DNA of 32,121 nucleotides from Gemmatimonadota bacterium. Its GTDB lineage: Bacteria > Gemmatimonadota > Gemmatimonadetes > Gemmatimonadales > GWC2-71-9. Under the pieces are notes generated by a model. The model saw only the letters and a program-made list of their open reading frames with translations. It was not told the DNA's origin and did not search any database. This document shows, piece after piece, positions 1 through 32,121 of this stretch; the first letter of the stretch is position 1, and each line of letters opens with the position of its first letter. The stretch is taken from NCBI GenBank assembly GCA_020346845.1, contig CP070792.1, positions 2,322,704-2,354,824 of the forward strand. Direction: 5' to 3'. Made by a program: the position numbers and the translations under genes.

Positions 1-646
1 CTTCCCTGACCGACATACCGTCGCGCACAGTCTGGAGTGCAAGCTTCTCAACAGCGCTATCATTCGGCAGCTGCAATAACGCTCTGGCGTGCCCCACGTC
101 GAGCGCACCCGTGTGTACCATCTGCTGCACTGACGCAGGCAATCGCAACAGGCGTAGTGCATTTGCCACCGTTGAGCGATCGCGCCCAACCAGCTCGGAA
201 ACCTCGTTCTGCGTTGCGTCGAAATCCTCAACAAGCCGACGATATCCGTTCGCCTCGTCTATGGGCGAGAGCGCGTCGCGTTGTAGGTTCTCGACCAGCG
301 CAAGCGTGAGTAGCGTTCTGTCATCGACTTCGCGGACAACCGCCCCGATTTCGCTCCAGCCAAGTTTGAGAGCAGCCCGCCAACGGCGTTCTCCTGCGAT
401 GAGTTGATACCGGCCGTCTTCGGTCGGACGCAACACCACTGGCTGCAGCAAACCGGAGGTGTTTAGTGAATTCGCCAGATCCTTGATCGCTTGTTCATCG
501 AATGCATTGCGGGGCTGAAACGGATTCGGCTCGATGTCACCGAGCGGTACCTGCCTCAAATCACCGGACCGTTCCGCATCTTCGGTACTCGACGGACCCA
601 GCAGTGCTTCCAGACCCCGCCCTAACCTGCGCTTGGCCGCACTCAT
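1..646 (-). CDS. parB: ParB chromosome-partitioning protein (5' part, truncated by window edge)
   Basis: ParB loads onto parS sites, spreads as a CTP-dependent clamp and works with ParA to segregate chromosome origins. I translated the 215 codons in the window; the C-terminal dimerisation domain lies outside. The start ATG (646-644) overlaps the parA stop as ATGA. Visible in order are a basic N-terminus with GRGLEALLG (the ParA-stimulating peptide), a short linker, PNPFQPR, the CTP-binding motif GERRWRAA near residue 85, [14 protein letters not shown] near residue 120, and a helix-turn-helix around residues 140-165 ([20 protein letters not shown]). All of these are hallmark ParB/Spo0J motifs. 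Two parS sites lie just upstream of parA, so this is the chromosomal type. Truncation here reflects the window edge only. Confidence 0.96.
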
Positions 647-1461
647 AATGAAGCCTGCTTAAGCGGATCCAAATCACGTGGCACTGCTCCCCCCGCTGCC
701 GTCCGATTGATCACTTCCTGAGCTAGCGCCAGGTAGCTCTTTGCCCCGATCGATCGAACATCATAGAGAATGATCGGTTTGCCGAAGCTGGGCGCTTCTG
801 CCAACCGAACGTTGCGCGGAATCGCCGTGCGATACACTGCTGCCCCGAAGTACTCGCGCGCTTCGATGCCAACCTGTTTCGAGAGGTTGAGTCTTGCATC
901 ATACATTGTCAGGAGGACTCCATCGATCGCCAAATCGGGGTTGAAGTTGCGTTGCACCAGGTTGATCGTATTCAGCAACTGCGAGAGCCCTTCTAGGGCG
1001 TAGTACTCACACTGGATCGGGATTAGCACCGAATCGGCCGCGGTCAGCATGTTCAGGGTCAGCAGCCCGAGAGATGGAGGACAATCCACCAAGACGAAAT
1101 CGTACTTGTCCCGTACCGGCTCAAGGGCCTTCCGCAAGATCGATTCACGGTGATTCCTATTGACCAACTCGATCTCTGCACCAACCAGGTCTTGCGTAGA
1201 TGGAGCAACATCGAGAGTCGGCAATCCGACGGAGGGTACTATGATGTCGGCGATTGAATCGCCACTCATCACAACGTCGTAGAGGGACACCTCCACTCGC
1301 GTCTTGTCCAAGCCCACGCCGCTAGTCGCATTGGCCTGGGGATCGGCGTCCACCAAGAGGGTATGCTCCTCGGCCGCAGCTAATGAGGCGGCGAGGTTGA
1401 CGGCGGTGGTCGTCTTGCCAACTCCCCCCTTCTGGTTGGCGATCGCAACCACCTTACCCAT
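643..1461 (-). CDS. parA: ParA/Soj chromosome-partitioning ATPase
   Basis: ParA is a P-loop ATPase that binds DNA non-specifically as an ATP dimer and positions ParB-parS complexes. The 272-residue product has the deviant Walker A KGGVGKTT (residues 11-18) with the signature lysine, [12 protein letters not shown] (Walker A'), and [11 protein letters not shown] (Walker B) near residue 123. Length and motif spacing match small chromosomal Soj proteins without an N-terminal DNA-binding domain. The stop overlaps the parB start by four bases, so the two are translationally coupled. I see no Shine-Dalgarno before the ATG, only an A-rich stretch and a weak TATTGG hexamer 9 bases upstream. The usual neighbour rsmG (gidB) is absent between this gene and mnmG. 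Confidence 0.97.
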
Positions 1462-1586
1462 TTTCGTAAACCAATACAGGGCAATGACTTAGAGGCATCG
1501 ACTCATCACTGAGATTGTTCTGAGATTGGGCTCGGAATATATCGAGGGATTGACCAGCGGTCAAAGAAGATGCGCAAGACCAACTG

Positions 1587-1602
1587 TGTTTCACGTGAAA
1601 CA
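1587..1602. promoter_or_regulatory. parS site 1 (ParB-binding palindrome)
   Basis: The 16-base perfect palindrome TGTTTCACGTGAAACA is identical to the canonical bacterial parS consensus. It lies in the 170-base gap between parA and mnmG, the common origin-proximal setting. ParB made by the adjacent parB should bind here. Confidence 0.95.
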
Positions 1603-1608
1603 GCTGCC

Positions 1609-1624
1609 AGTTTCACGTGAAACG
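1609..1624. promoter_or_regulatory. parS site 2 (ParB-binding near-palindrome)
   Basis: The sequence AGTTTCACGTGAAACG carries the full 14-base parS core GTTTCACGTGAAAC and differs from site 1 only at the outermost pair. Its centre is 22 bases from that of site 1, about two helical turns, so both sites lie on the same DNA face. It ends 7 bases before the mnmG stop codon region. Confidence 0.92.
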
Positions 1625-1631
1625 GAGCGGC

Positions 1632-3509
1632 TCAAAGCTGCTTGCGTCGGCGACGGGAAACCTCTACCACAAGATTCTGCAGATCACTGGGCGAGACACC
1701 CGGTATTCTCCCGGCTTGCGCCAATGACTCGGGCCGTACTCGATCCAGCTTGTGGCGGGCCTCTGTGCTGAGACTCGCCAAGTCCGGGTATGGCATATCC
1801 AGCGGCAGCCTGAAGTCCGCCAGCGCCTGCATCTTCTGGATAGCCGCACGCTCCCGTTTGAGATAACCGGCATACTTCAGCTCTATCTCAACGGACGTCC
1901 AGAGATCTTCATCTGCCAGCGGAATGTCTGCTTGCGAAACCTCAGCCAGAGCACGTAACTCAACCCGCGGACGCCGTATCAGATCAGAAATCTTCTGGGG
2001 CGAATCTATTCCTCTCTCACCTGAGCTGATCAGCAAATCATTCACCATTGCTGGCTGAAGCGACGTGCGGGTTGCAAAGTCCAACAGCCTGATCTCGTGC
2101 TCCGACCGTCTATCCAAGACGTCGATCTCACGCTGCGATAACATGTCTAGCGACCTCGCCAGTTCACCCAAGCGCTTCAGGGCATTGTCCTGACGCAACA
2201 TCAGGCGAAACTCGGCCCGCGACGTAAACAGCCGATACGGTTCGTCCACACCGCGGGTCACCAGATCGTCAATGAGCACGCCGATGTAACTGTCCTCTCG
2301 CCCCATGACGACCGGCTCAAGGCCTCTCACTCGCCTGGCGGCGTTGATGCCCGCCATCACTCCCTGACCGCCAGCTTCCTCATAGCCGGTCGTGCCGTTA
2401 ATCTGCCCGGCGAAGAAGAGACCTTCGATTGCCTTCACCTCGAGCCAAGGTGTGAGTTGGTCGGGAGGATAGTAGTCGTACTCGATTGCGTACCCGTAAC
2501 GAGTGATCCTTGCGCCTTCCAATCCCGGTACCGCTTGCACATACCGAGACTGTACCTCAGCCGGTAGTGATGTAGACAGGCCGTTGACATAAAGTTCCGA
2601 TGTGTCCAACCCCTCTGGCTCCAAAAAGACCTGATGGCGCTCCGCATCTGGGAAACGCACAACCTTGTCCTCGATCGATGGGCAATACCGGGGCCCGCGG
2701 CCTGCTATGGCACCGCCGTAAAGAGCGGATTCATGCATATGTCGTCCAATGATCTCCTTGACCCCCTGTCCCGCCCAAGTGACCCAGCAAGGGAGCTGTC
2801 TTGGTCGCGCCTCCCTGACGTATTGAGAAAACCTGCTCGGCTTAGCATCTCCGTCTTGTCTTTCCAGCCGACTGTAGTCAACCGATCTGCCGTCTACTCT
2901 CGGTGGCGTCCCCGTCTTGAATCGATCCACTGTCAGTCCCATTGCCTCCAGCTGCTCTGCAATGTCGATCGCAGCTGGGTCACCCGCACGTCCCGCCGAT
3001 ATCCTCGTATCCGTTCCCATGTGAATGGTGCCGCGCAGAAATGTGCCGGCCGTCAAGATCACCGCTCGAGCCAGCAGTGAACGGCCGTCGGCCGTGCAGG
3101 CTCCCGCTACCCTGTCTCCGTTTAACAGCAGTGTCGCGACAGTGCCTTGCGCAATATCCAATGTGGCGTGCTCTTCGAGAACAGATCGCACTGCCCTCCG
3201 GTACAGACCTCGGTCGCACTGTGCCCTCGGTGCCCAGACGGCTGGGCCCTTGGATCTATTGAGCATGCGGAACTGGATCGTAGCCCTGTCTGCTGCGCGT
3301 CCCATGACACCACCGAGTGCGTCGATCTCACGCACCACCGTGCCTTTGGCAATGCCACCTATGGCGGGATTGCACGACATCTGCCCGATGGTCTCCAGGC
3401 TCGAGGTAACCAACAGGACACGCAGCCCGGTCCGAGCAACTGCAACCGCAGCTTCACAACCGGCGTGACCGGCACCTATTACCAAGACGTCGTGCGATGG
3501 TGGGGACAT
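1632..3509 (-). CDS. mnmG: tRNA uridine-34 5-carboxymethylaminomethyl modification enzyme MnmG (GidA)
   Basis: MnmG is the FAD-dependent partner of MnmE that adds the carboxymethylaminomethyl group to wobble uridine 34 of certain tRNAs. The 625-residue length is typical. Seen are the N-terminal dinucleotide fold VIGAGHAGCEAA (residues 10-21), SCNPAIGG near residue 45, the second FAD-contact segment GLFFAGQINGTTGYEEA near residue 365, and the C-terminal helical domain. The ATG is supported by the N-terminal motif lying directly after it. There is no Shine-Dalgarno; a perfect TATAAT sits 8 bases upstream, which suggests a leaderless message. It precedes parS and parA on the same strand, the usual mnmG-parAB synteny without rsmG. 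Confidence 0.97.
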   Translation of the reverse strand: MSPPSHDVLVIGAGHAGCEAAVAVARTGLRVLLVTSSLETIGQMSCNPAIGGIAKGTVVREIDALGGVMGRAADRATIQFRMLNRSKGPAVWAPRAQCDRGLYRRAVRSVLEEHATLDIAQGTVATLLLNGDRVAGACTADGRSLLARAVILTAGTFLRGTIHMGTDTRISAGRAGDPAAIDIAEQLEAMGLTVDRFKTGTPPRVDGRSVDYSRLERQDGDAKPSRFSQYVREARPRQLPCWVTWAGQGVKEIIGRHMHESALYGGAIAGRGPRYCPSIEDKVVRFPDAERHQVFLEPEGLDTSELYVNGLSTSLPAEVQSRYVQAVPGLEGARITRYGYAIEYDYYPPDQLTPWLEVKAIEGLFFAGQINGTTGYEEAGGQGVMAGINAARRVRGLEPVVMGREDSYIGVLIDDLVTRGVDEPYRLFTSRAEFRLMLRQDNALKRLGELARSLDMLSQREIDVLDRRSEHEIRLLDFATRTSLQPAMVNDLLISSGERGIDSPQKISDLIRRPRVELRALAEVSQADIPLADEDLWTSVEIELKYAGYLKRERAAIQKMQALADFRLPLDMPYPDLASLSTEARHKLDRVRPESLAQAGRIPGVSPSDLQNLVVEVSRRRRKQL

Positions 3510-3517
3510 GGGCGGGT

Positions 3518-3523
3518 ATTATA
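3518..3523 (-). promoter_or_regulatory. Candidate -10 element of mnmG (leaderless promoter)
   Basis: On the minus strand a perfect TATAAT hexamer ends 8 bases before the mnmG ATG, so transcription would begin about 0-2 bases before the start codon. I find no good -35 hexamer at 16-18 bases upstream; that stretch is a run of alternating GC. The absence of a Shine-Dalgarno agrees with leaderless initiation. Confidence 0.5.
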
Positions 3524-3597
3524 GCTGGGCAAAGGCGCGCGCGCACAGTCTGGCCGCGCGTGAGCTGAGGAACCTACGAGCTAAGGCTGCGGCGTTC

Positions 3598-4875
3598 TCA
3601 GCCTGCTCTCACCCAGCGCCATACCTCTTTGGGGCTCGGCCGCTTACCATACATCAGGATTCCGACGCGGTATATCCTCCCAGCTATCCACGTCACGCAC
3701 AGCAGACCGAGCACCAGTAGCAGGATCGAACCGATCAACTCGTATATCGGTACATCGGCCACGACCCACCGGAGCGGCATCGCTACCGGCGAACTAAGCG
3801 GTATGTGAGTCAGAGCGATGAAGAGTACGCCGTCCGGCTCAGTCAGCATTGCCATCAGGGATAAGACAGACGGGATTACAAAGAAGATGGTAACCGGTGC
3901 CTGCGCCTGACGGGCTTCAGCCTCCGTGCTTGACATAGCCGCCACTGCTGCGAACATAGCCGCATAAAGAAAGAAGCCGAGTACAAAGTAGATCAGCAGT
4001 ACCGCAATCGTTGCAACGGGCACCTCTGGTAGCGGGAACGCCTCAGCGGAGCCTTCCAAACCGAACATCCGTCCAATCACATCACGCTGAGTCAACAACA
4101 GCCGTGCAGTGACCGCCCATATAGAAAGCTGGAACAAACCCACGGCACCAACGCCGATCACCTTTCCCAGCAGCAATTCAAACGGCCGCAGGCTCGACAC
4201 TAGTACCTCTATTATACGCGTTGACTTTTCCTCAACCACTGCACCAAGTACTTGCACTCCGTAGAGGAGAATCGCCATGTACAACAGGAACCACATGACG
4301 TACGCAACGAAGAAGGTCGTCTCGCCTGATTGCTCCGTTGCCTCCCCGCCACGAATGGTGACGGTCCGCATGTCGAGAGTAACACTATTCGCGTGGGCCA
4401 CTAGCTGGGGATTAACGCCAACCTGACTCAGCCGCTGGGTCAACAGCGCTTGGCCCAGGTAGTGCTGTAGCATCTCCATCTCAATCTGCGCGCTGGCGTT
4501 CGATCCTCGATACTCAGCACGCCCGTTCTCAACGGTCTCGTCGCTCACTATCACAAACCCGTCGAGTTCCTTTCGGCCAACTGCTTCGGCTAGCGAGTCG
4601 GCTGTTGCCTCTAGTGCCACCGCCTCAACCACCGCGCGTGTCGCATGGAGTTGAGCACGTACATCTAGAGCGTCCACAACTCTCTGTCCAAAGTCACTCG
4701 TCGTCACGTCCATCACAACGATCGATCTCTCCGCCCCTCCCCTCGACACCATCAGAGCCGGCAAGAAGATCATAAATCCCATCAGAAGAGGACCCATGAT
4801 CGTGGAAACGAGAAACCACTTCGTGCGCACACGCTCGATGAACTCGCGCCGGACTACCACCCAGATCTTACGCAT
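3598..4875 (-). CDS. ABC-2 type transporter permease (NatB/YhaP-like)
   Basis: This is a 425-residue membrane protein that should form the translocation pore with the ATPase encoded directly upstream. The N-terminus MRKIWVVVRREFIERVRTKWF followed by a hydrophobic helix is typical of ABC-2 permeases of the NatB (COG1668) kind. A large extracytoplasmic segment spans about residues 50-200. Several hydrophobic helices follow between about residues 200 and 410, with the conserved VVEEKSTRIIEVLVSSLRPFELLLGKVIG segment near residue 215. Its ATG shares one base with the ATPase stop (TGATG), so the two are translationally coupled. The substrate is unknown; relatives include sodium, antibiotic and lipid exporters. 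An 88-base gap separates it from mnmG. Confidence 0.9.
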   Translation of the reverse strand: MRKIWVVVRREFIERVRTKWFLVSTIMGPLLMGFMIFLPALMVSRGGAERSIVVMDVTTSDFGQRVVDALDVRAQLHATRAVVEAVALEATADSLAEAVGRKELDGFVIVSDETVENGRAEYRGSNASAQIEMEMLQHYLGQALLTQRLSQVGVNPQLVAHANSVTLDMRTVTIRGGEATEQSGETTFFVAYVMWFLLYMAILLYGVQVLGAVVEEKSTRIIEVLVSSLRPFELLLGKVIGVGAVGLFQLSIWAVTARLLLTQRDVIGRMFGLEGSAEAFPLPEVPVATIAVLLIYFVLGFFLYAAMFAAVAAMSSTEAEARQAQAPVTIFFVIPSVLSLMAMLTEPDGVLFIALTHIPLSSPVAMPLRWVVADVPIYELIGSILLLVLGLLCVTWIAGRIYRVGILMYGKRPSPKEVWRWVRAG

Positions 4876-5831
4876 CAGATCACCACCTCCTCAGCCCGCG
4901 CCGTAGCAGCATCCTGACCCACCAAATCAATGAAGACCTTGTTCAAAGTCGGCTCAGCAATTTCAAACCGCGTGACGGTTGCACCCGAACTAACCAGACC
5001 CTGTAGTAGCCTCTGAGCGTCCGCTCCTTCCACCAACTCGAGTTCCGCGTACTGCCCATAGCTATCCGACTTCGAGACGAGCGATCGATCGTTAATGACG
5101 TTTGCCACCGAGTCCAGACCCTTCTCAACGGCCACGATCACATGGTTACCACCGTGTTTCTGCTTCACCTCCCGTAACGAACCATCCACCACTTTCTCGC
5201 CCCTGGCTATGATGCAAACGGAGTCGCACAGTTTTTCCGCCTGCTCCATGATGTGAGTGGAGAACAGCGTGGTGGTGCCCCGCCGCGTCAGCTGCACGAT
5301 CACATCCTTCATCACCTGCGTGTTCACGGGATCCAACCCCGCAAACGGCTCGTCGAGAATCACTAGATCGGGTTCATGTTGTAGAGTAGAAATGAACTGC
5401 ACCTTCTGTTGCATGCCTTTCGACAGGTCGTCAACCTTCTTTTCCACCCAATCACCCAAGCCAAGCAGTTCCAACCATTCCGTAGCTCCCTGCTTTGCTC
5501 GGCGTCCGTCTACTCCCTTGATCTGCCCCAGAAAAACCAGCAGCTCGATCACTTTCATCTTGCGATAGAGACCTCGCTCCTCGGGCAAATACCCGATCCG
5601 ATGACTCAGCTCCCGGCCCCTCTTTGCCTGGCCGAACAACCGGACGCCACCGGTGTCGGGCGCGATTATCGCCATTATCATCCGAATTGTCGTCGTCTTA
5701 CCAGCGCCATTTGGTCCGAGCAGGCCATACACTGAACCCCTGGGAACGGTGAGGTTCAGGTCGCGCACTGCTGTATGGCCAGCAAATCGTTTGGTGACTC
5801 CCTCTAGCTCAACGGCCAGATCATCGGACAT
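4875..5831 (-). CDS. ABC transporter ATP-binding protein (NatA-like)
   Basis: This is the cytoplasmic ATPase of the exporter, 318 residues. It shows Walker A GPNGAGKTT (about residues 39-47), the signature LSKGMQQKVQF (about 138), Walker B LVILDEPFAGLDP (about 157) and the switch histidine in STHIMEQAE. After the nucleotide-binding domain there is a roughly 90-residue C-terminal extension of the kind found in NatA/YhaQ-type ATPases. The start is backed by a GAGGT Shine-Dalgarno about 6 bases before the ATG. An extended -10 (TGC TATACT) lies at 5894-5886, giving a leader of about 48 bases. The gene heads a two-gene operon with the permease. Confidence 0.95.
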   Translation of the reverse strand: MSDDLAVELEGVTKRFAGHTAVRDLNLTVPRGSVYGLLGPNGAGKTTTIRMIMAIIAPDTGGVRLFGQAKRGRELSHRIGYLPEERGLYRKMKVIELLVFLGQIKGVDGRRAKQGATEWLELLGLGDWVEKKVDDLSKGMQQKVQFISTLQHEPDLVILDEPFAGLDPVNTQVMKDVIVQLTRRGTTTLFSTHIMEQAEKLCDSVCIIARGEKVVDGSLREVKQKHGGNHVIVAVEKGLDSVANVINDRSLVSKSDSYGQYAELELVEGADAQRLLQGLVSSGATVTRFEIAEPTLNKVFIDLVGQDAATARAEEVVI

Positions 5832-5885
5832 ACGTCTACCTCGGATCGCTCAAGTGTGGGAACCGCTGACGCCGTAACGCCGTTA

Positions 5886-5894
5886 AGTATAGCA
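5886..5894 (-). promoter_or_regulatory. Extended -10 promoter for the ABC exporter operon
   Basis: The minus strand reads TGCTATACT, a TGn extended -10 with five of six TATAAT matches. It lies about 55 bases before the ATPase start in the divergent region shared with the anti-sigma-like gene. No clear -35 is visible, which is acceptable for extended -10 promoters. Confidence 0.45.
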
Positions 5895-5935
5895 GATTCA
5901 AGATTTCCCCAGGCACACGATTGCCGTTCCGTTAC

Positions 5936-6607
5936 ATGGTCATGATCGGCGGACTGGACCCAAATCTAGTGAGACTCTCGTACCGACTGAGTAGCCTAAG
6001 TGCGATGGCGGCACCCGCTCGCCTACGGTGGCGCATCTTGGCCGCGCTAGACGCAGAAGATCGAGCCGCACCCTTGGCTCTTCGTGGACGGCGCCATCCT
6101 GCGCTCTGGGCAACGGCCCTGGCTGCCGCGACTCTTGTATTGCTGCTCGCCCGGGTCCCAGACTCCGCTGACAGTGATGCCACGAACGCCATCGCCTCAC
6201 TGGCCGACCAGGCTGTACTCGACCTTGGAGGCACTGGCTCCTTGGAGAGTTCAGACCCAGCTGAACTCGGCTCGTGGCTGGCAACCCAGATGGGATACCA
6301 TGTAGATATTCCCTCAATCGAGCACGCCGTTCTACTCGGTGGCAGGGTTACGAAACTCAATGAAGCGCCGAGCGTGGCAGTGCTGTACAGGATGGGTGGA
6401 GAGCGTCTCACCTACTTCGCTCTCCCGGCGGACAATGGACTCGGATCCAACATTCCGACCAACGGGGTACGATCTGCGTCAACAGCAGGACTCAACATGG
6501 CGATGTGGTACGAAGCTGGCGGGGCCCGCGTCATAGTGTCGGCCATGGATGAGAAGGACGTAGTTGCAGTGGCGCGAGAGTGTAAGAGAACTGCAGCGGG
6601 GTCCTAG
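5936..6607 (+). CDS. Anti-sigma-factor-like single-pass membrane protein lacking a zinc finger
   Basis: The 223-residue product has a short cytosolic N-terminus with ARLRWRILAALDAEDRA, one hydrophobic helix (about residues 54-73) and an extracytoplasmic domain of about 145 residues. The segment MGYHVDIPSIEHAVLLGGRV...APSVAVLYRMGGERLTYFALP resembles the C-terminal domain of transmembrane anti-sigma factors in the RskA/ChrR-type group. The N-terminal HxxxCxxC zinc-finger region of such proteins is missing, and no sigma-factor gene lies beside it. The start is uncertain: TTG 5921, ATG 5936 or ATG 5942 all fit, and none has a Shine-Dalgarno. The frame is open back to 5870 but encodes no zinc finger. 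The 3' end overlaps the convergent Rieske gene by four bases. Confidence 0.6.
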   Translation: MVMIGGLDPNLVRLSYRLSSLSAMAAPARLRWRILAALDAEDRAAPLALRGRRHPALWATALAAATLVLLLARVPDSADSDATNAIASLADQAVLDLGGTGSLESSDPAELGSWLATQMGYHVDIPSIEHAVLLGGRVTKLNEAPSVAVLYRMGGERLTYFALPADNGLGSNIPTNGVRSASTAGLNMAMWYEAGGARVIVSAMDEKDVVAVARECKRTAAGS

Positions 6608-6942
6608 AGGTTTGATCTCACCCAAACCTCGCCGGCGTCGATCTTCACATCAAAACAAGCCACGGGCTCCGTAGCCGGTAGCTCAACTGCACTTCCGTCC
6701 CGTACGTCGAACTGGGCACCGTGCAGCCCGCATTCCAAAATGTAGTCCTCGACCATCTCACCGTCTGACAGCGGAAAATCAGCGTGCGAACACGTGTTGG
6801 AAATCGCATACACCTCGTCATTGAAGCGCACGAGGCATATCTGTTCGTCCGTGCTAAGGTCTACGCTGAACGGTACGCCTTCATCCAGTTCATCCAAGAG
6901 AGCGACGCGTTCAAAACCAGCGTCCATCATCCCTTTCTCCAT
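6604..6942 (-). CDS. Rieske [2Fe-2S] ferredoxin-like protein of the suf operon
   Basis: This is a small soluble Rieske protein of 112 residues, of the type annotated as a non-heme iron oxygenase ferredoxin subunit. The cluster ligands are all visible: C51-S-H53 and C71-G-L-H74, the CxH-x17-CxxH Rieske pattern. It closes the suf operon, 37 bases after sufU. Actinobacterial suf operons also embed a Rieske gene, so a role in electron supply to, or as a recipient of, the Suf machinery is a reasonable inference but is not shown by sequence. The ATG at 6942 has AGGA four bases upstream; an in-frame ATG pair at residues 5-6 with GGAG upstream is an alternative start. Confidence 0.9.
   Translation of the reverse strand: MEKGMMDAGFERVALLDELDEGVPFSVDLSTDEQICLVRFNDEVYAISNTCSHADFPLSDGEMVEDYILECGLHGAQFDVRDGSAVELPATEPVACFDVKIDAGEVWVRSNL
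6607..6630 (+). terminator. Candidate terminator hairpin between convergent anti-sigma-like and Rieske genes
   Basis: GAGGTTTG (6607-6614) and CAAACCTC (6623-6630) form a perfect 8-pair stem with an 8-base loop directly at the stop codon of the plus-strand gene. No T-run follows on either strand, so it may be an mRNA 3' end stabiliser rather than an intrinsic terminator. Confidence 0.35.
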
Positions 6943-6979
6943 CGCTTCCTGTAGGTGGTGCTGACCAGTTGGGCGTCGG

Positions 6980-7429
6980 TTACTCAGTCGATACGGGTTC
7001 TGCCTGCTCCCGCAGTGCTGCGTGCAATGTGTGCCAAGCGAGATTGGCGCACTTCACCCGCGCCGGAAACTCGCGCACTCCCGCAAAGGCCGCAAGCTTT
7101 CCCAGTTCCTTACGGCTAGCCGGTCGGTCGTCACCGGCAGTGACCATCTCATGAAACTTGTGGAACAACGCCTCCGCCTCAGGTATGGATTTGCCCTTCA
7201 CCGCAGTCGTCATGAGCGAAGCTGAAGACTGTGATATAGCGCAACCCGACCCGTTGAAACTGATGTCTTCGATGATGTCGCCGTTCAGCTTAACATACAC
7301 CTTGATCTTGTCACCACACAGCGGATTGTCACCGCGCGCCATGTGGTCGGCGTTCTCAATCTCACGGAAGTTGCGTGGGCTCCGGTTGTGATCGAGGATC
7401 ACCTGCTGGTACAGATCTCTCATCTCCAT
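6980..7429 (-). CDS. sufU: SufU iron-sulfur assembly protein / zinc-dependent sulfurtransferase
   Basis: SufU accepts persulfide sulfur from SufS and passes it to the SufBCD complex. The 149-residue protein keeps the conserved ligands: C38 and D40 in NPLCGD, C63 in GSGCAIS and C127 in RVKCANLAW. The spacing between the second and third cysteines is longer than in IscU, as expected for SufU, whose extra insertion is present here as about residues 80-100. Its start codon shares a base with the sufS stop (TAATG), so translation is coupled to its enzyme partner. A start at the third codon (also ATG) is possible. Confidence 0.95.
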   Translation of the reverse strand: MEMRDLYQQVILDHNRSPRNFREIENADHMARGDNPLCGDKIKVYVKLNGDIIEDISFNGSGCAISQSSASLMTTAVKGKSIPEAEALFHKFHEMVTAGDDRPASRKELGKLAAFAGVREFPARVKCANLAWHTLHAALREQAEPVSTE

Positions 7430-8685
7430 TATCTACCAAAGACCTCCCGGGCCTCCATGAGTGCGTTGACCAGGATGTCAACCTCCTCGGCTGTGTTGTA
7501 GAACGCAAACGAGGCACGCGCAGTAGCCGGAACTCCAAAAAAGTCCATCACAGGCTGCGTGCAGTGATGTCCGGTGCGAATTGCGACGCCTTCCTGGTCT
7601 ACGATGGTGCCAATGTCGTGTGCGTGAATTCCGTCCAAGGTGAACGACACCACGCTGGCTCTCGACGTGGCCGAGCCTATGATTCTAATACCCGGTACGG
7701 TTTCAAGTCGCTCGAGAGCGTATCGCAGCAGCAACTCCTCACGCTCGTGAACGAAGTCCCAGCCCAGCTGTTGCAGATAGTCTATCGCAACCCCCATTCC
7801 GATCGCGCCTGCTATGTGTGGCGTGCCGGCCTCGAACTTCGCCGGGGGCGGAGCGTAGATGGTTTTCTCAAATGTGACTGACCGGATCATCTCGCCGCCG
7901 CCCTGGTAGGGCGGCATCGCCTCGAGTAGCTCTAGACGACCGTACAACACTCCAATACCAGTTGGTCCGTACATCTTGTGACCGGAGATCGTGTAGAAGT
8001 CGCAGCCGATGTCCTGCACATCTATTGGCATGTGTGGCGCTGCTTGCGCACCGTCGATCAGCACCACGGCCGACTTCTTCTTCGCGAGCCCCACCAGGTA
8101 CTTCACATCGTTGATCGTACCCAAGGAGTTTGACACATGGACCAGCGCCACCGCCTTTGTACGGGGTCCCAGAAGTTTCTCATACTCTGATACGATCAAG
8201 CTCCCCGAGTCATCGATAGGCGCGACGCATAACTTGGCACCCACCGACTCGCACAGCATCTGCCACGGTACGATGTTCGAATGGTGCTCCATGCCGGAGA
8301 TGACGACCTCGTCACCGGGTTCGAGCAGGAGTCTCCCATAGCTGCTGGCCACCAGGTTGATAGCCTCGGTTGTACCTCTGACAAAGATCACCTCGGAAGG
8401 GCTGCCGGCATTCAGGAAGCGTTGCGCCTTAACTCTAGCGGCCTCGTACGCAGCAGTGGCCTGCTCGCTGAGGTAGTAGACCCCTCGATGGATGTTGGAA
8501 TTCTCAACCCCATAGTATCGCGATAGGGCTTCGATCACCTGCTTTGGCTTCTGGCTCGTTGCGGCGTTGTCGAGATACGCGAGGGGCTTGCCTCGCACCT
8601 TCTGGTGGAGGATGGGAAAGTCTTGCCTTATCCGTCCAATGGTGCTCTTTCCGATGGTACTGTTCCGCTCAGTCATCGGCAGCAT
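7429..8685 (-). CDS. sufS: SufS cysteine desulfurase (group II)
   Basis: SufS is a pyridoxal-phosphate enzyme that converts cysteine to alanine and delivers sulfur as a persulfide to SufU. The 418-residue length is typical. The cofactor lysine is K237 in TISGHKMYGPTG, and the histidine of GMEHHSN stacks on the cofactor. The persulfide-forming cysteine is C375 in RTGHHCTQP, in the short active-site loop of group II enzymes. It lies between sufD (5-base gap) and sufU (1-base overlap). The ATG at 8685 has only a weak purine stretch upstream; ATG 8676 is an alternative. Confidence 0.97.
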   Translation of the reverse strand: MLPMTERNSTIGKSTIGRIRQDFPILHQKVRGKPLAYLDNAATSQKPKQVIEALSRYYGVENSNIHRGVYYLSEQATAAYEAARVKAQRFLNAGSPSEVIFVRGTTEAINLVASSYGRLLLEPGDEVVISGMEHHSNIVPWQMLCESVGAKLCVAPIDDSGSLIVSEYEKLLGPRTKAVALVHVSNSLGTINDVKYLVGLAKKKSAVVLIDGAQAAPHMPIDVQDIGCDFYTISGHKMYGPTGIGVLYGRLELLEAMPPYQGGGEMIRSVTFEKTIYAPPPAKFEAGTPHIAGAIGMGVAIDYLQQLGWDFVHEREELLLRYALERLETVPGIRIIGSATSRASVVSFTLDGIHAHDIGTIVDQEGVAIRTGHHCTQPVMDFFGVPATARASFAFYNTAEEVDILVNALMEAREVFGR

Positions 8686-8690
8686 CTTCT

Positions 8691-10037
8691 CTATTTGCCC
8701 GCCCGTCTTCGTTCCGCACCCTCATCCAGCCTTACATGGACCAGCTGATCCAGTTGATCCCTGAGTTCTGCAATCTCAATTCTGTTGAGGATCTCGACTC
8801 CAAAACCATACGTGAGCAGGTTCCTGGCAGCCTCCGCTTCGATGCCCCGTGTTTGCAGGTAGAACAACGCCTTCTCGTCTATTGGGCCTAGCGTGGCACC
8901 ATGTGTGCACTTCACGTCGTCGGCATAAATCTCCAACTGAGGCTGACTATCTGCGCGGGCCCCTTTCGACAACAGCAAGTTGTTGTTTGTCTGCTTCGAG
9001 TCTGTCTGCTGAGCACCAGGATGCACCACGATCCGGCCGGTGAACACACCGCGCGAATCGTCATCGTAGATCCCGTTGAAGAACTCCCAGCTATTGCAGT
9101 GTGGGCGAGCGTGTTCGATGGTGGTGTGGTGGTCTACATGCTGCCGGCCCTGTATCTGGGTCAGGCCGTAGAGGCTACACTCAGCGCCTTGACCTGCCAG
9201 AACCGCGTTGATGTCGTGACGCGACAAGGCGCTCCCGAGCTCAATCGTGGTCAGTGCGAAGCTACTATCCCGTCTCTGGTGCGATTGGGTGGTCGCAGTG
9301 TGACTCGCTTCGCCACCTTCTCGCTGCACGCGATACAGGTGCAGCCGCGCGTTTTCCTGCACCACCGCCTCCGTCACGGCGTTGGTCCAATAAGTCCCGT
9401 CAACGAGACCTATATGACTCTCTACCACGGAAGCGGCGGCATTGCGGTCGACCACAATGAGATTGCGTGGATGGGCTACAACAGGCCGACCGGCACTTGC
9501 GGTCAGAAAGAGAAGCTGAATCGGCTCGCCTATTATCGTGTTCTGCGGGACGTAGACGAAAGCCCCATCAGACATGAATGCAGTACTGAGCGCGGTAAAG
9601 GGACTATCGGACGTTTTGGCATACTTTGCCAGATGTCGCTCCACTCTCTTCGAGCCACTGTTTGCGACGTCGCGCAGACTACCCGCCAGCACGCCCTGCG
9701 GTATTCCTCCAATCGAGGAAAGCTCCTTCGAGTAGCGCCCATTCAGGAAGACCAGACATTGGTCAGCGCCGGCCCCGAGTACGTGCTGCTTCACCTCTCC
9801 CAGCGAGAGTGTAGGTCGCTCACCATTCGCCAATGCAAACTTCGTGTCTTTGAGTCGTGCCACATTAGTGAAACGCCATCTCTCGTCACGAGTGGTGGGA
9901 AAGCCCGTGGCACTGAACTGGCTTATCGCCGCACGCCGCAGGTCCTCAAACCATTGCGGAACTCCTGAGCCACCGTTACGAGAAAAAGCCTCGTAATCGG
10001 CCACGTATTCGTCTCTGATCTCCGGCTCTTTCGTCAT
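8691..10037 (-). CDS. sufD: SufD, Fe-S cluster scaffold complex subunit
   Basis: SufD pairs with SufB on the SufC ATPase dimer to build [Fe-S] clusters. The 448-residue protein carries the SUF beta-helix domain. Typical segments are FVYVPQNTIIGEPIQLLF (about 160), YADDVKCTHGATLGPIDEKALFYLQTRGI (about 375) and a C-terminal helical part. The KCTHGAT histidine region is conserved in SufB/SufD proteins. I chose ATG 10037 over the preceding GTG 10040 because an AGGG sits 7 bases before the ATG. It follows sufC by about 10 bases and precedes sufS by 5. Confidence 0.95.
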   Translation of the reverse strand: MTKEPEIRDEYVADYEAFSRNGGSGVPQWFEDLRRAAISQFSATGFPTTRDERWRFTNVARLKDTKFALANGERPTLSLGEVKQHVLGAGADQCLVFLNGRYSKELSSIGGIPQGVLAGSLRDVANSGSKRVERHLAKYAKTSDSPFTALSTAFMSDGAFVYVPQNTIIGEPIQLLFLTASAGRPVVAHPRNLIVVDRNAAASVVESHIGLVDGTYWTNAVTEAVVQENARLHLYRVQREGGEASHTATTQSHQRRDSSFALTTIELGSALSRHDINAVLAGQGAECSLYGLTQIQGRQHVDHHTTIEHARPHCNSWEFFNGIYDDDSRGVFTGRIVVHPGAQQTDSKQTNNNLLLSKGARADSQPQLEIYADDVKCTHGATLGPIDEKALFYLQTRGIEAEAARNLLTYGFGVEILNRIEIAELRDQLDQLVHVRLDEGAERRRAGK

Positions 10038-10047
10038 CACTCGGCCC

Positions 10048-10800
10048 TTAGACTCCAGCTGGTTCCTTTATCCAGTCGTACCCTTTGGACTCTAGCTCGA
10101 GCGCCAACTCCTTGCCACCCGACTTTGCTATGCGTCCGCGAGCTAGCACGTGCACGAAATCGGGGACGATGAAGTTGAGCAGCCGTTGATAATGAGTCAC
10201 AACCAAACTTGCGTTGTCTGGGCTGCGCAGTTTGTTCACCGCGTCGGCGACAGCTTTGAGTGCGTCGATGTCTAGGCCCGAGTCGGTCTCGTCCAAGACG
10301 GCCAGCTTGGGCTCTAGCACGGCCATCTGTAGAATTTCGTTGCGCTTCTTCTCTCCACCTGAGAAGCCATGGTTCACCGGACGTTCCATTAGACTATCAG
10401 TCCAACCGATCACATCGAGCTTTTCCTCCAGCATCTCCATGAAATCAATCGGATCGAGCTCTTCGAGATCCTGGCACTTGCGCTTGGCATTAATGGCTGC
10501 CCGCAAGAAATAGGCGTTAGTGATACCGTGGATCTCAACCGGGTACTGAAACGCCAGGAATACACCGGCGCAGGCGCGTTCTTCCGGCTCCAGACCGAGT
10601 AGGTCACGGCCCTCGTAGGTAACACTACCCTCCGTTACCTCGTAGGCCGGATGGCCGGCCAGCACTTGAGCCAAGGTGCTCTTTCCAGAGCCATTAGGAC
10701 CCATGATCGCGTGCACCTCTCCGGCATTTATCGTGAGGTCGATCCCTTTGAGGATCGCTACCCCATCCACAGCTGCGTGCAGGTTCTTTATCTCCAGCAT
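10048..10800 (-). CDS. sufC: SufC, Fe-S assembly ATPase
   Basis: SufC is the ABC-type ATPase that drives conformational change in the SufBCD scaffold. From the ATG at 10800 the protein has 250 residues, the usual SufC size, and begins MLEIKNLHAAVDG. Walker A is GPNGSGKST, the signature is FSGGEKKRNEILQM, and Walker B is LAVLDETDSGLDIDAL; the DETDSGLDID form is specific to SufC. The frame is open further upstream, but AAGGA 7 bases before 10800 and family alignment fix this start. It follows sufB by 55 bases. Confidence 0.97.
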   Translation of the reverse strand: MLEIKNLHAAVDGVAILKGIDLTINAGEVHAIMGPNGSGKSTLAQVLAGHPAYEVTEGSVTYEGRDLLGLEPEERACAGVFLAFQYPVEIHGITNAYFLRAAINAKRKCQDLEELDPIDFMEMLEEKLDVIGWTDSLMERPVNHGFSGGEKKRNEILQMAVLEPKLAVLDETDSGLDIDALKAVADAVNKLRSPDNASLVVTHYQRLLNFIVPDFVHVLARGRIAKSGGKELALELESKGYDWIKEPAGV

Positions 10801-10855
10801 TTCGTTGTCCTTGATTCTCGATTTCTCTGACCACCCTGAGACGAAACGTGCTTGG

Positions 10856-12292
10856 CTAGCCGACGCTGCCCTCGAGACTGATACCCAATAGGTTCTGCGC
10901 CTCCACGGCAAATTCCATTGGCAGTTCCCGAAACACCTCTTTGCAAAATCCGTTGACGATCATGGATACAGCGTCTTCTGCAGACAGCCCTCTCTGCTGG
11001 CAGTAGAAGATCTGGTCCTCGCCAATCTTTGAAGTGGTTGCCTCATGTTCCATGATCGCCGAGCTATTGCGAACATCTATGTACGGGAACGTGTGCGCAC
11101 CACATTTGTCCCCAATCAACATCGAATCACACTGGGAGAAGTTTCTTGCCCCCTCCGCTCTCTTCATGATCTTGACCTGACCACGGTAGGTATTCTGGCT
11201 CTTTCCCGCCGAGATGCCCTTGGAGACGATCGTGCTTCTGGTATTCTTGCCAATGTGAATCATCTTCGTGCCGGTATCTGCCTGCTGGTGATTGTTTGTC
11301 ACCGCGACCGAATAGAACTCACCAACCGTATTGTCACCGGTAAGCAGACAGCTGGGGTACTTCCAAGTGATCGCCGAGCCGGTCTCTACCTGGGTCCACG
11401 ATATCTTGGCATTGTTGCCGCGGCAATCGCCCCGTTTGGTCACGAAATTGTAGATCCCACCCTTGCCATTCTCGTCGCCTGGATACCAATTCTGTACGGT
11501 GGAGTACTTGATCTCGGCGTCTTTCATGGCAACGAGCTCAACCACTGCAGCGTGCAGCTGGTTCTCGTCCCTCATCGGTGCCGAACAGCCTTCTAGATAG
11601 CTCACGTATGCGCCCTCGTCAGCCACGATGAGAGTCCGCTCGAACTGACCGGTTGCAGCCGCATTGATTCGGAAGTACGTCGATAGTTCCATGGGACAGC
11701 GTACACCCTTGGGCACATACACAAACGATCCGTCTGTAAATACCGCCGAGTTGAGAGCTGCGAAGAAGTTGTCAGTGGCGGGCACGACCGATCCAAGGTA
11801 CTCGCGCACCAAATCCGGATGCTGCTTGACCGCCTCCGAGAAAGGCAGAAAGATCACGCCATGCTCGGCCAGTTTTTCCTTGAACGTGGTCGCCACCGAA
11901 ACACTATCGAATACCGCGTCGACAGCTACGCCTGCCAGCCGCTTCTGCTCCTCCAAAGGGATCCCGAGTTTGTTGAAGGTCTCAAGAACCTTGGGGTCGA
12001 CCTCGTCCAAGCTCTCCAGCTTCTTTTCCTTCTTCGGCGCCGCGTAATATGAAATGGCCTGGTAGTCGACCGGCTCGTATTCCACGTTTGCCCAACTCGG
12101 TTCCGTCAGTTTGAGCCAGTTGCGGAAAGCCTTGAGTCGCCACTCCAGCAGCCACTCAGGCTCTTCCTTCTTCTGGGAGATCAGTCGAATGATATCTTCG
12201 TTCAGCCCGGCCGGTACGCGGTCTGATTCGACCTCGGTGGTCCAACCGTACTTGTAGGGCTGACTGACGTGGTGCTCAACGCTGCTCGTCAT
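10856..12292 (-). CDS. sufB: SufB, Fe-S cluster scaffold protein
   Basis: SufB is the main scaffold on which clusters are built in the SufBC2D complex. The 478-residue length is standard. Recognisable segments are [16 protein letters not shown] near residue 46, the beta-helix core with [21 protein letters not shown] near residue 190, and [22 protein letters not shown]. The conserved [19 protein letters not shown] near residue 395 includes the cysteine implicated in cluster assembly. The start ATG overlaps the sufR stop as ATGA, so SufB synthesis is coupled to its regulator. Confidence 0.97.
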
Positions 12293-12987
12293 CGCTTCTC
12301 CTGCTTTGCATCGCTAGATGCACCGTCCTGTGGACCAGACAGAGAGACCACCGGACTGATTGAGTACTGACACGAGTTACATCCCTCAGGGATATAGGAG
12401 TCACGTTTGATCTCGCTCTCCAGAATCTCCCGGAGGAAATCGGCTTCTGCCGCACAGATCTCGGGGAACTGCTCCGCCGCATCACGCACCGCACAGTTGT
12501 GCTGAGCCAGCCGGACTTCTCCGGACTCGTCCGACCAAGCAGCCATGAATCCCTGTTGCGACAGCAGTTTCACGACGGCCTCGACTTTTTCCTCGAGCGT
12601 AGCGTCGACGAGCTCTGTGCGCAGCTGCTCGGAGTAATTCCTGAACCGCTCGGCAAACATCTCGCGCACCTTCTCGCGCCCGCTGTTCTGTGCGATGAAC
12701 GTCAAGGCATGTCTGAGAGCCTCGCTGTACTGCTTGGGAAACAGGGCCTCGCCGTTCTCACTCAGGCGATACGTGTAGGTGGGCGCGCCTGTCCCCCTTT
12801 GTTCGCGGCCGTATACAACAAGACCCTCAGCCTCGAGTTCCTTCAGGTGCCGCCGGATGGCGTTGGCAGATATGCCAAATACGTCGGCGAGTTCCTTTGC
12901 TGTGGCTGGCTGAGCCTTTTTCAGCTTGAGCAGAATGTCGCCACGAGGCCCCTTATGGCCCGCGAGACCAGGCGTAATCGGATTCAT
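12289..12987 (-). CDS. sufR: SufR-type Fe-S sensing transcriptional repressor
   Basis: The 232-residue regulator has an N-terminal winged helix-turn-helix (about residues 14-75; [28 protein letters not shown]). Its C-terminal domain carries four cysteines, C165, C178, C203 and C206 (C-x12-C-x24-C-x2-C), suited to binding an Fe-S cluster. This is the pattern of SufR proteins, which repress suf genes when their cluster is intact. It is the first gene of the suf operon, so autoregulation is likely. The start is supported by a -35/-10 pair ending 9 bases before the ATG and no Shine-Dalgarno, suggesting a leaderless or very short leader. Confidence 0.92.
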
Positions 12988-12996
12988 GGGGCTTGA

Positions 12997-13025
12997 ATCC
13001 TAACCACCGGTGCATCATTGCGCAA
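12997..13025 (-). promoter_or_regulatory. Candidate sufR/suf operon promoter
   Basis: On the minus strand TTGCGC (13025-13020) and TAGGAT (13002-12997) are separated by 17 bases, and the -10 ends 9 bases before the sufR ATG. The -35 lies inside the small palindrome TTGCGCAA. Just upstream at 13032-13045 is CAAC-N6-GTTT, one base off CAAC-N6-GTTG, the motif I recall for cyanobacterial SufR. The operator assignment is tentative. Confidence 0.45.
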
Positions 13026-13045
13026 CTAATTCAACGTTTTTGTTT

Positions 13046-13210
13046 GCTAACCCTAAGGCGGAGCACCTCAAACCATTTATTCGCAACGACTTGGCCGATA
13101 TGGAGGACTCCGCCCAAGAAGGGAGTGACTTCTGTCCCTCACGTGTGCCAAGTCGGTCGGGGCACGTCTGAGCTGGAACGGTGGCGTTCGGCGGGACCTC
13201 ACCGCAGACC
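13046..13210. other. Intergenic stretch between suf promoter and MocA-like gene
   Basis: No convincing gene is visible. The only structure I see is an imperfect hairpin around 13140-13172 (ACGTG-T-GCC pairing with GGCACGT across an 11-base loop), without a T-run. It could mark the 3' end of the MocA-like transcript coming from the right. Confidence 0.3.
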
Positions 13211-13816
13211 TCAGGAACTACTCCTAAAGCGATCCTCCCTGCGTAACAGATCCTGGTAGGCATCCGGTGTATTGAGGTGATCCACAACTGCAGGGTCGTC
13301 AACAGAGATCTGCAGCACTCTCTCAGGATTAGCCCGAACCACACCTCTGGCACCTTCGGAATCCGGCACAGCAAGCAGCTCGTCAAACACCGCACGCCCA
13401 AAGATCACGGGGTGGCCTCGGCGCCGACGGTATTGCGGCACTACAATGGAGCTACTTCCAAGTTTGAATCCGTCGATCAGAGCGCGAGCGGTCTCGACGG
13501 CAACGTGGGGGAAATCCACAGGCCAGACCAGCAGTCCGTCGACCGGGTGATTCCACACCTCTTGCACGGCCGCTCTGATGGACCCGATTGGCCCCGCATC
13601 CATATCGAGGTTATGAGACACCTTCACGTGTCGCAAATCATGAGCGCATAAGATGTTATCGGCAGCTGGACCGATCACCACCAACCGATGTACTCCGAGC
13701 GCCTCCGTCGCATCCAGGATCGTCTGCAGGAAAGTGCGGTTGTGGAACCTGAGCAGGGCCTTGGGAAAGCCCATCCGCGACGACGTACCGGCTGCCAGGA
13801 TTGTGGCCGTAATCAT
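13211..13816 (-). CDS. MobA/MocA-like molybdenum-cofactor-type nucleotidyltransferase
   Basis: This is a 201-residue single-domain NTP transferase. The N-terminal nucleotide-binding loop reads LAAGTSSRMGFPKALL (residues 7-22). A metal-binding aspartate is in VWPVDFPHV (about residue 103). RRRGHPVIFGR (about 150) is the GHPV motif typical of MocA-like CTP:molybdopterin cytidylyltransferases. No other molybdenum-cofactor gene is nearby, so the substrate is not settled; the broader family also includes sugar-phosphate nucleotidyltransferases. There is no Shine-Dalgarno; a TAAGAT hexamer ends 6 bases before the ATG. It diverges from the deformylase gene with overlapping promoter elements. Confidence 0.82.
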   Translation of the reverse strand: MITATILAAGTSSRMGFPKALLRFHNRTFLQTILDATEALGVHRLVVIGPAADNILCAHDLRHVKVSHNLDMDAGPIGSIRAAVQEVWNHPVDGLLVWPVDFPHVAVETARALIDGFKLGSSSIVVPQYRRRRGHPVIFGRAVFDELLAVPDSEGARGVVRANPERVLQISVDDPAVVDHLNTPDAYQDLLRREDRFRSSS

Positions 13817-13822
13817 CTGAAA

Positions 13823-13832
13823 ATCTTACATT
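13823..13832. promoter_or_regulatory. Overlapping divergent -10 elements (MocA-like gene and deformylase)
   Basis: In a 42-base divergent spacer the minus strand has TAAGAT (13828-13823), 6 bases before the MocA-like ATG. The plus strand has TACATT (13827-13832), about 26 bases before the deformylase ATG. The two hexamers share two bases, so the promoters would compete for polymerase. No good -35 was found for either. Confidence 0.35.
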
Positions 13833-13858
13833 GTGGGCCCCCGTTTAGGGAGACAGAA

Positions 13859-14404
13859 ATGGCTATCCGTCCGATCCGCCTGCTAGGTGATCCTATCCTG
13901 CGCAGTGAGTGTGAGCCGATCACAAAACCGGGGTCTCCGGCTGTCCGACTGGTGGCAGACGACCTGCAAGAGACGTTGCGCGATCTCCAGGCACGGAACG
14001 GGTTTGGTGGCGGACTGGCGGCGCCTCAAATCGGTGCGCCCTTGCGTCTCATATACGTCGAGGTCGATGAACCACTCTTTCTCATCAACCCGCAGGTCCT
14101 GGACATTGGGACCGACGACTTCTTGGTCTGGGATGACTGCTTCTCGATTCCCGACCTGCTGGTGAGAGTCCAGAGAGCACACAACATCCATATTGGATTT
14201 CAAGATCTCAAAGGGCAACGTCAGAATATCGAAGCCGAGGGGGCGATGGCCGCCCTGCTGCAACATGAGATCGATCACCTGGACGGGGTCCTGATCGTGG
14301 ACCGACCGGCCGGCCTCGATGCTTTTTCTCTTCGCCAGGAGTGGAACAAGCAGCACGCCAGGGACGGCCGCTTCGGAGATCCGTTTACGCGTTCAGCACC
14401 CTGA
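13859..14404 (+). CDS. def: Peptide deformylase-like metalloenzyme with variant motif II
   Basis: Peptide deformylase removes the formyl group from the initiator methionine of new proteins using a bound metal. From ATG 13859 the protein has 181 residues. An AGGGAG Shine-Dalgarno 6 bases upstream fixes the start. Motif I is GGGLAAPQIG (about 51-60) and motif III is QHEIDHLDG (H136, E137, H140). Motif II, usually EGCLS, reads DDCFS with the metal-binding cysteine C94 kept but the Glu-Gly pair replaced by Asp-Asp. The catalytic triad of ligands and the glutamate are intact, so activity is likely, but this is a divergent subgroup. No methionyl-tRNA formyltransferase gene is in the window. Confidence 0.88.
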   Translation: MAIRPIRLLGDPILRSECEPITKPGSPAVRLVADDLQETLRDLQARNGFGGGLAAPQIGAPLRLIYVEVDEPLFLINPQVLDIGTDDFLVWDDCFSIPDLLVRVQRAHNIHIGFQDLKGQRQNIEAEGAMAALLQHEIDHLDGVLIVDRPAGLDAFSLRQEWNKQHARDGRFGDPFTRSAP

Positions 14405-14421
14405 GGTCGCTACTTCAGGGT
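14398..14421. terminator. Bidirectional terminator hairpin between deformylase and lumazine-binding-like gene
   Basis: ACCCTGAGGT (14398-14407) pairs with ACTTCAGGGT (14412-14421) across a 4-base CGCT loop, giving a 10-pair stem with one G-T wobble. The hairpin covers both stop codons of the convergent genes. On the plus strand TTGCGCTTTG follows, a weak T-rich tail. Confidence 0.6.
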
Positions 14422-14855
14422 TGCGCTTTGAGTTCCCACAGCACGTTGATGATCACCCAGCGGCCGTCGAACCTGCCAATCTGCAGGTAGTCGATCCAAT
14501 CTCGCGCGACGATCTTCACTACCGCTGCACCACGGTAAACATCAAGAATGGTCACCTCTTTCTGCCTTTCGTCGACGGGCGTCTGCTTTCCGTACCCGCT
14601 TTCGGTGGCAGTCACCAGCTGCCCGGCGGTCATGTGGCTCAATGAGCTGACGCCATCTTGGTCCGTGCGGACGATGCGCTTGGCGAGGTCGGGATGAAGC
14701 GCCCGTTCCATTCTTGCAGCGTCACCAGTGTACCAACCTTCGATATAGTCCAAGGCGGTGGCGCGGATTGCGGCAGAGTCGGCGGCAGATTGGGCACTAC
14801 CGACTGGGGTAATAACAACGAGGGCCAAAGTTATTGCAGCTGCCGTTCTCAACAT
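14415..14855 (-). CDS. Small exported protein of the NTF2/lumazine-binding-like fold
   Basis: The 146-residue precursor starts MLRTAAAITLALVVITPVGSAQS, a clear signal peptide with cleavage expected after about residue 21. The mature part contains DSAAIRATALDYIEGWYTGDAARMERALHPDLAKRIV and ends with GRFDGRWVIINVLWELK. This matches the putative lumazine-binding domain of the SnoaL/NTF2 superfamily, whose members are small cone-shaped barrels; the actual ligand or activity is unknown. A near-perfect GGAGGTG lies 5 bases before the ATG. Its closest neighbours are functionally unrelated, and it is probably transcribed alone. Confidence 0.75.
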   Translation of the reverse strand: MLRTAAAITLALVVITPVGSAQSAADSAAIRATALDYIEGWYTGDAARMERALHPDLAKRIVRTDQDGVSSLSHMTAGQLVTATESGYGKQTPVDERQKEVTILDVYRGAAVVKIVARDWIDYLQIGRFDGRWVIINVLWELKAQP

Positions 14856-15159
14856 GAAACACCTCCGGCTCTGATTCGGGACCTGCTACTAAGGCCTACA
14901 GCGTTGTGGGGTTACAGGTTTCAGATCCGCGTTGTTTGGCACCATGGCCGGCCAGTCACCGCACCCAATCTCCCGAAACAGCCAAAGGCAGAAAGCGTCA
15001 GCGTAACGTCACAATAACGTCACTGACTGCACATCAACACGGCACCGGCAAGCACCAAGTGATTATTTGGCAACACGTTATGCGCGACCACCTGGGCGCT
15101 GGTGCAAGCTGTGGACAAGCGCGTGAGCGGGCTTCACATGGAGTTCTGCCCCACTCTCG
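14856..15159. other. 304-base divergent intergenic region with an 11-base-phased direct repeat
   Basis: No gene is convincing here. It holds two copies of TAACGTCAC (15004-15012 and 15015-15023) with an 11-base period, and a perfect palindrome TGGCCGGCCA (14945-14954). Either could be a regulator site for the divergent genes on each side. No strong promoter for RNase D is visible. Confidence 0.4.
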
Positions 15160-16377
15160 ATGCCATGGCTTTTAGATCTCGCCCTCCCTGGTGATGTTTC
15201 AGCATTGCCCGTGGGAAAGAAACCGCCAAACAGCTCACCCCAGCTCATAGCTGACGCAGAAGCCCTGACGCGGCTGGTCGACAGGCTTGCGCACCAGAGG
15301 CGTGTTGCTCTGGATACGGAAGCAGCTTCGTTCCACCGCTACGTGGATCGTGTGTACCTGATTCAACTGGCATCGGATTCGGAGACAGCCCTGATCGATC
15401 CTCTGGCTGTCGACGACTTACGCGCGCTCGGTCAGATCCTGAAAGAGCCCTCCATCGAGATTGTGCTGCACGATGCGGACTACGATCTGCGAATCCTGAA
15501 TCGCGACTACGGCTTCACGGCCCGATCACTGTTCGACACGCGAGTGGCAGCCCAACTCGCGGGAGAACCTGCGGTGGGATTGGGCGCGCTACTGGAGAAA
15601 CACTTCGGCGTCACAGTGAACAAGAAGCTACAGCGTGCCGACTGGTCCCGGCGCCCGTTGACACCGGAGATGATTGAGTACGCGGCGGCCGATGCCAGCT
15701 ACCTGCCTCCACTACGCGATCATCTGGAACGCAGACTGGAGGAGGAAGGCCGTCTCAAGTGGGCTCACGAGGAGTTCCGCCTCCTAGAGCAAATCAGGTG
15801 GAAACAGCCGGCCGAGAACGGTGAGGCGTATCTGCGCGTCAAGGGTTCCAAGGCGCTGCCTCGCAGATCCCTTGCGGTCTTGCGAGAAGTATTCGAGTGG
15901 CGGGAATCGGCCGCGAAGGCTCTCGACAGAGCGCCGTTCAGGGTGCTGGGCAATGCGGCACTGCTGGCAATCGCCAAAGCCACTCCTCGCAGCCAGAGGC
16001 GCCTCAAGGTGCTACCCGGAGTTCCGGCCTCGGCCGTGGCCAGATATGGAGCCGATCTGGTGGAAGCAGTAACGAGAGGTCTGGCAGTGCCTCAAGCGGA
16101 CTTGCCAGTGGTTAAGCGACCGGCCCGCCCAGAGCACGACCACGCCTACGACAAGAGGCTCGAGGTACTCAAGAACCTGCGAAACCGCACGGCAAGAGAC
16201 GTACAGATGGAGTCAGGTATGCTCTGCCCTAACGGAACTCTTCAGGCACTGGCGCGTGCAGCTCCGACCACGGAAAAGCAGCTCTCCAGGGTCAAAGAAC
16301 TGCGTGAATGGCAGGCTGACGTGTTGGGCAGAAACCAGATAATCGCGGCAATGCGGGGAGAGCCCCTAGAAGCCTAG
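15160..16377 (+). CDS. rnd: Ribonuclease D
   Basis: RNase D is a 3'-5' exoribonuclease that trims tRNA and other stable RNA precursors. The 405-residue protein has the DEDDy exonuclease domain: D52 and E54 in ALDTEAASF, D109 in LHDADYDLRIL, and Y174/D178 in EYAAADASY. Two helical HRDC-type regions follow at about residues 215-290 and 330-400 (KRLEVLKNLRNRTARD...). Length and domain order match full-size Rnd. The start ATG 15160 has no strong Shine-Dalgarno. The 3' end overlaps the convergent sufT by 12 bases. Confidence 0.92.
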   Translation: MPWLLDLALPGDVSALPVGKKPPNSSPQLIADAEALTRLVDRLAHQRRVALDTEAASFHRYVDRVYLIQLASDSETALIDPLAVDDLRALGQILKEPSIEIVLHDADYDLRILNRDYGFTARSLFDTRVAAQLAGEPAVGLGALLEKHFGVTVNKKLQRADWSRRPLTPEMIEYAAADASYLPPLRDHLERRLEEEGRLKWAHEEFRLLEQIRWKQPAENGEAYLRVKGSKALPRRSLAVLREVFEWRESAAKALDRAPFRVLGNAALLAIAKATPRSQRRLKVLPGVPASAVARYGADLVEAVTRGLAVPQADLPVVKRPARPEHDHAYDKRLEVLKNLRNRTARDVQMESGMLCPNGTLQALARAAPTTEKQLSRVKELREWQADVLGRNQIIAAMRGEPLEA

Positions 16378-16665
16378 ATACGACCGCAGCTTGGGGTTGA
16401 CGCGTTCCGGTGTCCAATAAGGCTCCCACACGAGTTCCACGGACACCTTGTCCACTCCCTCCAGATCGCGGACTGCGGCATCAGCCTGTCCCATGATCTG
16501 GCCACCTGCAGGGCATCCAGGTGACGTAAGGGTCATCTCCACCAAGACATCCCCACCGTTTACGTCGATCGTATACACCAAGCCGAGGTCGACTATGTTG
16601 AGGCCCAATTCGGGGTCGACGACCGTTCGCAAGGCTTCACGCACTGCTTCTACATCTAAGGCCAC
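16366..16665 (-). CDS. sufT: SufT / MIP18-family (DUF59) Fe-S maturation protein
   Basis: This is a 99-residue single-domain protein of the MIP18/PaaD/SufT family, which helps deliver Fe-S clusters to target proteins. Typical features are VVDPELGLNIVDLGLVYTI (residues about 16-34), VEMTLTSPGCPAGGQI with the conserved cysteine, and the C-terminal VELVWEPYWTPERVNPKLRSYLGF. The start is GTG at 16665, supported by GGAGG 5 bases upstream. In many bacteria sufT ends the suf operon; here it is about 3.7 kb away from sufR and stands alone. A role with the local Suf system is inferred. Confidence 0.9.
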   Translation of the reverse strand: MALDVEAVREALRTVVDPELGLNIVDLGLVYTIDVNGGDVLVEMTLTSPGCPAGGQIMGQADAAVRDLEGVDKVSVELVWEPYWTPERVNPKLRSYLGF

Positions 16666-16828
16666 CTGATCCTCCGTGACAGCAATTCGCCAAACTTAAC
16701 TTGTGCTCACTCCGACGAGGACTCGCGCCAACCGCACAAACGCGATCAAGCCCCGCAGTTGTTTCCCGGCCGGCCCCCGTACGCCCTCTACGCCCCTACA
16801 ATTCGCCGACCGTAAACGCCATCCGCCA

Positions 16829-17974
16829 TCAGCACCGCCTTCGGGTCTTCGCTCCTATCACAACAGAGGAACACTGCTCCGCTCTCAGCGCCACGGCGGC
16901 ATCGGCGATCCTACCTCTTATGGCTCGTAGCGTGCTGATCGAGCGTCCCGTCCTGGGTGAATAGACTCTGTTTGTCAGAACAATCACGAAGAGATCGCGG
17001 CTCGGATCGATCCAGATCGAAGTGCCAGTGTACCCTCCGTGCCCGAACGCGCGGTCCGAAAGCAGCGTCCCGGTGTGTCCTTCCTCGGTTGTGTCATTCA
17101 TCTCCCAGCCAAGTGACCGGTGGTGGTATCCGCGCTCAGTGAACATCTCTATGGTCTCGGACCGGAAACGCTGTTCCCCCAAAGAGTCACGACCTTGGTT
17201 TAGGTACATCTGGGCGTACCGTGCCAGGTCTAGTCCGGTGCTATAGAGACCCGCATGTCCGGACACACCTCCGAGTCGGACGGCATTCTGATCGTGCAAT
17301 TCACCGGCGATTACGTAGCCCCGCCAAAGGCCGACCGGGGCAATGCGCGGCCTCCAGGATCGTGGCGGTCGGAATCTAGTTTGAGTCATTCCGAGCGGCC
17401 CAAAGACTTCCCTAGCCGAATACTCATCCAGAGGCACACCGGTGACGCCCTCTATGACCCACCCCAGCAGCATCGCGTTGAGATCGCTGTATTCCATGCG
17501 CGTACCTGGTGCCCAGCGGAGCTCCTCGGTAACCACCAAGTGCCGCGCTTCTTCTGCCGTCGCAGCTCGATCATTGAGGGGTAGAAAAGACCTTAGCCCC
17601 GACAGGTGTTCCAATAGATGCCGGACAGTCACGTCCTGCTTTCCCTCACCCACAAAGTCAGGCAGATAGGTCTGCACCGGGGCTTCCAGATCGAGTGCTC
17701 CCGCTTCCACCAACCGCATTACCGACGGTGTTGTGGCCACCACTTTGGTGAGCGAAGCAAGATCGTAAACCGTACTATCGGGGCTAGGTACTCTGCTGTC
17801 TGCGGAGTAGGTGAAGTGCCCATAGCCCTTGGCCAGCAGCACGGTGTCTCGAGTACCGATCACCACCACGGCACCCGGGAACGCACCCGCGCGTATACCG
17901 TCTGCAACGGCATCGTCGATGGCTGCCTTCGCACCGGTCTGCAGCAACAACAATAAGGCCATGATGAGCGACAT
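16829..17974 (-). CDS. Exported serine hydrolase of the class C beta-lactamase / DD-peptidase-like family
   Basis: The 381-residue protein has a short hydrophobic N-terminus (residues 1-13), then the beta-lactamase-like fold. The nucleophile motif is S74-L-T-K77 in YDLASLTK, the second motif is Y162-S-D in MEYSDLN, and the third is H312-G-G in GHGGYTGTSIW. This HGG form is typical of esterase, peptidase or transpeptidase-like family members rather than true cephalosporinases. Substrate cannot be told from sequence; cell-wall peptides or small esters are both possible. The ATG has GGAG 6 bases upstream, and a TAGAAT hexamer lies about 18 bases before it. It diverges from the M28 peptidase gene. 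Confidence 0.88.
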   Translation of the reverse strand: MSLIMALLLLLQTGAKAAIDDAVADGIRAGAFPGAVVVIGTRDTVLLAKGYGHFTYSADSRVPSPDSTVYDLASLTKVVATTPSVMRLVEAGALDLEAPVQTYLPDFVGEGKQDVTVRHLLEHLSGLRSFLPLNDRAATAEEARHLVVTEELRWAPGTRMEYSDLNAMLLGWVIEGVTGVPLDEYSAREVFGPLGMTQTRFRPPRSWRPRIAPVGLWRGYVIAGELHDQNAVRLGGVSGHAGLYSTGLDLARYAQMYLNQGRDSLGEQRFRSETIEMFTERGYHHRSLGWEMNDTTEEGHTGTLLSDRAFGHGGYTGTSIWIDPSRDLFVIVLTNRVYSPRTGRSISTLRAIRGRIADAAVALRAEQCSSVVIGAKTRRRC

Positions 17975-18047
17975 AGGGTCTCCGATGCCATTATTCTAGT
18001 GCACCGTGACGAGACGACCAAACAGACACGGATGAATGGGAGTCCGA

Positions 18048-19529
18048 ATGCAACGCCACATATGGCTCTTGCTGGCGATCACCGCCGCATATCCCATGGG
18101 GCAGGTGCTGGCACAGGCCCGTATGGACACACTGGCACTGCGTGCCCACACCCATTTCCTGGCGCACGATCTGCTGCAGGGCAGAGCCACGGGGACGGCC
18201 GGCGCCGAGCTGGCGGCACAGTACATTGCCGATCAGTGTCGAGCCTTGGGACTCTTGCCGGCATCGACCGGTTACCTCCAAGCCGTCGGACTTGAGCAAT
18301 CCACCGTCCGGAGCGGCACTGCGCTGCGTCTACTTCAGGGCACGCTGGGGACTCGATTCACGTTTCCTACCGACTTCACCCCAGATGTTGGGAACCGGGA
18401 AAGCTTCGTGGACTTCTCAGGCCCCGCCTTCTACTTGGGGCCGGCAGGTGAACTGAGAGTCGAGACGCTGAGGGATCTCGACCTGAATGGTGCCGTAGCA
18501 GTCGTCGCGGGCGCACGTGTAACGGTCCCGGTGGCAGAGGCCTTGCGGCAGATGGGGGCCGTGGGCCTGATCCATCTGCTGGGTGATCCCGGAGTATTCG
18601 ACCGGTACAGAAGCAGCAGAGGCCCAACGCGCCTGTATCACAGTGATTCGACGGTCCGGTCATCCTTTCTGGCACCGCTTCCGTCAATCCTGGCAGGACC
18701 GCGGCTTTCCTATCAGCTGGTGAGCGGTACGGGTCTCGCTCGCGGCGAGCCAATCGATCCCACAACACTGGACCGGGTGATCTCGCTAGAGATTCAGCAG
18801 GAACGCCGGGCAATCAACGCCTCCAATGTTGTTTGTCTCTACCCAGGACGGGACATGCTCGCACAGGACAGTGCGATAGTGTTCACAGCGCACTACGATC
18901 ACCTCGGCGTCGGCGAGCCGGATGCGTCAGGCGACTCCATCTATAATGGGTTCTCAGACAACGCTGCAGGTGTTGCCATGCTCCTCGCCATTGCCAAGGC
19001 CATGGTGACAGAACGCAATTTCAGGCACCCAGTGCTATTCGTGTTTCTGGTGGGTGAAGAAAAGGGACTATTGGGAGCGGACTACTACGTGCACGATCCC
19101 GTCTGGCCGTTGGATCGTACGAAGGCGGTAATCAACCTCGATGCCGGGGCACCGCCGGGCCTCCAAGTCAGCTGGCGTCTGGCCGGTGTCGACTCGACCG
19201 GGCTGGGCGATTTGGCTATCGCGGTCGCTACCGAGCGGGGATGGACCATCACGACATCTCCTCCGCGGGCAAACTCAGACTATTATCCGTTCATCCGGGA
19301 GGGAGTGCCGGCAGTCTTCGTCATTCCCGGACCTGAGCCGTTTGAGGGCCTTTCGGCAGACTCCACAGCCGCTCTCCGCAAGAGATGGGACTATTACCAT
19401 AGGCCGGGCGACCACTGGACCGAAGATTTCCCGTTCGCCGGTGTCGCGCGGTACGCCGAATATGGCTATTTGATCGCGCAGGCCGTGGACACAGCTACAA
19501 CCCCGCTGACCCGGCCTGAGCGGCGGTAG
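18048..19529 (+). CDS. Exported M28-family zinc aminopeptidase
   Basis: From ATG 18048 the precursor has 493 residues and starts MQRHIWLLLAITAAYPMGQVLAQA, a good signal peptide. GGGAG 5 bases upstream supports this start over ATG 18036. A protease-associated-like insert spans roughly residues 120-245. The M28 metal ligands are visible: H282 in TAHYDHLG, D304 in FSDNAAG, the GEEKGLLG glutamates near 337-338, D365 in INLDAG, and H451 in YYHRPGDHW. It probably hydrolyses peptides in the periplasm or outside the cell. It lies between two other exported hydrolases and abuts the matrixin gene tail to tail with no spacer. Confidence 0.93.
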   Translation: MQRHIWLLLAITAAYPMGQVLAQARMDTLALRAHTHFLAHDLLQGRATGTAGAELAAQYIADQCRALGLLPASTGYLQAVGLEQSTVRSGTALRLLQGTLGTRFTFPTDFTPDVGNRESFVDFSGPAFYLGPAGELRVETLRDLDLNGAVAVVAGARVTVPVAEALRQMGAVGLIHLLGDPGVFDRYRSSRGPTRLYHSDSTVRSSFLAPLPSILAGPRLSYQLVSGTGLARGEPIDPTTLDRVISLEIQQERRAINASNVVCLYPGRDMLAQDSAIVFTAHYDHLGVGEPDASGDSIYNGFSDNAAGVAMLLAIAKAMVTERNFRHPVLFVFLVGEEKGLLGADYYVHDPVWPLDRTKAVINLDAGAPPGLQVSWRLAGVDSTGLGDLAIAVATERGWTITTSPPRANSDYYPFIREGVPAVFVIPGPEPFEGLSADSTAALRKRWDYYHRPGDHWTEDFPFAGVARYAEYGYLIAQAVDTATTPLTRPERR

Positions 19530-19538
19530 TCAGGGGTC
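19508..19538. terminator. Possible hairpin spanning convergent M28 and matrixin stops
   Basis: CCTGA (19515-19519) pairs with TCAGG (19530-19534), extended by GACC/GGTC outside a 3-base bulge. The structure covers both stop codons but has no T-run, so it is only a weak candidate for transcript ends. Confidence 0.25.
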
Positions 19539-20249
19539 CCGAACAAACCCCGGGGGCAGCGCATAGAGCAGCCGCGCAGTGCGCCGGTCCCGGGGGGTAA
19601 GATCTTGAACCGACGTAGCAGGATACATGAGATCGGCGGGATCATCGGAGTGACCGAGACCGAGAAGGTGCCCGATTTCGTGCAGGGCGACAGTGTTCAC
19701 AACCTCACGCGACACGGCACGGCCGTCGTCGAAATGGGTCGCGATGGTCAGGAGGCCCCTCACCAGCCAACCGCTCGGATCCCAGGTAACTTCGGCCTGA
19801 CCTGTCCGGCGGATAGTAAACGACTCAATCCACTTCACCTCAACCTCGGCCTGGGTCGAGTCACGCACGAAGCTGAACACCACAGGAATCGCACCAACCC
19901 GCTCCCACCGTACGAATGCTTCTCTAACGGCACTGCGGAGGTCCTCGGAGTAACCCGGAACCCGACCCGCGGAAATGAACACTGTCACAGGTTCGGCCGA
20001 GCGGTCCCGCCAGCGCCTCAGCATCGAGTCACCCTCGGCCAACGCGTAGCCGAGGTAGGTATCCGATTCAGCTATCCGGCGACGAACGCTCACTCGCGAA
20101 GACTTGGCGCTGTCTGCTGTTCCAGGTCCTTCCCGGTCGAACAGTTGGCGGGAGGGCTCCGTCTCCGAACTCGATCGGGAGTTGCCACGACTCAGCCCGT
20201 ACACCGACACCAAAGCGATGACTAGAATTGCCGCAAAAAGTCGTTTCAC
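19530..20249 (-). CDS. Matrixin-like (M10) exported zinc metalloprotease
   Basis: The 239-residue protein starts MKRLFAAILVIALVSVYGLS, a signal peptide or N-terminal anchor. A low-complexity Ser/Arg linker follows, then a compact metzincin domain from about residue 85. The zinc motif is H190-E-x-x-H194-x-x-G-x-x-H200-S, and M208 in DLMYP is the Met-turn. WERVGAIPVVF is typical of matrixins. No propeptide cysteine switch is visible. The start codon is GTG at 20249 with a poor Shine-Dalgarno. The gene faces the M28 peptidase and may serve the same secreted proteolysis. Confidence 0.88.
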   Translation of the reverse strand: MKRLFAAILVIALVSVYGLSRGNSRSSSETEPSRQLFDREGPGTADSAKSSRVSVRRRIAESDTYLGYALAEGDSMLRRWRDRSAEPVTVFISAGRVPGYSEDLRSAVREAFVRWERVGAIPVVFSFVRDSTQAEVEVKWIESFTIRRTGQAEVTWDPSGWLVRGLLTIATHFDDGRAVSREVVNTVALHEIGHLLGLGHSDDPADLMYPATSVQDLTPRDRRTARLLYALPPGFVRDP

Positions 20250-20437
20250 CCATCCAATATGCCGGATTCAGTGCCCACCGTGCCAACGCTTGGGCGTCTA
20301 GCGTCCGAGCCTTGCGAGGCCTATCATTCTAACCCGTTGAAACACAGTAACATTCGCTAACTCGACAGTGTGATCTTGATTCAGCAAGCAGAATCTCTCA
20401 TGGGCGGGACCGCGCACGGCGCTGAGGATGCATCGGC
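20250..20437. other. Divergent intergenic region, matrixin gene to MMPL gene
   Basis: About 190 bases without a gene. I see no convincing -35/-10 pair, tRNA or strong hairpin. A GAGG 10 bases before the MMPL start is the only translation signal. Confidence 0.4.
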
Positions 20438-22729
20438 ATGATCACGCCGCCTGCCGACCTCATTATCAAGTACAGAGTACTGATCCTAGCTGTTTGTGTG
20501 ATCACCGCGGTCGTTGCGTGGCCTCGAGCATCCCGGGTTCAAGACTCGCTTTCGGTAGAGGGCGAGCGGCTGAATCGATCCGAATCGGAAACCGCCTCCG
20601 ATCTGATCCGCGAGGCGTTTCCCCAGCCAGTTGGTGACTTCTTTGCCATCACCGTGTCCGGCCCGCTGCCGATAGACAGCGCTCCAACACGTGAGTTGGT
20701 GCAGACCATAAGCGATGCGGCGATAGAGCTGCCGTACATAACGCGGGTTGTCTCTTACCTCACGGTGCAGGACTCCGCTCTAATTAGCGATGACCGTACC
20801 ATGACATTCGTACTCGCTACGGTCGAGCCTCACAGCGGAGTCAGCCCTACCAACCACGTCCCCCAGTTCCGCGACAGGGTACACACAGCAGTAAACCGAC
20901 TTGTGCAGAGTGACGATTTCGAGGTACTAGTGACCGGGAGACCGGCTTTGGATTACGATGTGCGCACAGTCAGCAAGAACGACACCAGATCGGGTGAGCG
21001 AAAAGCACTACCGTTCTCCGCGATGGTGTTGATTCTCGCATTCGGCGCACTCGTTGCTGCGGTGTTGCCACTGGTGGTTGGGGTCTTGGCAATCCTGTAT
21101 GCGTTAGCCCTGGTACAAATCGTCTCGTCGTTCTATCCAATGTCGGTCTTCGTCCTGACTATCGTATCCATGGTTGGGCTTGCCGTAGGTATCGATTATT
21201 CCCTGCTAATCGTCACGCGGTTCCGAGAGGAGCTGAATAGGGGTCGTGGCAGGCGAGACGCGGCCAAGCGCAGCATCAACACGGCGGGACGCGCGGTAGT
21301 AACCAGCGGGATGACTGTAGCTGTGGGCTTCGCTGCGCTGCTCGTGACGCCGATTACCGAAACCCGGTCGGTTGGGATTGGTGGCCTGCTTGTGGTCACT
21401 GCGGCAGTCGTGCTCGCTGTGACCGCATTGCCGGCAACGCTGTCGTTCATGGGAAGAGCAGTCGACATACCGCGGAAGTTGGCGCGACGGCTGGCGTGGT
21501 ATCACGCGCCCACCGGTTGGGAGCGGTGGGCGCGATGGCTGGTTTACCACCCCTGGCGGGCCATTATCATTGGCGGGCTTGCTGTCGCTCTCATCACTTG
21601 GCCACTGCTCCACATAAAGATCGGGCTACCGCGGTCAGGCTGGTTCCCGTCCAACACCGAATCCACGAATGGTGTCGAAACGCTCCAAGCGATGGGAGCC
21701 GGTGGTTTTCTCCAACCGGTGCGCATCATCGTTCGGGTACCGGAGGGTGATCGGGTAGTTGGCTCCAGCTTTCTGCGGCCGTTGATGCGGCTATCCGATT
21801 CGATCCGAGCCGACGCCAGGGTCGTCCAGATTCGCAGCGTAGTCGATTTCCAGCCAGGGATGTCCGCTCTGGCCTATACAATGTTCTACGGCAACATCGA
21901 ATCAGCTCGGGCACGAGCCCCAGAGTTCTTCTCTGCATATTTGTCGAACGACAATCGCACAACGCTGATGGATGTGATACTCTCGGACACGACGTCGTTC
22001 ACTAGTTCCATGGACGTGGTACGACGCATCCGCGCCATCCGTTCCCAGGCGCCAGGTCTCGAGTCGGCGGAAGTGCTTGTGGGTGGTTTCGCCGCTGCCA
22101 GTGTCGATCTGCAAAATGACCTGCTCGAGCAGTTTCCACTGGTGATCTTGTTGGTACTCCTCACAACCGTAGTAATGCTGGGAATCGCATTCAGGTCGAT
22201 ACTGGTGCCGATCAAGGCGGTGATCATGAATTGTTTCTCGGTGCTGGGTGCGTTCGGGATGACGGTGTTGGTGTTCCAGCAGGGTGTGGGAGCTGGCCTG
22301 TTCGGCTTGGACGGCCCAACGGAGGCAGTCTATGTGGTGGTTCCTGTGCTTGTCTTTGCTGTCGTGTTCGGACTGAGCATGGACTACGGCGTATTCCTGC
22401 TGGCTCGCATCAAGGAAGCATACGATCGGTCTGGCCGCAACGATCAGGCCACGATAGAGGGACTCACGGCAACGGCCTCTGTGATCACCAGCGCAGCGGC
22501 CATCATGGTCATTGTGTTTGGCGTCTTCAGCTTCTCGCGGGTCCTGGCTGCTCAGATGATGGGGTTTGGCTTGGCGATTGCCGTTGTGCTGGACGCCACA
22601 CTGATCCGCATGGTCCTAGCGCCGGCGATCATGCACATCGGGGGCAGATGGAATTGGTGGCCTGGTGCACGCGTCCAGCCAGCTACAGATGAGTCCAGGC
22701 CTAGCGGGGAGATTCGGCTGGAACCTTAG
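20438..22729 (+). CDS. MMPL-family RND transporter
   Basis: The 763-residue inner-membrane protein has the RND plan: an N-terminal helix (about residues 13-30), a large periplasmic loop, a five-to-six-helix block (about 190-350), a second periplasmic loop and a second helix block (about 560-740). Paired motifs are VGLAVGIDYSLLIVTRFREE near 250 and FGLSMDYGVFLLARIKEAYD near 648. Their aspartates are the likely proton-relay residues. Together they mark the MMPL group, which exports lipids, hopanoids or other hydrophobic molecules; the cargo here is unknown. No membrane-fusion protein or outer-membrane gene is adjacent. The 3' end overlaps the next convergent gene by 29 bases. Confidence 0.93.
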   Translation: MITPPADLIIKYRVLILAVCVITAVVAWPRASRVQDSLSVEGERLNRSESETASDLIREAFPQPVGDFFAITVSGPLPIDSAPTRELVQTISDAAIELPYITRVVSYLTVQDSALISDDRTMTFVLATVEPHSGVSPTNHVPQFRDRVHTAVNRLVQSDDFEVLVTGRPALDYDVRTVSKNDTRSGERKALPFSAMVLILAFGALVAAVLPLVVGVLAILYALALVQIVSSFYPMSVFVLTIVSMVGLAVGIDYSLLIVTRFREELNRGRGRRDAAKRSINTAGRAVVTSGMTVAVGFAALLVTPITETRSVGIGGLLVVTAAVVLAVTALPATLSFMGRAVDIPRKLARRLAWYHAPTGWERWARWLVYHPWRAIIIGGLAVALITWPLLHIKIGLPRSGWFPSNTESTNGVETLQAMGAGGFLQPVRIIVRVPEGDRVVGSSFLRPLMRLSDSIRADARVVQIRSVVDFQPGMSALAYTMFYGNIESARARAPEFFSAYLSNDNRTTLMDVILSDTTSFTSSMDVVRRIRAIRSQAPGLESAEVLVGGFAAASVDLQNDLLEQFPLVILLVLLTTVVMLGIAFRSILVPIKAVIMNCFSVLGAFGMTVLVFQQGVGAGLFGLDGPTEAVYVVVPVLVFAVVFGLSMDYGVFLLARIKEAYDRSGRNDQATIEGLTATASVITSAAAIMVIVFGVFSFSRVLAAQMMGFGLAIAVVLDATLIRMVLAPAIMHIGGRWNWWPGARVQPATDESRPSGEIRLEP

Positions 22730-23009
22730 GAGCAGCGAGGCGGAGCCCCAACTCCAAGTACGATCCCCTCAAATCCCAGTGCCAGGCATCCATTTTCTCG
22801 TCGTGGACAGGGTGTTTCAACGGTTTGTACTGTAACCACCGTTCGCTCATGCCCAGCAATCTTCCGGCCTCGATGAGCAACGAGCGGTCGGACGAGACCA
22901 AGTGAGCCATGTCCTCACCCCACAAGACGAAACGGTGGAGCCAGAGCCCACCGTTCATGGCGTGTAGCATTCCGTCACGCCGCCGCTCGAACTCACTCCA
23001 TTGTATCAT
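22701..23009 (-). CDS. Small protein of unknown function, possibly DUF4031-like
   Basis: From the ATG at 23009 the product is 102 residues. This start shares one base with the stop of the pilin-like gene (TGATG), which is better than an upstream in-frame start that would run through that gene. The middle reads MAHLVSSDRSLLIEAGRLLGMSERWLQYKP followed by WHWDLRGSYLELGLRLAAPKV. The HLV...LG...W...HWDL order recalls DUF4031 proteins of unknown function, but the match is by eye only. There is no signal peptide or membrane segment. It is translationally coupled to the pilin-like gene and overlaps the MMPL gene tail to tail by 29 bases. Confidence 0.6.
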   Translation of the reverse strand: MIQWSEFERRRDGMLHAMNGGLWLHRFVLWGEDMAHLVSSDRSLLIEAGRLLGMSERWLQYKPLKHPVHDEKMDAWHWDLRGSYLELGLRLAAPKVPAESPR

Positions 23010-23404
23010 CAACCGCAGGCGACACTCCCTTCGATCGTCGCGGTCCCCACCGGTGCGGCATTGCCGACAAAGATGTAGCACTTGGCTGGAGTTCGATTGT
23101 GAGAGGCCGTGGCGGACCAGCCCAAAAAGGTTGCCTCATTCACCACGACGGCAACTTCAGGGCTCAGAAAGAAACCTCTCGCTCGAAGTAGGGCAAGATC
23201 ATCGGTGTAGGTGGCACGATCGTAGTAGCTGGATTCCTCATGAAGGCCCAGGGTCCGAAGATCACTCCTCATAGTTGCTTCAATTGCCCGCTCGCGGTAC
23301 CCCTCTATCCGCGGCACCACAATCGCCGTGAGCAAGCCAAATATGATGGACACCATCAGTAGCTCGATGATAGTCAGACCGCGGCAATTTTGGATCGTCT
23401 TCAT
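23009..23404 (-). CDS. Type IV pilin / pseudopilin-like protein
   Basis: The 131-residue precursor starts MKTIQNCRG followed by LTIIELLMVSIIFGLLTAIV. This is a short charged leader, a prepilin peptidase site after glycine 9, the conserved glutamate at mature position 5, and a hydrophobic N-terminal helix. Mature position 1 is leucine instead of the usual phenylalanine. The globular part ends with a cysteine pair (CYIFVG...SVACG) that could form the C-terminal disulfide loop common in pilins. ATG 23404 has AGGT four bases upstream. It sits 42 bases after polA and is coupled to the next small gene. No other pilus gene is in the window. Confidence 0.85.
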   Translation of the reverse strand: MKTIQNCRGLTIIELLMVSIIFGLLTAIVVPRIEGYRERAIEATMRSDLRTLGLHEESSYYDRATYTDDLALLRARGFFLSPEVAVVVNEATFLGWSATASHNRTPAKCYIFVGNAAPVGTATIEGSVACG

Positions 23405-23424
23405 GTGACCTGCGCGTTCCTGCA

Positions 23425-23448
23425 AGCTGGCTACCGTGAACGCCAGCT
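23425..23448 (-). terminator. Stem-loop after polA
   Basis: AGCTGGC (23425-23431) and GCCAGCT (23442-23448) form a perfect 7-pair GC-rich stem with a 10-base loop that begins in the polA stop codon. No T-run follows, so it may attenuate rather than fully end transcription into the pilin-like gene. Confidence 0.35.
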
Positions 23449-26197
23449 AGGCCTTTGCGTCCAACCAGTTCGGCCCGACGCCGACATCGACAACCAACGG
23501 CACACTTAGTTCTGCCGCACCTTCCATCTCACGCCTGACTATTCCACAGGCGTCTTCCACTTCGGATTCCGGCGATTCGAGCACAAGCTCATCATGCACC
23601 TGTAACAACATTGCAGTCTTCATGCCGGAATTCTCAAGCACTGCCGCAAGCCGGACCATGGCAATCTTGATCAGATCGGCAGCGGAGCCCTGCATTGGCG
23701 AGTTCATGGCAGTCCGCTCTCCGAAAGTACGGACGTTGTAGTTGGGATCCTTCAACTCCGGTATGTAGCGCCGTCGGCCAAACAGAGTCTCGACGTATCC
23801 TGCTTTCTTGGCATTCTCAACTGTCATGTCCAGAAAACTGCGTACTCCTGCGAATCGTGTGAAGTACAGTCTAATGAACTCCTTCGCTTCCTCTTGTGAG
23901 ATATCCAGTTGCCTTGCGAGTGCAAACGGTCCTTGGCCATAGATGGTGGCGAAGTTGATCGTTTTAGCTCTGGCGCGCATCTCGCTCGTAACTTCATCAA
24001 GCGGCACCTCAAAGATCAGTGCTGCTGTCTGACGATGGATATCGCCACCTTGCCGGAACGCATCGATGAAAGCCTCGTCACGTGACAAATGCGCCAACAC
24101 CCGCAATTCAATTTGCGAGTAGTCTGCAACAATGAAGCTGCACCCACTCCGGGGTACAAAACACTGTCGGATCAGTTCACCTCTGGCAGTCCTGACCGGT
24201 ATGTTCTGCAGATTCGGGTCAGAGGAAGACAGCCTGCCGGTGGCGGCGCCAGTCTGATTGAAACTCGTGTGGATGCGGCCGGTCGCACGATTCACGCTGG
24301 CTGGAAGCACATCTACATAGGTCGACTTGAGCTTCGCCAGCTCGCGGTAGTCGAGCATCAACTTGGGAACTTCGAAGTCCATCTCAGCAAGTTGCGCGAG
24401 AACCGCCGCATCTGTCGACGGTCCCGTTTTGGTGCGCTTCAGGACAGGTAGCTGCAGCTTATCAAACAGGATGTGACGTAGCTGTTGAGTGCTGTTGATG
24501 TTGAAGTCCGTACCAGCTGCATCGTACACTGCTTCTTCTATCTCCCTCAGTTCGGCGGTGAACTGAAGAGACAAGGCACGTAATCGATCGGTGTCGATTG
24601 ATATCCCGCACCACTCCATGTCAGCCAGCACTTCGACCAGTGGGAACTCAATCTCCTGCAATAACGATTGCGCATCTGCGGCTTCCAACTGGGGTGCGAG
24701 ACGGTCTCTCAACTGGAAGACGGCACGACCCCTGGCGCATGAGAAAGTGGCAACCTCATCTACACCCAACTCGCGGACCGGTCTCATCGACTTGCCCTTG
24801 CCGGTGAGCTCTTGCTCGCCCTTGATGGCAACATTGAGGTGATCCAAGGAGAGCACTTCGATCGCGTGTGATCTGCGGCCCGGGTCGAGCACGAAGCTCG
24901 CAAGCATTGAGTCATATGCCGCCCCGCCCAGTTCTACACCTGCAGCCCGCAGCACAAGCCGAGCATGCTTGAGATCGTGTCCCAGCTTGGCCACCTGCGG
25001 ATTCTGTAACAGCTGTCGTAGCAGGCTAGTGCTCTCGGCTGATATCTGAGGGAGATTCTTGGGCATCGTCGCGGCAATCAGTTCACCATCACGGCCACCG
25101 TGCCCGAATGGCAGGTACCAGGCGCGGCCATCCGGAAGAACCATGGACAATCCGATCAGTTCTCTCTCTGTATCACCTTGCTGGGAGACGACGTCGAGGG
25201 CAACATCAGCTTCCCTCCGCACGGCATTCACCACTTGGTGCAGCATCTCAAGATCGTCCACGATTTCGTGTTGCGGCACTTCACCCGTGGCGGTTGCTGG
25301 ATGATCTATCTTGGCCAGCAGCGAGCTGAACTCGAGATCAGTGTAGAGCCTAGTGAGGATCTCGGTATCCGGTGTCCCCACCCTCAGTGCCGCAAGATCC
25401 AGGTCAACCGGAACGTCCAGCTTGATCGTTACCAGCTCCTTGCTCAATCTGGCTGCTGCAGCCTGGTTCAACAGACCTTCCCGCGCTCGCTTCCCCTTTA
25501 CCTCCTTCGCGTGGGCCAGTATCGATTCCAGATCACCGTACGACTCGATCAACGCCCGCGCTGTCTTGTCACCAATACCCTTCACACCAGGAATATTGTC
25601 TGATGAGTCACCCACGAGAGCCAGGTAGTCTGTGACACGGTCTGGCTGGATTCCCAACCTCTCATGGGCATTCGACAGGTCGGAAAGTGTTTCCGCGACC
25701 GGAGCCGTACCACCACGACCCGGATTCAAGACGACGACATGTTTCGAGATGAGCTGGTAGAAATCCTTGTCACCCGATACGATTACGGCCCGCAGAGCCT
25801 GCCTTGCCGCCTGTGCGGCGAGTGTGCCAATCACGTCGTCTGCTTCGTACCCATCAACTGTGATCAGGGGAATGCGGAACCCGTGCAGCAACTCCTCAAT
25901 GCGTTCGATCGATCGATCGAAATCCTCCTGCAACTCATCATCTAGCTTCTCTCGGGTTGCCTTGTACTCGGGATACGTCTCGGTTCGGAACGATGAGCCG
26001 GCGTCGTGCACCCACCCGACGTACTCGGGTCGGTGTTGGTCGATCAACCGATGCAGAAAGTTTGCCACACCCCATACTGCCGAGGTGTTCTCCCCACGAC
26101 CGGTCCTAAGAGGCCGGTTGATCATCGCAAAAAAGGCGCGGTAGATCAGTGCGTAGCCATCGACCAGAAAGAGCTCGGACCTACTTGGGCTGGACAT
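23447..26197 (-). CDS. polA: DNA polymerase I with degenerate 3'-5' exonuclease domain
   Basis: Pol I fills gaps and removes RNA primers during replication and repair. The 916-residue protein has three parts. The 5' nuclease (about 1-295) keeps DGYALIYRAFF, DGYEADDVIG, SGDKDFYQLI and LVGDSSDNIPGVKGIG. The 3'-5' exonuclease-like domain (about 315-510) lacks catalytic acids: Exo I reads LD335-V-V337, Exo II has A412 for the aspartate, and Exo III has F485 and R489 for the Tyr and Asp. The polymerase domain keeps motif A (DYSQIELRVLAH), motif B (RARAKTINFATIYGQ) and motif C (QVHDELVLE). It should polymerise and cut flaps but not proofread. There is no Shine-Dalgarno; TATCTT lies 10 bases before the ATG, just after the csp terminator. 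Confidence 0.96.
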   Translation of the reverse strand: MSSPSRSELFLVDGYALIYRAFFAMINRPLRTGRGENTSAVWGVANFLHRLIDQHRPEYVGWVHDAGSSFRTETYPEYKATREKLDDELQEDFDRSIERIEELLHGFRIPLITVDGYEADDVIGTLAAQAARQALRAVIVSGDKDFYQLISKHVVVLNPGRGGTAPVAETLSDLSNAHERLGIQPDRVTDYLALVGDSSDNIPGVKGIGDKTARALIESYGDLESILAHAKEVKGKRAREGLLNQAAAARLSKELVTIKLDVPVDLDLAALRVGTPDTEILTRLYTDLEFSSLLAKIDHPATATGEVPQHEIVDDLEMLHQVVNAVRREADVALDVVSQQGDTERELIGLSMVLPDGRAWYLPFGHGGRDGELIAATMPKNLPQISAESTSLLRQLLQNPQVAKLGHDLKHARLVLRAAGVELGGAAYDSMLASFVLDPGRRSHAIEVLSLDHLNVAIKGEQELTGKGKSMRPVRELGVDEVATFSCARGRAVFQLRDRLAPQLEAADAQSLLQEIEFPLVEVLADMEWCGISIDTDRLRALSLQFTAELREIEEAVYDAAGTDFNINSTQQLRHILFDKLQLPVLKRTKTGPSTDAAVLAQLAEMDFEVPKLMLDYRELAKLKSTYVDVLPASVNRATGRIHTSFNQTGAATGRLSSSDPNLQNIPVRTARGELIRQCFVPRSGCSFIVADYSQIELRVLAHLSRDEAFIDAFRQGGDIHRQTAALIFEVPLDEVTSEMRARAKTINFATIYGQGPFALARQLDISQEEAKEFIRLYFTRFAGVRSFLDMTVENAKKAGYVETLFGRRRYIPELKDPNYNVRTFGERTAMNSPMQGSAADLIKIAMVRLAAVLENSGMKTAMLLQVHDELVLESPESEVEDACGIVRREMEGAAELSVPLVVDVGVGPNWLDAKA

Positions 26198-26213
26198 TAT
26201 AGGAGTGAAGATA

Positions 26214-26253
26214 GCAAAAATGAAAAGCCCCGCCGTGTCGAAGGGCGGGGCTT
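26214..26253 (-). terminator. Intrinsic terminator of the cold-shock gene
   Basis: On the minus strand AAGCCCCGCC (26253-26244) pairs perfectly with GGCGGGGCTT (26234-26225) across a 9-base loop and is followed by the T-rich tract TTCATTTTT. It is the clearest rho-independent terminator in the window and separates csp from polA. Confidence 0.9.
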
Positions 26254-26273
26254 GTATTGTTGTGGTCGGAGAC

Positions 26274-26477
26274 TCAAACCTTCAGAACATTCTGAGCGTT
26301 CAGCCCCTTATCTCCTGTCTTCAACTCGAACTCGACCTCTTGGCCTTCACGAAGGGTGCGAAATCCCTCGGCTTGAATAGCCGAGAAGTGTACGAATACG
26401 TCGTCACCTCCCTCTTCTTGCTCGATGAAACCGTATCCTTTTGCATCGTTGAACCATTTCACCTTACCGCGCGGCAT
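26274..26477 (-). CDS. Cold-shock domain protein (CspA family)
   Basis: This is a 67-residue single cold-shock domain, an RNA/DNA chaperone that melts secondary structure. It begins [20 protein letters not shown] with RNP1 as KGYGFI (residues 13-18) and RNP2 as VFVHF (27-31), both intact. The length is exactly that of stand-alone Csp proteins. AGGAG lies 8 bases before the ATG. It has its own promoter overlapping the stop codon of the preceding gene, a leader of about 65 bases with a hairpin, and a strong terminator, so it is a monocistronic unit. Confidence 0.97.
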
Positions 26478-26519
26478 TTACATCACTCCTGCAGAGACTA
26501 TGAGTTGTGTCTAGCGTGT

Positions 26520-26543
26520 GCGGGTCACTATGGGCAAACCCGC
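26520..26543 (-). promoter_or_regulatory. Hairpin at the 5' end of the cold-shock leader
   Basis: GCGGGT and ACCCGC form a 6-pair stem with a 12-base loop at the predicted 5' end of the csp message. Structured leaders that respond to temperature are known for csp genes, but this one is short and a thermosensor role is only a suggestion. Confidence 0.35.
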
Positions 26544-26549
26544 ATCGAA

Positions 26550-26579
26550 ATTGTGGGCCCAAAGGAGCCTGAATGTCAA
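26550..26579 (-). promoter_or_regulatory. Promoter of the cold-shock gene
   Basis: A perfect -35 TTGACA (26579-26574) overlaps the stop codon of the upstream gene. An 18-base spacer leads to CACAAT (26555-26550), which matches TATAAT at four of six positions. Transcription would start near 26543, about 66 bases before the csp ATG. Confidence 0.6.
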
Positions 26580-27121
26580 GTTAGCAGCCAGACCACGCAT
26601 GCCACACCGGGCGCCACAACTAGATTGTCGTCGCACGGACCGGGCCACCGTTCCAGAGCGGTCCCGATGACTGCCCCAACCACCACCGCTTGCCAGGGCA
26701 GGCCTAACAGTGTCAGAACCACCACAGAAGTGCCTAACGCAGCCAGACTCCCTATCACCGTCTTGCCCACTGAATCGGCACTCAATCCACCCACCATTGA
26801 TGCAGCAGGATCAGCGGACGCACTCACCAAGATCCCTGCAGCGGGAGCAATGGGCGGGAACCAGGCAGAAAGCGCGTAGCCCAAGCTGAGCCAGGTCGCA
26901 CCGCTCAGTCGGCGGGCCTCCATGTCCCTGAAAACGGGGACCATTTCCACGATCCGTCGACCCACATTGGGCAGCCCAATCCGGGCAAGATCGAGGGCAA
27001 CGGCTATCGCTGCTAGGATGCCCAGGGCTAATCTGAGAAGATCCCAACTTGCCCAGAGAGGGATCAGCAGAACCACGGCCGAGCCAACGTGGAGCAGACG
27101 TCGGAGTGGGGGCCCTCTCAT
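26576..27121 (-). CDS. Polyprenol/phytol kinase-like CTP-dependent membrane protein (CdsA-related)
   Basis: This is a 181-residue hydrophobic protein with about five to six helices. The N-terminus MRGPPLRRLLHVGSAVVLL has the R(R/K)xxH start seen in phytol and dolichol kinases. EARRLSGATWLSLGYAL (about 68-84), SASADPAASMVGG (about 100-112) and GKTVIGSLAALGTS (about 118-131) match the conserved part of the SEC59/DGK1/phosphatidate cytidylyltransferase superfamily. It probably phosphorylates a lipid alcohol, perhaps a polyprenol or diacylglycerol. Its ATG overlaps the transglycosylase stop by four bases, so a link to envelope lipid-carrier recycling is plausible but inferred. Confidence 0.78.
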   Translation of the reverse strand: MRGPPLRRLLHVGSAVVLLIPLWASWDLLRLALGILAAIAVALDLARIGLPNVGRRIVEMVPVFRDMEARRLSGATWLSLGYALSAWFPPIAPAAGILVSASADPAASMVGGLSADSVGKTVIGSLAALGTSVVVLTLLGLPWQAVVVGAVIGTALERWPGPCDDNLVVAPGVACVVWLLT

Positions 27122-29367
27122 GGCGTCCCCGCCGCCTGCAGCTCCGCGGGAGGATAGAGTGCCTTGTACAGGGCGCGATTGCGGATCACAGTGCGCAAAT
27201 AGCCCTGCGTCTCCGGATACGGAACTTGCGCCACGAACTGTACCGGATCATCGGAGTTGGGATACCGGAGCCAACGTCTCACGGGTGTTCCACCCGCGTT
27301 GTAAGCGGCCAGCGCGAGCTCTACCCGCCCATCGTAGCGTTCGAGTAGGCTTGCGAGATGAACCGCACCCAGATGCAGGTTCGCATCCGCCACGACGAGA
27401 AGACGTCTGTCCCAGCCCATTCCCTGCCTCTGCGCCAACTGTCGGGCGGTTGGAGGCATGAGCTGCATCAGTCCATATGCACCTGCATGTGACACTACCG
27501 AAGCACGGAAACTGGACTCCTGCCTGATGAGGGCAGCAAGCAAATAGGGATCGAGCCCATGCGCTCTTGACTCCTCCTCAATCATTTCTCTCAAGGGCCA
27601 CGGGAAGATCACGCGAAGCACGCGCGGATGATTCAGCGTATAGGCTCGAGTTGCCCGCCACCCCAACCTGATACCCTCCGCCACAAGCCCTCGTTCGATC
27701 AAGCCTTCGGCGTAATCCAGCAACTCGGCAGGTGGGCGCGTCTGCTCGGACATGATGTGCTCGACAAGTGCCTCCGCCTCCGCCTCGTAGCGCACATCCC
27801 TCAAGAGGTCGAGGACCAGGAACTCGTGCGGAAGGGCCCGCGGCTCGGGTGGGGAAGACGGTGATGCAACGTTGAGCGGAGGCAGCCCCGATTCCTGTCT
27901 CGCGATGGTGCCGTAGTAGCCGACCGAATCAGCGCGAGCGAGCACAGCCAGGATGCCGCGGCGCTCCAGTGCGTCGCTAGTCAGCGACGCCACCTGGTAT
28001 TGCGCCGCAAACCGCTGGGCGCCACCCAACTCGACCTCGTCGCTGTACCACCCAATGGCCCCAGCAGTATCACCCCTGGCCAGTGCATTGGACGCAAGCT
28101 TCAGCCTAGCCCGTGATGCATATGAGCTCCGTGGCCACCGCTGGGACAGGGTCATCCGGACCGAGTCCGCCGCCACCGTCTGTCGCGCTCTTGCGAATCC
28201 GTCGGCCACGAGGTGCAGCGCAACAGGAGCATTCGGGTCCTGCGGAAAGCTGTCAGCAAAAGCAGTTAGGGCAGCCCTGGCTTCCGCTGTGCGTCTCATC
28301 CGAACAAACAGGCGACCGTACTTATACGCGGCACTCCTGGCGGCCGCTCCCTCGAATGACGCCGCGCGACGGTAGACTTCAAGTGCTTGAGTTCGAGACC
28401 CGGTGATCTCGAGCAGGTCCGCCCAATAGACAAGTGCGTCTACATCCGTGGAATCGGAGGCCACTGCACGGCCAGCTGCATCCAGTCCTTCTCTCGTAGA
28501 GCCGATTCGACGATATGCACGCGCCAGCTCCCGAAGTTCGGTCGAGGTTCTGGGCCCATGCAACTGCGACAGCAACCCGACGGCCAACCGGACCACCGCC
28601 GTGTCTGAGTCACTCAGAGCTTCATTTGCCAGCTCACGGGCGCTCACGCTATCTGCCCGGGCTAGCGCTAATGTCGCCGCGCGCGCTGGCAATCCCACTT
28701 GGGTGAACGCATCAACTGCTGCGGAGGTGTCAGCAGCCGCCAGCTTGATTTCAGCCTGGGCTTCTAGGCTCAGGCGCGACGCGGCTGCCGGGGCAAGGCT
28801 CAACAGCTCCATTGCTCGTGCCGAATCGGGCGTCACACGTGCTTCGCGAACGGCGAGCCACCCTTTGAGTTCGGGCAATTCCGTTGCCGCCCAGGCATAT
28901 CGATCGGCTGCCACATCAGTGCGACCTGAGCGCTCGTAACTGTCTGCAGCGCGGGCTAGCATCACACCGCGAGGTTGGCCCTTGAGATGGAGCGCAGCTT
29001 CATCGAATAGGGCTGCCGCCATCTCGAAGGCACCCAGCTGATAATCGGCGTCGCCCAATAGGGGGGTGGTGATCTCTGCCGGCCACAGCGCCGTGGTGGA
29101 GCCTCTAGTCAGAAGCTCGCGGGCTCGCTCGGGCCTCCCGATCGCGAGTTCGAGCACTGCCAATCGTAGAATGACCGCCGGACCGGCCGAGTCACCTGCC
29201 AGAAGCCCTCTCAGCCGCTGCACCTCGTGCCACCGAGCCGAATCCGCTTCCAAGCTATGCGTGCCCTGAGCCGACATCTGGCCTGCGCCGCCGCTCCAAA
29301 GAACGACGGTCAAGACGGCAAGGCTGACACTCTTGGCCACATGCGTCATCCGCGGCAGTCCACGCAT
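27118..29367 (-). CDS. Soluble lytic murein transglycosylase with N-terminal repeat domain
   Basis: The 749-residue protein starts with a signal peptide (MTHVAKSVSLAVLTVVLW, cleaved near GQMSAQG). It is followed by roughly 550 residues of alanine-rich helical TPR-like repeats and a C-terminal SLT domain. Catalytic E617 is in IRQESSFRASVVS, followed by GAYGLMQLMPPTA and LALAAYNAG, the standard Slt70 family motifs. It cleaves peptidoglycan glycan strands with anhydro-muramic acid formation in the periplasm. The start is ATG 29367 or ATG 29349 (residue 7); neither has a clear Shine-Dalgarno, and a cryptic short frame ends just upstream. The kinase-like gene downstream is coupled by ATGA. Confidence 0.93.
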   Translation of the reverse strand: MRGLPRMTHVAKSVSLAVLTVVLWSGGAGQMSAQGTHSLEADSARWHEVQRLRGLLAGDSAGPAVILRLAVLELAIGRPERARELLTRGSTTALWPAEITTPLLGDADYQLGAFEMAAALFDEAALHLKGQPRGVMLARAADSYERSGRTDVAADRYAWAATELPELKGWLAVREARVTPDSARAMELLSLAPAAASRLSLEAQAEIKLAAADTSAAVDAFTQVGLPARAATLALARADSVSARELANEALSDSDTAVVRLAVGLLSQLHGPRTSTELRELARAYRRIGSTREGLDAAGRAVASDSTDVDALVYWADLLEITGSRTQALEVYRRAASFEGAAARSAAYKYGRLFVRMRRTAEARAALTAFADSFPQDPNAPVALHLVADGFARARQTVAADSVRMTLSQRWPRSSYASRARLKLASNALARGDTAGAIGWYSDEVELGGAQRFAAQYQVASLTSDALERRGILAVLARADSVGYYGTIARQESGLPPLNVASPSSPPEPRALPHEFLVLDLLRDVRYEAEAEALVEHIMSEQTRPPAELLDYAEGLIERGLVAEGIRLGWRATRAYTLNHPRVLRVIFPWPLREMIEEESRAHGLDPYLLAALIRQESSFRASVVSHAGAYGLMQLMPPTARQLAQRQGMGWDRRLLVVADANLHLGAVHLASLLERYDGRVELALAAYNAGGTPVRRWLRYPNSDDPVQFVAQVPYPETQGYLRTVIRNRALYKALYPPAELQAAGTP

Positions 29368-29369
29368 TC

Positions 29370-29426
29370 TCAGCTAGCGAGCCTGCGGGAATACGCGGAC
29401 GTTGTTGTAGATCGGATTGGCACCAC
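29370..29426 (-). CDS. Possible 18-codon leader reading frame upstream of the transglycosylase
   Basis: A GTG at 29426 follows GGAGGTGATC (29436-29427), a ten-base perfect complement of the usual 16S rRNA 3' tail, with 5 bases between GGAGG and GTG. The frame would encode 18 residues (MVPIRSTTTSAYSRRLAS) and stop 2 bases before the transglycosylase ATG, allowing coupled translation. It is too short to judge by content, and a competing frame exists over the same bases. Confidence 0.3.
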   Translation of the reverse strand: MVPIRSTTTSAYSRRLAS

Positions 29427-29547
29427 GATCACCTCCGTTTTCCCGGCTTGTTGAGAATTGACTGCCCCCGCGGCATGACCGCAGCACCTTCTTTGGGTAT
29501 GTGCCGCAGCTAACACAAGCAGGGACCGCGCCAGCTAACAGCGTCGC
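29374..29547 (-). pseudogene. Short lipoprotein-like reading frame without a start codon
   Basis: This minus-strand frame is open for 57 codons and stops with TAG 6 bases before the transglycosylase start. It begins IATLLAGAVPACVSCGTYPKK, which resembles the end of a lipoprotein signal, and ends GANPIYNNVRVFPQAR, which looks like real protein. No ATG, GTG or TTG lies in frame between the upstream TGA and the lipobox-like part; a GTG at 29487 is the only internal start. A nearby out-of-frame ATG (MNRDAV) hints at a frameshift. It may be a decayed small lipoprotein gene. Confidence 0.3.
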
Positions 29548-29684
29548 GATTCATATCGCTCGTAGATCATATGTGCTATGGAAGCCGCACAGCGCGGACC
29601 AGGATCACCAAAAACGGCGGTACTGCAAACCCGCCTGAAGCCCCCAGTCTGCGCCATACGTTCGGTGGATACTTAGTGCTCGAC
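29548..29684. other. Remainder of the divergent intergenic region before the kinase gene
   Basis: Together with the two cryptic frames above, the transglycosylase-kinase gap spans 357 bases. In this right part I see no gene, tRNA, repeat or strong hairpin, only the kinase promoter candidate at its right edge. Confidence 0.35.
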
Positions 29685-29714
29685 TTGCCCGCGTTCAAGT
29701 GTGGCTATTACATT
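29685..29714 (+). promoter_or_regulatory. Candidate promoter of the kinase-pyrE operon
   Basis: TTGCCC (29685-29690) and TACATT (29709-29714) each match their consensus at four of six positions and are 18 bases apart. The -10 ends 10 bases before the kinase ATG, giving a leader of only a few bases, consistent with the lack of a Shine-Dalgarno. Confidence 0.4.
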
Positions 29715-29724
29715 CGGCGACTCT

Positions 29725-30651
29725 ATGCCGAACGAAGATCTCACTGGCCGCAGCATTGCGGGCTACAAGTTAATGTCCCGCATGGGCGAAGGCGGGACAG
29801 CGACCGTGTACCGTGCCGAGCATCCCGAACACGGACGGTGTGCCGTCAAAATCCTCAAGCAACGGACCCGAAACGACCCGATCGCGGTCAAGCGGTTTCT
29901 TCGGGAGGCCGGCTACGGTGCCAAGGTTAAGCACTCATCTGTGGTGTGCACTTATGACTTTGGGGAAGAAGACGGAATTGATTACCTGGCTCTCGAGTGG
30001 GTAGACGGAGAACCGCTTGGCGAGTTCGTGAATCGTTCCGGGCCGTTGGCGCCGGTGCTCGCATCTCACATCGTCACACAATTGGCCGAGGGTTTGGGCG
30101 CTGCACATGCGGTGGGGATAATACACCGCGATCTGAAGCCCGAGAACATCGTGTACGACCACCAGACTCAGACCGCCAAGCTGCTGGATTTCGGCATCGC
30201 GCGGGACGCCCAGGAGGCAGCCTCAGACCGTCTGACCAGAACCGGGTTTTTTGTGGGTACGCTGCAGTATGTAGCGCCCGAAGCCCTTTCCGGCGAACTA
30301 GTGGGAGAGAAGGCAGACATCTTCAGCTTGGCCAAGATCACTTATTTCCTGCTAACAGGTACCCAGCCACACCCAGGCCGCTCACCGCGGGAAGTGTTTC
30401 ACCAGCTACTGACCCAACCGCCAATCCCCTTGAACGAGGCAGTCAAGGATCTGCGGTTCCCGGCAGAACTCGAAGCGGCAGTCATGAAAGGTCTGGAGCG
30501 TCAGCCCGACGACCGGCACGCAACTGTTCAGGAGTTTGCCGCACATGTTGCACGCGGTGTCGAGGCCGTCGACGAACCGGCCCCTCAGAAGGGACGCGGC
30601 TTTTTCGGCACCATCAAATCCTTGGTAAAAGGCAGAGACGAGACGAAGTAG
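29725..30651 (+). CDS. Cytosolic Hanks-type serine/threonine protein kinase
   Basis: From ATG 29725 the protein has 308 residues. It holds one kinase domain: glycine loop MGEGGTATVY (about 20-29), catalytic lysine K42 in CAVKIL, HRDLKPEN with D136, LLDFGIA with D155, and YVAPEAL for the APE motif. The domain ends near residue 280 and a short basic tail (RGFFGTIKSLVKGRDETK) follows. There is no transmembrane helix or PASTA-type sensor, so it is cytosolic. A GTG at 29701 would add 8 residues, but the promoter placement favours the ATG. It leads a probable operon with pyrE. Confidence 0.93.
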   Translation: MPNEDLTGRSIAGYKLMSRMGEGGTATVYRAEHPEHGRCAVKILKQRTRNDPIAVKRFLREAGYGAKVKHSSVVCTYDFGEEDGIDYLALEWVDGEPLGEFVNRSGPLAPVLASHIVTQLAEGLGAAHAVGIIHRDLKPENIVYDHQTQTAKLLDFGIARDAQEAASDRLTRTGFFVGTLQYVAPEALSGELVGEKADIFSLAKITYFLLTGTQPHPGRSPREVFHQLLTQPPIPLNEAVKDLRFPAELEAAVMKGLERQPDDRHATVQEFAAHVARGVEAVDEPAPQKGRGFFGTIKSLVKGRDETK

Positions 30652-30686
30652 CACTTACTACTAATACACACTTGGTACGGTTCAGC

Positions 30687-31262
30687 GTGGAAAAACCCCA
30701 GAGTGCCAGCCACGCGAAGTTGGTGGCCCTGCTCAAACAGAGATCCGTGGAGCTGGGATCTTTCACCCTCGCCTCGGGTCGCCAATCCTCTTACTACATC
30801 GATGCCAGACGAACGACAATGTCCGCATCCGGACAGCGCCTAATCGGCGATCTCGGGTTGTCACGGATGCGGCAAAAAGACTGGGATGCTCAAGTAGTTG
30901 GTGGGATGACGCTTGGCGCGGATCCCGTGGCCTACGCCATCGCGCGAGCCTCCTCGACCATGCCACCGGAAATCGATGCCTTCACTGTCCGCAAGGAACC
31001 CAAAGGCCACGGTAAAGGACAGCAGATAGAAGGCTGCTTTAGACCGGGATCACGGGTGGTGGTTGTGGAGGACGTTGTCACCACCGGCGGGTCTGCCCTC
31101 AAGGCCATCGAAGCTGTGACGGCCGCTGGCGGCAAGATTGTTGGTGTGCTGGCAGTAGTTGATCGTGAAGAGGGTGGGCGGGCGGCTGTGGAGCAGGCGG
31201 GATACGACATGCTCACGCTGGTTAGCCTATCTCAACTCGGGATAACAACCGCGGGCGGCTGA
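30687..31262 (+). CDS. pyrE: Orotate phosphoribosyltransferase
   Basis: PyrE joins orotate to PRPP to form orotidine monophosphate in pyrimidine synthesis. From GTG 30687 the protein has 191 residues, a typical size. It shows GSFTLASGRQSSYYIDAR (about 24-41), VVGGMTLGADPVAYAIA (70-86), FTVRKEPKGHGKGQQIEG with the flexible loop (99-116) and the PRPP motif VVVVEDVVTTGGS (124-136). The frame is open far upstream through the kinase gene in another frame, but the family begins here. No Shine-Dalgarno is seen; the gap after the kinase is 35 bases. Its stop shares a base with the next ATG (TGATG). Confidence 0.94.
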   Translation: MEKPQSASHAKLVALLKQRSVELGSFTLASGRQSSYYIDARRTTMSASGQRLIGDLGLSRMRQKDWDAQVVGGMTLGADPVAYAIARASSTMPPEIDAFTVRKEPKGHGKGQQIEGCFRPGSRVVVVEDVVTTGGSALKAIEAVTAAGGKIVGVLAVVDREEGGRAAVEQAGYDMLTLVSLSQLGITTAGG

Positions 31263-32121
31263 TGTCCCAAGAGCCAAAGCAGCCAGTACTATCGGAGCTT
31301 AACCGCTCAATCGTGCGCCGCTGGCTGTTCATAGGAATCGGGACGCTGGTCCTGGCGGCCGGTCGGGCCGCTGGTTTGGTCACGCCATCGTGGCTCACAC
31401 TGCTGTCCGGAATCGGCGCGATAGCGCTGATCAATTATGGGCTGGGGAGGCTGGTGCGACTTGGGGCACGAGCCAAATGGCTACTCCCTACTTCCATTGC
31501 TCTGGATCTCACGATAGCCGGGCTACTAGTGCTACTCTTTGGCCCAGGAGGGTTGATACTCGGATTCCTAGCAGCATTCTTGCCCTATACCCCCCTCTAC
31601 GGCCAGAAAGGCTTGGTCGTACTAGCAAGTTCCGGCGCAATCTCGTATCTGGCGGCTGCCTTGATCCACGAAACCCTCGTCGAGAATCTTGCATTACAGG
31701 CAGCCGCGAGTAACGCAAGCCATTACTTCGAGGCGGCCCTACTGGCGCTCGCCGGTGTGGGACTCGGTCGCCCCTGGGAGATTCTCCTCAGTCGGTTACA
31801 GTCAACGCGAGCGATTCTCGACCGGATCGGGACCGGGTCGGCGGGCGAGAGGTTACCGGTGGATCTGCCGGACGACTTAGGAAGGATCGGCATGTCCATC
31901 AACACGATCCTAGATCGGGTGGACGGCTCTGCAGCGGCAATGCATTCACAAGCAGATCTAATCGCCCGTGCCGCCGAACGGTTCGCCAAAGCCGCTCGCG
32001 ACCTGGCCGATTCGTGTCAGGCCGCCGTGGAAACCGTCAACCGACTAGCTGGGGACCTGCGGAGTCATGACGAGAGCGGGGAGGAGGATCTCGCCATTGC
32101 AGCAGACATGGCAGCAACCGC
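31262..32121 (+). CDS. Membrane protein with HAMP/chemoreceptor-like cytoplasmic tail (3' end outside window)
   Basis: The 286 codons seen start MSQEPKQPVLSELNRSIVRRW and contain about five to six hydrophobic helices up to residue 175. These are closely packed with very short loops, so there is no periplasmic sensing domain. After them comes RLPVDLPDDLGRIGMSINTILDRVDGSAAAM, which resembles the second helix of a HAMP domain. An alanine-rich, heptad-like helical stretch follows (IARAAERFAKAARDLADSCQAAVETVNRLAGDLRS). This is the build of a methyl-accepting-type or other signal transducer with an integral-membrane sensor. The frame has no stop before the edge. It is coupled to pyrE by a one-base overlap; the functional link is unknown. 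Confidence 0.7.
   Translation, partial: MSQEPKQPVLSELNRSIVRRWLFIGIGTLVLAAGRAAGLVTPSWLTLLSGIGAIALINYGLGRLVRLGARAKWLLPTSIALDLTIAGLLVLLFGPGGLILGFLAAFLPYTPLYGQKGLVVLASSGAISYLAAALIHETLVENLALQAAASNASHYFEAALLALAGVGLGRPWEILLSRLQSTRAILDRIGTGSAGERLPVDLPDDLGRIGMSINTILDRVDGSAAAMHSQADLIARAAERFAKAARDLADSCQAAVETVNRLAGDLRSHDESGEEDLAIAADMAAT

Follow-up and report, generated by a model that had tools for sequence, protein, structure and literature searches.

Probable loss of a GWxTD lipoprotein gene and a candidate coupling mini-cistron upstream of a lytic transglycosylase gene in a Gemmatimonadota bacterium

As judged from synteny and a kinase tree, a Gemmatimonadota bacterium (hereafter G000) has very probably lost a large GWxTD lipoprotein gene that in many relatives lies between a divergent kinase gene and a gene for a lytic transglycosylase (LT). 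In its place we found a leader that contains a strong Shine-Dalgarno (SD) sequence and an 18-codon mini-ORF ending at the LT start. The best functional reading of this mini-ORF is that of a stand-in translational coupler, a reading that concerns a single genome and an SD sequence that is hidden in the predicted fold. For the account as a whole, gene loss together with coupling through the mini-ORF, we put the probability at about 40%. The window referred to below is the entire stretch of 32,121 nt that was analyzed (contig CP070792.1).

On the minus strand the locus consists of the start of the kinase gene (read in reverse), a promoter-like element (TTGAAC-17 nt-TAAGTA, 29698 to 29670), a stretch of about 300 nt with no clear gene, and the LT gene. 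The LT gene (27118 to 29367, minus strand) encodes an SLT domain (PF01464, 97.5 bits), and the divergent Ser/Thr kinase gene (29701 to 30651, plus strand; PF00069, 154.4 bits) is 85% identical to its counterpart in the relative G002. The kinase start is probably ATG 29725 rather than GTG 29701, which almost touches the promoter-like element on the opposite strand. Between the element and LT lies the 298-nt leader (29665 to 29368, minus strand), which from our reading of the same gap in 17 genomes occupies the position of the relatives' lipoprotein gene. The sequence-only reading had placed within it a 10-nt SD sequence, GGAGGTGATC (29436 to 29427, minus strand), followed by an 18-codon GTG frame, VVPIRSTTTSAYSRRLAS plus TGA (29426 to 29370, minus strand), and both were confirmed at those positions, with 2 nt between the TGA and LT ATG 29367. 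This GTG frame, our candidate coupling mini-cistron, extends mechanically upstream to GTG 29516, giving 48 aa. An alternative LT start, ATG 29349, would lie 21 nt rather than 2 nt from the mini-ORF stop.

The evidence for gene loss comes from the gap between kinase and LT in related genomes. Kinase matches were present in all 61 genomes (paralogues counted) and LT matches in 57 of the 61 including this one, some of them only distant SLT proteins; from these match lists we picked by eye 17 genomes, counting this one, that have kinase and LT side by side. A large lipoprotein gene occupies the gap in 13 of the 17 (G002, G007, G008, G012, G013, G017, G021, G023, G025, G026, G028, G032 and G035). 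These gaps span 1.4–1.6 kb and contain one open frame of 455–488 codons from stop to stop, which is alignable across all 13 genomes and whose N-terminus, as we read the sequence, looks like a lipoprotein signal. The proteins at the gap position in G002, G008 and G025 matched PF20094 (GWxTD_dom) above the cut-off, and the GWxTD assignment of the other ten rests on alignment. The gap is short, 153–337 nt, in the remaining four genomes (G000, G018, G020 and G031). In G020 a similar GWxTD gene is found downstream of LT instead (L073, G020:C1:1026997-1028364). A second genome of the same genus, G001, is uninformative because it is 63% complete and its LT contig ends within the gene.

When named genomes were scanned with the LT protein as the only query, no relative was confirmed. 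With an alignment as query, 80 loci were kept, mostly distant SLT proteins, and the sole close relative among them (L074, Gemmatimonadota bacterium isolate 13_May_SF_Bin78; 44% identity) has translated frames that appear to show this arrangement of kinase, lipoprotein and LT. A Ser/Thr kinase divergent from a GWxTD lipoprotein and then an SLT transglycosylase is thus a neighbourhood that recurs in the family (L051, L006, L008, L011–L018, L056, L059, L063 and L074).

No match to the lipoprotein gene was found in G000 by protein search at E values up to 1, nor was there any PF20094 match. Thus, the presence of the gap gene in relatives including the sister genome, together with its not being found here, indicates that the gene was probably lost. 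The sister relationship comes from a tree of kinase sequences from 16 of the 17 genomes (the G017 kinase was absent from the set), in which G000 and G002 pair with 100/100 support. On this tree the gap-gene trait needs three changes, and 8 of the 13 inner forks are open. From a sister pair by itself loss is not distinguishable from gain, and the tree alone leaves room for other histories; loss in the G000 lineage is simplest because G002 and 12 other genomes carry homologous genes at this position. The G000 assembly is a single contig of 3.17 Mb that scores 69% complete, and same-genus G002 is 5.5 Mb and 93% complete; genome reduction or lineage-specific marker loss is possible.

Another explanation would be an assembly indel that broke a small gene at the gap, as the sequence-only reading had suggested, and the completeness score of 69% for a single-contig genome might be taken in its favour. 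However, nothing that we found calls for an indel. None of the 17 genomes has a small gene in the gap, the reading frames of the flanking kinase and LT are open throughout, and a local indel would not explain why the gap is shorter here than in G002 by about 1.1 kb. We consider this explanation highly improbable.

We also asked whether any part of the lost gene survives in the leader. An open frame of 58 codons (29550 to 29374, minus strand; stop TAG) had been taken for the tail of a decayed small lipoprotein gene, with an LLAG signal-like stretch, no start codon before that stretch and a stop 6 nt ahead of the LT ATG. This description of the frame holds. A lipoprotein gene is indeed missing by comparison with 13 of the 17 genomes, but that gene is large (about 460 codons, GWxTD) and the LLAG frame is not a demonstrable relic of it. 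The frame is in LT's own frame, separated from it by the TAG stop, and its first ATG, GTG or TTG is at codon 22 (GTG 29487), after the LLAG stretch. Its length is ordinary, as 1497 of 2000 shuffles were equally long. With no start ahead, chance length and no HMM support, we rejected it as an intact or decayed lipoprotein gene, and it is probably not a gene.

We considered specifically that the LLAG frame could be what remains, after decay, of the N-terminus of the lost GWxTD lipoprotein, with its signal peptide and lipobox. Its position between the promoter-like element and LT is right, and its VPACVSC aligns with VPACASW at the G002 lipobox, an alignment score reached by 16 of 419 null frames; this value is weak because the frame was one of four tried. 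When the full G002 protein was used, 83 of 419 null frames reached the score of the LLAG frame. The frame lacks a start codon, and the distance from the promoter-like element to its Cys is about 80 nt greater than in G002. The frames of the gap scored below zero bits with the family HMM, and no gap frame was among the 21 matches listed for the N-terminal HMM, all of which were null frames. A 40-aa frame at 29657 was matched by 29 of 419 null frames against the full G002 protein, and the remaining gap frames were at chance against G002. As a possible GWxTD C-terminus, the ends of both the 48-aa frame and the LLAG frame were rejected, being at chance with a C-terminal profile (325/946 and 195/946 null, respectively). 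When the DNA of the gap was aligned with the G002 gene, 416 of 500 shuffles scored as high for the whole gap and 108, 298, 261 and 363 of 500 for its 5′ parts, all at chance level; the 3′ part was marginal (25/500). An N-terminal relic is improbable, and the lipobox similarity is a weak hint. We conclude that the lipoprotein intuition was grounded in synteny, yet on present comparisons no gap frame is demonstrably a relic of the lipoprotein gene and the LLAG frame cannot be called a remnant.

The promoter-like element appears to have been retained. The block from the kinase start through TTGAAC-17-TAAGTA is identical to G002 at 109 of 136 positions. The 17-nt spacing with TAAG was present in 5 of the 17 genomes (G000, G002, G020, G031 and G035), and a TTGA..GCAAG core in 12 of the 17. 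Because a sigma-70 scan did not flag the element, we infer that it is a promoter from its position and conservation. It probably served the lipoprotein gene as promoter before that gene was lost, and now stands in front of LT, where it would drive transcription. In G020 and G031 the corresponding element is followed closely by candidate LT starts. The element at 29670–29704, TAA(C/T)..TTGA..GCAAGT, between the kinase gene and the lipoprotein or LT gene, is found more broadly than its −10-like part. It seems to enclose the lipoprotein start in some relatives (CAAGTGA), and it may serve the kinase too.

The SD sequence of the mini-ORF pairs perfectly with the 16S tail. The RF00177 match to the genome's own 16S 3′ end (L038) stops 3 nt past GATCACCTCC, and the 10-nt match is thus to the genome's own ribosome. 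The predicted SD duplex is −20.1 kcal/mol before GTG 29426 and −21.8 kcal/mol before a second GTG at 29423, which is also well placed for GGAGGTGATC. These are the strongest values in a comparison with 22 gene starts in the window, picked mechanically with genes of unclear start left out, and the alternates that were tested; the best gene, an ABC permease, reached −18.3 kcal/mol. The LT gene has −2.7 kcal/mol before ATG 29367 and −4.4 kcal/mol before ATG 29349, such that the mini-ORF contains no second SD sequence for LT. The mini-ORF stop sits where the stop of the lost lipoprotein gene would be.

We estimated how readily such an arrangement would arise by chance. GGAGGTGATC occurs once in the window against 0.06 expected. 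In dinucleotide shuffles of the 298-nt gap a run of at least 10 nt appeared in 1 of 2000, and a run of at least 9 nt together with a suitably spaced start appeared in 4 of 2000. The mini-ORF stop fell no more than 6 nt from the LT ATG in 203 of 5000 shuffled tails. These shuffle odds are post hoc because the site was chosen out of 32 kb.

These estimates bear on an explanation that shares the gene loss and differs in what was left behind, namely that the SD sequence and mini-ORF are a chance leftover and that LT starts alone at 29367 or 29349, as do window genes with weak SD sequences. Several gene starts in the window have SD duplexes of −5 kcal/mol or weaker, and the post hoc choice of the site takes force from the shuffle values. 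Predicted folds at three lengths left the SD sequence and GTG mostly paired. Moreover, the leader is not conserved: among 102 family genomes searched, this one included, the other 101 gave no convincing counterpart, and 19 of them gave only short matches of 18–35 nt (best E value 0.0037, in one genome). Lack of conservation in relatives had been named in the sequence-only reading as refuting its own interpretation and is what we observed in the 101 other family genomes, although the test is a weak one because most relatives with a readable gap have a different gene there. Conversely, the rarity of an SD sequence with a fitting start in shuffled leaders and the position of the stop speak against a chance leftover, as does the stop-start geometry that relatives share. 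We regard a chance leftover as a serious possibility, somewhat short of an even bet.

The sequence GGAGGTGATC was also examined genome-wide. With 18 sites (L033–L050) it is over-represented, the reversed control having 3. Seven sites fall within open frames of at least 209 codons, where they are read GAG-GTG-ATC (Glu-Val-Ile), and one is antisense to the 16S end. From our reading of the listing, the leader site is the only one of the 18 that is both outside an open frame of at least 200 codons and followed by a fitting start. As none of the 17 other sites is outside such a frame with a fitting start, the idea that GGAGGTGATC is the usual SD sequence of this genome was rejected, and its excess does not look like SD usage.

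The junction between lipoprotein and LT genes in relatives provided a further line of evidence for coupling. Stop/start junctions were readable in 12 relatives, the G007 piece being too short. In seven of the 12 (G012, G013, G017, G021, G026, G028 and G035) the lipoprotein stop and a candidate LT start share 4 nt, and in G032 they share 1 nt. The nearest candidate start relative to the lipoprotein stop is at −11 in G002, +3 in G008 and −14 in G023, and G025 has none nearer than +26. At the eight overlapping junctions, where the starts are candidates by position, SD duplexes calculated with the 16S tail of G000 ranged from −3.3 to −9.0 kcal/mol. Overlap of this kind is the geometry of translational coupling, as far as predicted starts and stops can tell. 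The mini-ORF stop 2 nt before the LT ATG indicates that this geometry persists in G000 with a very short upstream cistron. In G018, where the gap gene is absent, the duplex before a candidate LT start is −15.0 kcal/mol; this genome may have met the same problem differently, by a strong SD sequence on LT itself. The junction geometry of the relatives, the position of the mini-ORF stop and the starts in G018, G020 and G031 together favour the stand-in-coupler reading.

Our proposed history is as follows. In an ancestor the kinase gene would have diverged from a GWxTD lipoprotein gene followed by LT, with LT translation coupled to the end of the lipoprotein gene. The lipoprotein gene would then have been lost and the promoter-like element kept, such that LT would be transcribed through a leader of about 300 nt. 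A near-perfect SD sequence in this leader would open the 18-codon frame ending 2 nt before the LT ATG. Ribosomes would load at the mini-ORF, terminate and restart on LT, and the mini-ORF would thereby stand in for the lost upstream cistron. The peptide encoded by the mini-ORF need have no function of its own. Against coupling are that the leader is known from one genome, that the SD sequence and GTG are mostly paired in predicted folds, that the leader folds no better than many of its shuffles, that there is no second SD sequence and that the LT start is uncertain.

The sequence-only reading had proposed that a leader peptide controls translation of LT. One part of this proposal survives, in that a translated mini-ORF may couple ribosomes to LT, but we obtained no support for a regulatory peptide. 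An attenuation-type leader would be suggested by a short frame with a strong SD sequence directly upstream of LT. However, no terminator-like site was found on the minus strand between 29200 and 29800, and the window contained no Rfam match. Folding of the leader is unremarkable (z −0.71; 22 of 100 shuffles folded equally well). Together with the lack of conservation, these results make attenuation control of LT very unlikely.

Our literature searches found no paper on GWxTD and none linking Shine-Dalgarno sequences, leader peptides and lytic transglycosylases; for lytic transglycosylases of Gemmatimonadota nothing on topic was found, as judged from the listing. The closest parallel is the engineered bicistronic design (BCD), credited to Mutalik et al. 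2013, which the available portion of a later paper describes as a first SD sequence, a leader cistron of 17 aa, a stop at the target start and a second SD sequence (PMC5995908). By that description the G000 leader resembles BCD in its strong first SD sequence, in the size of the leader cistron (18 codons here) and, if LT starts at 29367, in a leader-cistron stop that adjoins the main-gene start in another frame. In contrast, BCD as described there has a second SD sequence inside the leader cistron, whereas the LT start has −2.7 kcal/mol, and because a second SD sequence is absent we do not class the locus as BCD. The mini-ORF also differs in being natural and seen in one genome, with coupling that is putative. 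A second parallel is short-distance termination-reinitiation; reinitiation is frequent in prokaryotes according to the available part of a review (PMC5972666). The 2 nt between stop and next start conform to the process as outlined in that part. The difference is that the upstream cistron here is a mini-ORF without known product that replaces a long one. Finally, the locus has the same position, a similar promoter-like element and the same downstream gene as the GWxTD (PF20094) locus of relatives, but the gene was not found here and no relic is demonstrable. We therefore regard it as a candidate coupling leader of natural origin and group it with neither BCD nor regulatory leader peptides. That LT has evolved a natural BCD-like leader, in which a strong SD sequence and a product-less 18-codon cistron replace the ribosome loading of a gene of about 460 codons, seems less likely than not.

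Most likely the locus shows a known type of arrangement in modestly remodelled form, and the biology here is probably gene loss with a leftover that is possibly functional. If coupling is true, an operon would have kept its downstream gene translated after losing the coupled upstream gene, with a layout much like that chosen by engineers; if it is false, an ordinary gene loss has been documented. The recurring kinase, GWxTD lipoprotein and transglycosylase neighbourhood may serve specialists more than the leader itself.
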